A DNA stretch of 58,590 bases from Syntrophobacteraceae bacterium (GTDB lineage Bacteria; Desulfobacterota; Syntrophobacteria; Syntrophobacterales; Syntrophobacteraceae): positions 2,416-61,005 of the forward strand of contig PLSV01000330.1 in the NCBI GenBank assembly GCA_003165235.1. The letters are read 5' to 3'. Below are positions 1 to 58,590 of the stretch, piece after piece. A model generated the notes under the pieces. The model saw only the letters and a list, made by a program, of their open reading frames with translations, had not been told where the DNA came from and did not search any database. The position numbers and the translations under genes are program-made. Numbering within the stretch: the first letter of the stretch is position 1; the number at the start of each line of letters is the position of its first letter.

Positions 1-64
1 CCGCTTCTGGTTGCCGTTTTGCAGGCTGAAATATTTTAATGCTATACTTTTGTCCGGTAAAAAC

Positions 65-120
65 GAATTGAGGGATTGGGGGACTAAATTCCTAAATTCC
101 TGAATTATTTTTTAATTGAT
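65..120. repeat. AT-rich GAATTGAGGGATTG-type spacer repeat, copy 1
   Basis: This low-complexity spacer reads GAATTGAGGGATTGG, then CTAAATTCCTAAATTCCTG. The same vocabulary recurs at 3740-3792 and 26655-26770. It lies just before the DUF5681 ribosome site. Bases 1-64 before it hold no gene that I can see. Confidence 0.55.
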
Positions 121-142
121 CTTTTAATTGGAGGTTTAAACA

Positions 143-631
143 ATGACAGCCGACACGAAGCTCCGGGGGGCCCCTCCCGCCCATGCCGCCGCTGAAACTG
201 CGCTGAATTTGCAGCGGGGCCGCCCATTCAAAAAAGGACAATCGGGCAATCCGAAGGGCAAACCCAAAGGGACCCGAAACAGGACCACGGTCATTGCTCA
301 GAATCTCCTTGACGGGCAGGCTGAAGCCCTGGTTAGAAAAGTGGTCGAGTTAGCTCTTGAGGCCGACCTGACTTGCCTTCGAATTTGCCTGGAACGCCTT
401 GTGCCTCCGAAAAAGGACGCGCCCATAGAGATCGGCCTCCCGGAGGTCCGCACTGTAGCCGATATTCCAAAAATCCTTGCCGCGGTAACGGCAAAGTTGG
501 GTGAGGGAGGAATCACCCCTTCGGAGGCCAGGACCGTTATCGATTTAGCCGAGGCTTTTCGCAAGTCGCTGGAAGTGGCGGATTTGGAACTGCGTATCTT
601 CGCGCTGGAAGAACAATTAAAATCTCATTAG
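143..631 (+). CDS. DUF5681 domain protein
   Basis: A 162-residue protein with the DUF5681 hallmark near residues 26-47, a basic stretch reading KKGQSGNPKGKPKG followed by TRN. The family is common near phage-like or mobile genes and its function is not established. The rest is helical with a charged C-terminus (LRIFALEEQL). An AATTGGAGG ribosome site sits 11 bases before the ATG. A tiny ORF follows after 10 bases and may be co-transcribed. The family assignment is by motif and no biochemical role is claimed. Confidence 0.75.
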   Translation: MTADTKLRGAPPAHAAAETALNLQRGRPFKKGQSGNPKGKPKGTRNRTTVIAQNLLDGQAEALVRKVVELALEADLTCLRICLERLVPPKKDAPIEIGLPEVRTVADIPKILAAVTAKLGEGGITPSEARTVIDLAEAFRKSLEVADLELRIFALEEQLKSH

Positions 632-641
632 GTGTAAGACT

Positions 642-854
642 ATGACATCATTGAAGATAAGAGTTGAAGCCCTGGAACGCGCCGGCAGCAGGGCCTGCGG
701 CAGCTTCGATTTTGCAGAAGCTTTGCGGGAGGCCCGCGAAGCCTTGAGCAGCAATCCCGCAATGCGCCCGGGAGATCATGTCGCCACCGAAGGTTTGAGT
801 GGCGAATCCGGCTGCGGCCCGGCCGTCGTAAAGAAGAGGCGTAGATTCCAATAA
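642..854 (+). CDS. small hypothetical protein, C-terminus built from a dispersed repeat
   Basis: A possible 70-residue protein 10 bases after the DUF5681 gene. The first 45 residues (MTSLKIRVEALERA, then FAEALREAREAL) look like a genuine short helical protein. The C-terminal third overlaps a 33-base segment (782-814) that recurs inverted at 35202-35234, where it is non-coding. The end of the protein may therefore have been rewritten by a repeat. Not recognised otherwise. Confidence 0.45.
   Translation: MTSLKIRVEALERAGSRACGSFDFAEALREAREALSSNPAMRPGDHVATEGLSGESGCGPAVVKKRRRFQ
782..814 (-). repeat. dispersed repeat, second copy at 35202-35234
   Basis: The reverse complement of 782-814 matches 35202-35234 at about 29 of 33 bases, including the shared core GATTCGCCACTCAA with one change. 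One copy is inside a small ORF and the other is intergenic after the COG2403 gene. It is either a REP-like element or a fragment of a larger repeat. Confidence 0.6.
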
Positions 855-1031
855 ATAACCTGAGGGGCGCCTCTATATGAAATGTCGCGCCTCAAAGATG
901 AAGCTCTTCGATAAAAAATCGTCTCATAACGGGTTGCTTTAATAAACTAATAGATATATACTGCCTCTTAGTCAGATTTGGTGGATCGAATTCGATATCT
1001 TCGATCTTCCCTGCCATCAAATCCCCATCGG

Positions 1032-1310
1032 TCACTGACCCTCTGCCCCTGCAAAGATTACATCTGCGACAGCAACCTGGTTGGCGACGATGATTTTGGT
1101 GCCGGCCGCGTAGCAGCGCTTCATTCGAGCCCTGTCGTAAGGTGCGCCCTGGATTAGTGTCCATTCGGAAGCTCCGGGTGAGATACTTGCAGTTTTGTAA
1201 TGAATTAAACACTTTAACCGAGTTTCCGAATCAGGGTCTTCCTGCGCGGCATACGAAATAGCGGCTGCCGGCAGCCACCCTTCGATCCAATGCCTTAGGA
1301 CCCGGAAACA
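1032..1310 (-). pseudogene. open frame lacking an ATG, probable gene remnant
   Basis: On the minus strand a frame is open for 92 codons between stops at 1313-1311 and 1034-1032. It has no ATG or GTG start. The translation looks protein-like: LIHYKTASISPGASEW, then YDRARMKRCYAAGTK, then IIVANQVAVADVIFAGAEGQ at the end. A 106-residue ATG or TTG frame (892-1212) overlaps it in another phase and has unnatural composition. I read this as a decayed or truncated gene of unknown family. The 855-1328 interval holds nothing else that I can support. Confidence 0.3.
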
Positions 1311-1328
1311 TCAAGGATTTCAGCTTAC

Positions 1329-2600
1329 ATGACTTTTGACGATTTACATCTGACCCAACCCATCTTGAAAGCTCTATCGCAATGCGGTCACCACACCCCC
1401 ACTCCAGTGCAGGCGCAGGCCATTCCGAAAATACTTGCCGGGCGGGATATTATCGCTTCGGCCAATACTGGCACCGGTAAAACAGCAGCGTTCGTTTTGC
1501 CGATCCTCCAGCGCCTCTCCGCCGCTCAGTCCCCTCCGGGCAAAGGGCTGCGCGCCCTGGTGCTTACGCCGACGCGCGAACTTGCCACCCAGATTCTACA
1601 GGAAGCGCGGACCTACTCAAGATATCTCAAAGTACACAGTATCGCTATTTACGGCGGAATGCCGTTCGGCGATCAGATCAGGGCGCTGTCTCAGTTGCCG
1701 GCCATGATCATTGCCACTCCGGGAAGGCTTATCGACCACATTTGGCGCGGCCGAATCGACCTGTCGAATGTCGAGATTCTGGTCCTTGACGAAGCCGACC
1801 GCATGCTCGATATGGGATTCATCAATGATGTGGAATTCATATCCGAGGCTATGCCGGAAGGATGCCAGACCCTGCTGTTCGCCGCCACGATGGGAGAGGC
1901 GCCAACAAGGCTGGCGCGCAAATTTATGAAAAATCCGGATCGCATTGAAATTGCCCAGGGCAAAATGACCCTCGACAAGATCGAGCAACGGTTGCATCTG
2001 GCGGACGGCCTGCAGCACAAAAACCGGCTGCTGAGGCATCTTTGCGCTGACACAAACGTTACACGGGCGATTGTTTTCTCGGCCACAAAGAGAGACGCTG
2101 ACAGCCTGGCCCGGGAACTGGGCGCCCAGGGATACCCTGTGGCCGCTCTCCACGGGGACATGACTCAAAGCGCCCGAAACCGCACCATGGAGAATATGAA
2201 GCGGGGCAAGATCAGGATACTGGTGGCCACCGACGTCGCCGGACGCGGGATTGACATAACCGGCGTCAGTCACGTCATTAACTTCGATCTGCCGCGCTGC
2301 GCCGAAGATTACGTGAACCGCATAGGCAGGACGGGACGGGCCGAAGAGTCAGGCATCGCGATCTCCCTTGCCTCACGCGCCGATCTCCCATACCTGGACC
2401 GCATCGAGCGCTACATCGGGCAAAATTTGACAATTCACGTAATTCCCGGTCTGGAGCCGGTTCACGGATTGATTAACTCAGGTAGGTCAAAGGCGGGCCA
2501 TAACGGCGCAGACAAAAAACGAGCTGCGAGCGGCCGCCAGGCCTTTGGCCGCCGCCAGGGGACCAGGGGGCTGGCAGGGGCTCGCTCAGCTAGGTCATAA
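1329..2600 (+). CDS. rhlE: DEAD-box RNA helicase, RhlE-like
   Basis: A 423-residue cytoplasmic ATP-dependent RNA helicase, the size usual for RhlE. RecA domain 1 carries the Q motif (about residue 28), Walker A ANTGTGKT (45-52), PTREL (81-85) and DEAD (154-157). RecA domain 2 carries GRGIDI (305-310) and an arginine-finger motif (330-337). A basic tail follows. Two core motifs depart from consensus. Motif III is AAT (185-187) instead of SAT, and motif VI begins NRIGRTGR instead of HRIGRTGR. The RhlE subgroup is inferred from overall similarity. A monocistronic unit is likely. Confidence 0.9.
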   Translation: MTFDDLHLTQPILKALSQCGHHTPTPVQAQAIPKILAGRDIIASANTGTGKTAAFVLPILQRLSAAQSPPGKGLRALVLTPTRELATQILQEARTYSRYLKVHSIAIYGGMPFGDQIRALSQLPAMIIATPGRLIDHIWRGRIDLSNVEILVLDEADRMLDMGFINDVEFISEAMPEGCQTLLFAATMGEAPTRLARKFMKNPDRIEIAQGKMTLDKIEQRLHLADGLQHKNRLLRHLCADTNVTRAIVFSATKRDADSLARELGAQGYPVAALHGDMTQSARNRTMENMKRGKIRILVATDVAGRGIDITGVSHVINFDLPRCAEDYVNRIGRTGRAEESGIAISLASRADLPYLDRIERYIGQNLTIHVIPGLEPVHGLINSGRSKAGHNGADKKRAASGRQAFGRRQGTRGLAGARSARS

Positions 2601-2709
2601 TGCCAATTTGCCGCCAAAATTGACCAATGGTCCAATGAACGTAACGTCTTAAACGGGATAAGACCTGCTGTAGCGCTTTGCTGATGGAATCTAAAGATTT
2701 TCGGTTCAT
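2590..2709 (-). CDS. possible 39-residue ORF after the RHH gene
   Basis: An ATG at 2709 opens a 39-residue frame (MNRKSLDSISKALQQ, then VLSRLRRY) just after the RHH protein stop at 2727. It overlaps the last bases of the helicase gene on the other strand. It sits where a toxin partner would be expected, but it is very short and has no recognised domain or clear ribosome site. Low confidence. Confidence 0.2.
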   Translation of the reverse strand: MNRKSLDSISKALQQVLSRLRRYVHWTIGQFWRQIGIMT

Positions 2710-2726
2710 GATTTCAATCCAGTCGC

Positions 2727-2945
2727 TCAGGCGGGTTTTGTCCACTGCCCTAACCGGTCACAAACTGCAGGGACATCCTCTCCCATGCAGGAGACCTCTG
2801 CGGTGACCGGCGGGTAAAGCTCCCGCCCTCTTTTTTCGATTCCATTTTCGAGTAGTTTGGCAATAATGTTGCTCCGCTGCCTTGGCGGGACTGTAGCCAT
2901 CATTCCGTCGTACAAAGAATCAGGAATTGAAACCAGTACTTTCAT
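2727..2945 (-). CDS. ribbon-helix-helix (CopG/MetJ-type) small protein, antitoxin-like
   Basis: A 72-residue protein starting MKVLVSIPDSLYDG, a beta strand followed by helices with RSNIIAKLLENGIEKR, the pattern of ribbon-helix-helix DNA-binding proteins and antitoxins. The ATG at 2945 is preceded by GGAGG at 7 bases spacing, which decides the start. A longer upstream extension in the same frame is antisense to the next gene and is rejected. No recognisable toxin is adjacent, so it is either an orphan antitoxin or a small regulator. Confidence 0.65.
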   Translation of the reverse strand: MKVLVSIPDSLYDGMMATVPPRQRSNIIAKLLENGIEKRGRELYPPVTAEVSCMGEDVPAVCDRLGQWTKPA

Positions 2946-3014
2946 CGAAGAACCTCCACCAGGTCTAAGCGGATATAATATTCCCCATATACCGGCCAGA
3001 GGCGCGAAGGTTTT

Positions 3015-3740
3015 ATGATAGAAATTAAGAATGTCACCAAGTGGTACGGGGATTTTCAGGTGCTTTGCGACATAAACGAGGTAATAGGCCGCGGGCAAAC
3101 AGTGGTGATTTGCGGTCCAAGCGGTTCGGGAAAGAGCACTCTTCTTCGATGCGTCAACGGCCTGGAGCCTTTTCAGGAAGGCGAGGTCCTCGTAAACGGC
3201 ATTTCGGTCGCAGACCCCAAAACCAACCTCTACGAACTGCGTCAAAAAATAGGGATGGTTTTCCAGCGCTTCGAACTCTATCCGCACATGACCGTCATGG
3301 ATATGATCACCCTTGCTCCGATGAAAGTGAAAAAGAAATCGAAGCGGGAAGCGCAAGCCAAAGCGATGGAACTGCTCGAGCGGGTAGGCATTCCGGATAA
3401 GGCCCGCGTCTACCCGGCAAATCTTTCCGGTGGCCAGCAGCAGCGTGTCGCCATTGCCAGGGCGCTTGCGATGGAGCCCGAATACATGATGTTCGACGAA
3501 CCGACTTCCGCGCTGGACCCCGAGATGATCCAGGAAGTTCTGGAGGTCATGACCGATCTGGCGAAAGAGGGAATGACGATGCTTGTGGTGAGCCATGAGA
3601 TGGGATTTGCCCGGGAAGTCGCCGATGAGATAATCTTCATGGACGGGGGGCGTATAATCGAACGCGGGACCGGCGAGGAGTTCTTTGAGAATCCCAAACA
3701 CCGGCGGACGAAGGATTTCCTCAGTCAGATCCTCAGGTAA
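3015..3740 (+). CDS. glnQ: amino-acid-type ABC transporter ATP-binding protein (GlnQ-like)
   Basis: A 241-residue ABC ATPase of the polar amino acid uptake family. It has Walker [10 protein letters not shown] (about 34-42), Q-loop [13 protein letters not shown], signature LSGGQQQR, Walker [13 protein letters not shown], and the switch histidine in VVSHEMGFA. These are the GlnQ/ArtP hallmarks. ABC ATPases of this type work with a permease and a periplasmic binding protein, but neither is encoded next to it. It may energise a permease elsewhere. The substrate is unknown, so the symbol marks the family only. Confidence 0.85.
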
Positions 3741-3792
3741 GAATTGAGGAATCTAGGAATCTAATTTCTCAATCCCTCAATCCTTCAATTCC
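3740..3792. repeat. spacer repeat/hairpin between convergent genes, copy 2
   Basis: The spacer between glnQ and rodZ reads GAATTGAGGAATCTAGG, then CTCAATCCCTCAATCC, then TTCAATTC. The two ends are imperfect inverted repeats, so the RNA could fold into a hairpin serving both convergent genes. It belongs to the same sequence family as 65-120 and 26655-26770. Confidence 0.5.
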
Positions 3793-4774
3793 CAGAGTCC
3801 GCCTTTGCATAATCAGGCAGGCGGAACCGCAGGACGCGCCCGGGATCGCGCGGGGCCTCTAACGGATGCTCGTTCCATTTCATGTGGACGCCTCCGGCGT
3901 TGCCGATTACGACCTGCAAAGCCTTATCGGCAGACCACTCCCTCCGGTCTCCTGCGTAGAGCATCGCGCTTCGGGTTTCCTTATCGTCGATTCTTACCTG
4001 AATCCAAACCGTCCCGTCCGCTTCGACAGCGAACTTATTCGTGAGGCGGTTTTCCTCCGCACCCAGGACCTGCCTGTCGTCGGCAACGGCCTCCGTGGAG
4101 TTGCTAAAAGCAAGTCGGGCCGGCGTGCCGCTATCCATTATTAAATCTTTTTCGGATGCCGCGCCGGCCTGTTCCCCCGGATTTTCGGCCTTTGCGGCTC
4201 CGTTGGCCGCCTTTTCCGATTCCATTATGTGAATCTCGGCGTTTCTTATCGCCTCATCGGCTTTCTGCCAATCAGGTCCGGGCTTGTCAATCCGAGCGCC
4301 AGGGCCGGACGCCAGCCGTTCCTGCAAGTCGGCGGGGATCTCCTCCTGGGTAAAAACCCTGTTTGCGTCCGGCGGGGCGAACAACTGTGAGCGTCTTTCC
4401 GATACCCACATACCGCCGTAGAAAACGGCCGCAGAGATCAAAAACAGGACTAAAAGCGGCAGGCTGATCATCCTGCGCCTCTTGTGCAGGAGTTTCATCT
4501 GCTGACCGTATCTTCTTATTCCTGCATCCTGGATACTGCATCCTTCAATTTCACAGCAGACTTTTCCGATTAGGGGCTCCGCTTCTATCCGTAAAGCCCG
4601 GCAGTAGGCGCGGATAGTATTCCGGATGAGAATAGAGGCGCCGAATCGCTTGAAGTCGCAGGCCTCAAGGGAAATGAGCATACTGACGCTGATGCCGCTG
4701 AGCTCGGAAACGGCTTCCAGCGTGAGATTGCGATTCAGCCTCTCAGTTTTGAGAAACTCTGCCAGCTCTTTCAT
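3785..4774 (-). CDS. rodZ: RodZ-like HTH membrane protein
   Basis: A 329-residue protein with RodZ architecture. A cytoplasmic HTH_25 domain (about 1-70, LTLEAVSELSGISVSML) is followed by a basic linker KRRR and one membrane helix (about 102-125). A long Ala/Glu/Asp-rich periplasmic linker and a C-terminal beta-rich DUF4115 domain (about 245-329, VWIQVRIDDKET) follow. RodZ anchors MreB and supports rod shape. It lies 14 bases after surA and probably belongs to the mfd-surA-rodZ transcription unit. Confidence 0.8.
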   Translation of the reverse strand: MKELAEFLKTERLNRNLTLEAVSELSGISVSMLISLEACDFKRFGASILIRNTIRAYCRALRIEAEPLIGKVCCEIEGCSIQDAGIRRYGQQMKLLHKRRRMISLPLLVLFLISAAVFYGGMWVSERRSQLFAPPDANRVFTQEEIPADLQERLASGPGARIDKPGPDWQKADEAIRNAEIHIMESEKAANGAAKAENPGEQAGAASEKDLIMDSGTPARLAFSNSTEAVADDRQVLGAEENRLTNKFAVEADGTVWIQVRIDDKETRSAMLYAGDRREWSADKALQVVIGNAGGVHMKWNEHPLEAPRDPGRVLRFRLPDYAKADSGN

Positions 4775-4788
4775 CTAATGATATTCAT

Positions 4789-5760
4789 CTAAAGGGAGAT
4801 ATGGATGAAAGCCTTTGATTCCAGGTCATGGACCCACTCTTCAAACTTGCGGTTCACTTCCTGCTCGTACAGATTTTTTCGAACCTTTTCGCGCAAAGCC
4901 GAGTCTGTCTTACTGATCTTCTTGCTGTCGATATCAAATAGCTTAATGATGTAATATCCGCCAGGCCCCTGCACCAGACCGGATACCTGGTCCTTCCTCA
5001 GGTTGCGGATCCCTTGGGCGATAAAGGGGGCGATTTCATCGCCCGCCAGGTATCCGACATCCCCCCCCTCCTGGGCGGCGGGTCCCTTGGAATACTGTTT
5101 GGCCATACTCTGGAAATCCGCGCCGCCTTTGATCTTGTCCAGTATTTCACGGCCTGCTTTCTCAGCCTCTTCCGGCTTTGCATATTTATCGCCGACCGGA
5201 AGTACGATCAAACCCAGATGGACCTTCTGAGAAGTCGAAGCGGCCTCGCCCCTCTCACCACTCAGATAAGTCTCGACCTGCTTATCGCTGATCAGCACCT
5301 TCGAGTTGCAGACCCGTTCCACGAGACGCTCTCGTTCCATGTCCTTCTTTATCTGCGTGCGAAATTTATCAAGTGTCTGGCCGTTAGCCTTGAGATTGAC
5401 CTCAAGCTGCGCTACGGTCGAATGGCTCTGCTCCAGAATTTGTTGGAGTCTGAAGTCCACCTCGGAAGAGCCGACCGTAACCTTAAGCCGCTCTGCTTCC
5501 ATGTCGGCGAGTTTCTGCCGGATCATCTGAGTGAGAACATCGTGTTCAACTTTCGCCTTCTTTGCCGGATCCGTAACATTCAGCATCGGCATGTTTTTTT
5601 CCAGAACTTTAATCTGCTGCCGAAGTTCGCTGTAAAGGATTATTTCTCCGTTGACGTTGGCCACGATGCGGTCCACCATTTCGGCTCGCGCCTTTGCGCA
5701 TGAAAGAACGCCGGCGAGAACAATGCAAACCGTAAGAGTTGCAACTCCACGAGGACTCAT
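4789..5760 (-). CDS. surA: SurA-like periplasmic peptidyl-prolyl isomerase/chaperone
   Basis: A 323-residue exported chaperone for outer-membrane proteins. The start at 5760 is chosen for GGGAGGTGAT directly before the ATG and because it gives a clean signal peptide (VATLTVCIVLAGVLSCAKARA). The SurA N-domain begins VDRIVANVNGEIILYSEL. One parvulin domain follows (about 185-290, with GGDVGYLAGDEIAPF). There is a short C-terminal helix. E. coli SurA has two parvulin domains and this one has one, which is common in deltaproteobacteria. A longer frame upstream to 5877 overlaps mfd and is not preferred. Confidence 0.85.
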   Translation of the reverse strand: MSPRGVATLTVCIVLAGVLSCAKARAEMVDRIVANVNGEIILYSELRQQIKVLEKNMPMLNVTDPAKKAKVEHDVLTQMIRQKLADMEAERLKVTVGSSEVDFRLQQILEQSHSTVAQLEVNLKANGQTLDKFRTQIKKDMERERLVERVCNSKVLISDKQVETYLSGERGEAASTSQKVHLGLIVLPVGDKYAKPEEAEKAGREILDKIKGGADFQSMAKQYSKGPAAQEGGDVGYLAGDEIAPFIAQGIRNLRKDQVSGLVQGPGGYYIIKLFDIDSKKISKTDSALREKVRKNLYEQEVNRKFEEWVHDLESKAFIHISL

Positions 5761-5861
5761 ATCACCTCCCGACCTGCTCCCTGTGTACACCCAGAGACTG
5801 CTTCTCCGTTTCTCATGGGCAGAGACGGCCTGCCCAAAAAGAGCGTGCCGAGCTGATTTTT

Positions 5862-8800
5862 TTAATGAGGTTCGCAATTTGTAGCATTTTCATGGAGTTC
5901 TTGCAAGATTCTTTTGAGCCGAAGGATTCTTTGTGGAAAGTTGCGCCCCCAAATTTCCACTCTTAACTTTCGTTCCGATTCCGGGACGAAGTTTAGCTTC
6001 TTCTTCTCGAAAAAAGAGATCACCGGCAAAATATCCACACTTTGGGCGAAGGTTAGAATGAAGTTTTCTGAGTCTCCATCCAGGCGAACAACTTTGAGCC
6101 GCTTGAGGAGGAGCCGCATCATCGCCATCAAAATGAGGCTTTTCACCGTTTCCGGCAATGGACCGTAACGGTCTCGCCATTCGCCGGCAAGGTCTTCTAT
6201 GGACTGCTCATCGGCCAGTGTAGCGAGCCGTTTGTAAGCGATAAGTCTCTGGTCGGTATCGCAGATGTAGTCTTCGGGCAGGAAGACGGAAACCGGCAGA
6301 TTTATCTCCGTTTCGATTGCCTCGGCCTGTGATTCGTCACCCTTCATGCTCTTTATAGCTTTTTCGAGCAGCTCCAGGTAGAGCTCGTAGCCGATCGCCG
6401 CGACATGCCCCGATTGCGACGAGCCCAGAATGGCGCCACCCCCGCGAATTTGAAGGTCGTTTAGCGCGATCTTGAAGCCGGCGCCCAGCTCGCTGAAGTC
6501 GAGAAGCGCACGCAGTCTCTTCTGAGCATCCCTGCTAATCAAGGTTTCGCCTGGAATGATGAGATAGGCGAAGGCCTGCTCGCTCGAGCGGCCCACCCGT
6601 CCCCTGAGCTGGTAAATCTGGGCGAGGCCGAACTTGTCGGCGCGGTTGATTATGATGGTGTTTGCGGCCGGAATGTCAAGACCGGATTCTATGATCGTGG
6701 TGCAGACCAGGACGTCTATTTTTTTGTGAATGAAATCAAGCATGACCCTTTCCAGGTCCCGCTCCCTCATCTGCCCGTGGGCCACGGAAATTCGCGCCTC
6801 CGGGACCAGAACTGCAAGCCTGGCCGCCATCTGCTGAATAGTCTGGACGTGATTGTGCACGAAGAAGACCTGACCGTAGCGGTTTATCTCCCGGTGGATC
6901 GCCTCGCGGATAGCGAACTCGTCGTAATTTGTCACGTAGGTTTCGATAGCGCGCCGATCCTGAGGAGGCGTTTCAATGGTGCTCAGGTCCCGAATTCCGG
7001 CTAGCGCCATGTGCAGCGTCCTCGGGATTGGGGTAGCGGTAAGAGTCAGGACGTCCACCGATGTTCGCAGCTTTTTTAACCTCTCCTTGTGCCGGACCCC
7101 GAATCTGTGCTCCTCGTCAATTATCAACAGCCCAAGGTCCTTGAAAACGACATCCTGCTGCAAAAGACGGTGCGTGCCAATCACTATATCGATCGAGCCT
7201 TTCTTGAGCCCGTTGAGGATTTCCTTTTGCTGAGCGGCCGACTTGAATCGGCTAAGAGAGGCGACATTGACCGGAAACCCCTCGAATCGCTCGAGGAAGC
7301 TTTCGTGGTGCTGTTCGGCCAAAACCGTAGTCGGAACCAGCATCGCCACCTGCTTGCCGTCCATGACAGCCTTGAATGCCGCACGCAGAGCGACTTCCGT
7401 CTTCCCGTAGCCGACATCACCGCATATCAGGCGGTCCATCGGGCGCTTGGAGATCATGTCATCCAGGACATCCTCGATCGCCTTTACCTGGTCCTGGGTT
7501 TCCTCGAAAGCGAAGGTCGTCTCAAATTCCTGAAAATAATTGTCGGGAGGCGTGAAAGAATACCCTTCCCCCACCTGCCGAGTGGCGTAAAGATCCAACA
7601 GTTCTTCAGCCATTTTCTCGGCCGACTCCCTTGCCTTCCTCTTGGCTCTTTCCCAAGACTTGCCGCCCAGTTTGTCAACTTCGGGTTCCTGACCCTCCAG
7701 GCCCATGTATTTCTGGACTTTTTCGAGCTTATCCACCGGGACATAGAGCTTGTCACCGTCCTGATAGGCAATGAGAAGAAAATCGTTTTCTGCGCCCCCT
7801 GCGTTCAAATGCGCCAGCTCTTTATAGACCCCGATCCCGTGGTCCACGTGAACAATGAAATCGCCCTGGTGCAGGTCCTGAAATGAATTGAGGAAAATAC
7901 CCGCAACAGGTTTCTGACCCCGCCGGCGCGACCGTCTCTCGAATATTTCCTCCTCGGCTATTACGGCCAGCTTCTCGGCCTGCCAGAAAAACCCGTTGCT
8001 AAGCGGCCCATGAATTATCTTCACCAGATTGGATCTGAAAGACTCCTCACCGAAACCACGACCGCTTACCACCGATTCTATCCCGTAGTTTTTCAGGAGT
8101 TCGCCGATTCTTGCAGCGCGCTCTTTGTGGGAGCAGATCAGATAGACAGAAACGTCTTCGTCGATCCACCTGCGCAACCGGGCGGCAAGGGGATCGAGAA
8201 GCCGCTCCCTGTTTTCGTGGGCCTTCACAGCGGCAGCAAGCTCGGTGTGAGGGGCCGTTCCGAGGTCGAATACCGTTGTGGCGCCCTGGCGTTGGGAAAG
8301 CGAGTTGGAAAGAAGCTGTTGGAAGCTGCAAGCGGCCTCAAAGGATTTTTCCGGTTCGTCATAGAGTTCGTTAGGGCGCCTTCTCCATTCGCTTTCCGAA
8401 CCTCCATCCTCCCATGTCCGCAAAAGCTTCTCCCACTGCCCCTCCATCTCCCGGCGCACCTGAACCGCGTCGGTCCAAACCAGGATAGCGTTTCGGTCAA
8501 GGTATTCCCAAATGGAGGCCGTCTTTTCAAAAAAGACTGAAAAAACGGACTCAAAAGCATCCAAATGGTATCCTTCGGCAATCCTTTCGAGCCAGATGTT
8601 CCCAGCGGCCGGAGAGAGCAAATCCTTTCTTACGTCCTCGTAAACCGCGTCCTGCGCCCGCTGCCTGGCTTCCACATCCAGGACGATTTCGCTTGCTGGC
8701 AGGATAACCGCGTCTTCCAACGCGCCCATCGAGCGCTGAGTAACCGGGTGGAACAGACGGATGGACTCCAGTTGGTCCCCGAAAAACTCGAATCGCAACG

Positions 8801-9443
8801 GCCAGCGGTACAGGGGAGCATATACGTCGAGCACGCCGCCACGGCGGCTCAAATCGCCGTAATCCTCAACGAGCGATACCCGGAAGAACCCGCGCTCGAT
8901 CAGCCTTCGCATAAAACCTTCCGGGTCGGCGCTTTCTCCGGCAAGCTTGTGATCCATATTGGCGAGGAGAACCTTCGGTGGGATAAGACGCTCAATTAGA
9001 GCCAGAGCGGAGGTAACCACCACCATGGGAGAAGGCGCGGCGCGCAAAGCATAGAGGGCTTCAATCCTGCGAGCTGTTGTTTCCGCTTTTCCGAGCGCCT
9101 GGGCCTTGTGACCGGTGCGTGACGGCAAAAACCAAACCCGCCGTCCCAGTGGAGCCCCGCCGTTTTCCACCTGGCCCTTGCCTCCGAAAAGGCAAATCAT
9201 CTCGGCGAATCTCTCGGCTTCCCTGTCAGTCGGAGCGACCAGCACGAAAGGTTTTTGAATCTGCCGCATGGCCATCGAGACCAGATAGGCCAAGGCTGAA
9301 GGCTGGACGCCTCTGATAACCGCCGACTCTTCAGACTTCATCAAAAACGAGACGACCTCTCCGGATGCGGATTTAAAATCCGGTCCGGCAATTCGCTCTG
9401 CGGATAATTCAAAATGCTCTTCTCGGGACTGGGGAAATGTCAT
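5862..9443 (-). CDS. mfd: transcription-repair coupling factor
   Basis: A protein of about 1193 residues that removes RNA polymerase stalled at DNA lesions and recruits UvrABC. The order is UvrB-like N-terminal module, RNAP-interacting domain (FIVHVDHGIGVYKEL then DGDKLYVPVDKLEKVQKYMG), superfamily-2 translocase with CGDVGYGKTEVALRAA and DEEHRFG, the TRG region (RADKFGLAQIYQLRGRVGRS), and a C-terminal TRCF domain. The length is typical. An ATG at 9443 is used. A TTG at 9464 in frame (7 residues longer) is possible. It heads a minus-strand group with surA and rodZ and is divergent from selA. Confidence 0.95.
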   Translation of the reverse strand: MTFPQSREEHFELSAERIAGPDFKSASGEVVSFLMKSEESAVIRGVQPSALAYLVSMAMRQIQKPFVLVAPTDREAERFAEMICLFGGKGQVENGGAPLGRRVWFLPSRTGHKAQALGKAETTARRIEALYALRAAPSPMVVVTSALALIERLIPPKVLLANMDHKLAGESADPEGFMRRLIERGFFRVSLVEDYGDLSRRGGVLDVYAPLYRWPLRFEFFGDQLESIRLFHPVTQRSMGALEDAVILPASEIVLDVEARQRAQDAVYEDVRKDLLSPAAGNIWLERIAEGYHLDAFESVFSVFFEKTASIWEYLDRNAILVWTDAVQVRREMEGQWEKLLRTWEDGGSESEWRRRPNELYDEPEKSFEAACSFQQLLSNSLSQRQGATTVFDLGTAPHTELAAAVKAHENRERLLDPLAARLRRWIDEDVSVYLICSHKERAARIGELLKNYGIESVVSGRGFGEESFRSNLVKIIHGPLSNGFFWQAEKLAVIAEEEIFERRSRRRGQKPVAGIFLNSFQDLHQGDFIVHVDHGIGVYKELAHLNAGGAENDFLLIAYQDGDKLYVPVDKLEKVQKYMGLEGQEPEVDKLGGKSWERAKRKARESAEKMAEELLDLYATRQVGEGYSFTPPDNYFQEFETTFAFEETQDQVKAIEDVLDDMISKRPMDRLICGDVGYGKTEVALRAAFKAVMDGKQVAMLVPTTVLAEQHHESFLERFEGFPVNVASLSRFKSAAQQKEILNGLKKGSIDIVIGTHRLLQQDVVFKDLGLLIIDEEHRFGVRHKERLKKLRTSVDVLTLTATPIPRTLHMALAGIRDLSTIETPPQDRRAIETYVTNYDEFAIREAIHREINRYGQVFFVHNHVQTIQQMAARLAVLVPEARISVAHGQMRERDLERVMLDFIHKKIDVLVCTTIIESGLDIPAANTIIINRADKFGLAQIYQLRGRVGRSSEQAFAYLIIPGETLISRDAQKRLRALLDFSELGAGFKIALNDLQIRGGGAILGSSQSGHVAAIGYELYLELLEKAIKSMKGDESQAEAIETEINLPVSVFLPEDYICDTDQRLIAYKRLATLADEQSIEDLAGEWRDRYGPLPETVKSLILMAMMRLLLKRLKVVRLDGDSENFILTFAQSVDILPVISFFEKKKLNFVPESERKLRVEIWGRNFPQRILRLKRILQELHENATNCEPH

Positions 9444-9664
9444 TATTTTGCCGAAAATCCTCAAAAATTCTGGTACAAAAGAATCGGGCTAACCCCGATG
9501 GATCAAATTATATCACACATGACGCACTCTTCATCCGGAAACACAAATTGCATTTACTCTAGCAGCGCGCCATTCGCGCGTGCAACTCCCTTATTGCAGA
9601 ATGTTGCATGAATTGATATCCATCCAAAAACACCCGTGGGATACTAACATTTTCGAGGCAAACA

Positions 9665-11080
9665 ATGGGCAAAAACCAGGCCAAACAATACCTAAGGCAA
9701 ATACCGGGCGTAGATGCCGTCCTGCAAATGGAAGCTGTCCGGGTTGCGCTCTCCCGCCATCCACGCAAGCTGGTCTTGGATGCAATACGCGAGGAACTCG
9801 ATGAGACCAGAAAACAGATATTGGAGTCCCCCGGGACTCCAGCAGCAATAGATCCCTCTGAGCTTGCCCGCTCGATAGCGGAGCGCGCGGATCGACTGGC
9901 TGCTTTCACTCTGCGCCCGGTTGTAAACGCAACCGGAATAGTGATTCACACCAACCTCGGCCGCTCCCTTCTTCCAGAAGAAGCTCTCGCGAGACTTCAG
10001 ACAGTTTGCCGTGGCTACAGCAGCCTCGAATACGATCTCCACTCAGGCGAACGGGGATCCAGACACGTTCACGCCGAGGCGATCCTTCGTGAACTGACCG
10101 GCGCTCAAGCCGTCCTGGTAGTAAATAACAACGCGGGAGCGGTCTTCCTGATTCTCAACTCGCTTGCCAGGGGCCGTGAGGTTGTGGTCTCCAGAGGGCA
10201 GTTGGTCGAAATCGGGGGATCTTTTCGGATTCCGGACGTAATGAGCTCAAGCGGCGCAATACTAAGAGAGGTGGGCACGACTAATCGCACGCACCTCAAA
10301 GATTATGTGTCGGCCATTACCGACCAGACCGCCCTGCTCATGAAGGTGCATACGAGTAACTACAGGATCGTGGGCTTTACCAAAGATGTCCCGCTCAATG
10401 AACTGGCAACCTTGGGACGCGAGCGCGGGTTGCCTGTCGTGGAAGACCTCGGAAGTGGATGCTTCATCAATCTGACGCAGTTTGGACTGCACGGCGAGAT
10501 AACGGTGCAGGAGACTCTCCGGGCAGGCGCCGATCTGGTCAGCTTCAGCGGGGACAAGCTGCTCGGAGGTCCTCAGGCAGGCATCATAGTCGGCAGGAAG
10601 GATCTGATAGAAAAGTGCAGGAAAAATCCAATCACGCGCGCCCTGCGGGTTGACAAAATGACGCTGGCTGCCCTCGATGCGACCCTGAGGCTGTACAGAG
10701 ACGAACGGCAGGCCCTGGAGAAAATTCCTACTCTCACAATGATAGGCCTTTCTGCGGAAGAATTGAACGGTCGTGCCAAACAACTTGCTTCAGCCATTCA
10801 AGGGGCGGACCCGCAAGCAACGCTCCGGGTCGAGGTCCGTCGGAGCTTTTCACAGGTGGGCGGTGGTTCTCTTCCTGCCCAGGATTTGCCCACTTTTGTC
10901 GTGGCGATCCAGTCAGGCGATTTCAGTCCGAATCAAATCGAAGAATTCCTTCGCCGAAACGATCCTCCCATAATAGGGAGAATCGAATCCGATCATTTCA
11001 TTATGGACCTGCGCACCATTATGCCCCAACAAATTGAATTAATCGCACTGGCGTTCAGGCGCATAGCGGAACCACTGTAA
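9665..11080 (+). CDS. selA: L-seryl-tRNA(Sec) selenium transferase
   Basis: A 471-residue PLP enzyme that converts seryl-tRNA(Sec) to selenocysteyl-tRNA(Sec) using selenophosphate. It shows the SelA N-terminal domain (KQYLRQIPGVDAVLQ), the conserved RPVVNATGIVIHTNLGRS segment, and the PLP lysine in SFSGDKLLGGPQAG. The length matches the family. It implies that the organism makes selenoproteins. However, selB, selD and tRNA(Sec) are not in the window, although selB often follows selA. No in-window gene shows a convincing in-frame UGA selenocysteine. Confidence 0.95.
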   Translation: MGKNQAKQYLRQIPGVDAVLQMEAVRVALSRHPRKLVLDAIREELDETRKQILESPGTPAAIDPSELARSIAERADRLAAFTLRPVVNATGIVIHTNLGRSLLPEEALARLQTVCRGYSSLEYDLHSGERGSRHVHAEAILRELTGAQAVLVVNNNAGAVFLILNSLARGREVVVSRGQLVEIGGSFRIPDVMSSSGAILREVGTTNRTHLKDYVSAITDQTALLMKVHTSNYRIVGFTKDVPLNELATLGRERGLPVVEDLGSGCFINLTQFGLHGEITVQETLRAGADLVSFSGDKLLGGPQAGIIVGRKDLIEKCRKNPITRALRVDKMTLAALDATLRLYRDERQALEKIPTLTMIGLSAEELNGRAKQLASAIQGADPQATLRVEVRRSFSQVGGGSLPAQDLPTFVVAIQSGDFSPNQIEEFLRRNDPPIIGRIESDHFIMDLRTIMPQQIELIALAFRRIAEPL

Positions 11081-11113
11081 GAGCCCCCCCGGATAAAGGG
11101 GCCGGGACAGGCT

Positions 11114-11251
11114 ATGCGCGATGAACTCCATAAAACGCACAACCTCAAACAGTCTGCGCCAAATCCTCGTATGACAGACTTGTTAACAATACTAAACGAT
11201 CTTTTGGTGAAACGCTCTGGCGGACATCCCTTAGCGATGTGCTTCGCGTAG
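11114..11251 (+). CDS. possible 45-residue ORF after selA
   Basis: An ATG at 11114 opens 45 codons (MRDELHKTHNLKQSAP, then MTDLLTILNDLLVKRSGG). It has a weak GGGACAGG site 3 bases upstream. The composition is protein-like but no family is recognised. It occupies much of the 336-base selA downstream spacer. Low confidence. Confidence 0.22.
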   Translation: MRDELHKTHNLKQSAPNPRMTDLLTILNDLLVKRSGGHPLAMCFA

Positions 11252-11323
11252 CGCGGAAGGCGACCGCTCGACGTGTCTATCATCCGCTTTGGGCGTGCGC
11301 GGGATGCCTTCCAGCAAAAAAAC

Positions 11324-11361
11324 AAAACCTGCCTTCGATTTAGAATCGAATGGCAGGTTTT
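11324..11361 (-). terminator. intrinsic terminator of the 11417-11692 gene
   Basis: A perfect hairpin: AAAACCTGCC plus TTCGATT pairs with AATCGAA and GGCAGGTTTT around a TAG loop, with one unpaired T. On the minus strand the stem is followed by TTTTGTTTTTTT, a textbook U-tract. It therefore ends transcription of the lysine-rich protein gene. The stem is symmetric and may also stop selA readthrough. Confidence 0.85.
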
Positions 11362-11416
11362 GCATAGCCCTGATTTTCAACGATCTCTCAAAGAGGCGGC
11401 ATGCTCTTTCCCAAAA

Positions 11417-11692
11417 CTATTGCGTATCTTCAGGTGCGGATTCAGGTGCTTTCTTTTTCTTCTTGCTGGTTTTCTTCTTTGTGGATTTCTTTGTAGACTT
11501 CTTTGTAGCTGCCTTTTTCTTGGTCGCTTTCTTTTTCTTGGCTGGCTTCTTTTTCGCCGGCGCGGGCGCCTGCTCCTCAGTGCCAGCGGCCCCAATTGTG
11601 TCGTCAGTCCCTGCCGCAATTACAATCGGGGTTGCCACCATTGTCGCCCCAAACAGAATAGCGGTGATGAGTGATAGAACCTTGCCCTTCAT
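11417..11692 (-). CDS. small exported lysine-rich protein
   Basis: A 91-residue protein. It has a signal peptide (about 1-27, VLSLITAILFGATMVATPIVIAA), a short acidic/Ala/Pro linker, then a tail of KKx repeats (KKKPAKKKKATKKKAATKKS and onward) ending APESAPEDTQ. The tail resembles eukaryotic histone H1 C-termini and bacterial H1-like DNA-binding tails, but here it follows an export signal. Not assigned to a characterised family. A second lysine-rich exported protein lies 118 bases upstream on the same strand, so the two are probably functionally linked. Confidence 0.65.
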   Translation of the reverse strand: MKGKVLSLITAILFGATMVATPIVIAAGTDDTIGAAGTEEQAPAPAKKKPAKKKKATKKKAATKKSTKKSTKKKTSKKKKKAPESAPEDTQ

Positions 11693-11809
11693 ATCCTAAC
11701 TCTCCTTTCCTCCTGCGAAAATAACGCCGCCCCCTTGAGAGAAGGGTCAATCATTCCATTCATTTTAAGGACAAAATTTGAAATATACAAACCAAGAATT
11801 TGCTTAAAG

Positions 11810-12484
11810 TCATTTTTTATCATTTTTTTTCTTGCTATCGATTTTATTGGATTTTCTGGTTGCCTCTTTCTTCCCCGAATTCTTTTTGTCAGAACTCTTT
11901 CTTTTCTTGTTGTCGATTTTACCGGACTTTGCCGCTGAGCCTTTCTTTACGGCGCTCTTCTTCTCGGCCCCATGTTTTTTCTGAGACACTGAAGGCTTGC
12001 TCGCCTTTCTTGTGCTCTTCTCCCCAGACTTGGCGTCTTTCTTGGTCGATTTGGCGTCTTTCTTGGCTGACTTGGCGCCTTTCTTAGCTGGTTTGGCGCC
12101 TTTCTTGGTCGATTTGGCGCCTTTCTTGGTCGATTTGGCGCCTTTCTTGGCCGACTTGGCGCGCTTTTTGTCCGAACGCCCCTTCATGGATGCTTTACGC
12201 TTCCCGGATTTTTTCTTCCCGTATTTTCGCCGTTTTGATTTCTTGCCCTTCTTTTTCGAACTCTTCATCCAGCTCGACTCGGAGCCGAACGAAGGTTTGC
12301 CGTTCGTTTTCGGCTCGATAGTCGAAGGATTGTATTCGTCTTTCAAAAGGCGGCGATATTGTTCCTGGAGCTCGCGGACCTTATCGTTTACCTGGCTGTC
12401 TTCCTGTTGGGCAATGCAGCCGAATGCAAAAATGGCCGAAATTGAGACCACGACGGGCAACATGAGTATTTTACGCAATCTCAT
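11810..12484 (-). CDS. lysine-rich lipoprotein with heptad repeats
   Basis: A 224-residue protein beginning with a lipoprotein signal (VVSISAIFAFGC, Cys about 23). A short coiled-coil-like segment follows (VNDKVRELQEQYRRLLKDEY), then about 150 residues of Lys/Ser/Ala repeat. The core is a seven-residue unit of AKSTKKG type repeated about seven times (21-base DNA period, about 12025-12163). The predicted charge is extremely basic. Such a tail outside the cytoplasm could bind anionic polymers such as LPS, peptidoglycan, nucleic acid or heme debris; this is inference. No homologous family is recognised. Confidence 0.65.
   Translation of the reverse strand: MRLRKILMLPVVVSISAIFAFGCIAQQEDSQVNDKVRELQEQYRRLLKDEYNPSTIEPKTNGKPSFGSESSWMKSSKKKGKKSKRRKYGKKKSGKRKASMKGRSDKKRAKSAKKGAKSTKKGAKSTKKGAKPAKKGAKSAKKDAKSTKKDAKSGEKSTRKASKPSVSQKKHGAEKKSAVKKGSAAKSGKIDNKKRKSSDKKNSGKKEATRKSNKIDSKKKNDKK
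12025..12163 (-). repeat. 21-base tandem repeat coding AKSTKKG units
   Basis: In-frame 21-base units such as TTGGCGCCTTTCTTGGTCGA (given on the plus strand) repeat about seven times with small changes, encoding AKSTKKG, AKPAKKG and AKSAKKD variants. Repeat number is likely variable between strains by slippage. Confidence 0.7.
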
Positions 12485-12871
12485 GGAAACTCCTCTGCTC
12501 GAAACCCATTTCGGTTCCGTCGCTGGGGGATACGACCGGCTCTCGATCGTTCTGATTCAGTTTTTGGTTTCTGTTTTAGAACGGGAGGCAAATATAGCAC
12601 AACCGAAGATATTTACAACGGCTGGCTGGAGGTTTGAAAGAGCAGGCGAAACAATGATTCGCTATTTGTTAGAGCTTCTTCTGACAAATGAAAAACCCCG
12701 ATTCAGCATCTGAATTTCAAAATCGTGATTCCGTAAATCAAGCAGGTGTGCTCCATTGTCCTGAAATGATATGCTCAGAGGCAGTTTTTTTTCACTCTCG
12801 ACACTGGGGCTTCCAATGAGGAGCAACAAAGCAGGAAGACCTCATGAACCGTTTGCGGGGGGCAATATAGG

Positions 12872-13804
12872 ATGAGCGTTGCGTATATCAAGGCATATAC
12901 GAGCGGGCGGCTTAAAGAAGCACTGGGGCGAGCGTCCCGATGGATGAAGAGGTGCACCATGTGTCCGCGCATGTGCAGGGTGGAGAGGATGGCCGGCGAG
13001 ACAGGCTTTTGCAGGACGGGCAAGTTTGCAGCAGTGGCCAGTTACGGGCCGCATTACGGTGAGGAGCGGCCCCTTGTTGGCAGGAATGGCTCGGGGACTA
13101 TTTTTTTCTCGCACTGCAATCTTTTTTGTGATTTCTGCCAGAACTTGGACATAAGCCACGGTGGAGAGGGAAAGCCGGTTAGTCCGGAAGATCTGGCCGA
13201 AATCATGCTCAATCTTCAAAAAAGTGGCTGCCACAACATAAATTTTGTCACCCCCTCGCATGTCATTCAGCCGCTGCTGGAGGCGCTTTCCATAGCCGTC
13301 GAAAAGGGGCTGCACGTTCCGCTTATCTATAATTGCGGAGGATATGAGCGGGTTTCGGCGTTAAAGCTTTTAGACGGAATTGTCGATATTTATATGCCGG
13401 ACTTCAAATTCTGGGATCCTGGGGCGGCGCGTGAGCTATGTAACGCGCCGGACTACCCCGAGCGGGCGCGTGAGGCCCTTCGGGAGATGCACAGGCAGGT
13501 GGGTGACCTGGTTTTAGATGGGAGCGGTCTGGGTCAAAGGGGTGTGCTGGTGAGGCATCTGGTAATGCCAAACGGCCTTGCAGGAACGGCTGAAATTGCC
13601 GATTTCATAGCAACACGGATCTCGGCTCAGACCTACATCAACATTATGGACCAGTACCACCCCTGCGGCACGGCTCTATCGAACAGGGCGATAAACCGCA
13701 GAATCACTTCAACGGAGTTCAGGCAGGCGCTGGATGCGGCCTCAAAAGCAGGCCTGACTCGCCTGGACGACCGGTACAGGCATTGGATAACGGTGGAGTT
13801 ATAG
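12872..13804 (+). CDS. PflX-like radical SAM protein (COG1313)
   Basis: A 310-residue radical SAM enzyme. The N-terminus carries an extra cysteine set (CTMCPRMCRV, then GFCRTG), and the [4Fe-4S]/SAM motif CNLFCDFC (Cx3Cx2C) lies about residues 87-94. This combination defines the COG1313 PflX group, related to pyruvate-formate lyase activators. Its true substrate is not established. The 387-base gap before it (12485-12871) holds no gene that I can support. Confidence 0.8.
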   Translation: MSVAYIKAYTSGRLKEALGRASRWMKRCTMCPRMCRVERMAGETGFCRTGKFAAVASYGPHYGEERPLVGRNGSGTIFFSHCNLFCDFCQNLDISHGGEGKPVSPEDLAEIMLNLQKSGCHNINFVTPSHVIQPLLEALSIAVEKGLHVPLIYNCGGYERVSALKLLDGIVDIYMPDFKFWDPGAARELCNAPDYPERAREALREMHRQVGDLVLDGSGLGQRGVLVRHLVMPNGLAGTAEIADFIATRISAQTYINIMDQYHPCGTALSNRAINRRITSTEFRQALDAASKAGLTRLDDRYRHWITVEL

Positions 13805-13995
13805 GCGCATCGAATGGTCGATATCCGCTCAAGATCTTTCTTGGAAATCCGGTCTCCGGCACAATTGTTGCTTGACCGCAGGGTCTGGAATGGAACGATC
13901 TCCTGCGCCAAGCGCCTCATTCTCGACAGGAAGCGGATACTCAAGGGTCATTCCTGCGAAAGCCTCAGTCCGGCGCACCTCTCCAAGGAGAGTCC

Positions 13996-15078
13996 ATGGC
14001 TAAGATAGATGCCTTTTTCAAACTGATGAACGAACAAAAAGCCTCCGACGTGCATCTTATTTCGGGGCAGCAGCCGGTTTTGAGGATTCGAGGGGACCTG
14101 GAGCGCGTAAAATATAAAGTTCTGGACGACAACGAACTGCGCTCGATGCTCTACGAGATCACCCCGGAAGATAAGATCAAGGTATTCGAGGAAACCGGAG
14201 ACCTCGATTTCGCATACGAAATTCCAGGGCTTGCCCGTTACAGGGTGAATTTCTTCCTGCAAATAAACGGGATCGGAGCGGTATTTCGCGAGATTCCGAA
14301 CGAAATCCTCACAGTCGAGCAGCTTGGCCTCCCCCCGGTAATAAGTCGGCTGGCCCTTCTGCCTCGAGGAATCGTCATTGTGACGGGCCCGACCGGAAGC
14401 GGCAAATCTACAACGCTCGCGGCGATAATCGACGAGGTCAACCGCAAGAGAAAAGATCATGTAATAACCATCGAAGACCCTATAGAGTTTGTGCATACGA
14501 GTAAGAACTGCATTATAAATCACCGGGAGGTCGGCGCTCATACACGAACCTTTTCATCCGCGCTGAGGGCCTCTCTGCGCGAGGACCCCGACATTATCCT
14601 GGTGGGCGAAATGCGTGACCTGGAAACCATACGGCTGGCGATCGAGGCCGCAGCGACCGGCCATCTTGTTTTTTCTACGCTGCACACGCAAAGCGCGGCC
14701 AAAACGATCGACCGCATAATCGAAGTATTCCCGGTGGGCGAGCAGGCGCAGATTCGCTCCACCCTGGCCGACAGCATCCGGGCTGTGCTTTCCCAGTCCC
14801 TTTTCAAACGCATCGACATGAAGGGGCGCATTGCTGTCATGGAAGTATTGATAGCAACCCAGGCCGTGCGGGCGATGATTCGCGAATCCAAAACCCATCA
14901 GATCCAATCGGCGCTTCAGACCGGGAAGAAATACGGAATGCAGACCCTGGATGACGCAATATTCACTCACCTCAAGGCGGGTCGAATCAGCCCCAGTGAA
15001 GCCTACATGAAGTGCGTGGACAAGGAGAAATTCCGCAGCTACCTGACGGAGCCTCCCCCGGATTTTACCGAGGTGTAG
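13996..15078 (+). CDS. pilT: type IV pilus retraction ATPase PilT
   Basis: A 360-residue secretion-superfamily ATPase that powers pilus retraction. The N-terminal domain starts with the SDVHL signature (KASDVHLISG), then Walker A GPTGSGKST, the Asp box, Walker B ILVGEMRD, and the His box TGHLVFSTLHTQSA. The C-terminal AVRAMIRE matches the PilT AIRNLIRE motif. A pilU-like paralogue follows after 46 bases. The other pil genes are not in the window. Confidence 0.92.
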   Translation: MAKIDAFFKLMNEQKASDVHLISGQQPVLRIRGDLERVKYKVLDDNELRSMLYEITPEDKIKVFEETGDLDFAYEIPGLARYRVNFFLQINGIGAVFREIPNEILTVEQLGLPPVISRLALLPRGIVIVTGPTGSGKSTTLAAIIDEVNRKRKDHVITIEDPIEFVHTSKNCIINHREVGAHTRTFSSALRASLREDPDIILVGEMRDLETIRLAIEAAATGHLVFSTLHTQSAAKTIDRIIEVFPVGEQAQIRSTLADSIRAVLSQSLFKRIDMKGRIAVMEVLIATQAVRAMIRESKTHQIQSALQTGKKYGMQTLDDAIFTHLKAGRISPSEAYMKCVDKEKFRSYLTEPPPDFTEV

Positions 15079-15124
15079 GCCCCTCTGCGTCTCTTGGGGA
15101 ATGGTTGGGACGAAAGGACGATTT

Positions 15125-16297
15125 ATGAGACGGGCAGAACTGGACGACTATCTCTTGCGCATTCTGGATGAAAACCCCACCGCCTCCGACGTCAATTTCA
15201 CGGTGGGCAAGCCCCCCCAAGTCGAGGTTGACGGTCTGCTCAAACCCGCATACATGGATTTTGGCATCCGAAGGCTAACACCCTTTCACACCGAAACCAT
15301 AGCTCTGAACCTTGTCGGCGAAGACCGCCGGGGGATCCAACACCTCCTCACCACGGGGTCCTGCGACATTTCCTACTACCTCCCCGGCCGGGCGCGGTTC
15401 CGCGTCAACATATTCTCTCAGCGCGGCACCTACTCGATCGCCATGAGGCAGCTTCCAACCAAAATCCCTACGATAGAGGAACTCCAGTTACCTTCGGTCC
15501 TGAAGCAGGTAGCTGACGAAAAGTTCGGAATGGCCTTCGTGACCGGTGCGACCGGCAGCGGGAAAACGACGACCCTCGCCGCTATTTTGAACGAAGTCAA
15601 TGCCCGTCACCCTTATCACGTGGTAACCCTTGAGGACCCGGTCGAATATGTCCACCCGCAGCTCAGGGCCACCTTTAACCAGCGCGAGTTGGGCCTCGAT
15701 TTCGATACGTTTGCAAACGGGCTCCGGGCCGCCTTGCGGCAGGCGCCAAAAGTTATACTCGTCGGTGAAATGCGGGACCGTGAGACAGTGGAAATCGGTC
15801 TGAGCGCCGCCGAAACCGGCCACCTCGTTTTGAGCACCCTGCACACGACGGATGCGGGCCAGAGCGTAAATCGCATCATCGGTATGTTCGAACTCGAAGA
15901 GGAACGTCTTGTTCGAATTCGTCTGGCCGATGCGATGAAATGGATAATTTCGCAGAGGCTCCTCCCCAGGATCGGCGGCGGGCGCGTCGCAGCCTTCGAA
16001 ATAATGGGCAACAGCCTCAGAGTACAAGAGTCCATTCTGCACGGCGAAGCTGAGGGCAAGTCATTCTATGAGATGATGGAGCATGCCGAGCCTTTTGGAT
16101 GGACCACATTCGACGCCAGCATCTCGCGCCTCTACGAACAGGGAAAGATCACCGAAGAAACCGCCCTGGCATACGCCAGCAAGCGCGCCAATGTAATGAG
16201 AAGCATCGACCGGATCAAGTCGGCTCGAGGCGAAAAGACAACCAACATAGAGGGACTGAAATTAGACCGCGAATATCAAAAGACTTTCGGTTTTTGA
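15125..16297 (+). CDS. pilU: PilT/PilU-family ATPase, PilU-like
   Basis: A 390-residue second retraction-type ATPase. It has SDVNFTVGKPP in place of SDVHL, Walker A GATGSGKTT, Walker B ILVGEMRD and His box TGHLVLSTLHTTDA. It lacks a recognisable AIRNLIRE motif (SLRVQESILHGE there), which favours PilU over PilT. The ATG at 15125 follows GAAAGGA; an earlier in-frame ATG at 15101 lacks a good site. The PilU assignment is an inference from order and motif loss. It probably shares the pilT transcript. Confidence 0.8.
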   Translation: MRRAELDDYLLRILDENPTASDVNFTVGKPPQVEVDGLLKPAYMDFGIRRLTPFHTETIALNLVGEDRRGIQHLLTTGSCDISYYLPGRARFRVNIFSQRGTYSIAMRQLPTKIPTIEELQLPSVLKQVADEKFGMAFVTGATGSGKTTTLAAILNEVNARHPYHVVTLEDPVEYVHPQLRATFNQRELGLDFDTFANGLRAALRQAPKVILVGEMRDRETVEIGLSAAETGHLVLSTLHTTDAGQSVNRIIGMFELEEERLVRIRLADAMKWIISQRLLPRIGGGRVAAFEIMGNSLRVQESILHGEAEGKSFYEMMEHAEPFGWTTFDASISRLYEQGKITEETALAYASKRANVMRSIDRIKSARGEKTTNIEGLKLDREYQKTFGF

Positions 16298-16427
16298 ATT
16301 CATTGCCGCCAAAGCCTCAATAGATTCCTTATTATCTACAATAATTAAATTAGCGTATGGCGTTCGGGAGTAAAATCCCATATCATTAGCACTGTCATGG
16401 CTGAACGCTTTCGAAGGGCATGCCGCA

Positions 16428-17333
16428 ATGATAATTTCGTTTTTGAAAATCTGTTTGGTATTCGTGCTGACATTTAGCATTCAGCCCTGCTTGGCCCTGG
16501 CCCAGGGACCGATGCATGTCGCCGTCAGTATTCTTCCTCAGCGCTATTTTGTGGAGAAGATTGGAGGACAATTCGTCGAAGTTGAGGTAATGGTCCCTCC
16601 GGGGGCAACTCCGGAAACATACGAACCCAGGCCCGGGCAGATGTCTGTGCTGAGCCGGTCCAGGATTTACTTCGCCTGTGGAGTTCCGTTCGAAACCATA
16701 TGGCTCTCGAAAATCATTTCCATAAACTCAAAAATTCTGGTGATACACACCGAAAAGGATATCAAGAAAAGAGAGATCGAAGCCCATTCACATCCCGGCG
16801 AGAGCGTCAAACCGCAGAGCGGAGGCTCTCATGAAGAACCAGGCGACCCTCACATCTGGCTCTCACCGCCTCTGGTGATCCTCCAGGCCCGGGCGATCTT
16901 TGAAGCCCTTGCGGCAACCGATCCGCAGAACGGCGCCTTTTACGAGACCAATTACAAGGCATTCGTTTCCGAGTTGGTTGAATTGGACCTTTACCTTTCC
17001 CGCCTGTTTGGGGCAGGGGCGAAATCGGGCTCGTTCATGGTTTTTCATCCCGCCTGGGGCTACTTTGCCGACGCGTACGGGCTCAAGCAGGCGGCGGTGG
17101 AAGTGGAAGGAAAGGAGCCAAAGGCAAGAGAGCTTGATGAGTTCATAAAACGCGCTCGCGAGCTTGGAGCAAAAGCCATATTCGTTCAGCCGCAATATTC
17201 GCCCAAGCCCGCCCAGATCATAGCCGACGCGGTTGGGGGCACGCTGGTCCAGGCTGACGACCTGGCGCCCGACTGGGAAAAAAACCTCCTGCAGGTGGCC
17301 TGGCAAATTTCAGCCGCTCTTGGCAGGCAATAG
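16428..17333 (+). CDS. znuA: zinc ABC transporter substrate-binding protein
   Basis: A 301-residue periplasmic cluster-9 metal binder. It has a signal peptide (about 1-25), the first metal-side region VAVSILPQRYFVEKIGG, a short His/Glu-rich loop (EAHSHPGE, then GGSHEEPGDPH) typical of zinc-specific ZnuA, and the conserved DPHIWLSP. The loop is short compared with E. coli. znuC and znuB follow immediately, which supports zinc import, although manganese cannot be excluded. A GAAGGG site precedes the ATG. No clear Zur box was identified. Confidence 0.88.
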   Translation: MIISFLKICLVFVLTFSIQPCLALAQGPMHVAVSILPQRYFVEKIGGQFVEVEVMVPPGATPETYEPRPGQMSVLSRSRIYFACGVPFETIWLSKIISINSKILVIHTEKDIKKREIEAHSHPGESVKPQSGGSHEEPGDPHIWLSPPLVILQARAIFEALAATDPQNGAFYETNYKAFVSELVELDLYLSRLFGAGAKSGSFMVFHPAWGYFADAYGLKQAAVEVEGKEPKARELDEFIKRARELGAKAIFVQPQYSPKPAQIIADAVGGTLVQADDLAPDWEKNLLQVAWQISAALGRQ

Positions 17334-17346
17334 GGAGAGATCGAAT

Positions 17347-18117
17347 ATGCCTGTTTCGGCTATTGAGTTGAACAATATCTTTTTTTTCTATAACAGCCAT
17401 TCCATTCTGTCCGGTGTGAACCTGAAGGTGGAGGAGCAGGATTTCCTGGCAATAATCGGACCTAACGGCAGTGGTAAGACTACCCTGCTCAAGATCATCC
17501 TGGGCATTTTGAACCCTGGGCAGGGGACCGTAAGGATTTTCGGCAAGACGCCCCTGGAAGCCGCCGGACTGCTTGGGTATGTCCCACAGGACACGGGGCT
17601 TAACAAGGATTTCCCTATTTCCGTTCAGGATGTTGCGCTTATGGGCAGGCTCGGCCGCAGGGGGCGAGAGCGCCGATACACTTCCGAAGATAGGGCCCTT
17701 GTCAGACGGGTATTGGAACAAGTTGGGATGTGGGAGTTCCGGGACCGGCCAATCGGCAAGCTCTCCGGTGGTCAGAGACAGCGGGTGCTGATTGCCCGGG
17801 CGCTTACCGTCGAACCGAAAGTCTTGCTCATGGACGAGCCTACCGCCAGCGTGGACGCGCAGTTCCAAACCGACCTATATGACCTGCTGAAAGAATTGAA
17901 CGCTACGATCACCATTGTCGTCGTGAGCCACGACATGAGCGTCCTGTCCGGCTATATCAACTCGGTCGCCTGCCTCAATCGCACCCTTTACTATCACGAA
18001 TCAGGCGAAATCACTGACGAGATGCTGCATGCAGCCTACCAATGCCCCGTTGACCTAATAGTCCACGGCGGGGTGCCTCATCGCGTTCTGCGCAAGCACG
18101 ACCACGAGGACTCCTGA
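17347..18117 (+). CDS. znuC: zinc ABC transporter ATP-binding protein
   Basis: A 256-residue ABC ATPase of the metal (ZnuC/MntB) family. It has Walker A GPNGSGKTT, Q-loop LGYVPQDTGLNKDFP (the family signature), LSGGQRQR, Walker B LLMDEPTASVD, and the switch histidine in VVVSHDMSV. The ATG at 17347 follows GGGAGAG; a longer frame back to 17233 overlaps znuA and is rejected. It ends 3 bases before znuB, so the three genes form an operon. Confidence 0.9.
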   Translation: MPVSAIELNNIFFFYNSHSILSGVNLKVEEQDFLAIIGPNGSGKTTLLKIILGILNPGQGTVRIFGKTPLEAAGLLGYVPQDTGLNKDFPISVQDVALMGRLGRRGRERRYTSEDRALVRRVLEQVGMWEFRDRPIGKLSGGQRQRVLIARALTVEPKVLLMDEPTASVDAQFQTDLYDLLKELNATITIVVVSHDMSVLSGYINSVACLNRTLYYHESGEITDEMLHAAYQCPVDLIVHGGVPHRVLRKHDHEDS

Positions 18118-18120
18118 GAA

Positions 18121-18939
18121 ATGCTCGAAGTCTTCCAATCCGAATTCATGCGCAACGCTCTTTTTGCCGGATTGCTCGCCAGCGTGGCTTGCGGGATTAT
18201 AGGAACGCTCGTCGTCGTAAACCGGATCGTTTTTATCTCGGGTGGAATCGCTCACGCCGCTTACGGCGGCATCGGATTGGCCTTTTTCTTGGGGATTGCG
18301 CCGCTGGCCGGGGCGGTCGGATTTGCGCTGGCGATCGCGATGATCATGGCCGCCGTCACACTGAAAAATAAGCAGAGGGCCGATACCGTCGTAGGTGTCT
18401 TGTGGGCCTTGGGAATGGCCCTGGGAATCATAATGATCGACCTCACACCGGGATATAATGTGGACCTGATGAGCTACTTGTTCGGGAGCATTCTGGCCGT
18501 GCCGCGTGCGGATATAGTGATGATGGCCTTGGTTGATGTTGGGGTGCTGGTAATTGTGGGGACGCTCTACAACAGCTTCCTTGCTATGTCTTTCGACGAG
18601 GAATTCGCGAAGGCCATGGGGGTCCGGGTTGGAATGCTTTACTACGTTCTGCTCGGGATGATCGCGCTTTCGGTAATCATGCTCATTCGCATTGTGGGCC
18701 TGGTTTTGGTTATTGCTCTTCTCACCATCCCGCCGTTCATTGCGGAAAAATTCTGCCGCTCCCTTAAAGCGATGATGATAACCTCGGTATTTCTTAATTT
18801 TTTCTTTTCACTCGCCGGTTTGTGGTTTTCCTACAGATTTAACCTTACCTCCGGGGCGACAATAATAATGGTTGCGGCAGCCTTTTTTTTCGCTTCGCTA
18901 ATCTATGAGCGGGTGCGCAACCATCTCGGCGGGTCTTAA
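18121..18939 (+). CDS. znuB: zinc ABC transporter permease
   Basis: A 272-residue inner-membrane permease of the ABC-3 family with about eight hydrophobic segments. It has the usual N-terminal helix (FMRNALFAGLLASVACGIIG) and the conserved cytoplasmic region VVNRIVFISGGIAHAAYGG. It completes znuABC. It is convergent with the copper ATPase gene, 51 bases apart. Confidence 0.9.
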   Translation: MLEVFQSEFMRNALFAGLLASVACGIIGTLVVVNRIVFISGGIAHAAYGGIGLAFFLGIAPLAGAVGFALAIAMIMAAVTLKNKQRADTVVGVLWALGMALGIIMIDLTPGYNVDLMSYLFGSILAVPRADIVMMALVDVGVLVIVGTLYNSFLAMSFDEEFAKAMGVRVGMLYYVLLGMIALSVIMLIRIVGLVLVIALLTIPPFIAEKFCRSLKAMMITSVFLNFFFSLAGLWFSYRFNLTSGATIIMVAAAFFFASLIYERVRNHLGGS

Positions 18940-18990
18940 GTCAGCAGCCGGCATCTTCGATCAGGCGCCGGGGCTTTTGCCTGCTGCCGT

Positions 18991-21570
18991 TCAAGGGATT
19001 CGATCTCGAGTGAATCCGGAAATCCTGGAAGCGTTGTAGATAACGGTCACGCTGCTGGCGAACATGGCGAAGGCGGCGATGAGCGGATTTAGAATGCCGG
19101 CGGCTGCAAGCGGAATCCCAAAAACATTATAGAAAAAGGAAAAGAAAAGATTCTGCCTGGTGATCTTGAAGGAAAAGCGGGAAAGTTCGAGCAGTTCGGG
19201 TATCTTTAACAGATCGTCTCCGAGGATCGCAGCATCGGAGCATTCCCGGGTCAGATTTGCGCCTGCCCCGAGCGTTATTCCAAGGTCTGAGCGGGCGAGG
19301 GCCGCCGCATCGTTTATTCCGTCGCCGGCCATCGCAACTCGTTTTCCCTGCGCCTGGAACTCTTCAATTATCCTGACCTTATCCTGCGGACGCCTTTGAC
19401 CGGCGAAGTTGTCCGCCCCCGCCTGAAGCGCGAGCGTCCGAGTGGTTTCCTCCGAATCCCCGGAGACTATCCATACCGAGATGCCCTCGGAGCGGAGCCT
19501 GGATACGATTTCTCGCGCATTGTCCCTCAGCCTGTCGCCAAAGACAAAAAACCCTCTTACAGCGCCGCTCCAGGCAAAATATACAATTGTCGATCCGGAG
19601 GTCTCAAAAGCGTGGGCCCGGTCCCGGAGCACATCCGAAAATCCCAGCCCATAGTGGATCATCAGTTGCCGGGCGCCGGCCATCACCTCGCCGGACCGTG
19701 TCAGGGCGCTTATCCCCAGCCCCTCCCATGCCTCAAAAGACAGCACCTCATCGAGTTCCATAGAGTGAAGGCGCGCGGCCTTCACTATCTCGCGGGCCAG
19801 GAAATGATCCGATTTGACTTCCGCTGAGGCGACCCGCTGCAGGGCTTCATCTGCGTTTGCGTCCAGGGTGACTGTCTCGCGCAGAATGTAGGCGCCTTCG
19901 GTCAAGGTCCCTGTTTTATCGAAAATCATCACGTCCAGGCGGTCGGCTCGTTCGAGGGCTGCGGGGTTGCGGATGAGTATGCCGGAAGCGCGCGCCCTGG
20001 CGATTGCGGCAACTCTGGCAAGAGGGGTGGCTATTCCGAGAGCGCAGGGACATGTTATCACGAGTACGGCTAACGCCCGCAAAAGAGCTTCGCCCGCCGG
20101 TGTGGAGGATGCGAGAAGAAAGATGAAGATGGAAGCGGAGAGCGCCAGCACGGCGGGGACCAGGACCCGCATGAAGCGGTCTGCAAACAGCTCGAGTCGG
20201 TTCTTGGTAGAAAGCGCTTCCTGAATCAATGTAATTATCTGGTTGAGGGAACTTTGGTCCCCCGCACGGACGGCCTCAAATTTCGCCTCTCCATTCAACA
20301 CGAGCGATCCGGCAGACACGTCGGCTCCGGGTCCCTTTTTCACCGGACGCGATTCCCCGGTTGTTACGGATTCGTCCAGAACGGCCTCCCCGGAAAAGAC
20401 ACGTCCGTCAATGGGTAAGCGCTCACCGGGAAACACCAGGAACAAATCGCCCCTGGAAACCTTATCGGACGCCGTCCAGATTTCCCTGCCGTCTTTTGAG
20501 ATTCGGGCCTTCCCGCTTGCTGCGTGAAAAAGCGCGGTGATCGTACCGGAAATCTTTTCTTTTGCCCGAGTTTCAATGAATCTGCCGAGCAGAACGAGCG
20601 TGACTAGCATCGAGGCGGTATCGAAATACACATGAAGGCTTCCCCGCAAAGTCGCCGCAACGCTGTAAAAATAGGCCGAGAGCACGCCGGCCGCTATCAG
20701 CGTGTCCATGGTGGCGCTAAGATGCAGGATGCCCCGGAATGCCTTGCGCAAGATCGGCCAGCCTGCGTAGAAAACGACGGGTGAGGAGATCGCCCAGAGG
20801 GTATATGAAAAAAGCGCCGCTCCCTCTCGTCCGATCTGTTCGAAAAAACCGGCCCAAAGAGCAAATGAGATCATCATTATGTTCATGCTGAGGATAGCGG
20901 AAATCCCGAGCCGTACGACAAGGTCCCTGCTTTGGCCCGAGTCGGGCGTGGATTCGGCCGGATAGGCCCTGTATCCCAGCCGGGAGATGCTCTCCATGAT
21001 AGTTTTGGGCTGGACCAGATGGGGCATGTACCTGATGCGGGCTATGTCCGAAAAAAAGAAGATGCCGGCGCTCAGCACTCCGTCCATTTTGCGCAGAAGA
21101 TGCTCGATGAGCCACGAACAGGCGATGCACCACATTCCTTCGATCCGGAGGGAAAGTTCCTGCGAGAGTCCTTCCTCGATCAGGGCTGCGGTAGGACCGT
21201 CAGCCGGCGCTTGCCCCGGACCCGATCCGGAGACCTCGACAGCCTGCCTGTCCACCCGCGAGGCTGGCTGACGGTCAAGGGGCCGATCCCGGCTGGTGAG
21301 CCAGGCGGAGTCGGGCCTGGATGGCGGAGTATTCTTGTCTTCGACCTCTGCCGATGGAATGAGGCCCGCTGAAACGCAAGCCCTGTAGAGTTCGGTATTT
21401 CGATAATCGCCGGGAACCCCTTCGGGGCTGTTGTAGAGAATCTGGAAGACATACATGCAGCCTAGGCAGCAAAAATGCGCGGTCCGGCCCGCAACCGGCT
21501 GAGAGATATTCGATCTCCCCGCCGGAAAACCGCACAGGCAGCACGTCTTGTCTGAAATCTGCGCTGACAA
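18991..21570 (-). CDS. copper-transporting P1B ATPase, FixI/CcoI-like
   Basis: A protein of about 859 residues. The N-terminal Cys-rich ATPase-catalytic-binding domain (CCLCGFPAG, then FCCLGCMYVF) is followed by a Ser/Pro-rich linker and an HMA domain with GMWCIACSW. Eight membrane helices include the CPC ion motif (ITCPCALGIATPLA). The phosphorylation loop is DKTGTLTEG and the hinge is MAGDGINDAAALARSD. The extra N-terminal domain and GMWCxxCxW are typical of CcoI/FixI-type ATPases that load copper into heme-copper oxidases. No cco genes are nearby. A TTG at 21570 is preferred because GGGGAAAGAG lies upstream; a TTG at 21588 is the alternative. Confidence 0.85.
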   Translation of the reverse strand: MSAQISDKTCCLCGFPAGRSNISQPVAGRTAHFCCLGCMYVFQILYNSPEGVPGDYRNTELYRACVSAGLIPSAEVEDKNTPPSRPDSAWLTSRDRPLDRQPASRVDRQAVEVSGSGPGQAPADGPTAALIEEGLSQELSLRIEGMWCIACSWLIEHLLRKMDGVLSAGIFFFSDIARIRYMPHLVQPKTIMESISRLGYRAYPAESTPDSGQSRDLVVRLGISAILSMNIMMISFALWAGFFEQIGREGAALFSYTLWAISSPVVFYAGWPILRKAFRGILHLSATMDTLIAAGVLSAYFYSVAATLRGSLHVYFDTASMLVTLVLLGRFIETRAKEKISGTITALFHAASGKARISKDGREIWTASDKVSRGDLFLVFPGERLPIDGRVFSGEAVLDESVTTGESRPVKKGPGADVSAGSLVLNGEAKFEAVRAGDQSSLNQIITLIQEALSTKNRLELFADRFMRVLVPAVLALSASIFIFLLASSTPAGEALLRALAVLVITCPCALGIATPLARVAAIARARASGILIRNPAALERADRLDVMIFDKTGTLTEGAYILRETVTLDANADEALQRVASAEVKSDHFLAREIVKAARLHSMELDEVLSFEAWEGLGISALTRSGEVMAGARQLMIHYGLGFSDVLRDRAHAFETSGSTIVYFAWSGAVRGFFVFGDRLRDNAREIVSRLRSEGISVWIVSGDSEETTRTLALQAGADNFAGQRRPQDKVRIIEEFQAQGKRVAMAGDGINDAAALARSDLGITLGAGANLTRECSDAAILGDDLLKIPELLELSRFSFKITRQNLFFSFFYNVFGIPLAAAGILNPLIAAFAMFASSVTVIYNASRISGFTRDRIP

Positions 21571-21827
21571 ATATGTCTCTTTCCCCAAAGGGATTTACGG
21601 GACTCGGGGCCTGCAGGAATCAGTTCTTTTCACAACCCCATCGCTTTTCACAGGCGCAGGGGGACCAATATCGAGCCGCAGATACCTGTTAACTTAAAAG
21701 GATGACAATTTCCACACCATTTCATGACGCTATTAAAAGATCCTTAGAGTGGGTCAAGCGGAGCGCAGCCCGCCAAGTCTTTTCGAATCAGGCGCAGAGC
21801 ACGCTGAGATCCCCGGATCAGAGCCTG

Positions 21828-21846
21828 CCCCGGACTTGATCTGGGG
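21828..21846. repeat. REP-like palindrome CCCCGGA...TCTGGGG
   Basis: CCCCGGACTTGATCTGGGG is a near-perfect inverted repeat. It is preceded by CAGAGCCTG, which also precedes a related palindrome at 35242-35268. The copy lies in the 575-base gap between the copper ATPase and pstS, which otherwise holds only the candidate pst promoter and leader. Confidence 0.6.
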
Positions 21847-21891
21847 CGCGCGGGTTCTTAATGTTCGAGGCACAGCCGGGCGCAAAAGAAA

Positions 21892-21918
21892 TTGAATTTG
21901 TAATGCATCTCTTATAAT
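21892..21918 (+). promoter_or_regulatory. candidate promoter for the pst operon
   Basis: A perfect TATAAT at 21913-21918 with TTGAAT 15 bases upstream (21892-21897), a short spacing. It would give a leader of about 240 bases before pstS. No CTGTCAT-type Pho boxes are recognisable, but the operator may differ in this lineage. Confidence 0.4.
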
Positions 21919-22163
21919 GTATTTAAGAATGCAGCCTGGAGGGTCCTTTCATTCAAGCAAGCTCACCTTTAAAAGCCGCTCCACTGAAATTTGGCTCTCT
22001 GAGACACTCCAGCTTTGTCTGCGGGTGTCCTTCGGGGTTCGAGAGTTCGCTGGAGAAGGCGAAGGGGCCCGTCTCGCTGGCGGGTGGGCTATCCGGATCG
22101 GCCCTTCGACGGCGGCATTGGCTGAGAAAACGAAAGTGCGGCCGGCTTTATGGCGGAGGTCAG

Positions 22164-23096
22164 ATGAGGGGAATAAGAGATCGCAGAGGGCGTCCCCCGA
22201 TATGCGTGCTCAGGCTTGCGTTTTTGTCAATCTGCCTTGCTTTGCTTATCAGCAGCGGGGCGCTCTCGGGCTGCGGCGGCAAAAAGCCGGAAACAAGGGC
22301 CGGTGCGGGCGGCAACGCCAGGGTAATTGAAAATAAAGGGTCGGATACACTTGTAAACCTGGCGCTTGCGTGGGCCGAAGCATATATGGAGGCGCATCCG
22401 GAGGTGAGCATTTCGGTGACCGGAGGAGGCAGCGGAACGGGCATTGCGGCCATGATAAACGGGACGGTTTCGATCGCAAGCGCATCCAGGGAAATGAAAC
22501 CCGAAGAGATAGCGGCCGCGAAAGCCAACGGTGTGAGCCCAGTGGAATTTACGGTTGCCAACGACGCAATCGCGGTCGTCGTCAGCCCTTCCAACCCGGT
22601 TCAACGTATGAGCATCCAGCAGATTTCAGACATTTACACCGGCGAGATCAAGAACTGGATGGAAGTTGGGGGAGAGAACAGGCCGATCGTGCTGCTGTCA
22701 AGGGAGTCCAATTCCGGAACTTATGTCTATTTTCTGGAGAATGTGATCCGGATGGGAAACAGCAAGAGCAAACTTCTGTTTTCGGCAGACACGCTCCTTA
22801 TGCCGTCGAGTGAAGGGATAAGCAGTGAAATTCGCCAAAACCCGAACGCAATCGGATATGACGGCCTCGGTTACGTGACCGCTGACCTGAAGGTCATAGC
22901 AGTATCAAAGAGTGAAAACGGCCCCTTTGTCATCCCGTCGGCGGAGACCGTCAAAAACGGTTCCTATCCTATTGCCCGTCCGCTCTACATGTATACGGCG
23001 GGTCAGCCTGCGGGACAGGTAAAGGACTACATAGAATGGATACATAACGGTGGCCAGACCCTTGTGGCAAAACTGGGCTTTGTCCCTCTACAATAA
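22164..23096 (+). CDS. pstS: phosphate ABC transporter substrate-binding lipoprotein
   Basis: A 310-residue PstS-like binding protein. It has a lipoprotein signal with lipobox LSGC (about residues 35-38), then the phosphate-site loops ENKGSDTLVNL, GGGSGTGIAAM, SREM, and RESNSGTYVYF. GGAGGT lies 5 bases before the ATG. It heads a tightly coupled pstS-C-A-B-B unit. A phoU gene is absent downstream, which is unusual for a pst operon. Confidence 0.92.
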   Translation: MRGIRDRRGRPPICVLRLAFLSICLALLISSGALSGCGGKKPETRAGAGGNARVIENKGSDTLVNLALAWAEAYMEAHPEVSISVTGGGSGTGIAAMINGTVSIASASREMKPEEIAAAKANGVSPVEFTVANDAIAVVVSPSNPVQRMSIQQISDIYTGEIKNWMEVGGENRPIVLLSRESNSGTYVYFLENVIRMGNSKSKLLFSADTLLMPSSEGISSEIRQNPNAIGYDGLGYVTADLKVIAVSKSENGPFVIPSAETVKNGSYPIARPLYMYTAGQPAGQVKDYIEWIHNGGQTLVAKLGFVPLQ

Positions 23097-24027
23097 AATT
23101 TCACAAGAGCGTGTGAGGCGCCGTACCGGTTCATCCGAAAAAGCGGGCAAACGCTTGACCGAGTTTTTCATCGAATCAGCCATCCGCGTACTCGGATTTT
23201 CCACTATCGGTTTCGTGCTGCTCATCTTTTTCTTCCTGCTCAAAGAGGGTCTCCCCATATTATGGGAGGTTTCTCCCGGCAACCTGTTTGGGACCCGGTG
23301 GTATCCCACCTTCGATATTTTCGGCGCCCTGCCCCTGATCCTGGGATCGGCTTACGTAACCATAGCTGCAATAGCTATCGCCCTTCCCCTGGGAGTGACA
23401 ACCGCTGTTTTTGTCCGGGAAGCGGCGCCCGATTGGGCTCGTGAAATTCTAAAACCACTGATCGAAGTACTTGCGGGAATACCTTCCGTGGTTCTGGGCT
23501 TTTTCGGAATGCACGTCATAGCGCCTATGGTGCGCACCACTCTAAATGTCCCGACGGGCCTTACGGCCTTCACGGGCGCTGTGCTTCTGGCCTATATGTC
23601 TTTGCCCACAATAATCAGCGTAGCCGAGGACGCCCTGGACAGCGTGCCGAAGAGTTACCGCGATGCGGCCCTGGCGATGGGCGCCACCCATTGGCAGACT
23701 ATCTGGCGGGTAATTGTGCCTGCTGCGCGCTCGGGCATCGCTGTGGCCGTGATGCTCGGGATGGGCAGGGCTATCGGCGAGACGATGGCGGTCATGATGG
23801 TCACCGGAAATGCGGCCCGGATGCCTCTCAGTCTTGGATCGATCTTCATGCCCGTGAGGACTATGACCGCTACGGTGGCGGCCGAAATGGGAGAGGTTGC
23901 AAACGGCAGCGTTCACTATCACGCTCTTTTTGGAATCGGGATCATCCTGTTTATTCTTACTTTTATCATCAATATTGTTGCTGCAGGCGCAATTTTCAAA
24001 AAGCGGCAAAAGGGAGGTCTGCGCTGA
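23050..24027 (+). CDS. pstC: phosphate ABC transporter permease PstC
   Basis: A protein of up to 325 residues with six membrane helices and the permease EAA loop (DAALAMGATHWQTIWRVIVPAARSG), typical of PstC. The GTG at 23050 overlaps pstS by 47 bases. A GTG at 23113 would remove the overlap and still keep the first helix, so the true start is undecided. It ends in an ATGA overlap with pstA. Confidence 0.88.
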   Translation: MARPLWQNWALSLYNKISQERVRRRTGSSEKAGKRLTEFFIESAIRVLGFSTIGFVLLIFFFLLKEGLPILWEVSPGNLFGTRWYPTFDIFGALPLILGSAYVTIAAIAIALPLGVTTAVFVREAAPDWAREILKPLIEVLAGIPSVVLGFFGMHVIAPMVRTTLNVPTGLTAFTGAVLLAYMSLPTIISVAEDALDSVPKSYRDAALAMGATHWQTIWRVIVPAARSGIAVAVMLGMGRAIGETMAVMMVTGNAARMPLSLGSIFMPVRTMTATVAAEMGEVANGSVHYHALFGIGIILFILTFIINIVAAGAIFKKRQKGGLR

Positions 24028-24872
24028 TGAACCGCAATCGGGCGCAACAGATAGGATTTGCGGTGCTGACACTGTCGGCGATAGCCGTAGTTGCGCCCAT
24101 TTTGATCGTGATAGGAATTATTCTGGTCGAAGGGGCAAGAGCCATCTCCTGGGAATTCATTTTTTCGATGCCTTACGAGGGCATGAAACAGGGAGGCATT
24201 TTCCCGGCCATAGTCGGAACGCTTATTTTGACAGTGTGCACTGCAGTCGCCGCCATCCCCGTAGGTGTCGCCGGGACCATTTATCTTGCCGAGTATGCGA
24301 AAGACACCTGGATAACACGGGCCATCCGGCTTGCGATCGTAAACCTGGCAGGCATTCCTTCCATCGTTTACGGACTTTTCGGACTGGGCATGTTCGTCCT
24401 GTTTCTGCATATGGGCACTTCAATCGTAGCCGGCGTGCTGACCCTGGCAATCATGACCCTGCCGGTCATCATCAGCACCTCCGAAGAAGCGCTGCGGGCC
24501 GTACCCATGGAATTCCGCACGGTTATCGCAAGTCTTGGCGGCACGCGCTGGCAGGCAATCCGCCATATCGTGCTTCCGGAGGCCCTGCCGGGCATAATAA
24601 CGGGCATAATTCTGGGCCTTTTGCGCGCCGCCGGGGAGACCGCCCCCATTCTTTTTACGGTTGCCGCCTTCTATCTGCCCCGCCTGCCCCAGTCGCCCTT
24701 CGACCAGGTAATGGCGCTGCCCTATCACCTCTATGTCATCAGCACCCAGGTGCCCGGCATGCCGGTCAGCGTTCAGTACGGCACGGCGCTCGTGCTGCTC
24801 ATTCTCGTCCTGTCCATGAATGTGGCGGCAACGGTCCTGCGAAGCTATTTCCGCAGGAGGCGGCAATGGTAG
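24027..24872 (+). CDS. pstA: phosphate ABC transporter permease PstA
   Basis: A 281-residue membrane protein with six predicted helices and the EAA loop (VIASLGGTRWQAIRHIVLPEALPG), plus the PstA-typical region GLLRAAGETAPILFTVAAF. The ATG overlaps the pstC stop (TGATG) and AGGGAGGT lies upstream, indicating translational coupling. It pairs with PstC to form the phosphate channel. Confidence 0.92.
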   Translation: MNRNRAQQIGFAVLTLSAIAVVAPILIVIGIILVEGARAISWEFIFSMPYEGMKQGGIFPAIVGTLILTVCTAVAAIPVGVAGTIYLAEYAKDTWITRAIRLAIVNLAGIPSIVYGLFGLGMFVLFLHMGTSIVAGVLTLAIMTLPVIISTSEEALRAVPMEFRTVIASLGGTRWQAIRHIVLPEALPGIITGIILGLLRAAGETAPILFTVAAFYLPRLPQSPFDQVMALPYHLYVISTQVPGMPVSVQYGTALVLLILVLSMNVAATVLRSYFRRRRQW

Positions 24873-25624
24873 AGCCAAAAATATGCATCGAGGAGGTAAA
24901 CTATTTTTACAGGGATTTCCAGGCGCTGCGTAACATCACCCTGGAGGCGCCGCCCAGGTCCGTAACAGTTTTTTTCGGTCCGGCGGGAGGCGGAAAGACA
25001 ACCTTGCTTCGTCTGATTAATAGGCTAAACGATATGGTCGACGATACCCGCATGACGGGGCGGGTTCTTTTGGACGGCAAAAACGTCTACGACCCCGGCG
25101 CCAACGTCGCAAGCCTGCGCCGCCGCGTTGGGATGGTCTTCGCGCTCCCGCTTCCTCTTCCCGGGACCGTTCGGGAAAATGTCACCTACGGGCTGAAGCT
25201 GGCCGGGCGGCGGGACGGCGGCAAAATGGAGCAAATCCTGGAGCGCAGTCTCACCCAGGCCGCTTTATGGGATGAGGTTAAGGACAGGCTTGACAGCCCG
25301 GCAAACGCCCTTTCCGGAGGCCAGCAACAAAGGCTTTGCATCGCCAGAAGCCTGGCGCTGGAGCCGGAGGTGCTGCTGCTCGACGAACCAACCTCGGGTC
25401 TTGACCCGATTTCAACGAGAAAGGTCGAGGAATCTCTGCACGAGTTGAAAAAACTCTATACGATCATCATCGTTCCGCACAGCATACAGCAGGCAGCCAG
25501 AGTGGCGGACCAGGCGGCTTTCCTTCTCATGGGGGACCTGATCGAATACCGTGCCGGTACGGAGATATTCACAACCCCCCATGACAAGCGCACGGAAGAT
25601 TACGTTACGGGCCGTTTCGGATAG
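24866..25624 (+). CDS. PstB-like ATPase 1, Q-loop Gln replaced by Ala
   Basis: A 252-residue PstB-family ABC ATPase whose start overlaps the pstA stop. Walker A (GPAGGGKTT), signature LSGGQ (149-153), Walker [13 protein letters not shown] and the H-loop histidine (205) are present. The Q-loop normally reads FQRPNPFP, but here it reads FALPLPLP, with Ala at residue 93 (GCG at 25142-25144). In ABC ATPases the Q-loop Gln contacts Mg/water and the transmembrane domains. A second PstB follows with the opposite defect. Most likely the two form a heterodimer. Family membership is firm and the asymmetry is inferred. Confidence 0.85.
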
Positions 25625-25640
25625 CCCTCTAAGCGAAGAT

Positions 25641-26396
25641 ATGGAAAAAATCAGGGTAGAGAGCCTAAATTTTTATTACGGCCAAAAACTGGCCCTCAGC
25701 AATATTTCGATGTCCATACAGGATCGGCTCATAACGGCGCTGATCGGGCCTTCGGGGTGCGGCAAATCGACTTTTCTGCGTTGCCTCAACCGGATGAACG
25801 ACACTATTCGAGGCACGAAGGTGGAGGGCCGCGTCGAATTCGGCGGCCAGGACATCTACTCCCCCGGCGCCGATGTGGTTGAGCTGCGCAGGCGGGTAGG
25901 CATGGTCTTCCAGCGCCCAAACCCTTTTCCTCAGTCCATTTTCGACAATATCGCATTCGGGCCGCGTGTGCTTGGACTTCACGCGAATAAGAGGGACCTT
26001 TCCGAAATAGTTGAAGGAAGTCTTCGCAGCGCCGTACTCTGGGATGAGGTCAGGGACAGGTTGAAAGAAAATGCGCTGGGTCTTTCTCTTGGCCAGCAGC
26101 AAAGACTCTGCATCGCCCGAACCATCGCCGTAAAGCCTGAAGTCATCCTGATGGATGAGCCCTGCTCGGCGCTGGACCCGATTGCGACCCTTCAGATTGA
26201 AGAACTCATGCGGTCGCTCAAAAAAGATTACTCTATAGTCATTGTGACCCATAACATGCAGCAGGCTTCGCGCGCTTCCGAGTACACGGGCTTGTTCTGG
26301 CTGGGCGAATTGGTCGAATTCAATGCAACCGAGACTATCTTCACCCGCCCGAGCCAGAAACTCACCGAAGACTACATAACCGGCAGGGCGGGATAA
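25641..26396 (+). CDS. pstB: phosphate ABC transporter ATPase PstB, variant signature LSLGQ
   Basis: A 251-residue canonical-looking PstB. It has Walker [10 protein letters not shown], the intact Q-loop FQRPNPFP (Gln 91), Walker [13 protein letters not shown], and the switch histidine in [10 protein letters not shown]. The signature is LSLGQ (148-152) rather than LSGGQ, with Leu at 150 (CTT, 26088-26090). The ATG at 25641 lies 17 bases after pstB copy 1; longer upstream extensions overlap that gene. It closes the pst unit. Confidence 0.88.
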
Positions 26397-26654
26397 ACCC
26401 GGTCAAACCGGCTGCCCGGGGCGCCGTCCCTCGTTGTTATCGAATCGTTCGCAGATTTTATCTCCAAAGCAAATAATCCGTTCGCGCCCGCTGCTCGGGG
26501 CAAGGAGCCCGTCGCCATCCGGCCCTTGCTTTCCTCTGCGGCATCTGTGTCTGTGGCGAAAGTTTTCGATTTCCCCCTGCCGAGCGCTGCCCGTTCGCTG
26601 CAAATGCAGGCCAAATGCAGCGAAACAGTGGACAGAAGGCAGCGAGCAGAATCC

Positions 26655-26770
26655 ATCAATTCCTCAATCCCTCAATTCACTTTCCTGCAAATTCAGGTCA
26701 AATCCAGGGAAACAGTGAGCGCTGAACAGTAAAATTCTTAAATTCCTCAATCCCTTAATGCCTCAATTTG
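26655..26770. repeat. AT-rich spacer repeat, copy 3 (CCTCAATCCCTCAATT type)
   Basis: Bases read TTCCTCAATCCCTCAATTC, then about 50 bases later TTCCTCAATCCCTTAATGCC, with CAGTGAGCGCTGAACAG between. It shares vocabulary with 65-120 and 3740-3792, and the GTGAGC part resembles 49395-49422. It lies in a 966-base stretch (26397-27362) with no convincing gene except a doubtful small ORF. Confidence 0.5.
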
Positions 26771-27040
26771 TTTTAATCCCGCAATATCATACCTTGCGGA
26801 GATTAAGGTCTGCAAAACGGCAACCAGAAACGGCAATAGAAGCGGCAAAATAAAAAAAAGGGAGGTGGAAGAATTTATTACCCGAAAGTCCGGTGGGAAA
26901 AATACCGGTGTGACAACGACTTCTGTCCGGCAAGGCGCTTTCACCGGCGACTCGGGCTGGCAAATTTCCGGCCCGGGACATCGCCTGCCTTATTCGCCGC
27001 TGTCTGTCCTGTCGCGGGGCAGTAATACATTAGCCCCGGC

Positions 27041-27253
27041 CTATCCGGTGTTCTTGACAATTCCGATACTGTGTACGGAGAATCCGAACTCCTTGTGCTT
27101 CCTGGCGATTGCCGAGTCAATGCCCCCGTATTTCTCCGCAGCCAATAAAGCGCAGATCTTTGACGCCAAGTTGCGGTCAAAATCCCACCTGCCCCAAACA
27201 AAGGGGGTAGGGGGAAGGTTGAACAGCGCTAATATTGGTGATATTTTGAACAC
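27041..27253 (-). CDS. doubtful 70-residue ORF
   Basis: A GTG-start frame on the minus strand gives FDRNLASKICALLAAEKYGG followed by IARKHKEFGFSVHSIGIVK. This middle-to-end part has natural composition, although the first 25 residues do not. It may be the C-terminal remnant of a lost gene. No domain is recognised. Confidence 0.25.
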   Translation of the reverse strand: MFKISPILALFNLPPTPFVWGRWDFDRNLASKICALLAAEKYGGIDSAIARKHKEFGFSVHSIGIVKNTG

Positions 27254-27362
27254 AACCTCGTGTCAAACCCCATTCAAACGTTCGCGGGATACGGCCGGCA
27301 TTTATCAACCGCTTCTGCGAATCTCCGCATATCCGTGAAGGTCCGTAGCCCGATTTCCAAGT

Positions 27363-27839
27363 CTACGCAACCTTTTTCAATTCCCTCTTTACAGGCTGAT
27401 ATTCTCCCGGAGAAATCCTGCCCGCAATGGCCAAGCGATTCCAAGCATTAATGGCCGCCGCCGCAACCGTTAAATCAGCCAGCTCTTTTTCGCTGAAATG
27501 CTTCTTCGCTTCCTCGTAAACTTCATCGGGCACGCGGGTCTCGGAGACCCGTGTCACCGCCTCGGTCCAAGACAGGGCCGCCCGCTCGCGACCGCTGTAA
27601 TAGGGAGACTCCTTCCAGGCATCGAGCGAATAGAGCCGCTGCTCGCTTTCCCCGACGGAGCGGAGGTCTTTCCATTGCATATCCAGGCAATACGCGCAGC
27701 CGTTTATCTGGGATGCCCGCAGCTTGATCAGGTTAAGCAGGGATTCCTCCAGTCCGCACCCGCGCAAGTATTTCTCTAACTCGAACAGCGCGTGGTAAGC
27801 GCCGGCCGAAACTTTCATATAGTGAATGCGTTCTTCCAT
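27363..27839 (-). CDS. AhpD-like carboxymuconolactone decarboxylase family protein
   Basis: A 158-residue all-alpha protein of the CMD/AhpD group. The active-site pair is INGCAYCLDMQ (Cys about 48 and 51) with the downstream conserved histidine position replaced by Gln/Trp (MQWKD). C-terminal helices carry INAWNRLAIAGRI. Such proteins are alkylhydroperoxidase-like thiol oxidoreductases with varied roles. The ribosome site AAGGAAGG precedes the ATG. It sits 69 bases after the NmrA-like gene on the same strand, so the two may form a redox-response pair. Confidence 0.8.
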   Translation of the reverse strand: MEERIHYMKVSAGAYHALFELEKYLRGCGLEESLLNLIKLRASQINGCAYCLDMQWKDLRSVGESEQRLYSLDAWKESPYYSGRERAALSWTEAVTRVSETRVPDEVYEEAKKHFSEKELADLTVAAAAINAWNRLAIAGRISPGEYQPVKRELKKVA

Positions 27840-27908
27840 GCCTATATCCTTCCTTATATTGGCTCCGCTAAGGGCAGAAAAGGATTTTCCCGTGCGGACG
27901 CCGGCTAA

Positions 27909-28769
27909 TCAGGCGGCTTTACGCATTTTCCAGATATCTGAGTTCTTCCGCGCGAATTCTTTAAACGAAATGGGGGCCTTTCCCGTCAATTCCCGGACCG
28001 AATCAGTCGTTCCGGCCATCAGCCCTTTGCGCACCAAAGCGAAGAGTTGAGCAATGTACTGGATCGCACCTTCGGGCATCCCCTGTTCCCGGGCGCGCTG
28101 AATCATTTCCATTTCGGAGATCGGATGGTATGTCACCGTCCTGCCTGAGACTGAGGATATGATTCGGACCGCCTCCCCGTAGCTCAGCGCCTCAGCGCCC
28201 GTCAGGTTGTACTGCGCCCCCGAGCACCTTTCCTTAAAGCAGGCGGCGGCTACCCTAGCTATGTCAATGACCGAAATGAAGCTGGTCCCGCCGTCGCCTG
28301 CGGCCAGATAGATCTCCCCGCCGCCTATCATGGGAGCGGCCCAGCCCATGGAGAAATTCTCCATGAAGAAGTTGGGGCGAAGGATTATGCAATCAAGTCC
28401 CGAATTCAGCAGGCGCCGCTCGATTATCCTGAGAGGATTTTGCTCATCTGAGTCAGCTTTCAGCGCCGAATTGAACACTACATGCCTCACGCCCATCTCT
28501 TTGGCCTTGTCGATGAAAGGGATCATCTTTGCCGGGGCTTGAAAATCAAGGGGCGGAGCTATGAGGAAAACGCCCGAAATATTGTCGAGCGCAGCTTTGT
28601 AAAGGCCCTGGTCCTCATAGTCGAAGACCACAGGCTGGACCATCCCTGTCCATTTGATTTTCCTGGTCTGCCTTGCTGCGGCCCTCACATTGATACCCCT
28701 CTCCACCAGGGCCTCTACCACTGCGCTGCCCAAATTCCCGGATTCGCCGGTCACCAGAATTGTGTCCAT
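27909..28769 (-). CDS. NmrA/QorB-like NAD(P)-binding atypical SDR
   Basis: A 286-residue Rossmann protein with ILVTGESGNLGSAVVEAL at the N-terminus (a variant GxxGxxG) and RHVVFNSAL, then LRPNFFMENF, typical of NmrA-like atypical short-chain dehydrogenases. These often lack the catalytic Tyr and sense NAD(P) or reduce quinones. GGGAGG precedes two tandem ATGs (28772 and 28769); the second has better spacing. The 273-base upstream spacer contains palindromic AT-rich motifs (around 28850-28890) that could be an operator. Confidence 0.75.
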   Translation of the reverse strand: MDTILVTGESGNLGSAVVEALVERGINVRAAARQTRKIKWTGMVQPVVFDYEDQGLYKAALDNISGVFLIAPPLDFQAPAKMIPFIDKAKEMGVRHVVFNSALKADSDEQNPLRIIERRLLNSGLDCIILRPNFFMENFSMGWAAPMIGGGEIYLAAGDGGTSFISVIDIARVAAACFKERCSGAQYNLTGAEALSYGEAVRIISSVSGRTVTYHPISEMEMIQRAREQGMPEGAIQYIAQLFALVRKGLMAGTTDSVRELTGKAPISFKEFARKNSDIWKMRKAA

Positions 28770-28945
28770 CATTACCTCCCGTGGCAATTTTGCGCCGGAT
28801 GCGCTCACGAACTGCGCATCCCGAAATTGCCAGATATCAACTATGTGTTATCACACGATAATTAATATCATTCGGTGATCCATGTTTATCAATTATGGTA
28901 GTTATCGAGACCTGCCTGCGCAACGGGGGCGGTAAAGACCGGCGC

Positions 28946-29009
28946 GGGGACACGGAGACACGGGGACACGGGGACGCGGGGATACGGAGACACGGGGATG
29001 CGGAGACAA
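28946..29009. repeat. octamer tandem repeat, eight units
   Basis: Eight consecutive 8-base units of GGGGACAC type: GGGGACAC, GGAGACAC, GGGGACAC, GGGGACGC, GGGGATAC, GGAGACAC, GGGGATGC, GGAGACAA. It is in the spacer between the NmrA-like gene and aroC, just downstream of the aroC stop. It is probably a slippage-prone microsatellite. A CRISPR array is excluded by unit size and the lack of spacers. Confidence 0.9.
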
Positions 29010-29045
29010 GACCCTTCCGGACCATGTCCCGTCTGTGCGGGTAAT

Positions 29046-30095
29046 CTATCGCCCCGGCGAAGGATGGAGCATAAAATCGGCCAGCACCAGCAGGGTCATC
29101 GCTTCCAGGACTGGAATGATCCTTGGAATGGCCGAAATATCGTGGCGGCCTTTTACAGTGATATGGGCGGGTTTGCCGCTTGCGTCCACCGTGCGCTGGG
29201 GTTTGGAGATCGACGGTATCGGCTTTACTGCGACCCTCATTATGATGTCCATGCCCGTGGAGATCCCTCCCAGGATTCCGCCGGCGTGATTTGATTCGTA
29301 GCCCTCGGGAGTTACCGGATCGTTGTTCTGGCTGCCGAGCATGCCCGCCGCCCTGAATCCTTCGCCTATTTCGACCCCTTTGACCGCGCCCACGGACATG
29401 ATTGCAGCCGCAAGCCTGGCGTCAAGCTTGTCGAATACAGGCTCGCCAAGACCGGGAGGGCACCCTTTGGTGCGGATTTCCACAATCCCTCCTGCCGAAT
29501 CCCCGGCCGTTCGGAGTTCCTCGAGGCGGGCCAGCATCTTTTGGGCCGCTTGCGGGTCCGGGCAGTAGAGCGGGTTTCTATTTATTTCCTCAGGGTCGAA
29601 GTCGCAGCATTGCACCCCTGCAAGCGCAAGGGTGAAGGCCTGCACAAAAATCCCGCGTCCGTCAAGAAATTTCCTGGCCACCGCCCCTGCAGCCACTCTG
29701 GATGCGGTCTCACGGGCCGAACTCCTGCCTCCTCCCCGCCAGTCCCTTAAGCCGTATTTCTGTTCGTATGTCCTGTCGGCGTGACCGGGCCGGTAGAGCT
29801 GCGAAATTTCCGAGTAGTCGCTGCTTCGCACATCGCGATTGTATATAATCAAACTGATGGGGGTCCCGGTCGTGAGGCCCTGGAAGACCCCCGAGAGGAT
29901 TTCAACGGTGTCGGTCTCGGTTCGTGGTGAGGTAAGAGCCCTTCCGGGTCTCCTGCGGTCCATGTCCTTCTGAATGTCCGCAGGGCTTAAGTGGATTGCG
30001 GGCGGGCAGCCGTCGATGACGGCGCCCAGGGCCGGGCCGTGTGATTCTCCCCATGTGGTTACGGAAAATAAGCGTCCAAAGCTGTTGCCTGCCAA
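29046..30095 (-). CDS. aroC: chorismate synthase
   Basis: A 349-residue FMN-dependent enzyme making chorismate from EPSP, the last shikimate step. The start is a TTG at 30095, giving LAGNSFGRLFSVTTWGESHG, which matches the family N-terminus. GGAGAG lies 7 bases before it. Other signatures are RPGHADRTYEQKYGLRDWRG, then GGRSSARETASRVAAG. The open frame extends to 30161, but those residues have no counterpart in the family. It is divergent from clpS. Confidence 0.93.
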   Translation of the reverse strand: MAGNSFGRLFSVTTWGESHGPALGAVIDGCPPAIHLSPADIQKDMDRRRPGRALTSPRTETDTVEILSGVFQGLTTGTPISLIIYNRDVRSSDYSEISQLYRPGHADRTYEQKYGLRDWRGGGRSSARETASRVAAGAVARKFLDGRGIFVQAFTLALAGVQCCDFDPEEINRNPLYCPDPQAAQKMLARLEELRTAGDSAGGIVEIRTKGCPPGLGEPVFDKLDARLAAAIMSVGAVKGVEIGEGFRAAGMLGSQNNDPVTPEGYESNHAGGILGGISTGMDIIMRVAVKPIPSISKPQRTVDASGKPAHITVKGRHDISAIPRIIPVLEAMTLLVLADFMLHPSPGR

Positions 30096-30144
30096 ATTAG
30101 CTCTCCGTTTTAAAAATGTGCCCGCACTTTTCGATACTGTTACA

Positions 30145-30172
30145 ATGACAAACTGATACATTATATTATAAT
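30145..30172 (+). promoter_or_regulatory. sigma-70-like promoter for clpS-clpA
   Basis: ATGACA (30145-30150), a 16-base spacer, then a perfect TATAAT (30167-30172), lying about 58 bases before the clpS ATG. It is in the divergent spacer with aroC. Confidence 0.55.
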
Positions 30173-30229
30173 TGATAAGAATAGGCAGAGGACTTTCCTT
30201 TCATTTAATTTTCGACGCGGAGGGAAGGG

Positions 30230-30544
30230 ATGAGCGATTATCATCCTGATTACAGGGAAGGGCTGGAACAACAGGTCGAACACGAAGTTGAACTGCCTCC
30301 CATGTACAAAGTCCTGCTTCACAACGACGACTACACTACAATGGAATTCGTCGTTGAAATTCTCCGGCAGGTTTTCCACAAGAACGCCGCTGAGGCCACT
30401 CACATTATGCTCCTGGTCCATACGACGGGATCGGGCGTCTGCGGAGTTTTTACCGAAGATGTGGCTGAAACCAAAGTAGAGATCGTGCACCATCTGGCGA
30501 AAAAGAGCGGGTTTCCGCTCAGGTGCACTATGGAAGAAGCATAA
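30230..30544 (+). CDS. clpS: ClpAP adaptor protein
   Basis: A 104-residue adaptor that binds N-degron residues and delivers substrates to ClpA. It shows the ClpS core: MYKVLLHNDDYTTMEFVVEI, in which Asn-Asp-Asp-Tyr-Thr-Thr lines the N-degron pocket. Downstream is AAEATHIMLLVHTTGSGVCG with the conserved His. GAGGGAAGGG precedes the ATG. The next gene starts one base after its stop codon. Confidence 0.95.
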   Translation: MSDYHPDYREGLEQQVEHEVELPPMYKVLLHNDDYTTMEFVVEILRQVFHKNAAEATHIMLLVHTTGSGVCGVFTEDVAETKVEIVHHLAKKSGFPLRCTMEEA

Positions 30545-30545
30545 G

Positions 30546-32873
30546 ATGATCAACAGAGAACTCGAACTCACATTTGCGGCGGCCATTAAGGAAGCCAAAC
30601 AGCGCAGGCATGAATTTTTCACTTTGGAGCATATCCTTTACGCTATTGTTCATGACGTGACCGGCAGAGGTATCCTGCACCAATGCGGGGCCGATCTCGA
30701 TAAGCTCAAAGATCGCCTGGAAAAGTATTTCGATGAGCGTTTGGAAAAACTGCCCGAAGGGGCGGATCAGGACCCGATTCAGACCCTCGCGGTTCAGCGC
30801 GTTTTGCAGCGTGCGCTAATGCACGTGCAGGGAGCGGAGAAAAAAGAAGTTGACGCAGGCGACATTCTGGCGGCCATGTTTTTCGAAGAGAACTCCTATG
30901 CGGTTTATTTTCTCAAGTCTCAGGGAATATCAAGGTTGGATGTGCTTAGCTATATTTCACACGGCGTCTCCAAGGTTTCCGATCCCGAGGAAGGGGAGTT
31001 TCAGCAGCTTTCCTCGCCGCAGGACCAGCCGAACCGCAAGGCCGGCTTCCTCGAGAGCTTTACCGTAAACCTGATCGAAAAGGCTGTTCAGGGCCTGATC
31101 GATCCTCTTATCGGCCGTGATGAGGAAATTCTGAGAACGCTCCAGATACTTGGCAGGCGCAGCAAGAACAACCCCATTTTCGTGGGGGACCCCGGGGTGG
31201 GTAAAACCGCCATAGCGGAGGGTCTTGCGCTCAAAATCCATAAGAAGGAGGTCTCGCCTGCTTTTTTCGAAGTCGAAATCTATGCCCTTGATATGGGGGC
31301 GCTTCTCGCCGGAACCAAGTTCCGCGGCGACTTTGAAGCGCGCCTGAAAGGCGTGATCCAGGAACTCAAAAAGAAGCGCGGAGCGATCCTTTTCATAGAT
31401 GAAATCCATACCGTAGTGGGCGCCGGCGCCACAAGCGGCGGCTCCATGGACGCTTCCAACATCCTTAAGCCGGTGCTGGTCGCGGGGGGGCTGCGCTGCA
31501 TCGGCTCAACGACCTACGAGGAATACAAGAACCACTTCGAGAAAGACCGTGCGCTCAGCCGCCGTTTTCAAAAAGTGGAAATCCACGAACCTTCGGTCGA
31601 CGAGACTTACCGGATACTCCAGGGGCTGCGGCCGTACTACGAACAGCATCATGAGGTAAAGTACACGGACGGCTCGCTCAGGGCTGCTGCAGAGTTGGCG
31701 GGCAGGTACATAAACGACAGATACCTGCCCGATAAGGCGATCGACGTGATCGACGAGACCGGGGCAAGTCTGCGGCTGAAAAAAGATAAGAGAATTCGAA
31801 GGATAGTCGGGGTAAGGGATATCGAGACTGTGGTGGCCAGGATAGCCAAGATTCCGGCCCGAAGCGTCACCTCTGCGGATCAGCTCAGGCTCCAGAGCCT
31901 CGATGAGGCGCTTGAGAGGACCGTTTTCGGGCAGGACCGGGCCATTGAGATGCTGGTAAAGGCGATCAAACGGTCGCGGGCCGGCTTGCGGATTCCTGAA
32001 AAACCGATCGGGTCCTTTCTTCTCATCGGGCCCACCGGAGTGGGCAAGACCGAGGTGGCCAAGCAGCTTGCCAAGATTCTGGGAGTCAATTTCCTGCGGT
32101 TCGACATGAGCGAATACATGGAAAAGCACACGGTCTCCCGGCTTGTCGGCGCTCCTCCGGGGTACATAGGTTTTGACCAGGGAGGACTACTTACCGACGC
32201 CATCCGCAAGCAGCCTCACACGGTCCTGCTGCTCGATGAAATCGAAAAGGCGCACCCCGATCTGTTCAGCATCCTTCTGCAGGTAATGGATCATGCCACC
32301 TTGACCGACAATAACGGCAAGAAGGCGGATTTCAGAAATGTGATCCTGCTCATGACTTCCAACGCCGGCGCAAGGGAGATGAACGCGCCTTCGATCGGGT
32401 TTTGGGGGGGCGAGCAGCAGGACACGCGGGTGGCCAAGGGCATGAAGGCCGTTGAGAACCTCTTCAGCCCGGAGTTCCGCAACCGTCTCGACGGTATTAT
32501 TCCGTTCAATGGTCTTAGCCTCGGGATAATGGAGCGGATCGTCGACAAGTTTCTGAACGAAGTTGAAGAGCAGCTCGCAGAGAAAAATATCCGTTTCGAA
32601 CTCAGCCCCGCCGCCAGGAGTTGGCTTGCTGAATCGGGCTATGACTTCAATTTCGGCGCGCGGCCGCTTGCAAGGTTCATCCAGTCTGAAATAAAGGATG
32701 TTCTGGCCGACGAAATCCTGTTCGGAAAGCTGCTCAAAGGCGGCCGGGTAAGGATTTACAGGCCCGATGACGCGCTCTCCGGGGAGTCGGAGACGCTGAG
32801 AACCGAGAACCTGGTCTTCGAGTTTCCCGACAGGATTTTAGTGCAAAACGCCGAAGGAGTTTTGAGTTCTTAG
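30546..32873 (+). CDS. clpA: ATP-dependent Clp protease ATP-binding subunit ClpA
   Basis: A 775-residue AAA+ unfoldase. The N-terminal Clp-N repeat domain binds ClpS ([14 protein letters not shown]). D1 has GDPGVGKTA and D2 has GPTGVGKTE, with Walker [11 protein letters not shown]. It lacks the ClpB middle coiled coil. It works with ClpP (not in the window) to degrade N-end-rule substrates. A clpS-clpA-aat order groups the adaptor, unfoldase and N-degron-making transferase. Confidence 0.95.
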
Positions 32874-32921
32874 TTTTTAGTTTTGAGTTAATAGAAGAGT
32901 TTTGAGCTAACTAACAAGAAG

Positions 32922-32960
32922 AGTTTTGAGTTTTTAGCTTCGGGCTAAAAACTCAAAACT
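32922..32960. repeat. 17-bp perfect hairpin before aat (TTTTGAGTTTTTAG family)
   Basis: AGTTTTGAGTTTTTAGC pairs perfectly with GCTAAAAACTCAAAACT around a TTCGG loop, 18 bases before the aat start. The surrounding spacer (32863-32978) is saturated with TTTTGAGT and CTAAAAACT units. It may end clpA transcription or tune aat, but there is no U-tract. A related spacer occurs at 47521-47590. Confidence 0.7.
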
Positions 32961-32978
32961 GAAAACTAAAAACTAAAT

Positions 32979-33653
32979 ATGCCGGTTTACCGTCTCACAG
33001 ACGAACTCATCTTTCCACATCCATCGCTTGCCGACCCCGGCGGCCTTGTGGCCGTCGGCGGTGACCTGTCGCCGGAGCGGCTCCTGCTCGCATACGCCCA
33101 TGGGATTTTCCCCTGGTATTCGGACCCGAGTCCGATACTGTGGTGGTCCCCCGACCCGCGGCTGATCCTCTTCCCCGGCGAGATAAGAATATCACACAGC
33201 CTCAGGCGGGTTATCAAGAAACAGGTTTTCACCGTCACGATGGACAACTCGTTTGGCGAGGTGATCCGCGCGTGCGCTCAGACCCGCGAACAGACCTGGA
33301 TAACCGGGGAAATGATCGATGCCTACACAGCGCTGCACGAACTTGGATATGCCCATTCATTTGAAACCAGGCATGAAGGCCGGCTGGTGGGAGGACTATA
33401 TGGAGTAGCCCTTGGCAAGGCTTTTTTCGGCGAGTCGATGTTTTCCGCCATGAGCGACGCTTCAAAGGTTGCACTGGTATCCCTGGCGAATTTGCTGGCC
33501 GGCCTGGGCTTCGAATTCATAGACTGTCAGACGGCGACCGAACACCTCAAAAGGTTTGGCGCCAGGGAGGTCCCCAGGAAAGAATTCCTGGATTGCCTGA
33601 GAAGAGCGCTGGACGATAAATGGAAAAATTCAATCCTTATGGCGTCCGGTTAA
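32979..33653 (+). CDS. aat: leucyl/phenylalanyl-tRNA-protein transferase
   Basis: A 224-residue enzyme that adds Leu or Phe to N-terminal Lys/Arg of proteins, creating bacterial N-degrons for ClpS/ClpAP. Family signatures include [20 protein letters not shown], then GIFPWYSD, then [11 protein letters not shown] and FIDCQ. It is 105 bases after clpA, beyond the hairpin spacer. There is no strong ribosome site before the ATG, possibly because the spacer is repeat-derived. Confidence 0.93.
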
Positions 33654-33714
33654 GCGTTCACCACTTGCGCAGCACCGTAATTCTGCACGTCTCTGGGGAT
33701 TAGAAATTTTTTCA

Positions 33715-33824
33715 CACGAAGACGCGAAGAAAGAAAAATCAGGCGGAGGTTTGGGAAACCCCTGCAGGGTTGTCAACTCTGGGCACAAGGTCGAACAAAC
33801 ATTCAGGCTTCGCGTCTTCGCGTG
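33715..33824. repeat. inverted repeat CACGAAGACGCGAAG ... CTTCGCGTCTTCG
   Basis: CACGAAGACGCGAAG at 33715-33729 is nearly the reverse complement of CTTCGCGTCTTCGCGTG at 33808-33824, about 80 bases apart. It occupies the spacer before the COG2403 gene and is another low-complexity GAAGACGCGAAG-type spacer. Confidence 0.6.
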
Positions 33825-33850
33825 CATCAGGCTCCTTGTGGGATTCTCGA

Positions 33851-35182
33851 ATGATCGAAAAAGTCATCATCGTTGGCGCGGCCGGACGTGATTTCCACAA
33901 TTTCAATGTTTACTTCAAAGGAAATCCCCGCTACAGGGTAATTGCTTTTACAGCCGCTCAGATACCCAACATCGAGGGGCGGACATATCCTGCCGAGCTG
34001 TCCGGAGAGTTGTACCCCGATGGAATCCCCATTTGCGCCGAGCGGGATATGGCCAGGCTCATCCGTGAGTGGCGCATAGACCTGGTGGCCTTTTCCTACA
34101 GCGACGTTTCATACGGAGAAGTGATGCACAAGGCGGCCGTAGCGATGGCCGAAGGGGCCGATTTCATACTTTTGGGCGCCACCTACACTATGCTCAAGTC
34201 CAAGAAGCCCGTCATTGCAGTCTGCGCGGTGCGCACCGGAGCGGGAAAGTCCCAGACTACCCGCAAGATCGCCGGCATACTCAAAGAGCAATTCGGCAAA
34301 AGGATTGTCGTTGTGCGTCACCCCATGCCCTACGGCGATCTTAGCAGACAGGTGGTCCAGCGCTTGTCGGCCTATGAGGATTTCGAGCTGAACAAATGCA
34401 CCATAGAAGAACGCGAGGAATACGAACCTTTGATCGAGAGAGGAATCGTGGTCTATGCGGGAATAGACTACGGCCGGATTCTTGAGCGAGCCGAATCCGA
34501 AGCCGATATCATCATATGGGACGGGGGCAATAACGACACTCCATTTTACGCCCCCGATCTTCACATAGTGGTCTTCGACCCTCACCGGGCGGGCCATGAA
34601 CTGCTTTACTACCCAGGCGAAACCAACATGATCATGGCCGACGTGGCGATCATAAACAAGGTTGATACGGCGCCGGAGGCCAAGGTGGAAAAGGTCAGGA
34701 AAAACATCGCCGGCAGCAACCCGCGCGCAACAATCATCCTGTCGGAATCTCCGATCATGGCCGATAGTCCCGAACGCATCCGGGGGCAGCGGGTGCTGGT
34801 CGTTGAAGACGGACCCTCGATCACCCACGGCGGGATGCCTTTTGGCGCCGCAACAATTGCCGCCCGCAAATTCGGAGCGGCCGAAATCGTGGCGCCGCAA
34901 CCGTTTGCAGTAGGGTCGATCAGGGACATGTACCAACGGTACCCTCACATCGGAAGCCAATTGCCCTCCATGGGCTACTCGGAGGAGCAGATAAGGGAGT
35001 TGGAGGCGACTATAAACCTCGCCGATTGCGACCTGGTGGTTTTTTCGACCCCGGCGGACCTCAACGGCCTTCTCCACATAAATAAGCCGGCCATCAGGAT
35101 TCGCTACGAATACAAGGACCACGGCCCGCCTTTCCTAAAAGACGTGCTCAAGCACAAGCTTGAGAAGATCGGGATTTTGTAG
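33851..35182 (+). CDS. COG2403 P-loop GTPase, cyclic 2,3-diphosphoglycerate synthetase-like
   Basis: A 443-residue protein. The N-terminal Rossmann-like part starts VIIVGAAGRDFHNFNVYF, a P-loop GTPase part follows with AVRTGAGKSQTTRK (about 148-161), then VIINKVDTAPEAKVEK, and a C-terminal region with HGGMPFGAA. This is COG2403, distantly related to archaeal cyclic 2,3-diphosphoglycerate synthetase, but its bacterial role is not established. Carbamate kinase lies 443 bases downstream on the same strand, a pairing seen in this family's neighbourhoods. The ATG at 33851 is used. A cPGS reaction is not assumed. Confidence 0.75.
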   Translation: MIEKVIIVGAAGRDFHNFNVYFKGNPRYRVIAFTAAQIPNIEGRTYPAELSGELYPDGIPICAERDMARLIREWRIDLVAFSYSDVSYGEVMHKAAVAMAEGADFILLGATYTMLKSKKPVIAVCAVRTGAGKSQTTRKIAGILKEQFGKRIVVVRHPMPYGDLSRQVVQRLSAYEDFELNKCTIEEREEYEPLIERGIVVYAGIDYGRILERAESEADIIIWDGGNNDTPFYAPDLHIVVFDPHRAGHELLYYPGETNMIMADVAIINKVDTAPEAKVEKVRKNIAGSNPRATIILSESPIMADSPERIRGQRVLVVEDGPSITHGGMPFGAATIAARKFGAAEIVAPQPFAVGSIRDMYQRYPHIGSQLPSMGYSEEQIRELEATINLADCDLVVFSTPADLNGLLHINKPAIRIRYEYKDHGPPFLKDVLKHKLEKIGIL

Positions 35183-35201
35183 AGGGGGCGGTGGGGACTG
35201 C

Positions 35202-35234
35202 CAGCCGAATTCGCCACTCAAGCCTTCGGCGGAG
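35202..35234 (+). repeat. dispersed repeat, partner of 782-814
   Basis: This copy reads CAGCCGAATTCGCCACTC followed by AAGCCTTCGG, about 29 of 33 matches to the reverse complement of 782-814. It is followed by the REP-like palindrome at 35242-35268. Confidence 0.6.
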
Positions 35235-35241
35235 GCACAAG

Positions 35242-35268
35242 CAGAGCCTGCCCCGGACTGATCCGGGG
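35242..35268. repeat. REP-like palindrome, second copy
   Basis: CAGAGCCTG followed by CCCCGGACTGATCCGGGG, related to the copy at 21819-21846. The 3' part folds as a short hairpin. It is one of several repeats stacked in the 407-base gap 35183-35589, which has no gene. Confidence 0.6.
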
Positions 35269-35311
35269 GTCTGGACAGCCTGCCCACTTAACCGCGAGGG
35301 GGTGCTTGAAG

Positions 35312-35385
35312 TCTCCCTTTTCTAAAGGGGGAATTCATTGTACGGCGCCAAGCTCTCCCCCCTTTTCTAAAGGGGGGCAGGGGGG
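35312..35385. repeat. two CCCCTTTTCTAAAGGGG palindromes
   Basis: Two copies lie at 35312-35331 and 35355-35385. Each is CTCCC(CC)CTTTTCTAAAGGGGG-like, with a TCT loop, and the second is followed by GCAGGGGGG. This is a widespread bacterial intergenic palindrome type. Confidence 0.6.
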
Positions 35386-35438
35386 ATTTTGAGCATCGCT
35401 AATATCAGCAGCATCTTGAACGCCACCGGGTATAAAGC

Positions 35439-35618
35439 CGCCCGCGCACGCCCGACGCGCACGATAGAATATCCCGCGGCCGGCCTTCGTGCTGCGCAGC
35501 GGACCTTCCGCCAAAAAAAGCGGTAAATTGAATGACCAGCTTCCGGCTAAAGCCGGTAAGCGGAATGACCAGATTATTATCGAACGGGGTTGTTTGTAAA
35601 TCTATTATACGAGGATGA
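35439..35618 (+). repeat. direct repeat copy A, upstream of carbamate kinase
   Basis: It shares with copy B (36591-36736) the blocks CCCGCGC, GCGGTAAAT, GAATGACCAGATTAT, GTTGTTT and TATTATACGAGGATGA (TATCATATGAGGTTGA in B). The left halves align only loosely. An extra GGTAA..GAATGACCAG duplication makes A longer. The two copies flank the carbamate kinase gene. Confidence 0.6.
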
Positions 35619-35625
35619 CAGAGAT

Positions 35626-36579
35626 TTGCCCACAAATTCCGGATATGAAAATACAACAAGGCCGATTCTGCTGGTTGCGCTTGGCGGCAATGCTCTGATC
35701 CGCAAGGGCGAGAGGGGGACAATAGAGGAGCAGTTAAGAAACCTTTGCGTCCCCATGGCGCAGGTGGCGCGCCTTTCGAAGAAATATCGCATAATAATCA
35801 CTCACGGAAACGGCCCCCAGGTCGGACGTCTTCTCCTCCAGCAGGAATGCTGCCCCGAAATTCCCAGGCTCCCGCTCGAAATTCTCGTCGCTCAGACCCA
35901 GGGCCAGATCGGCTACATGATCGAATCCACGCTTGATAACGAGCTGACCGAAATGGAAGGAGAGCACCAAAACCTGATCGTGACTGTGCTTACCTATGTG
36001 CTGGTCGATGAGAACGACCCCGGCTTCTCCACGCCCTCGAAACCCATCGGGCCGGTTCTCAGGCAAAATTATATCTCGCAGCTCTCATATCCTGCGGTGA
36101 AGACGCCCCTTGGCCTCAGGAGGGTAGTCGCTTCTCCGAAACCGGTCACTATTATCGAAAAGCGGGAAATCAAACGGTTGATCGACACGGGATTCATCGT
36201 GATCGCGTGCGGAGGAGGCGGAATTGCGGTCATCCGGCATGGGAGAGCTTTTCAGGGTATCGACGCAGTAATAGATAAGGACCTGGCCAGCGCAAGACTT
36301 GCCGCAGAAGTCGGGGTCGATGTCCTGATAATCGCCACAGACGTTGCAGGGGCGGCAATTTCGTACGGTGCGCCAGAGGAGACGTTCCTGCGCAAAATGA
36401 GCGTCGCTGAAGGAGAACGCTATCTGAGCGCCGGGCACTTCCCGGCCGGCTCGATGGGGCCGAAGGTGGAGGCCGCGCTCCAGTTCATCAAATCAGGCGG
36501 AAACCGCGCCGTGATCTGCTCGATTGATTCCATCGAAGAGGCAACGGCCGGAAACGCGGGGACTGAAGTGGTGAGATGA
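35626..36579 (+). CDS. arcC: carbamate kinase
   Basis: A protein of about 317 residues in the amino-acid kinase family. It catalyses ADP + carbamoyl phosphate to ATP + carbamate, or the reverse. Signatures are LVALGGNALIRKGE, then THGNGPQVGRLLLQQE, then ACGGGGIAVI and DKDLASARLA. A TTG at 35626 is preferred (GAGG 11 bases upstream). An in-frame TTG at 35590 falls inside direct repeat A, whose second copy is non-coding. It follows the COG2403 GTPase and is flanked by direct repeats, so it may be a mobile or recombined segment. argF, which uses carbamoyl phosphate, is 18 kb away. Confidence 0.9.
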   Translation: MPTNSGYENTTRPILLVALGGNALIRKGERGTIEEQLRNLCVPMAQVARLSKKYRIIITHGNGPQVGRLLLQQECCPEIPRLPLEILVAQTQGQIGYMIESTLDNELTEMEGEHQNLIVTVLTYVLVDENDPGFSTPSKPIGPVLRQNYISQLSYPAVKTPLGLRRVVASPKPVTIIEKREIKRLIDTGFIVIACGGGGIAVIRHGRAFQGIDAVIDKDLASARLAAEVGVDVLIIATDVAGAAISYGAPEETFLRKMSVAEGERYLSAGHFPAGSMGPKVEAALQFIKSGGNRAVICSIDSIEEATAGNAGTEVVR

Positions 36580-36590
36580 GGCGTCAAGGC

Positions 36591-36736
36591 CTCCCGCGCC
36601 CGCCCCGTCTCGCGGAGCGTAGAGAATGGCGGCGGTCGGCTTTCGGGCTACGCGGCGCACCTTCCGCCTGGAGGCGGTAAATAGAATGACCAGATTATCC
36701 CACAGTGTTGTTTATAAGTCTATCATATGAGGTTGA
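36591..36736 (+). repeat. direct repeat copy B, downstream of carbamate kinase
   Basis: The second copy of the repeat at 35439-35618. It ends at the ribosome-site region of the next gene (CATATGAGGTTGA). Both copies end at the 5' side of a gene, so the repeat may carry a promoter or leader. Confidence 0.6.
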
Positions 36737-36751
36737 ATCCTACGGGAGACG

Positions 36752-37675
36752 ATGCCAATGGAAGACAATCTGGTCAGCCGCACTTCGTTGGGTGCAGCCT
36801 TCATGCGCGGCTATCACGCGCTCTATGACAACCCCAAAATATTTGACGATCCTTTGGCCTATAGCCTACTGACCGGGGAGGAACGCTCAGTTATCGCCAG
36901 GCGTTTGATATAAATGTTCCAATCCATCGACCCTTCCGGCGCGGCTTCGTGTCCGGATGAGACGAGCGCACTGGGACGGATGCTGCAACTCTGGCCGAGC
37001 GCTGCTACGGTTCTCAGCCGGGCCCGGTATGCCGAGCAAGCCCTTGCTGAGGCTGTAGGCCAGGGTGTGCGCCAATATGTCATTCTCGGGGCAGGGATGG
37101 ATACGTTCGCCTTTCGCCGCCGGGATATGCTGGAAAGACTCGAGGTATTCGAGATAGATCACCCTGCGACACAGGCCTTCAAGCGTAATCGCATTGCCGG
37201 GTTGGGTTGGGAAATTCCAGCGCAGCTTCATCTCGTTTCGCTGGATTTCACGAAGGAGAAACTGGATGATATACTCAAATGCCCGCCGTATGATCCTCGC
37301 GCTATTACTTTCTTTAGCTGGCTGGGAGTCACATATTATCTGCCTCGCGATTCCGTCTTGGACACATTGAGCGCCGTGGCGAGGGTCTCACCCCGGGGTG
37401 GCATGATCGTGTTCGATTACCTCGACCGTAATGTGCGCAGCACGGGAAAGGCGGCCGAACGTGTGAAAGCTGTAATGGATTCCCTGCAGTCATTGGGGGA
37501 GCCGCTGAAAGCCGGTCTTGATCCTTCCACCCTGGACTCCGACGTTGCGCGTATCGGATTTAGCCTGCAGGAAAACCTTACCCCCTCAGACATCCGGCGT
37601 CGGTACTTCGAGGGACGCACCGACGGCTATCGCGCCTCGCAACATATACATTTCGCCCTGGCTGCTGTGGAATAA
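36752..37675 (+). pseudogene. class I SAM methyltransferase (TIGR00027/LCM-like), broken by an in-frame TAA
   Basis: A TIGR00027-type methyltransferase of about 307 codons split at codon 54. The 5' part (36752-36910) carries the family N-terminus (SRTSLGAAFMRGYHALYD, then IFDDPLAYSLL). A TAA at 36911-36913 is followed directly by an ATG in the same frame. The rest (36914-37675, 253 residues) holds the SAM site VILGAGMDTFAFRR and EIDHPATQ. The TAAATG junction could allow restart, but motif I would then lack its N-terminal lid. This is most likely a nonsense mutation. The substrate is unknown. Confidence 0.8.
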
Positions 37676-37961
37676 AGAAAAATATCATACCAGTTTAGAA
37701 TTTTGGAAAGCTCAAGTGAACTAAAGTGGGTTTGCGTGTCACAAATCTTGATTTTTGACACAGATGGCTGGCGCCTTTGAACCGAATTCCGGAATGATCC
37801 GTGTTGCCGAAAAATAGATCTCGCCATCATATGCACGGCGGCTAATCCGGCAAGGTTTGAAAGATTGTCGAGGTAGTCACGCCATTGACTAAAACAGCGG
37901 AGCTATGATAGTGGTTGATATGGCTCTTTACTAACCGTCAAAAAACATAAGGAGACCATTT

Positions 37962-39512
37962 GTGCCTGCCGGCGCTTGTTTTCTGACCGAAGCCGCAAAA
38001 GGGGTCGGCGTCGCCCCGATCACTTTGAAACGCTGGCTGCTGGAGGGTAGATTCCCAGAAGTCAAACGAGACAGGAACGGGTGGAGAATCTTCACCCAGG
38101 AAAATATTCAAAGGATCAAAGCGTTCGCTGAAAAACAACCCTTGCACGGCCCTATACAACTCTCTCTTTATCAGAACAATGGATCAACAGTTTACGAAGA
38201 CAATGCAGCGTCTTTCAGGGATTCAGCATTCAACGGCAACAAAAAACTACCCTTTCACCGTTGGGTCCCCTGGATTGCCGGATTCTCTTCAAACTTCGTC
38301 GAGGATTGCTTCCGCAATTATCTTGACCCCTCCATTCCAGCATCAGAGATAAACATCCTTGATCCTTTCGCGGGCGTGGGCACCACCCTAACCGAGGGGA
38401 TCATGCATGGTTATAACGTGGTCGGGTTTGAGATTAACCCGTATGCTTACCTGGCCTGCAAAATCAAGTTGTCTGCAAGGGGTTTGGACGCGCGCCACGT
38501 AGACGAACAACTGCAACGGTTCCTGCACTATTATGCCGTTAGGGCAGCGGACAAAGACTATAAACCAAGCAGTCGCCCGCCCGATAAGTTTGGCACAAGG
38601 ATAGCTTTTTTCAGCCCGGAGGTTCAAAAAAAGGCGCTCATAATAATTGACTATCTGCCTAACATTAAAAACTTGGAAATAAGGGAGCTGTTCCGGCTCG
38701 CCTTCGGCACAGTCATGGTTAGTTTTTCCAATTATTCATATGAGCCAAGCCTGGGGAGGAGAGAATCTTCCGGGAAAGAGAATATTCTGGACGCGCCGGT
38801 TGAACAAATCCTTGCCGCCAAAATTCGCGACATGTCTTCGGATATTAAAGAATTCGAGGAACTCTATGGAGAAGTGGCAAGCAACAGCAAAACCCAGGTT
38901 TTCAATGAAACTTTTTTTAACGCTCTTAACTTTTGTGAGGAAGAGACGGTTGACCTGCTGGTAACGTCACCCCCCTACCTGAACAATTATCACTATATCA
39001 GGAATACCCGGCCGCAACTCTTCTGGCTCGGGATGGCAAACGATCCCAAGGATCTCCGCCCCATCGAGCAGCAAAGCTTTGGTAAGTTTTGGCAGACAGT
39101 CCGGGATCAGGAAACAATACCGCTTGAGTTTCACCATGCCTTACTGGAAAAAAAGCTCGGACTTCTCAGGAATATAAATACTGATCGGAAAACATACGGC
39201 GGGCATGGTTGGGCCAACTATGCAGCCACGTACTTCAATGATTCATACAGATTTTGCGAAGTCCTCAGCAAACTACTGAAGCCCACGGGTACAGCCGTGG
39301 TCGTGATAGGCAACAGCATCCTTCAGGGATTGGAAATCAAGACGGACGAAATATTCGCAGACATCGGTGAAATGGTAGGGCTGAGGAAAAAAGACATTAT
39401 CCTTTTGCGGACGAAGCGAACCGGGTCAAGTATCGTGGACTCTTCGGTGCGCGCCGCAAAAACCAAAAAACAAACCCTGCTCTATGAAACTGCCGTTGTG
39501 CTGGGTCGATAA
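37962..39512 (+). CDS. DNA methyltransferase with N-terminal MerR-like HTH, of the R-M system
   Basis: A 516-residue protein. Residues about 8-55 form a MerR/excisionase-type helix-turn-helix (VAPITLKRWLLEGRFPEVKR). The SAM motif I is DPFAGVGTT (134-142), and the catalytic motif is TSPPY (335-339), characteristic of N4-cytosine or N6-adenine methyltransferases. Motif I precedes motif IV, the reverse of the usual TSPPY beta-class order. AAGGAG lies 7 bases before the GTG start. It ends one base before the opposed endonuclease gene, so it is very probably the cognate modification enzyme. The 286-base gap before it has no gene. Confidence 0.8.
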   Translation: MPAGACFLTEAAKGVGVAPITLKRWLLEGRFPEVKRDRNGWRIFTQENIQRIKAFAEKQPLHGPIQLSLYQNNGSTVYEDNAASFRDSAFNGNKKLPFHRWVPWIAGFSSNFVEDCFRNYLDPSIPASEINILDPFAGVGTTLTEGIMHGYNVVGFEINPYAYLACKIKLSARGLDARHVDEQLQRFLHYYAVRAADKDYKPSSRPPDKFGTRIAFFSPEVQKKALIIIDYLPNIKNLEIRELFRLAFGTVMVSFSNYSYEPSLGRRESSGKENILDAPVEQILAAKIRDMSSDIKEFEELYGEVASNSKTQVFNETFFNALNFCEEETVDLLVTSPPYLNNYHYIRNTRPQLFWLGMANDPKDLRPIEQQSFGKFWQTVRDQETIPLEFHHALLEKKLGLLRNINTDRKTYGGHGWANYAATYFNDSYRFCEVLSKLLKPTGTAVVVIGNSILQGLEIKTDEIFADIGEMVGLRKKDIILLRTKRTGSSIVDSSVRAAKTKKQTLLYETAVVLGR

Positions 39513-40142
39513 TCAACTCTTTTCCCTCAACTTCGCATACGCATGAATTCTTTTCACCAGATCATCATAATCGGGCGGTTTTCCCATACATCTCGCCGCC
39601 CAGGCCCTGCCAGGGTGCAGAACATCCCAACCCGATTTTGCCTGGTTGAACCGGCCTTCGCCAGGCGTATGGTTGCCGAAGCCGTCGATACTAGCGTTCC
39701 ATAAAGGTTGAAACTTCCTGATAAGCCATGCTTCCACGGGGCCAATGATTCCACTCTCATCACCATCAAGAATCATATACCTGCATTTGAAATCGTTTGG
39801 GGAAAGGTTTTCAACTTGCTGAATATTCCGGAAATGCTCGCGTATCCGGCTAAAGAGGGGCGTTCCGCTTGTGATGTCTGCTCTGGCTGTCCGCCAGCCT
39901 GCCGGAACAGCTTTGCCAACGTATATTGGTAAAGACTCTTCCTCGATGGTTGTTAGCGAGATTGCTTTGTAAAGTTCAAAATCTCCCGTGTAATAAAGGG
40001 CATAGACACCACCACACTCAAACCTTTCATCCGGCGGGAATGATGATACAGGCGTCCTGGTGAAAAACACCTCCGCATCATGGATTATTTCCTGCAAAAT
40101 AGAGGACGTAAACCTGTGAGCATTCGTGCTGTTTTTCGACAT
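39513..40142 (-). CDS. Eco29kI-like GIY-YIG restriction endonuclease
   Basis: A 209-residue nuclease. The GIY-YIG core is GGVYALYYTGD (44-54), then PIYVGKAVPAGWRTARAD (72 onward). The downstream block contains EAWLIRKFQPLWN and DGFGNHTPGEGRFNQ, then WDVLHPGRAWA, a pattern I associate with the Eco29kI endonuclease family (known to cut CCGCGG). The specificity here is inference. It lies 24 bases after the C-protein gene and is tail-to-tail with the methyltransferase. Confidence 0.85.
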   Translation of the reverse strand: MSKNSTNAHRFTSSILQEIIHDAEVFFTRTPVSSFPPDERFECGGVYALYYTGDFELYKAISLTTIEEESLPIYVGKAVPAGWRTARADITSGTPLFSRIREHFRNIQQVENLSPNDFKCRYMILDGDESGIIGPVEAWLIRKFQPLWNASIDGFGNHTPGEGRFNQAKSGWDVLHPGRAWAARCMGKPPDYDDLVKRIHAYAKLREKS

Positions 40143-40166
40143 GCCTCCCTCTATTGTCGGAATCTA

Positions 40167-40460
40167 TTAAACATCGGAGCGAAGTAGTTCTTCCGGCGTG
40201 AGATCCAGGGCTTTCGCCAGCTTTTCAATACTTTCGAGAGTGATGTTTTTCTCTGCCCGCTCAATCATCCCGATGTAAGTACGATGCACTCCGGCTAATT
40301 CCGCCAGCCGTTCTTGCGAAAGCTTTCGCCTGGTCCGTTCCTGGCGCACTCTCTGTCCAAATTTTACCAAAATTGCGCTTTTCACCTGGGCATGACTCAC
40401 GCTGTATTTTGGCCAAGGTACTTGGATGCTAACTTTAGTTCTACATACCAGAATTAGCAT
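40167..40460 (-). CDS. XRE-family controller (C) protein of the R-M system
   Basis: A small HTH protein. The HTH region reads LSQERLAELAGVHRTYIGMI, then ERAEKNITLESIEKLAKALD, the typical C-protein form. The ATG at 40460 is shown, but the natural start may be an internal GTG or TTG near 40390, because the first 30 residues are atypical and a palindromic operator falls inside them. C proteins first activate, then repress, their own operon and delay endonuclease production; the C-then-R order here fits that role. Confidence 0.85.
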   Translation of the reverse strand: MLILVCRTKVSIQVPWPKYSVSHAQVKSAILVKFGQRVRQERTRRKLSQERLAELAGVHRTYIGMIERAEKNITLESIEKLAKALDLTPEELLRSDV

Positions 40461-40461
40461 T
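40422..40461 (-). promoter_or_regulatory. candidate C-protein operator
   Basis: On the minus strand ATGCTAA is followed 20 bases later by TTAGCAT, an inverted repeat. Inside lies AACT-AA-AGTT, similar to ACT..AGT half-sites of known C boxes. It lies just upstream of the probable internal start of the C gene. Confidence 0.4.
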
Positions 40462-40545
40462 TAGATGCATGAGAAACATCCGGCCAATTTCATAACTCAG
40501 CGGCCAACCAGGCGCGGTTTGAGAGGCTTTGGCAGTGAGTCTATG

Positions 40546-40948
40546 CTAAACCGTCACTAACTGGACAAAGGCTGCGGGCTTGATAATTGGGACTTCCCTG
40601 AAGGGACTGAGCGCCAGCAGGTCGTGATCTCCGGATATGATCATCAGCCCCACCATTCAAGGCCAGTTCCAGAAACTTGTTGTCCTTGGGGTCGCGGCAC
40701 TCAGTAACCCGTTCGGTAATTGTCACCAGTTCTGCTGCCGCCAGCATGCCCGACAACCAGTCGAGAAACGGCGGCGAAATCAAGTGGGCAAGCTGCGGTC
40801 TCGCCACAACCTGTAAAAGCTCTTGTTCTGTTGCTGTGGATTTAAGGAGGATGCGGCGACGCTCAGCCAGGTAAACGGCCAGGGCAGGCGAAGATTTCGT
40901 GCGTAAGGCGGCGCTGACAAAGACATTGGTATCAACAACGACCCTCAT
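40546..40948 (-). pseudogene. PIN-domain toxin (COG1569-like), frameshifted near the 3' end
   Basis: A VapC/COG1569-type PIN protein. It begins VVVDTNVFVSAALRTKSSPA and keeps the acidic metal site D6 and the region ECRDPKDNKFLELALNGGAD. After that the open frame runs into unrelated residues. Shifting by one base at about 40643 restores LMIISGDHDLLALSPF, then REVPIIKPAAF and a stop at 40548. A one-base deletion therefore separates the final conserved acidic segment, and the toxin is probably inactive unless slippage occurs. It overlaps its antitoxin by 4 bases. Confidence 0.75.
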
Positions 40949-41181
40949 TCGAAGTGTGGCCGCACTTCTTCGCGCACCTCTTCAATCAAGCGCTCAATAT
41001 CTTCGTCCGTCAGTCCAGCCGAAACGACGCGCGCCCACGATTCTTTGCGTCCGCGAAAAAGCAAGTCCTGTTCCGGATCAATCGTGATCGTTACACGATC
41101 TTCGGGCCGGATGCCCCGGCGCGTCAGCTCAGCCGTGACCTGTCCGGCTGTACTTTCAATGACCTCAACCCGCCTTCTCAT
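40945..41181 (-). CDS. antitoxin partner of the PIN toxin
   Basis: A 78-residue protein: MRRRVEVIESTAGQVTAEL, then RGIRPEDRVTITIDPEQD, and an acidic tail with DEDIERLIEEVREEV. The shape (N-terminal DNA-binding-type strands, C-terminal acidic helix) and the ATGA overlap with the PIN gene identify it as the antitoxin. The ATG at 41181 follows GAAAGG at 7 bases. An extension to 41244 lacks such a site. It appears intact while its toxin is broken. The 287-base spacer to the next gene shows nothing clear. Confidence 0.7.
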   Translation of the reverse strand: MRRRVEVIESTAGQVTAELTRRGIRPEDRVTITIDPEQDLLFRGRKESWARVVSAGLTDEDIERLIEEVREEVRPHFE

Positions 41182-41468
41182 CGTCGCGCCTTTCATTTTA
41201 TGAAATCGTAGGCCTCGTCCTCTGCCTGCCATCACTTTAATCATTAATCATTGTATCAGAAAACGCGAAATAAACCACCTGCCGCGAAGCGCTAACGGTA
41301 TCCACCACTTGATCGAGCAAGGGTAAAGGCTAGGCCCGACAGGTGGGGTATCTCCGATCCGCTCAAATCCCCCGTAGTGAGTTCATCCCGCCCCATCTGG
41401 TCATAGCCGCCAGGGTCTCGAAAATCAGAGGCGTGCAATATCCCTTCGAGAATCGGGACAGATGATCA

Positions 41469-42572
41469 TCAGGACTTTCGGATGAGCTTACGGCGCAAAT
41501 TTACGACAAAATCCTGCGTATTTGTAAGAATTGACCTGGCGGTGAGAGATCCCCGGTCGGCAAGCTTGTTTGCCGCAAACTCGGACATATCTATGACGAA
41601 GAAATATACGGGGCGGACCGCGCCGTTGTCCATAACCCTGTATGAAGGGGTCATGTTTCCGACCGCGATGGAATGAAGCTGGGTAGCCATTGTGATTACC
41701 GTAGTCGCCTTTCGGGCCAGCGCACGCATTGCGTCCTGGGCTTGAGCGGAGTCTGCGATGACTGCAGGCATGGGGCCGTCGTCCCGGATGGAACCGGCAA
41801 GTACGAACGGCGTCCCTCGCTTTACAAGAGAAGCCATAATCCCGTCTTTGATCATCCCCTTTTCGACGGCTGCTTCGATCGATCCGGCCTCTCGAACCAG
41901 GTTGATCGCGTCCAGGTGCTTGTAATGGCCCAGGTGGGCATGCCTTTTAGTGTAAATGTCCTGTCCGAGCGCCGTGCCGAAGATCGCAGCCTCGATATCG
42001 TGAGTCGCCAGGGCGTTTCCGGCGAGGACTCCGTGGACGAACCCCTCGTCGATAATGGCGGCCAGAGAATCGCGCGAATTCTTGTCGAAGGCCACTGCGG
42101 GGCCAAGCACCCAAAGCAGGAACCCGTTTTCGCGATCGTGTTCGAGCAGGTTGTAGAGTTCGTCGTAATCATATGAAAAAGAAGTCTCGCGGGATATACG
42201 CGTCCGAAAGGCAAACTTTTCCGAAACCGCGTATTCCCATCCGAAAGCCTCCACGTGGACGAAGATACCGTCTTCTCCATTTTCGCGCCGGCCGCATGCG
42301 ACAAGATCTCCGGGTTCGAGAAGGCGGAATTCCCGGACCGCGACTGTCCCGTCGTGCTGCAGCACCGCCACGCAGTCCATGCGCGAGTGCTTTGGAAGGA
42401 CCCATTGTCCTTTCGGGACCTGAAAAAATTCAGGGTATATGGAGGTTGCGTGGTAGCCTTGCGGGGCGACGCCGACCCTTTGGACTTCTTTGAATTGCAC
42501 CGCAGGGGCGTCACTAAGAGGCGGGACAGTGAAATCGGGCGTGCGAAATTCGGGCAGCTTAAATGATGACAT
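41469..42572 (-). CDS. LOR/SDH-domain protein (TIGR00300 family), ornithine cyclodeaminase-like
   Basis: A 367-residue protein of the TIGR00300/COG1915 group, which matches the C-terminal domain of plant LOR/SDH and of the cyanobacterial arginine-catabolic protein AgrE/ArgZ. Archaeal members have been shown to act as ornithine cyclodeaminases (ornithine to proline plus ammonia). Visible landmarks are the Asn-Ala segment AGNALATHDIEAAIFGTALG and the middle block KRHAHLGHYKHLDAIN. GAGGGGAA precedes the ATG. It is the last gene of the long arg/dap-direction cluster. Its specific activity is inferred. Confidence 0.78.
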   Translation of the reverse strand: MSSFKLPEFRTPDFTVPPLSDAPAVQFKEVQRVGVAPQGYHATSIYPEFFQVPKGQWVLPKHSRMDCVAVLQHDGTVAVREFRLLEPGDLVACGRRENGEDGIFVHVEAFGWEYAVSEKFAFRTRISRETSFSYDYDELYNLLEHDRENGFLLWVLGPAVAFDKNSRDSLAAIIDEGFVHGVLAGNALATHDIEAAIFGTALGQDIYTKRHAHLGHYKHLDAINLVREAGSIEAAVEKGMIKDGIMASLVKRGTPFVLAGSIRDDGPMPAVIADSAQAQDAMRALARKATTVITMATQLHSIAVGNMTPSYRVMDNGAVRPVYFFVIDMSEFAANKLADRGSLTARSILTNTQDFVVNLRRKLIRKS

Positions 42573-42645
42573 TTCCCCTCACCGCACATTGCGCATAATT
42601 TTATGCCCCTGGTGGCAAGAAAGCGCCCTTCGCTTACACCTTATG

Positions 42646-43239
42646 CTAATTATCGGGTTGCCCCCGGCGTTTTGCCTCCCTGTAAAAACTGAGGAAGTAG
42701 TCCACGGCTGATATATAGCCCAGGACAAGCGAAATCCACAGGAAGGAGGTCCCGATCAGGCTCAGCGTGGCCTGAATACTCGGAATCGCCGGCAGCAGAA
42801 AGACAAGCCCCATGGTCTGAGAAATCATCTTGTTTTTCCCCATTCGGCTGGGGTTAAGGATCAGTCCGTGTCCGGCGGCAATCGAGCGCAGACCGGTTAT
42901 ACCTATCTCACGGCCGACGATGAGGAAAACCATCCATGCCTGAACTTTTGGAATCAGCATTATGAGCACGGCTGTGGTGAGGAGTTTGTCGGCCAGCGGG
43001 TCGAGCAGCTTTCCAATGGAGGTGACCGTATTGGAGCGCCGAGCCAGGATGCCGTCCAGACAATCGGTAAGCGCAGCGATGCAATAGACCATGAAAGCCA
43101 GATTTTGCGAAAACCCGGAGGAGGGAGGCGCCAGGAGCGACACTATGACCGGTATGGTGGCCATCCTGAAATAGGTGAGCACGTTGGGCAAAGTCGTGAG
43201 GCTTTGCCTCGACAGGTCGCTTCGGTTCAAAACGAACAT
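42646..43239 (-). CDS. pgsA: CDP-diacylglycerol-glycerol-3-phosphate 3-phosphatidyltransferase
   Basis: A 197-residue inner-membrane enzyme making phosphatidylglycerol phosphate. The CDP-alcohol phosphotransferase motif is complete: DCLDGILARR, then GKLLDPLADK (D-x2-DG-x2-AR-x8-G-x3-D-x3-D). It has five to six hydrophobic segments and a basic C-terminus. It lies 57 bases after the lytic transglycosylase gene. Confidence 0.92.
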   Translation of the reverse strand: MFVLNRSDLSRQSLTTLPNVLTYFRMATIPVIVSLLAPPSSGFSQNLAFMVYCIAALTDCLDGILARRSNTVTSIGKLLDPLADKLLTTAVLIMLIPKVQAWMVFLIVGREIGITGLRSIAAGHGLILNPSRMGKNKMISQTMGLVFLLPAIPSIQATLSLIGTSFLWISLVLGYISAVDYFLSFYREAKRRGQPDN

Positions 43240-43296
43240 AAACTCAAACTTTCATGTTTCCCCGTGCTGTCTTGATGGCTTCCCGCTCCTTCCACA

Positions 43297-43956
43297 TTAG
43301 TAACGGTACCGGTCATAAAAGTCCATGACTGTCTTAACATAAATGTGGGTTTCGTCAAAAGGCGGGATTCCCCCATGTTTCGCCACCGCCTCCGGACCAG
43401 CATTGTAGGCAGCCAGAGCAAGGGCCGTATTGTTGCCGAACCGGTCGAGCATCATCTTGAGATACCTCGCTCCACCGTCGATATTCTGCAGGGGATCGAA
43501 AGGATTGAGCACGCCGAGGTCCCGCGATGTGTCGGGCATGAGCTGCATCAAGCCCATTGCGCCTTTTGGGGATACGGCCTGCGGATTGAAACCCGATTCA
43601 GCGCGGATCATCGCTTTCACCAGGTTGCAATCCAGGCCGTAGATCTTGCAGGTCATCTTTATATGCGGATCATAAGCAGCCTGATTGGGCAAATTTGACA
43701 GAGGGAAAATTCCCGGCCGAAGTCCCCGGGACGCCATGTATTTTGGGAAATATTTCTGGAAGGTCGCCTCGGTCAGGGGCGGCAGGCTCACAACGGTTGA
43801 GTGCGCATAGGTGGGGGTATTGGTGTAATGAACCGCCCCGTCCTTATCGATATACTTGAAAATTTCCGCACACAGGATTATTGGGCAGGCAATCGTCAAA
43901 ACAATGCTAATCAAGGCGAAGAGGAGATGCCGGGTCCCCGTTGCCATTCGCTTCAT
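43297..43956 (-). CDS. lytic transglycosylase with DUF4124 domain
   Basis: A 219-residue exported murein hydrolase. The signal peptide covers about residues 1-29. A DUF4124 segment ([17 protein letters not shown]) precedes an SLT domain whose catalytic Glu is in [20 protein letters not shown], followed by GLMQLMPDT and [12 protein letters not shown]. The ATG at 43956 is preceded by AGGAGGAGTT; an ATG six codons upstream is not preferred. Confidence 0.9.
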
Positions 43957-43995
43957 AACTCCTCCTGTTGACATGCTACAACTTAAACCCGGGTC

Positions 43996-44652
43996 CTATT
44001 TTTCCACTTTTTTCCAATCTTGCAAGAATTTTTCTATTCCCTGATCGGTCAATGGATGGCGCGCGAGCTGTTCAATGACCTTGTACGGAATAGTAGCAAT
44101 ATCTGCGCCTAAACGCGCGGCGGTAAGCACATGCACAGGATTTCTGACGCTGGCGACGATAACTTCAGTTTCAAAAAGGTAATTCGAAAATATATCGAGA
44201 ATTTCGCGAACCAGGCTCATGCCTTCCTGGGATATGTCGTCGAGCCTGCCGACAAACGGGCTGATATAGGTCGCCCCGGCCTTGGCGGCAAGAAGCGCCT
44301 GAAGGGGAGAGAACACCAGCGTCACATTTGTTTGCACCCCTTCCTGCGACAGTGTTTTGACGGCCCTCAGGCCCACTGTGGTCATCGGGATTTTCACGAC
44401 GACGTTGGGGTCTATTGCGGAAAGTTCCCGGGCTTCCCCAAGCATGCCCTCCAGGTCGCAGCACACACCCTCGGCGCTCACAGGACCTTGCACAATATCA
44501 CATATCTTGCGGATATGGCTTTTAAAAGCGTCCCTGCCGGCGATTCCTTCCTTTGCTATGAGGCTGGGGTTGGTCGTAACCCCGTCCAGGACCCCCAGAT
44601 CGTAGGCGTCTTTTATTTCGTCGAGATTGGCCGTATCGATAAAGAATTTCAT
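43996..44652 (-). CDS. transaldolase/fructose-6-phosphate aldolase (TalC/FSA family)
   Basis: A 218-residue TIM-barrel class I aldolase. The family start is [12 protein letters not shown], then [13 protein letters not shown], and the Schiff-base Lys is in VVVKIPMT, with [13 protein letters not shown]. The short form (about 215 residues) performs either transaldolase or FSA chemistry, and the two cannot be told apart by these motifs. The ATG at 44652 follows GAGGGGGAG. The preceding gene on this strand is the small YHS-like protein. Confidence 0.9.
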
Positions 44653-44678
44653 AACGGACTCCCCCTCAAAGTGTTGTC

Positions 44679-44942
44679 TTAATTGTGGCTTCGGCTTTTG
44701 AGATACTTGTCGTAGCATTGCTCGCTGCAAAAATGGATCACCTGGCCTTCAACGACCCCTTTTACCCCTTTTTGTTTCAAGAAATAAGCGCCGCATAGAG
44801 GATCGCGGATAAGCTCGGCGTCGGAAGCAGGGCCTCGCGCCTGGTCCCTGGGACTCGAAGGGGCGAAAAGCGCCTTGCCGACCTTTTTTACAAGAAAGTA
44901 GGCGATCCATACAATTACCGCGTAGACAAATATACGTCCCAT
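44679..44942 (-). CDS. small membrane protein with YHS-like Cys motif (PP0621-like)
   Basis: An 87-residue protein with one N-terminal membrane helix ([18 protein letters not shown]). The C-terminal part ([16 protein letters not shown], then [15 protein letters not shown]) has cysteines spaced like YHS/TRASH metal-binding domains. It starts one base after the folK stop. The role is unknown and metal binding is inferred. Confidence 0.72.
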
Positions 44943-44943
44943 C

Positions 44944-45441
44944 TCAGAGTTCCAGTTTTTGGATTTCCTGCCGGTCATCGAGTTCAAGAATTCGATTCAA
45001 CATTTGATGAACGGAGAGCCCAAGTCCCGGATGCACCCAGTCAGGTTCTATTTCGGCCAGGGGCGCCAGAACGAAGAGGCGTTTGCTCATCAGCGGATGA
45101 GGCACCTTGAGCACGGGCAAATCGAGTTGGATATTTTCATAGAAAAGAAGGTCCAGGTCCAGGGTCCTCGAGCCCCATTTCACCGTGCGGACCCTTCCGA
45201 AGCTCTTTTCCACCTCGATCATGAGTTCGAGGAGCGCCTGCGGTTCAAGCCGAGTCTGCAGGAGGGCGGCCGCATTGATAAACCAGTCCTGCTCCACCGG
45301 CCCAACCGGGCTGGTTCTGTAGAGCGACGAAGTCCTCAGGATATCAATCGCCGGGTGTTTTTGCAACACGTCAAAAACCTGCCGGCATATCCGGACCGAG
45401 TCGCCCTGGTTACTTCCTACTGCAATTGCGGCTTTTTTCAC
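44944..45441 (-). CDS. folK: 2-amino-4-hydroxy-6-hydroxymethyldihydropteridine pyrophosphokinase
   Basis: A 165-residue folate-pathway enzyme. It has the N-terminal VGSNQGD, then SFGRVRTVKWGSRTLDLDLL and a PHPLMSKRLFVLAPLAEI block. A GTG at 45441 is chosen because it gives KKAAIAVGSN, the normal family start. This start overlaps the 3' end of dapL by 32 bases, so the two are translationally coupled. A longer frame up to 45531 is not needed. Confidence 0.9.
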   Translation of the reverse strand: MKKAAIAVGSNQGDSVRICRQVFDVLQKHPAIDILRTSSLYRTSPVGPVEQDWFINAAALLQTRLEPQALLELMIEVEKSFGRVRTVKWGSRTLDLDLLFYENIQLDLPVLKVPHPLMSKRLFVLAPLAEIEPDWVHPGLGLSVHQMLNRILELDDRQEIQKLEL

Positions 45442-46621
45442 CGGACGGCCGATTTTCCAGATCGAGTTGGCAGATTCGCTCAACAGCCTCCCGAATGCGC
45501 TCGGCTGGGACGGTGAGCGCCATTCGCACATAGCCTTCGCCCGGATCGCCGAACCCGCTGCCGGGAGTGGTCACTATGCCGGCCTCGCGGAGCAGAAGGG
45601 ACGTAAAGTCCGTTGAACTGCAGCCCGGCGGGTTTGGGCACCACACGTAGAATGTAGCCTTTGGTATTTGCGGATTAAGTCCTGCCTTTTTGAGGCCGGC
45701 GATGAGAATGTCGCGTCTTTCCCGGTAAATGTTCTGCATATCGGCAACCGGCCCCTGGTCCCCCTCCAGCGCCGCGATGCCGGCCCACTGGACGGCGTTG
45801 AAGGCGCCCGAGTCGATGTTGCTCTTTATCCGGCCAAGCGCCCCGATCACGTTTCGATCTCCTACCGCGAATCCCAGCCGCCATCCGGTCATATTATAGG
45901 TCTTCGACAGAGAATGAAACTCTACTCCAACCTCCTTTGCGCCGGGGACCTCAAGGAAGCTCATCGGGCGGTACCCTTCGAAAGCCACTTCCGAATAAGC
46001 TGCGTCGTGGCAAACGATTATTCCATACTGCTCGGCAAACCGGACGACCCGTTCGTAGAAGTCCCTGCCGGCCGTAGCGCCGGTGGGATTATTCGGATAG
46101 TTTATGAACATAAGCCGAGCGCGCTCGGCGACTGCGGGCGGAATGGCGTCGAGGTCCGGCAGAAACCCGTTTTTCTCGATCAGCGGCATGAACCAGGACT
46201 CGCCGCCCGCGAACATTGTCGCGACATGATATACGGGATAGGCGGGAGAAGGGACCAGGGCCAGGTCTCCCGGGTCGATGAATGCAAGCGGCAGGTGAGC
46301 CAATCCCTCCTTGGAGCCTATCAGGGTGAGCACCTCGGATAGCGGGTCCAGCTCGACCCCAAATCTTCTCTTGCACCATTTGACCACGCTGAGCCGGAAG
46401 TCGTTCATACCCGAGTAGGAAGGATACTGGTGGTTGGCCGGGTCTCTTGCCGTTTGCGCCAGTCTTTCGATTATATGAGATGGAGTCGGTAAGTCGGGAT
46501 CGCCCACCCCGAGGTTGATTACGTCAGCTCCCCCGGCGATCAGTTCGGCCTTGAGCCGGTCGATCTCGGCAAAAAGATAGGGGGGAAGCAGGCGCAACCG
46601 TTCAGATTCTACAAGTGTCAT
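45410..46621 (-). CDS. dapL: LL-diaminopimelate aminotransferase
   Basis: A 403-residue class I/II PLP aminotransferase. It turns tetrahydrodipicolinate plus glutamate directly into LL-DAP, so dapC, dapD and dapE are not required. Signatures are INLGVGDPDLPTPSHII, then YPNNPTGA, and the PLP Lys in SLSKTYNMTGWRLGF. The ATG at 46621 follows GGGAGG. Its place beside dapA, dapB, dapF and lysA makes the DapL call much safer than sequence alone. Confidence 0.9.
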   Translation of the reverse strand: MTLVESERLRLLPPYLFAEIDRLKAELIAGGADVINLGVGDPDLPTPSHIIERLAQTARDPANHQYPSYSGMNDFRLSVVKWCKRRFGVELDPLSEVLTLIGSKEGLAHLPLAFIDPGDLALVPSPAYPVYHVATMFAGGESWFMPLIEKNGFLPDLDAIPPAVAERARLMFINYPNNPTGATAGRDFYERVVRFAEQYGIIVCHDAAYSEVAFEGYRPMSFLEVPGAKEVGVEFHSLSKTYNMTGWRLGFAVGDRNVIGALGRIKSNIDSGAFNAVQWAGIAALEGDQGPVADMQNIYRERRDILIAGLKKAGLNPQIPKATFYVWCPNPPGCSSTDFTSLLLREAGIVTTPGSGFGDPGEGYVRMALTVPAERIREAVERICQLDLENRPSGEKSRNCSRK

Positions 46622-46701
46622 TAAAACCTCCCTGAAGGGGATCAAAGAACGGAGCACAGAGCACAGATTTCCGTCCTCCGCCTTTCGTATTCCGTCTTCG
46701 G

Positions 46702-47505
46702 TTATTTGATGCCAAGCACATCGCTCATGTCGTAGATCCCTGCGGGCCGGCCGATGACCCAGTTGGCGGCGCGGATCGCACCCCAGGCGAAATTGTCGCG
46801 GCTGTGGGCGCGATGAACGATCTCTATCCTTTCGCCAAGGGAGGCGAAAATGACGGTATGCTCGCCCACGATGTCGCCGCCTCGAATGCTATGAATTCCA
46901 ATCTCAGGCAAGGTGCGCTCTCCGGTCATTCCGCGCCGCCCATAGACCCCAACCTGCGCGAGGTCTCTGCCAAGGGCTTCGGCGACGATTTGCCCGAGCT
47001 TCATGGCCGTGCCGCTCGGCGCGTCTTTCTTGAACCGATGGTGGGCTTCCACTATCTCTATGTCGCAACTGTCTCCAAGCAGCCGCGCCGCTTCGGCCGC
47101 CATTTTGAACATAATATTGACACCGACGCTCATGTTGGGCGAAATTACACATGAGACCGCGCTCGCAAGCCCGGCGGCCTCATCGAGTTGCTCGCGCGCA
47201 AATCCGGTCGAGCCTATAACCATGGATACGCCGTGAGCCGATGCGACCCTGAGGTGTTCAAGCGATGACGAAGCGGTGGTAAAGTCGATTATTACATCGG
47301 CGTCCCCCATCACATCTTCGATTCTCCCCCCGATCGTCTTACCGGTGGGGCTGCCACCGATCGCTTCGGCCAGATCTTTTCCAACCAGAGGGCGCCCTGG
47401 AAACTCAAAGCCGCCGGTCAACTCCATCCCCTCGGTCTGGCCGATGATCTGTGCGACCCTGGATCCCATTCTTCCGGCAATTCCAGCAACCGCTGCGCGC
47501 ACCAT
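46702..47505 (-). CDS. dapB: 4-hydroxy-tetrahydrodipicolinate reductase
   Basis: A 267-residue NAD(P)H enzyme. It has the N-terminal VAGIAGRMGSRVAQ (GxxGxxG), ADVIIDFTTASSS, and the catalytic EAHHRFKKDAPSGTA. It reduces the dehydrated DapA product. It lies between dapA and dapL on the minus strand with about 80-base spacers on each side; the dapA-side spacer carries TTTTGAGT-type repeats. Confidence 0.95.
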   Translation of the reverse strand: MVRAAVAGIAGRMGSRVAQIIGQTEGMELTGGFEFPGRPLVGKDLAEAIGGSPTGKTIGGRIEDVMGDADVIIDFTTASSSLEHLRVASAHGVSMVIGSTGFAREQLDEAAGLASAVSCVISPNMSVGVNIMFKMAAEAARLLGDSCDIEIVEAHHRFKKDAPSGTAMKLGQIVAEALGRDLAQVGVYGRRGMTGERTLPEIGIHSIRGGDIVGEHTVIFASLGERIEIVHRAHSRDNFAWGAIRAANWVIGRPAGIYDMSDVLGIK

Positions 47506-47520
47506 CTTATGCCTCCATTG

Positions 47521-47590
47521 AAGAGTTTTAAGTTTTGAGCAGTTAGTTTTAATAGTTACTAAAAACTAAAAACCGACAACTGAAAACTCC
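47521..47590. repeat. low-complexity spacer, TTTTGAG/CTAAAAACT family
   Basis: The dapB-dapA spacer reads GAGTTTTAAGTTTTGAGCAG, then ACTAAAAACTAAAAACCG, then ACTGAAAACTCC. It uses the same units as the aat spacer (32863-32978). The two ends can pair imperfectly. Confidence 0.6.
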
Positions 47591-48498
47591 TATAAGGCTC
47601 TGGTCCTTTTTCCAGCCGATTCAGGCAGAAGACCCTGAGCTTCGAGAATTTTTCTCAGGCGCTCCCTGTTGTCTTCGCCCATGGTCACCAGCGGGAGCCT
47701 CACCTCTTCGGACTCTATTTTCTTCATCATGGCCAGGGCTGCCTTGACCGGGGCCGGGCTGGTCTCGATAAAGAGGCCGTGAAGCAAGGGCAGGAGCTTG
47801 TAATAAAGCCTGCGGGACTCTTCAATCTTACCGGCAAAAAAGAGACTGCAAAGATCGGCCATTTCACGCGGAGCAACGTTTGATGCAACCGAAATAACCC
47901 CTTTGCCTCCAACGCACATCAGCGGGAACGTGAGGTAGTCCTCGCCGGAGATCACAATGAAATCGTCGGCGCACAGGGCGATTATGTCCGTGATCTGCTT
48001 CATTAAACCGGAAGCTTCCTTAACGCCCACAATGTTGTCAATCTTCGACAGGCGCGCAATTGTGGCAGGTTCGATGTTTGAACCCGTGCGGCCGGGTATG
48101 TTGTACAGGATGATCGGGATATCGACGGCTTTGGCCACTTTCTCAAAGTGCCGATAAAGTCCTTCCTGCGTCGGCTTGTTATAGTAAGGGCTTATCATGA
48201 GGGCTGCGTCGGCGCCTGCTTTTTTCGCATGGCCGGTCAGCGATACAGCTTCCACCGTACTGTTGGAGCCTGTTCCGGCAATGACCGGAACGCGTTTTGC
48301 CGTCTGTTCGACTGCGATTTCCACCACCCGCTCGTGCTCCTTATGCGACAGAGTGGGCGATTCCCCGGTAGTCCCGCAGGGGACTATGCCGCTCGTTCCA
48401 TTTGCGATCTGGAACTCGATAAGTTCCCGCAGGCCTGCTTCATCGACCCTGCCGCCTTTAAAAGGCGTAACAATCGCCACTATTGCACCACTAAACAT
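47590..48498 (-). CDS. dapA: 4-hydroxy-tetrahydrodipicolinate synthase
   Basis: A 302-residue class I aldolase condensing pyruvate with aspartate semialdehyde. It shows GIVPCGTTGESPTLSHKEH, the Tyr in YNIPGRTGSNI, and the Schiff-base Lys in VGVKEASG. It overlaps dapF by 8 bases, a sign of coupling in the dap group. Confidence 0.95.
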   Translation of the reverse strand: MFSGAIVAIVTPFKGGRVDEAGLRELIEFQIANGTSGIVPCGTTGESPTLSHKEHERVVEIAVEQTAKRVPVIAGTGSNSTVEAVSLTGHAKKAGADAALMISPYYNKPTQEGLYRHFEKVAKAVDIPIILYNIPGRTGSNIEPATIARLSKIDNIVGVKEASGLMKQITDIIALCADDFIVISGEDYLTFPLMCVGGKGVISVASNVAPREMADLCSLFFAGKIEESRRLYYKLLPLLHGLFIETSPAPVKAALAMMKKIESEEVRLPLVTMGEDNRERLRKILEAQGLLPESAGKRTRAL

Positions 48499-49375
48499 TG
48501 CAGCCTCCTTTCCACTTACTCAAGGTCTCGTCCCAAAGTTCGGCGTCGTAAACCACCTTTGCATCGCCTTCCAGGCAAACGTCCGAGAAGTTTATTCCAC
48601 CTTCCTGTGAGATTTTATCGAAGTGAATAATCAGCGTTTCCCCACTCCTGGTCAGCACTTCGACCGGGGAGGCGACGCAATTCTTTGCCGCTGCGAGCAG
48701 CGCGGCTGCTATGGCGCCAGTGCCGCACGCGAGGGTTTCGGCTTCGACTCCGCGTTCGTAGGTCCTGATGGAGATGTGGCGGGGGCTGCTGACAAAGACG
48801 AAGTCGGCGTTGGAACCTGCAGGCTGAAAGCGCTGGTGGAAGCGTATGCGGCGTCCCAGCTCAAAGACGTCCAACTCTTCGAGTTGCGCCTGGGAGTCGG
48901 CGAAAAAGACTGCATGCGGGACCCCTGTATTGATGAAACTGAGGTGGACAAGACGATCATCGAGTTGGACCGGGAAGTCAATTTCCATGCCGTGGGGCTG
49001 GGGCATACGGATTTTGGCGCGTTCCCCAAAGATCTGCGCTTCGACAAGGCCGGCGAGCGTTCTAAACGAAAGCCGATCCTTGTCTACTATGCCCTTAAGC
49101 CGAGCGAACCGGGCCGCACAACGGGCCCCGTTGCCGCACATCTCCGCATCGCTCCCGTCGGCGTTGAAGAATTGCCACCGGAAATCAACCTGGTTATCAT
49201 TTTCTATCAGAATCAGGCCGTCAGCCCCCACGGACATCTTTCTGCGGCAGGCAAGGCGGGCCAACTCACGCCCGTGCTCCTTTGGCAGCTTCAATGCCCG
49301 ATTGTCAATTATTATGAAATCGTTGCCGCTGCCGGTCATTTTTGTGAAACGGATTCGATGCCGGGTTTCGGACAA
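48491..49375 (-). CDS. dapF: diaminopimelate epimerase
   Basis: A 294-residue epimerase converting LL- to meso-DAP. Catalytic cysteines are in AEMCGNGARCAARF and ETLACGTGAIAAALL. The start is a TTG at 49375 with AGGAG 6 bases upstream. The next in-frame ATG lies inside the conserved FTKMTGSGNDF and would be too short. Confidence 0.93.
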   Translation of the reverse strand: MSETRHRIRFTKMTGSGNDFIIIDNRALKLPKEHGRELARLACRRKMSVGADGLILIENDNQVDFRWQFFNADGSDAEMCGNGARCAARFARLKGIVDKDRLSFRTLAGLVEAQIFGERAKIRMPQPHGMEIDFPVQLDDRLVHLSFINTGVPHAVFFADSQAQLEELDVFELGRRIRFHQRFQPAGSNADFVFVSSPRHISIRTYERGVEAETLACGTGAIAAALLAAAKNCVASPVEVLTRSGETLIIHFDKISQEGGINFSDVCLEGDAKVVYDAELWDETLSKWKGGCNV

Positions 49376-49394
49376 TTCCGACTCCTATGTGATG

Positions 49395-49422
49395 CAGTGA
49401 GCGGTGAGCAGTGAACAGTGAG
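49395..49422. repeat. GTGAGCAGTGAACAGTGAGC spacer repeat
   Basis: The lysA-dapF spacer contains GTGAGCGGTGAGCAGTGAAC followed by AGTGAGCAG, a degenerate 7-base repeat. It resembles AGTGATTAGTGA-type sequence at 53291-53392 and GTGAGCGCTGAACAG near 26715. Confidence 0.5.
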
Positions 49423-49461
49423 CAGAAAAGGCGAAAAACCCAGCCTCTTCACTGGCCGCAT

Positions 49462-50721
49462 CTAACCTGCAAGAAAATCCGGAACGGTTTCGGGCCGCAC
49501 CAGGTCTTCCCAGGTTTCCCTTTGCCTTATAACGAAATATTGCCCGCCTTTTACGAGCACTTCCGGAGCGCGAGGGCGCGAGTTGTAATTGGAGGACATA
49601 CTGAATCCGTATGCCCCGGCGCTCATCACGGCCAGAAAATCGCCCGCCGCCGGCATGGGGAGGCCGCGGTCCTTGGCCAGAAAGTCGCCGGACTCGCAAA
49701 TGGGACCGACCACGTCGACGACTTCCGTTTCCTTAAGACTTCTGAGGACCGGCTGGATATAATGATAAGACCCGTAAAGGCTTGGCCGGACCAGATCGTT
49801 CATGGCCCCGTCCGTTATGACGAAATTCTTCGCCTGGTTCCGCTTGATATAGAGCACTTTGGTCACAAGAATGCCGGCGTTTCCAACGATAACCCGGCCC
49901 GGCTCGAAAATCAGCGTGCAGTCGATATTTTCCAGCTCGCCCAGCAACGCCCTTGCATATTCATGCGGCTGAGGAGGCGCTTCCTGGTCATAGACTATAC
50001 CCAGCCCGCCGCCCAAGTCGAGATAGCGAATATGGAACCCGGTTTGCCGCAGCCGGTCTATGAGAGAGCGAAGCCGTCTCAGCGCATCGACGAAGGGTGT
50101 GACATCGGTAAGTTGGCTGCCAATATGGCAATCCAGCCCGACGATCTCGATGTTTCTGAGGTTTTTTGCTCTCTCGCTGGCCCGCATAGCGCTGTCGGCC
50201 GAGATGCCGAATTTGTTCTTCTTCATACCGGTGGAAATGTAGGGGTGCGTATTCGGGTCGATATCGGGATTAACCCGCAGGGACACCGACGCCTTCTTGC
50301 TCATTGATTCGGCCCGGCGGTTGATCTGATCGAGTTCCTGGACAGATTCGACATTGAACAGCAGAATTTTTTCGCGAAGCGCGAAATCGATTTCTTCGAC
50401 CGTTTTGCCCACCCCGGAATAGACTATGCGCTCAGGCGGAATTGCGGCCCTGCGGGCGCGGTATAGCTCTCCGCCCGATACGATGTCCACTCCGCCGCCC
50501 ATCGAGCCGAACAGTTTCAAAATTGCGATATTGGAGTTGGCTTTCACAGAGTAACAGGTAAGGTGCGCAACACTTTTGAAAGCCGAGTCGAAGGTCGTGA
50601 AATGGTGGCTGAGCGTAGCGAGACTGTATATATAGCACGGGGTCCCGATTTTTTCGGCGATAAGCCGCACCGGGACCTCTTCGCAATAGAGTTCGTCTCC
50701 TTTATACTGGAAATGATGCAT
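49462..50721 (-). CDS. lysA: diaminopimelate decarboxylase
   Basis: A 419-residue PLP enzyme making lysine from meso-DAP. It has the alanine-racemase fold with the PLP Lys in CYSVKANSN, GGGVDIVSGGELYRA, DLGGGLGI, and CESGDFLAKDRGL near the C-terminus. It precedes dapF, dapA, dapB and dapL in the transcription direction. Confidence 0.93.
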   Translation of the reverse strand: MHHFQYKGDELYCEEVPVRLIAEKIGTPCYIYSLATLSHHFTTFDSAFKSVAHLTCYSVKANSNIAILKLFGSMGGGVDIVSGGELYRARRAAIPPERIVYSGVGKTVEEIDFALREKILLFNVESVQELDQINRRAESMSKKASVSLRVNPDIDPNTHPYISTGMKKNKFGISADSAMRASERAKNLRNIEIVGLDCHIGSQLTDVTPFVDALRRLRSLIDRLRQTGFHIRYLDLGGGLGIVYDQEAPPQPHEYARALLGELENIDCTLIFEPGRVIVGNAGILVTKVLYIKRNQAKNFVITDGAMNDLVRPSLYGSYHYIQPVLRSLKETEVVDVVGPICESGDFLAKDRGLPMPAAGDFLAVMSAGAYGFSMSSNYNSRPRAPEVLVKGGQYFVIRQRETWEDLVRPETVPDFLAG

Positions 50722-50786
50722 TGAAAAAATCCTCGCGGTCCATACGCATATCAGATATCAAGTCGGGGCTCTGGATGTCCTTTCGC

Positions 50787-51854
50787 CTATTCCGTCAGCA
50801 GGTTTCTCACCTCGGTCCACTTTGACAGCAGCCCCTCTTTATGATCCGCCTGGGCGCTTACTGCCGATACGGCGTAAAAGTAAGTCATCCCCTTCTTAGC
50901 GTCCTTGTCCACAAAAGGCGGGTGCTGCACCGGACTTGCAGTCAGCCGGTTAATTTCTTTCCCTTCCCTGCGATATACATGATAGCCGCCGGTTGCCCCA
51001 TCGCTCTCAGTCCAGTGTATCTCAAGGACCCCATGCGCCGGAGTTATCCAGACTTTGCCGGGAGGAGGGGGCTGCACAGTTTCGGGCCCTTTGGCCTGGA
51101 CCGTGAAGGATGGAACCCCCAAAATGGAGACCTCATCTGTAAACAAAGCCCCAACGACCCGATAGCTGTAGTTCTGCCCGGGAGCAACCGAGTGGTCCAC
51201 ATAGGCATCGCCTTTTATAAGAGATGGGGCGGCCTTTTGCCAGCCCTTATCGCCGGAAAGCCTCTCGACGCGGAAAGACAGACTTGACGCATCGATATTG
51301 TTTCCTTCAAGGTCCTTTAAGACCGGCTTCCACTGAAGCAGAATCCCCTGCGGCTGAGTTGCCGCCGCCAGGTTTACGGGCGCCGCCGGTCCAGGGTAGA
51401 CTTTGGCTATCGCGGGGTTGGAAATGCTCACATGATCGCCTTTTTCGTCCGTGACAGCCACCTGGTAACGAAAAGCCCGCCGGTAGGAGACATTGGCGTC
51501 AACCCATCGCAACTTGCCGTCTTCGCCAGGTTTTGCGTTGGCGGCATCTATAGTCTGGACCCGCTGCTGTTCCGGGGGGGGACATTCAAGGCAATTGCGG
51601 TTTTCCCATTTCAGATCGGACCTCATGATCGAGTACCCAATCCTTTTGCCCACTTCCATAGCGACCGGACTCCACGAAAGCTCCACTCCTCCAGGCAAAA
51701 CCTGAGCGCTCAGGTTCTTTGCCTGCGGAGGGGGCGCGCCCCCCAGAGGTTTTGGAAACTTTTTCGTGCCACAGCCTGCAATTATAACGCTCAAAGCACA
51801 AATAGAAATGATCGCCACGCGCTTATATTTCGCAGAATCGGACAGGATTCGCAT
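50787..51854 (-). CDS. lipoprotein with fibronectin type III domains
   Basis: A 355-residue protein. It has a lipoprotein signal with AlaGlyCys lipobox (ALSVIIAGC) and three FN3-like beta modules, visible as repeated W/Y-rich strands such as GGVELSWSPVAME, ILLQWKPVLKDLEGN and GVLEIHWTESDGATGGYHVY. AGGAGG lies 3 bases before the ATG. It interrupts the arg/lys cluster between argH and lysA; the position is reminiscent of related deltaproteobacterial arg-lys clusters. Role unknown, perhaps outer-membrane protein interactions. Confidence 0.78.
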   Translation of the reverse strand: MRILSDSAKYKRVAIISICALSVIIAGCGTKKFPKPLGGAPPPQAKNLSAQVLPGGVELSWSPVAMEVGKRIGYSIMRSDLKWENRNCLECPPPEQQRVQTIDAANAKPGEDGKLRWVDANVSYRRAFRYQVAVTDEKGDHVSISNPAIAKVYPGPAAPVNLAAATQPQGILLQWKPVLKDLEGNNIDASSLSFRVERLSGDKGWQKAAPSLIKGDAYVDHSVAPGQNYSYRVVGALFTDEVSILGVPSFTVQAKGPETVQPPPPGKVWITPAHGVLEIHWTESDGATGGYHVYRREGKEINRLTASPVQHPPFVDKDAKKGMTYFYAVSAVSAQADHKEGLLSKWTEVRNLLTE

Positions 51855-51861
51855 AGGCCTC

Positions 51862-53280
51862 CTACTTTTCCGGTTTGCGGTTTTCCCTTGAGTATGGTTT
51901 GCAGGCTTCCAGTTCTTCCCGCGCCCGGGCAATGGCTTCTTTTACCCGTGAAGTCGCGGTGCCTCCAATTGATCTTCTCCGGTCGATTACGTTCGAAATA
52001 TCGAGGTATTGAAAAACGTCCTCATCAAAAGCCTTGTGGAAAGTTTTGAACTCGTCAAGCGAGCAGTCGGTCAGTTCTTTGCCGTTCCGAATGCAGTATT
52101 GAACGACCTGGCCTACAACATGATGCGCTTTGCGGAAAGGAACGTCACGTCTTACCAGGTAATCGGCCAGATCGGTGGCCAGCGTAAAGTTATGCGCGGC
52201 CATACGGGCCATTGTCTCCCGGTTGATCCGGATTTCGGGGAGCATTTTGCTCAGCAGGCGCAGAGTGGCAAGCAGAGTATCAACGGTATCGAAAACCGGT
52301 TCCTTGTCTTCCTGCAGATCGCGGTCGTAGGCCAGGGGCAGCCCCTTGGTCACGGTCAGCAGCGCAACGAGGTTTCCGTACACCCGGCCGGTTTTGCCGC
52401 GCATCAGCTCGGGCACGTCCGGGTTTTTCTTCTGAGGCATTATGCTGGAGCCGGTGCAGAATGCGTCGCTTATCTCGATGAAGGCGAACTCCGGGCTCGA
52501 CCAGATGATAAGCTCTTCGGCGAGGCGGCTCACGTGCATCATTAAAATAGCCGAAGCCGAGCAAAATTCGATCAGGTAATCGCGGTCCCCGACCGCATCG
52601 ATAGAGTTCGCCACAACCTTGGAAAAACCTAGCTGACGGGCGGTCCATTCCATGTCGATGGGAAACCCGGCGCCCGCAAGCGCTGCGCTTCCCAACGGCA
52701 TTACGTCGGTGCGGGTGAGACAGTCGCTGAATCTTGCGAAGTCGCGGCCAAACATCTCATAGTAGGCCATCAGGTGATGTGAGAAAAGAATCGGCTGCGC
52801 GTGCTGGAGGTGAGTAAACCCCGGCATGATTACCTCGATGTGCCTTTCGGCCATTGCGACCAGGGTCGCCAGAACTTCACGCACAAGGTCCAATATGCTC
52901 GAAAGCGCATCGAGCATGTAGAGCCGCATATCGAGAGCAACCTGGTCGTTTCGGCTCCTGGCCGTGTGGAGTTTGCCGCCGGTCTCTCCTATGCGCGCGG
53001 TAAGCTCGTTTTCGACCGCCATGTGGATGTCCTCCTGGGAGGAATCCAGGACGACCATGCCCCGCTCTATGTCGCGATCTATTTCGCCCAGCGTCTGCAC
53101 GATGCTGGAGGCCTCCTCGTGCGAAATTATGCCGCACTCGGCCAGCATGCGACAATGGGCGATGCTTCCCTCGATATCGTAACGATAGAGCCGGCGGTCA
53201 AAATGGATGGAAGCGGTGTATTCCTCCACCAGTTTGTCTGTGGGCAGCTCAAAGCGTCCCTTCCAGAGCTTTTCGGCCAT
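51862..53280 (-). CDS. argH: argininosuccinate lyase
   Basis: A 472-residue fumarase/aspartase-superfamily enzyme splitting argininosuccinate into arginine and fumarate. The signature is SSIMPQKKNPDVPELMRG, with TARSRNDQVALDMRL and the His in GFTHLQHAQPI. It follows argG after a repeat-filled spacer, and the FN3 lipoprotein ribosome site overlaps its stop. Confidence 0.95.
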   Translation of the reverse strand: MAEKLWKGRFELPTDKLVEEYTASIHFDRRLYRYDIEGSIAHCRMLAECGIISHEEASSIVQTLGEIDRDIERGMVVLDSSQEDIHMAVENELTARIGETGGKLHTARSRNDQVALDMRLYMLDALSSILDLVREVLATLVAMAERHIEVIMPGFTHLQHAQPILFSHHLMAYYEMFGRDFARFSDCLTRTDVMPLGSAALAGAGFPIDMEWTARQLGFSKVVANSIDAVGDRDYLIEFCSASAILMMHVSRLAEELIIWSSPEFAFIEISDAFCTGSSIMPQKKNPDVPELMRGKTGRVYGNLVALLTVTKGLPLAYDRDLQEDKEPVFDTVDTLLATLRLLSKMLPEIRINRETMARMAAHNFTLATDLADYLVRRDVPFRKAHHVVGQVVQYCIRNGKELTDCSLDEFKTFHKAFDEDVFQYLDISNVIDRRRSIGGTATSRVKEAIARAREELEACKPYSRENRKPEK

Positions 53281-53290
53281 GGTGCTCCTT

Positions 53291-53392
53291 TTAGTGATTA
53301 GTGATCAGTGATTAGTGAATGGTGAGTGGTGAATGGTGACTTGTCACTATGTACGCTTTTTCTATTCACTATTCACCAGTCACTGTTTTCTC
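53291..53392. repeat. AGTGATTAGTGA-type degenerate repeat with inverted copy
   Basis: The argG-argH spacer reads AGTGATTAGTGATCAGTG, then GTGAATGGTGAGTGGTGA, and later ATTCACTATTCACCAGTCAC, the complement. The two arms could pair into a long imperfect hairpin inside the arg transcript. Unit period is about 7 bases. Confidence 0.65.
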
Positions 53393-54579
53393 ACGAGCGT
53401 TTCGATCCGCAGCCTCAGTCCGAGCAGCCGTATAAAGCCGCCAGCCTCATCCTGCCGGTAAACGTCGTCTTCTTCAAAAGTGGCGAAGCCGGGCTGGTAG
53501 AGAGAGCGCTCCGACCTGCGCCCGATCGCCTGGCAGCTTCCCTTGTAGAGCTTCACACGGGCGGTCCCCCAGACATTTTCCTGCGCCAGGTCCATCATAC
53601 TTTGCAGGTAGCGCATCTCGGGCGAATACCAAAACCCGTTATAGATCAAGCGCGAGTATTCCGGGACAAGGCTGTCCCGCAGATGCATGACTTCCCTGTC
53701 CATGGTTATGGATTCGACTGCCCTGTGGGCGATTCGCATGATGGCGCCGCCCGGGGTTTCGTAGACGCCCCGGGATTTCATCCCGATGAACCGGTTTTCA
53801 ACCAGGTCCACCCGGCCGATCCCGTGCTTTCCGCCGATCTTGTTGAGATGCTGCAGGAGCCCGGCCGGGTTCATGCGCCTGCCGTCAACGGCGACCGGGT
53901 CTCCTTTTTCATAGTCGATTTGGACAATTTCAGGCTCGTCGGGAGCATTTCGCGGATCTGCGGTCATGATAAACATCTCCGGGTCGGGCTCCGTCCATGG
54001 GTCTTCGAGAATGCCGCCCTCGTAGCTTATATGCAGCATGTTGCGGTCGCAGCTATAGGGTTTGGCCCTGGTTACTGGAACCGGTATGCCGTGCTTTTGC
54101 GCAAACGCAATAAGGTCGCTTCGCGACTTCATGCGCCATTCTCGCCAGGGGGCGATCACCTTTATGTCAGGCCTGAGCGCCATGTAAGCCAACTCGAACC
54201 GCACCTGGTCGTTTCCCTTCCCGGTGGCGCCATGGCTCACCGCGTCCGCCCCTTCCTCTCCGGCTATTGCGATCTGGCGCCTGGCGATCAGCGGGCGGGC
54301 AATCGACGTGCCGAGCAGGTACTGGCCTTCATAAATGGCGTTGGCGCGAAACGCCGGAAACACGAAATCGCGTGCGAACTCCTCCCTCAGATCTTCGATG
54401 CGCGCTTTGATCGCACCGGTGGCAAGGGCTTTTTCTTCGATCCCGTCGAGTTCCTCATCCTGGCCCAAGTCGGCGGAGAAGGCGACAACTTCGCATCCGT
54501 AGGTCTCGATGAGCCACTTGAGAATGACCGAGGTATCAAGTCCGCCGGAATAGGCGAGGATAACCTTTCTAATGCTCAT
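53380..54579 (-). CDS. argG: argininosuccinate synthase
   Basis: A 399-residue ATP-dependent ligase of citrulline and aspartate. The PP-loop is [15 protein letters not shown], with [16 protein letters not shown]. The ATG at 54579 gives the family start [13 protein letters not shown]; a TTG or GTG just upstream (54585, 54582) is also possible. It lies 42 bases after argF. Its 3' end coincides with part of the repeat spacer. Confidence 0.95.
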
Positions 54580-54621
54580 CACCAAAATACTCCGTTCTTA
54601 AAGCCACTGAGAAAAATTTTA

Positions 54622-55541
<920 letters not shown>

Positions 55542-55545
<4 letters not shown>

Positions 55546-56744
55546 ACGGCTTCCTCTTTGAATACGCCCTCCAGGATGCCGATCAACTCGTCGACTTCGG
55601 CGCGGCCGGCGATAAGGGGCGGGACGAACCTCAAAACGGTATCGTGCGCGCAGTTTATTATGGCGCCCCTCTGCAGGCACATGGAAACGAATTTCGCGCC
55701 TGGGACAGTCAACTCCAAACCCACCATGAGACCTCGCCCGCGGACGTCTTTGATGAACGAATAGCGCTCTTTGAGTTCCTTAAGCCTTGAAATGAAATAG
55801 GCCCCGGTCTCGCGCACCTTGCCCAGGAAAGCGGGTTCGGAAATGATCCTCAACGTCGCCAGGGCTGCTGAGGCGACCAGAGGACCACCACCGAAGGTGG
55901 AAGCATGGCTGCCCGGGGTAAAAGCCCGGGCGGCTTCATCTACGGCCAGCATTGCCCCCATTGGCAATCCGTTTGCCAGAGCCTTTGCCAGAGTCATTAT
56001 GTCAGGGGTCACATCCTCCTGCTCGTAGGCAAAAAGTGAGCCCGTTCTTCCCAGTCCCGACTGGATCTCATCGAAAATGAGCAGGAGATTCCTGTCTTTG
56101 CAGAACGCCTTAAGGTCCCTCAGGTAGCCTGGGGCCGGGAAATTGAGCCCGCCTTCCCCCTGGACCGGTTCGACTATCACCGCGCAGGTCTTGTCCGTAA
56201 CGGCCGCTTCAACAGCCGAAACGGAGTTAAAATCCACATAGACAAAACCTTCCACCAGCGGCTCGAAACCTTGATGGATCTTGCTTTGACCGGTAGCCGA
56301 AAGGGTCGCCATGGTCCGGCCGTGGAAGGACTCCTTCATCGAGATGATGTGGTGCCTCCCAGGGCCGAAGGCATCACGGCTGTACTTTCTGGCAAGCTTT
56401 ATCGCCGCTTCGTTGGCCTCAGCGCCCGAGTTGCAAAAAAACACCTTATCGGCAAACGAAAGCCGTGTCAACAGGGCCGCCAGTTCAACCTGCGGATATG
56501 TATAAAAAAGGTTTGAAACATGAATCAGTTTTCGCGCGGCCTCGCTGATCGCCAGCGCCACTTCCGGGTGGCAGTGCCCGAGGCCGCAAACGGCAATGCC
56601 TGCAAGAAAATCAAGGTATTCTTTCCCTGAGTCATCCCAGAGCATGCACCCTGCCCCCCTGACAAAAGCCACGGGAAACCTGGCGTATGTGCCGAATATG
56701 TGCTTGCCGTACTCTTGCTGTATTCCATCGATAAGTGCGTTCAT
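55542..56744 (-). CDS. argD: acetylornithine aminotransferase
   Basis: A 400-residue class III PLP aminotransferase. Signatures are [19 protein letters not shown], the Asp in [15 protein letters not shown], and the PLP Lys in [16 protein letters not shown]. It overlaps argB and argF by 4 bases at each end, so argB-argD-argF are coupled. In related organisms ArgD can also act on succinyl-DAP, but a dapL here makes that role dispensable. Confidence 0.95.
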
Positions 56745-57631
56745 TGCGCTCGCTCCCTTTTCCTCAGGATCTCGGTTCCGATCCCTGCGTCGGTGAATAT
56801 CTCCAGCAAAATGGCGTGGGGAAGGCGGCCGTCAACTATGTGGACTTTTGCCGTCCCGGCCTCCAGGGCGTCGATTGCGCATTGGATCTTCGGTATCATA
56901 CCCCCACGCAGCGTCAGGTCGCGCATGGCCGCTTCGGCTTCGCCGACCGTCATGCTCGATATAAGATTTCCCTCCCTGTCGAGCACTCCGGGCACATCGG
57001 TCATGAGCAAAAACTTATCAGCCTTAAGAGCGCCGGCAATCGCCCCGGCCACAAGATCTGCGTTTATATTGTAGGTTTCCCCGTTCTCACCCACCCCGAT
57101 CGGGGCGATCACCGGAATTATATCGCTTTGCAAAAGGGTTTGCAGGATATCGAGGTTTACCCGCGCCACCTCGCCCACCAGCCCTATGTCAATTATCTCG
57201 GCAGGCCTGTCCTCTGCGGCGTCTCGAACGATCCGTAGCTTTCGGGCCTCGATGAGTTGACCGTCCTTGCCGCTCAACCCTACCGCGCGTCCTCCATGCC
57301 TGCTTATCAGGGCCGCTATCTCTTTGTTGATCCTTCCCGAGAGCACCATTTCCACGATCTCCATGGTATCGGCATCGGTTATGCGCATTCCATCGCAAAA
57401 CTCCGATATCTTCCCGATCCGCCGCAGCATCTCTCCTATCTGCGGCCCGCCGCCATGGACCACCACCGGATTTATCCCGATGTACTTCATCAGGACGATG
57501 TCCTTTGCAAAGCTATCCTTGAGTTCTTCGGCCACCATCGCGTGACCGCCGTACTTTATGACGATCGTCTTCTGATAAAACCGGCGAATATATGGGAGGG
57601 CCTCAACCAGTATGTTAGCTTTTTCGATCAT
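56741..57631 (-). CDS. argB: acetylglutamate kinase
   Basis: A 296-residue amino-acid kinase phosphorylating N-acetylglutamate. It shows [43 protein letters not shown], and an N-terminal helix ([12 protein letters not shown]) of the kind found in arginine-inhibited hexameric NAGK. Feedback inhibition by arginine is therefore likely, but inferred. It is the first gene of the long minus-strand cluster. argA, argC and argJ are not present in the window. Confidence 0.95.
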
Positions 57632-57648
57632 GGCAGTCCCCCCGCAAA

Positions 57649-57688
57649 TAGAAATAAAAATCCTCCCTTTCCGCCTAAACGGGAGGAT
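57649..57688 (-). terminator. terminator-like hairpin in the argB leader
   Basis: On the minus strand AATCCTCCC-G-TTT pairs with AAA-GGGAGGATT around GGCGG-type loop bases, followed by TTTTTATTT. This has the form of an intrinsic terminator, yet no minus-strand gene lies upstream in the 275-base gap 57632-57906. It ends about 20 bases before the argB start, so it could be an attenuator of the arg operon. Confidence 0.55.
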
Positions 57689-57906
57689 TGGCGAAAAAAT
57701 AACCCGCTTGCCCTAAGAATCTAAAGGATTGTGCCGGGCGTTTCAAATAAAATATGCAAAATCAGCATCCTCAAGGGTCAGTCTCCCGCTGCTCTGGAAA
57801 TGTCTCTTGCTCCCGCGACCTGAAGTCGTTAACATTGCAGGCATAACGCGTTTCATAGGATATGGGTCTACCAGTTGTGCTCAAAATACAAGGAGGTTGA
57901 CCTGCA

Positions 57907-58212
57907 ATGGGTAGCCTGCATGACGTAGAAAGGCTGATCTCAGAAATGACTCGGGCCGAGAAAGCTCAATTGCTTCAGTGGGTAGTGCGAGACCTCGGGG
58001 ACGCATTTCCCGGAATTGATAGCAACCCGCGAGTCTGCGGCGGGGAACCATGTGTTGTCCGCACTCGAATACCGGTTTGGGTATTGGAGCGAGCCAGGCG
58101 TATGGGAACAAGCGAAGCCGATTTGCTGAACTCTTATCCCTCGCTGCGCGCTGAGGACCTCGCAAATGCATGGGCCTATGTGCGATCCCACCAAGAAGAA
58201 ATCGAGCGCTAA
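57907..58212 (+). CDS. DUF433 antitoxin
   Basis: A 101-residue protein with a DUF433 winged-helix-like domain: NPRVCGGEPCVVRTRIPVWV, then GTSEADLLNSYPSLRAEDLANAWAYVR. DUF433 proteins pair with DUF5615 PIN-like toxins, and such a toxin follows 27 bases later. AGGAGG lies 10 bases before the ATG. Divergent from the argB cluster. Confidence 0.85.
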   Translation: MGSLHDVERLISEMTRAEKAQLLQWVVRDLGDAFPGIDSNPRVCGGEPCVVRTRIPVWVLERARRMGTSEADLLNSYPSLRAEDLANAWAYVRSHQEEIER

Positions 58213-58239
58213 ATCCGCGAGAATGAGGCGGCTTGAGGC

Positions 58240-58412
58240 ATGGCTCGACTCTATGCAGACGAGAATCTTGCGCTGCCGGTCGTTGAAGAACTCAAACGAA
58301 AGGGGCACGATGTCCTAACGACGTATGAAGCTGGTAACGCGGGGCTGTCCATGCCTGACGAAGCGGTCCCGGCTTTTGCCTTTTCCCGCAATCGAGCCGC
58401 CCTCACCCTTAG
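58240..58412 (+). pseudogene. DUF5615 PIN-like toxin, truncated by a repeat element
   Basis: The intact 5' part reads MARLYADENLALPVVEELK, then GHDVLTTYEAGNAGLSMPDE, then FAFSRNRAALTL, the normal DUF5615 N-terminus with its Asp-Glu-Asn acidic site. At 58413 the reading frame enters an inverted-repeat element and continues with unrelated residues to the window end. The C-terminal metal-site half is therefore missing and the toxin is very probably dead. It pairs with the intact DUF433 gene upstream. Confidence 0.8.
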
Positions 58413-58590
58413 GGCTTGTCCGCAAATAAATCCTTTGCGCTCGCATCCGGCATTTGGTCTGCTTTGGCCGCTCCTCAATCGCAAAATCCTCAACGTAGCC
58501 CAACTACGCCTGCGGTTTTGCTCAATCCTCGCGACCAAATCAATCTCAAATCCCGGCGCGATCCCTAAGAGGCTTATTTACGGACAAGCC
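58413..58590. mobile_element. MITE/foldback element with terminal inverted repeats
   Basis: It begins GGCTTGTCCGCAAATAAA and ends (reverse complement) GGCTTGTCCGTAAATAAG, 16 of 18 matches. Inside, ATTTGGTC and GACCAAAT, GCAAAATCC and GGTTTTGC, and CGTAG and CTACG are nested inverted repeats, so the whole 178-base unit folds on itself. It encodes no transposase. It interrupts the DUF5615 toxin gene. The window ends exactly at the right repeat, so full extent needs adjacent sequence. Confidence 0.75.

Follow-up and report, generated by a model that had tools for sequence, protein, structure and literature searches.

The window, by which we mean the whole stretch of 58,590 nucleotides analysed from contig PLSV01000330.1 of a Syntrophobacteraceae bacterium, contains genes predicted to encode a Pst-type phosphate importer, with transport as its predicted function (Table 1). 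The pstS, pstC and pstA genes are adjacent and all scored above the curated cut-offs of their families; they are followed in the same direction by two pstB genes, designated hereafter as copy 1 (B1) and copy 2 (B2), with 16 bases between them. The best family for both copies was PstB (TIGR00972, curated cut-off 343.2 bits), with copy 2 above the cut-off at 384.9 bits and copy 1 just under it at 332.5 bits. Directly upstream of the pst operon lies a gene for a heavy-metal P-type ATPase (18991-21588, minus strand), and a zinc-type ABC ATPase/permease pair (17233-18939, plus strand) is also found upstream, both named by reading. Two more Pst-like operons are present on contig C210 of the same genome (locus L009, PstB at 4815-5594 and 9123-9857), each with one divergent PstB in which the Q-loop and LSGGQ are intact. 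A preliminary description of this DNA had reported phoU as missing. This held for the surroundings of the pair, with no phoU adjoining it among the window's open reading frames as judged by reading, but not for the genome, where other contigs carry two PhoU genes; the product of one shares 62% identity with PhoU from a sister genome. A phoU gene is a common, though not a universal, member of Pst operons. In six of nine relatives belonging to the window's family (L142-L150), phoU adjoins copy 2.

Table 1. Genes and motifs of the pst operon, in window coordinates
Feature	Position	Strand	Remarks
pstS, phosphate-binding protein	22164..23096	+	TIGR02136, 265 bits (cut-off 206.6)
pstC, permease	23050..24027	+	TIGR02138, 278.5 bits (cut-off 196.45); ORF overlaps pstS, true start uncertain
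PstC EAA loop / coupling helix	23629..23712	+	Small canonical residues retained
pstA, permease	24027..24872	+	TIGR00974, 268.3 bits (cut-off 193.45); 3' end overlaps start of copy 1
PstA EAA loop / coupling helix	24486..24569	+	Val166 (24522-24524) and Ser169 (24531-24533); canonical PstA mostly Ala/Gly at both
pstB copy 1 (B1), 252 aa	24866..25624	+	Walker A / Q-loop / H-loop side altered; LSGGQ intact
B1 Walker A, altered	24977..25003	+	Canonical GPSGCGKST
B1 Q-loop, Ala93 (GCG) in place of Gln	25142..25144	+	Ala/Asp/Ser in 52/52 B1; Gln in 181/181 canonical
B1 signature LSGGQ, intact	25310..25324	+	
B1 D-loop SGLD (canonical SALD)	25394..25405	+	Gly in 50/52 B1
B1 H-loop VPH (canonical VTH)	25472..25480	+	Pro in 52/52 B1; Thr in 181/181 canonical
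pstB copy 2 (B2), 251 aa	25641..26396	+	All motifs canonical (H-loop VTH) except signature
B2 Q-loop FQRP, Q91 kept	25908..25919	+	
B2 signature LSLGQ, Leu150 (CTT, 26088-26090)	26082..26096	+	Leu in 48/48 B2; Gly in 181/181 canonical

The residues and codons singled out in the preliminary description, Ala93 beside a normal LSGGQ in copy 1 and LSLGQ beside a normal Q-loop in copy 2, were correct. Profiles of B1 and B2 were used to select the PstB proteins for comparison, which are not a random sample of the family. Leaving out rows with more than 40 gaps, 282 distinct proteins were obtained, with Q-loop and signature residues of Gln/Gly in 181 (canonical PstB), Gln/Leu in 48, Ala/Gly in 37, Asp/Gly in 13, Ser/Gly in two and Pro/Thr in one; none of the 282 combined a non-Gln Q-loop with the signature Leu. 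The protein with Pro/Thr is a single PstB of a Chloroflexi genome (G420, locus L238, 7895-8650), which has LSTGQ as its signature and VSHSLR at the H-loop and is accompanied by its own pstA, pstC and pstS. All 181 canonical proteins had a Thr-His H-loop and an Asp-Glu Walker B. Alignment columns were termed diagnostic when the residues covering 90% of a group occurred in less than 5% of canonical proteins; the Q-loop and signature residues define the B1, B2 and canonical groups, and only the other columns are independent of that definition. Seventeen diagnostic columns separated B1 or B2 from canonical PstB, a single one in B2 (the signature Leu) and sixteen in B1. Nine of the sixteen lie in or beside motifs of the ATP site (one just before and two within Walker A, three at the Q-loop, one in the D-loop and two at the H-loop), seven lie elsewhere and none is in the signature.

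ABC ATPase dimers are built so that the signature of each subunit lies opposite the Walker A, Q-loop and H-loop of its partner. Given this architecture, the Walker A, Q-loop and H-loop changes of B1 and the signature change of B2 would come together in a single composite site if B1 and B2 dimerise; composite ATP sites of ABC dimers have been described (PMC7756269, in the part of the article available to us). The changes in these motifs were confined to that site, the Walker motifs, Q-loop and H-loop of B2 and the signature of B1 being intact, while the SGLD D-loop of B1 and its seven further diagnostic columns fall outside the one-site picture. Additional losses in B1 were rare, with Walker B Glu replaced by Asn in one of 52 proteins and the H-loop His by Gln in two of 52, and on the same architecture would strike the same site. 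Of the 52 B1 proteins, 51 (that of the window among them) still have the Walker B Glu and 50 still have the H-loop His, so the B1 site may yet be able to hydrolyse ATP.

The preliminary description had proposed that the two defects would meet in one ATP site of a mixed dimer, and had named co-occurrence of the Q-loop and signature changes across genomes as the check on this idea. Such co-occurrence was found: an LxLGQ copy was present in 46 of the 50 genomes with an Ala/Asp copy and an Ala/Asp copy in 46 of the 48 genomes with LxLGQ, the two changes never sharing one chain, and in 41 of the 46 pair genomes both copies lay within one fetched locus. Where the operon has one pstS-pstC-pstA set, the gene orders were S-C-A-B1-B2, B2-S-C-A-B1, or B2 divergent from S-C-A-B1. 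In one genome (G485, loci L315 and L208) the pair operon is split, with pstA-B1-phoU on one contig and B2 divergent from pstS-pstC on another, and neither gene set is at a contig end. B1-type proteins occurred in 52 of the 216 genomes or records read. Among 40 related genomes, ten including the window's contained B1 orthologues, in which Ala93 and Pro204 were invariant and the neighbouring copy 2 had LSLGQ; homologous pairs have thus not kept Gln and LSGGQ, and the recurrence of both changes in orthologues of other genomes indicates more than chance. Within the genus the distribution was patchy, as five of 11 genomes carried B1 and the other six had no match above 275 bits.

A restriction of the pair to this genus was ruled out by wider genome searches. 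A scan of named genomes, in which the best 80 of more than 592 stretches were kept, recovered B1-type genes in three Chloroflexi records (L042, L043 and L051), and in L042 the partner is placed divergently and has the signature LTLGQ. In the window's phylum, B1 was found in 15 of 395 genomes above a score gap (405 versus 382 bits), three of them, with Ala, belonging to the window's family; the 12 from other families all had Asp. Nine of these 12 had the order B2-S-C-A-B1-phoU, with LTLGQ, LALGQ or LMLGQ as the signature; in another (G058) an LSLGQ partner lies on a different contig, and in two (G209 and G232) no LxLGQ partner was found in the genome matches. In Chloroflexota, the phylum of L042, 28 of 400 genomes contained B1, with Ala or Asp in 26 and Ser in two. 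All 26 of the former carried an LxLGQ gene, which diverges from S-C-A-B1 in 17, follows B1 directly in four, lies upstream on the same strand in one and is on another contig in four. The sets from the window's phylum and from Chloroflexota were taken as different phyla, since they had no PstB protein in common and their closest pair was 80% identical. Of the genomes with a B2-profile match, 52 of 71 and 57 of 87 were read, and the 19 and 30 unread genomes could hold further LxLGQ genes.

Four Ala/Asp genomes were without a partner. In G209, G232 and G420 the operon is cut by a contig end, and in G421 no LxLGQ gene was found, though 6.3 kb upstream of its pstS was covered. Conversely, the LxLGQ gene of G254 and G185 is followed by pstS, or by pstS and pstC, and then by the contig end, and the genome search gave no B1-level match in either. 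Two Chloroflexota genomes, G637 and G525, encode a B1-type protein with Ser together with a second Pst operon with a canonical PstB, and no LxLGQ gene was present among their B2-profile matches at E <= 1e-85. These two genomes indicate that a B1-type subunit can occur by itself or alongside a canonical PstB, and their Ser state may be an early or a reduced one. At L231 (7041-7787) and L232 (7228-7980), the Ser-containing B1-type protein is the sole PstB seen in its operon, the PstA coupling helix has Val and the genome is without an LxLGQ match.

An ABC permease contacts its ATPase through the EAA loop, which docks close to the Q-loop. In this loop of PstA, a residue that is Ala or Gly in canonical systems was Val or Ile in every one of the 41 complete pair operons, compared with none of 100 canonical proteins (54 Ala, 45 Gly and one Ser; 13 gapped rows of 113 left out), and a second nearby Ala/Gly was Ser in 40 of 41 pair operons but in only one of 100 canonical proteins. 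Ten further B1 loci all had the PstA Val, with Ser at the second place in six. As Val was also found in PstA of Ser-type operons lacking an LxLGQ partner, the change tracks B1; the coupling helix of PstC was unchanged in pair operons. The combination points to B1 as the likely docking partner of PstA and to B2 as that of PstC. In the PstA tree (141 rows; PstC tree 122 rows; short rows dropped from both), which was built without these columns, a single clade of pair-operon PstA was rejected (AU p 0.0066, in a quick tree with long branches present). This rejection weakens an explanation of the Val/Ile change by ancestry alone, and the change may have arisen twice, gain followed by loss and long-branch effects being the alternatives.

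In a PstB tree including 57 of the 181 canonical proteins, B1 formed one clade, B2 was compatible with one, and B1 and B2 were not sister groups, which disfavours a recent local tandem duplication. The quick tree needed two changes for the origin of B2; constraining B2 to one clade gave a higher likelihood (AU p 0.81), so that two origins are not required. The co-occurrence of B1 and B2 therefore reflects mostly co-inheritance and not many independent origins. Distances among B1 and among B2 proteins of 41 operons were correlated (r = 0.88, with none of 1000 permutations as high), and B1 matched PstC still more closely (0.94), so the B1-B2 match is partly plain co-inheritance of the operon. 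For both copies in five genomes of the genus, dN was 0.025-0.16 and dS at least 0.94, saturated in several pairs; both PstB copies are under purifying selection. A single-chain model of B1 based on 38 aligned sequences (mean pLDDT 93.9) predicted an intact ATPase domain, and its best structural match was E. coli PstB (9k3x_C, TM-score 0.94).

These observations make it highly probable that the operon encodes an asymmetric Pst importer, PstS-PstC-PstA-PstB1-PstB2, in which PstB1 and PstB2 would form an obligate heterodimer whose two ATP sites differ, one being consensus and the other degenerate. The selection on copy 1, its predicted fold and the change of the PstA coupling helix in step with it add to the support for a single affected site. 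From the sequences we infer how the complex would assemble, dock, handle nucleotide and spend ATP. The Walker A and B motifs, Q-loop and H-loop of PstB2 together with the LSGGQ of PstB1 would make up the consensus, hydrolysing site, and the Walker A, Ala/Asp Q-loop and Pro-His H-loop of PstB1 together with the LxLGQ of PstB2 the degenerate one, which would bind ATP, hydrolyse it slowly or never, and act as a hinge. Docking of PstA on PstB1 and of PstC on PstB2 would fix the orientation, and the import of each phosphate would consume about one ATP.

Other explanations of the pair were considered. B1 might be mainly regulatory, the complex reporting phosphate status via PhoU instead of or besides transport, a role compatible with the heterodimer; phoU often adjoins B1 or B2, and canonical PstB was also among the genes read in 13 of the 46 pair genomes, a reading that was not exhaustive. 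We regard this as unlikely, as the pair supplied the sole B2-profile matches at E <= 1e-85 (a threshold at which more divergent PstB could be missed) in G058, G485, G788 and G739, where it is therefore probably the working importer. It is quite unlikely that B1 and B2 each pair with themselves and share PstC and PstA, so that two symmetric transporters of unlike kinetics would exist as alternatives. The solved PstB chains that were found (9k3x, 9k3y and 9k3s) are from E. coli PstSCAB with one PstB sequence per entry, and in Enterococcus faecalis PstB1 could be replaced by an excess of PstB2 according to the available part of PMC12096839; homodimers would, however, carry a defect in both sites each, yet both defects are conserved and reside in separate chains, and the pair operons hold one PstA, which changed in step with B1.

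It seems very improbable that the altered Q-loop and signature are no more than neutral marks of ancestry that never meet in the structure. B1 is one clade, and shared ancestry accounts for much of the pattern, but Gln was replaced in three different ways, the signature Leu was invariant while four residues were tolerated beside it, and the PstA change occurred in proteins outside a single clade, which together indicate selection. The idea that copy 1 is a decaying duplicate, to which its score under the TIGR00972 cut-off and its several altered motif residues might point, is hardly credible for a gene with dN far below dS, an invariant Ala93 and Pro204 in ten aligned orthologues, an intact predicted fold and relatives in so many of the genomes read, and a pseudogene, which the preliminary description had named as fatal to its proposal, was ruled out by dN/dS and the predicted fold.

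The heterodimeric reading can be set against known systems. Importers with two different ATPase subunits, as proposed for the window, include those with EcfA-EcfA' and OppD-OppF. E. coli PstSCAB (9k3x, 9k3y and 9k3s) has PstS, PstC, PstA and PstB subunits in common with the window system, but 9k3x contains one PstB sequence with intact motifs, whereas the window has two unequal PstB proteins and an altered PstA coupling helix; PstB in 9k3s has a Walker B Glu-to-Gln change. Two adjacent pstB genes, as in the window, are known from E. faecalis (pstB1/pstB2) and Bacillus subtilis (pstBA/pstBB). The former are not interchangeable (PMC12096839) and PstBA-PstBB has been modelled as a pair (PMC11466899), but unlike for the window pair no degenerate site is described for either in the parts of these articles available to us. 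In the fused sugar-importer ATPases RbsA and NupO, one ATP site is predicted to be degenerate (PMC11466899, same limitation to part of the text); they differ from the window pair in having two domains in one chain, in belonging to another importer type and in their motif changes.

The likeness to the exporter TM287/288 drawn in the preliminary description proved partial. TM287/288, TAP, MRP1 and CFTR combine one consensus with one degenerate composite site, as proposed here, but the three exporters and CFTR, a channel, have other folds than the Pst importer. According to the accessible portion of PMC7756269, every degenerate site in the human genome has signature changes, and in degenerate-site exporters replacement of the Walker B Glu by Asp ranks second in frequency, whereas B1 has lost the Q-loop Gln and, with the one exception given above, kept this Glu. 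Changes of this catalytic Glu are frequent at degenerate sites, though not universal. No asymmetric Pst importer was described in the literature searched, a search with most subscription papers and all preprints outside its scope, in keeping with the preliminary description, which knew of none. As far as that literature goes, the lopsided ATPase design would be new for phosphate uptake, and it has been studied mainly in exporters, for example multidrug pumps.

More tentatively, these systems could represent an undescribed class of type I importer present in more than one phylum, with turnover at one site, a stationary ATP-bound hinge at the other, a PstA re-fitted to PstB1 in two separate PstA lineages and an ATP cost roughly half that of canonical Pst. 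It is an open question, addressed mainly in exporters, why a degenerate site is so common among ABC transporters (PMC7756269, as far as the text was available). The pair described here would offer a natural importer in which each ATPase half has its own gene, each defect sits in one chain and canonical sister systems are available for comparison, so that one could test directly what a degenerate site does, how much ATP each substrate molecule costs and how one permease half is coupled to one ATPase. For the Pst family itself, the pair cautions against treating genes as equivalent because they share the annotation PstB.
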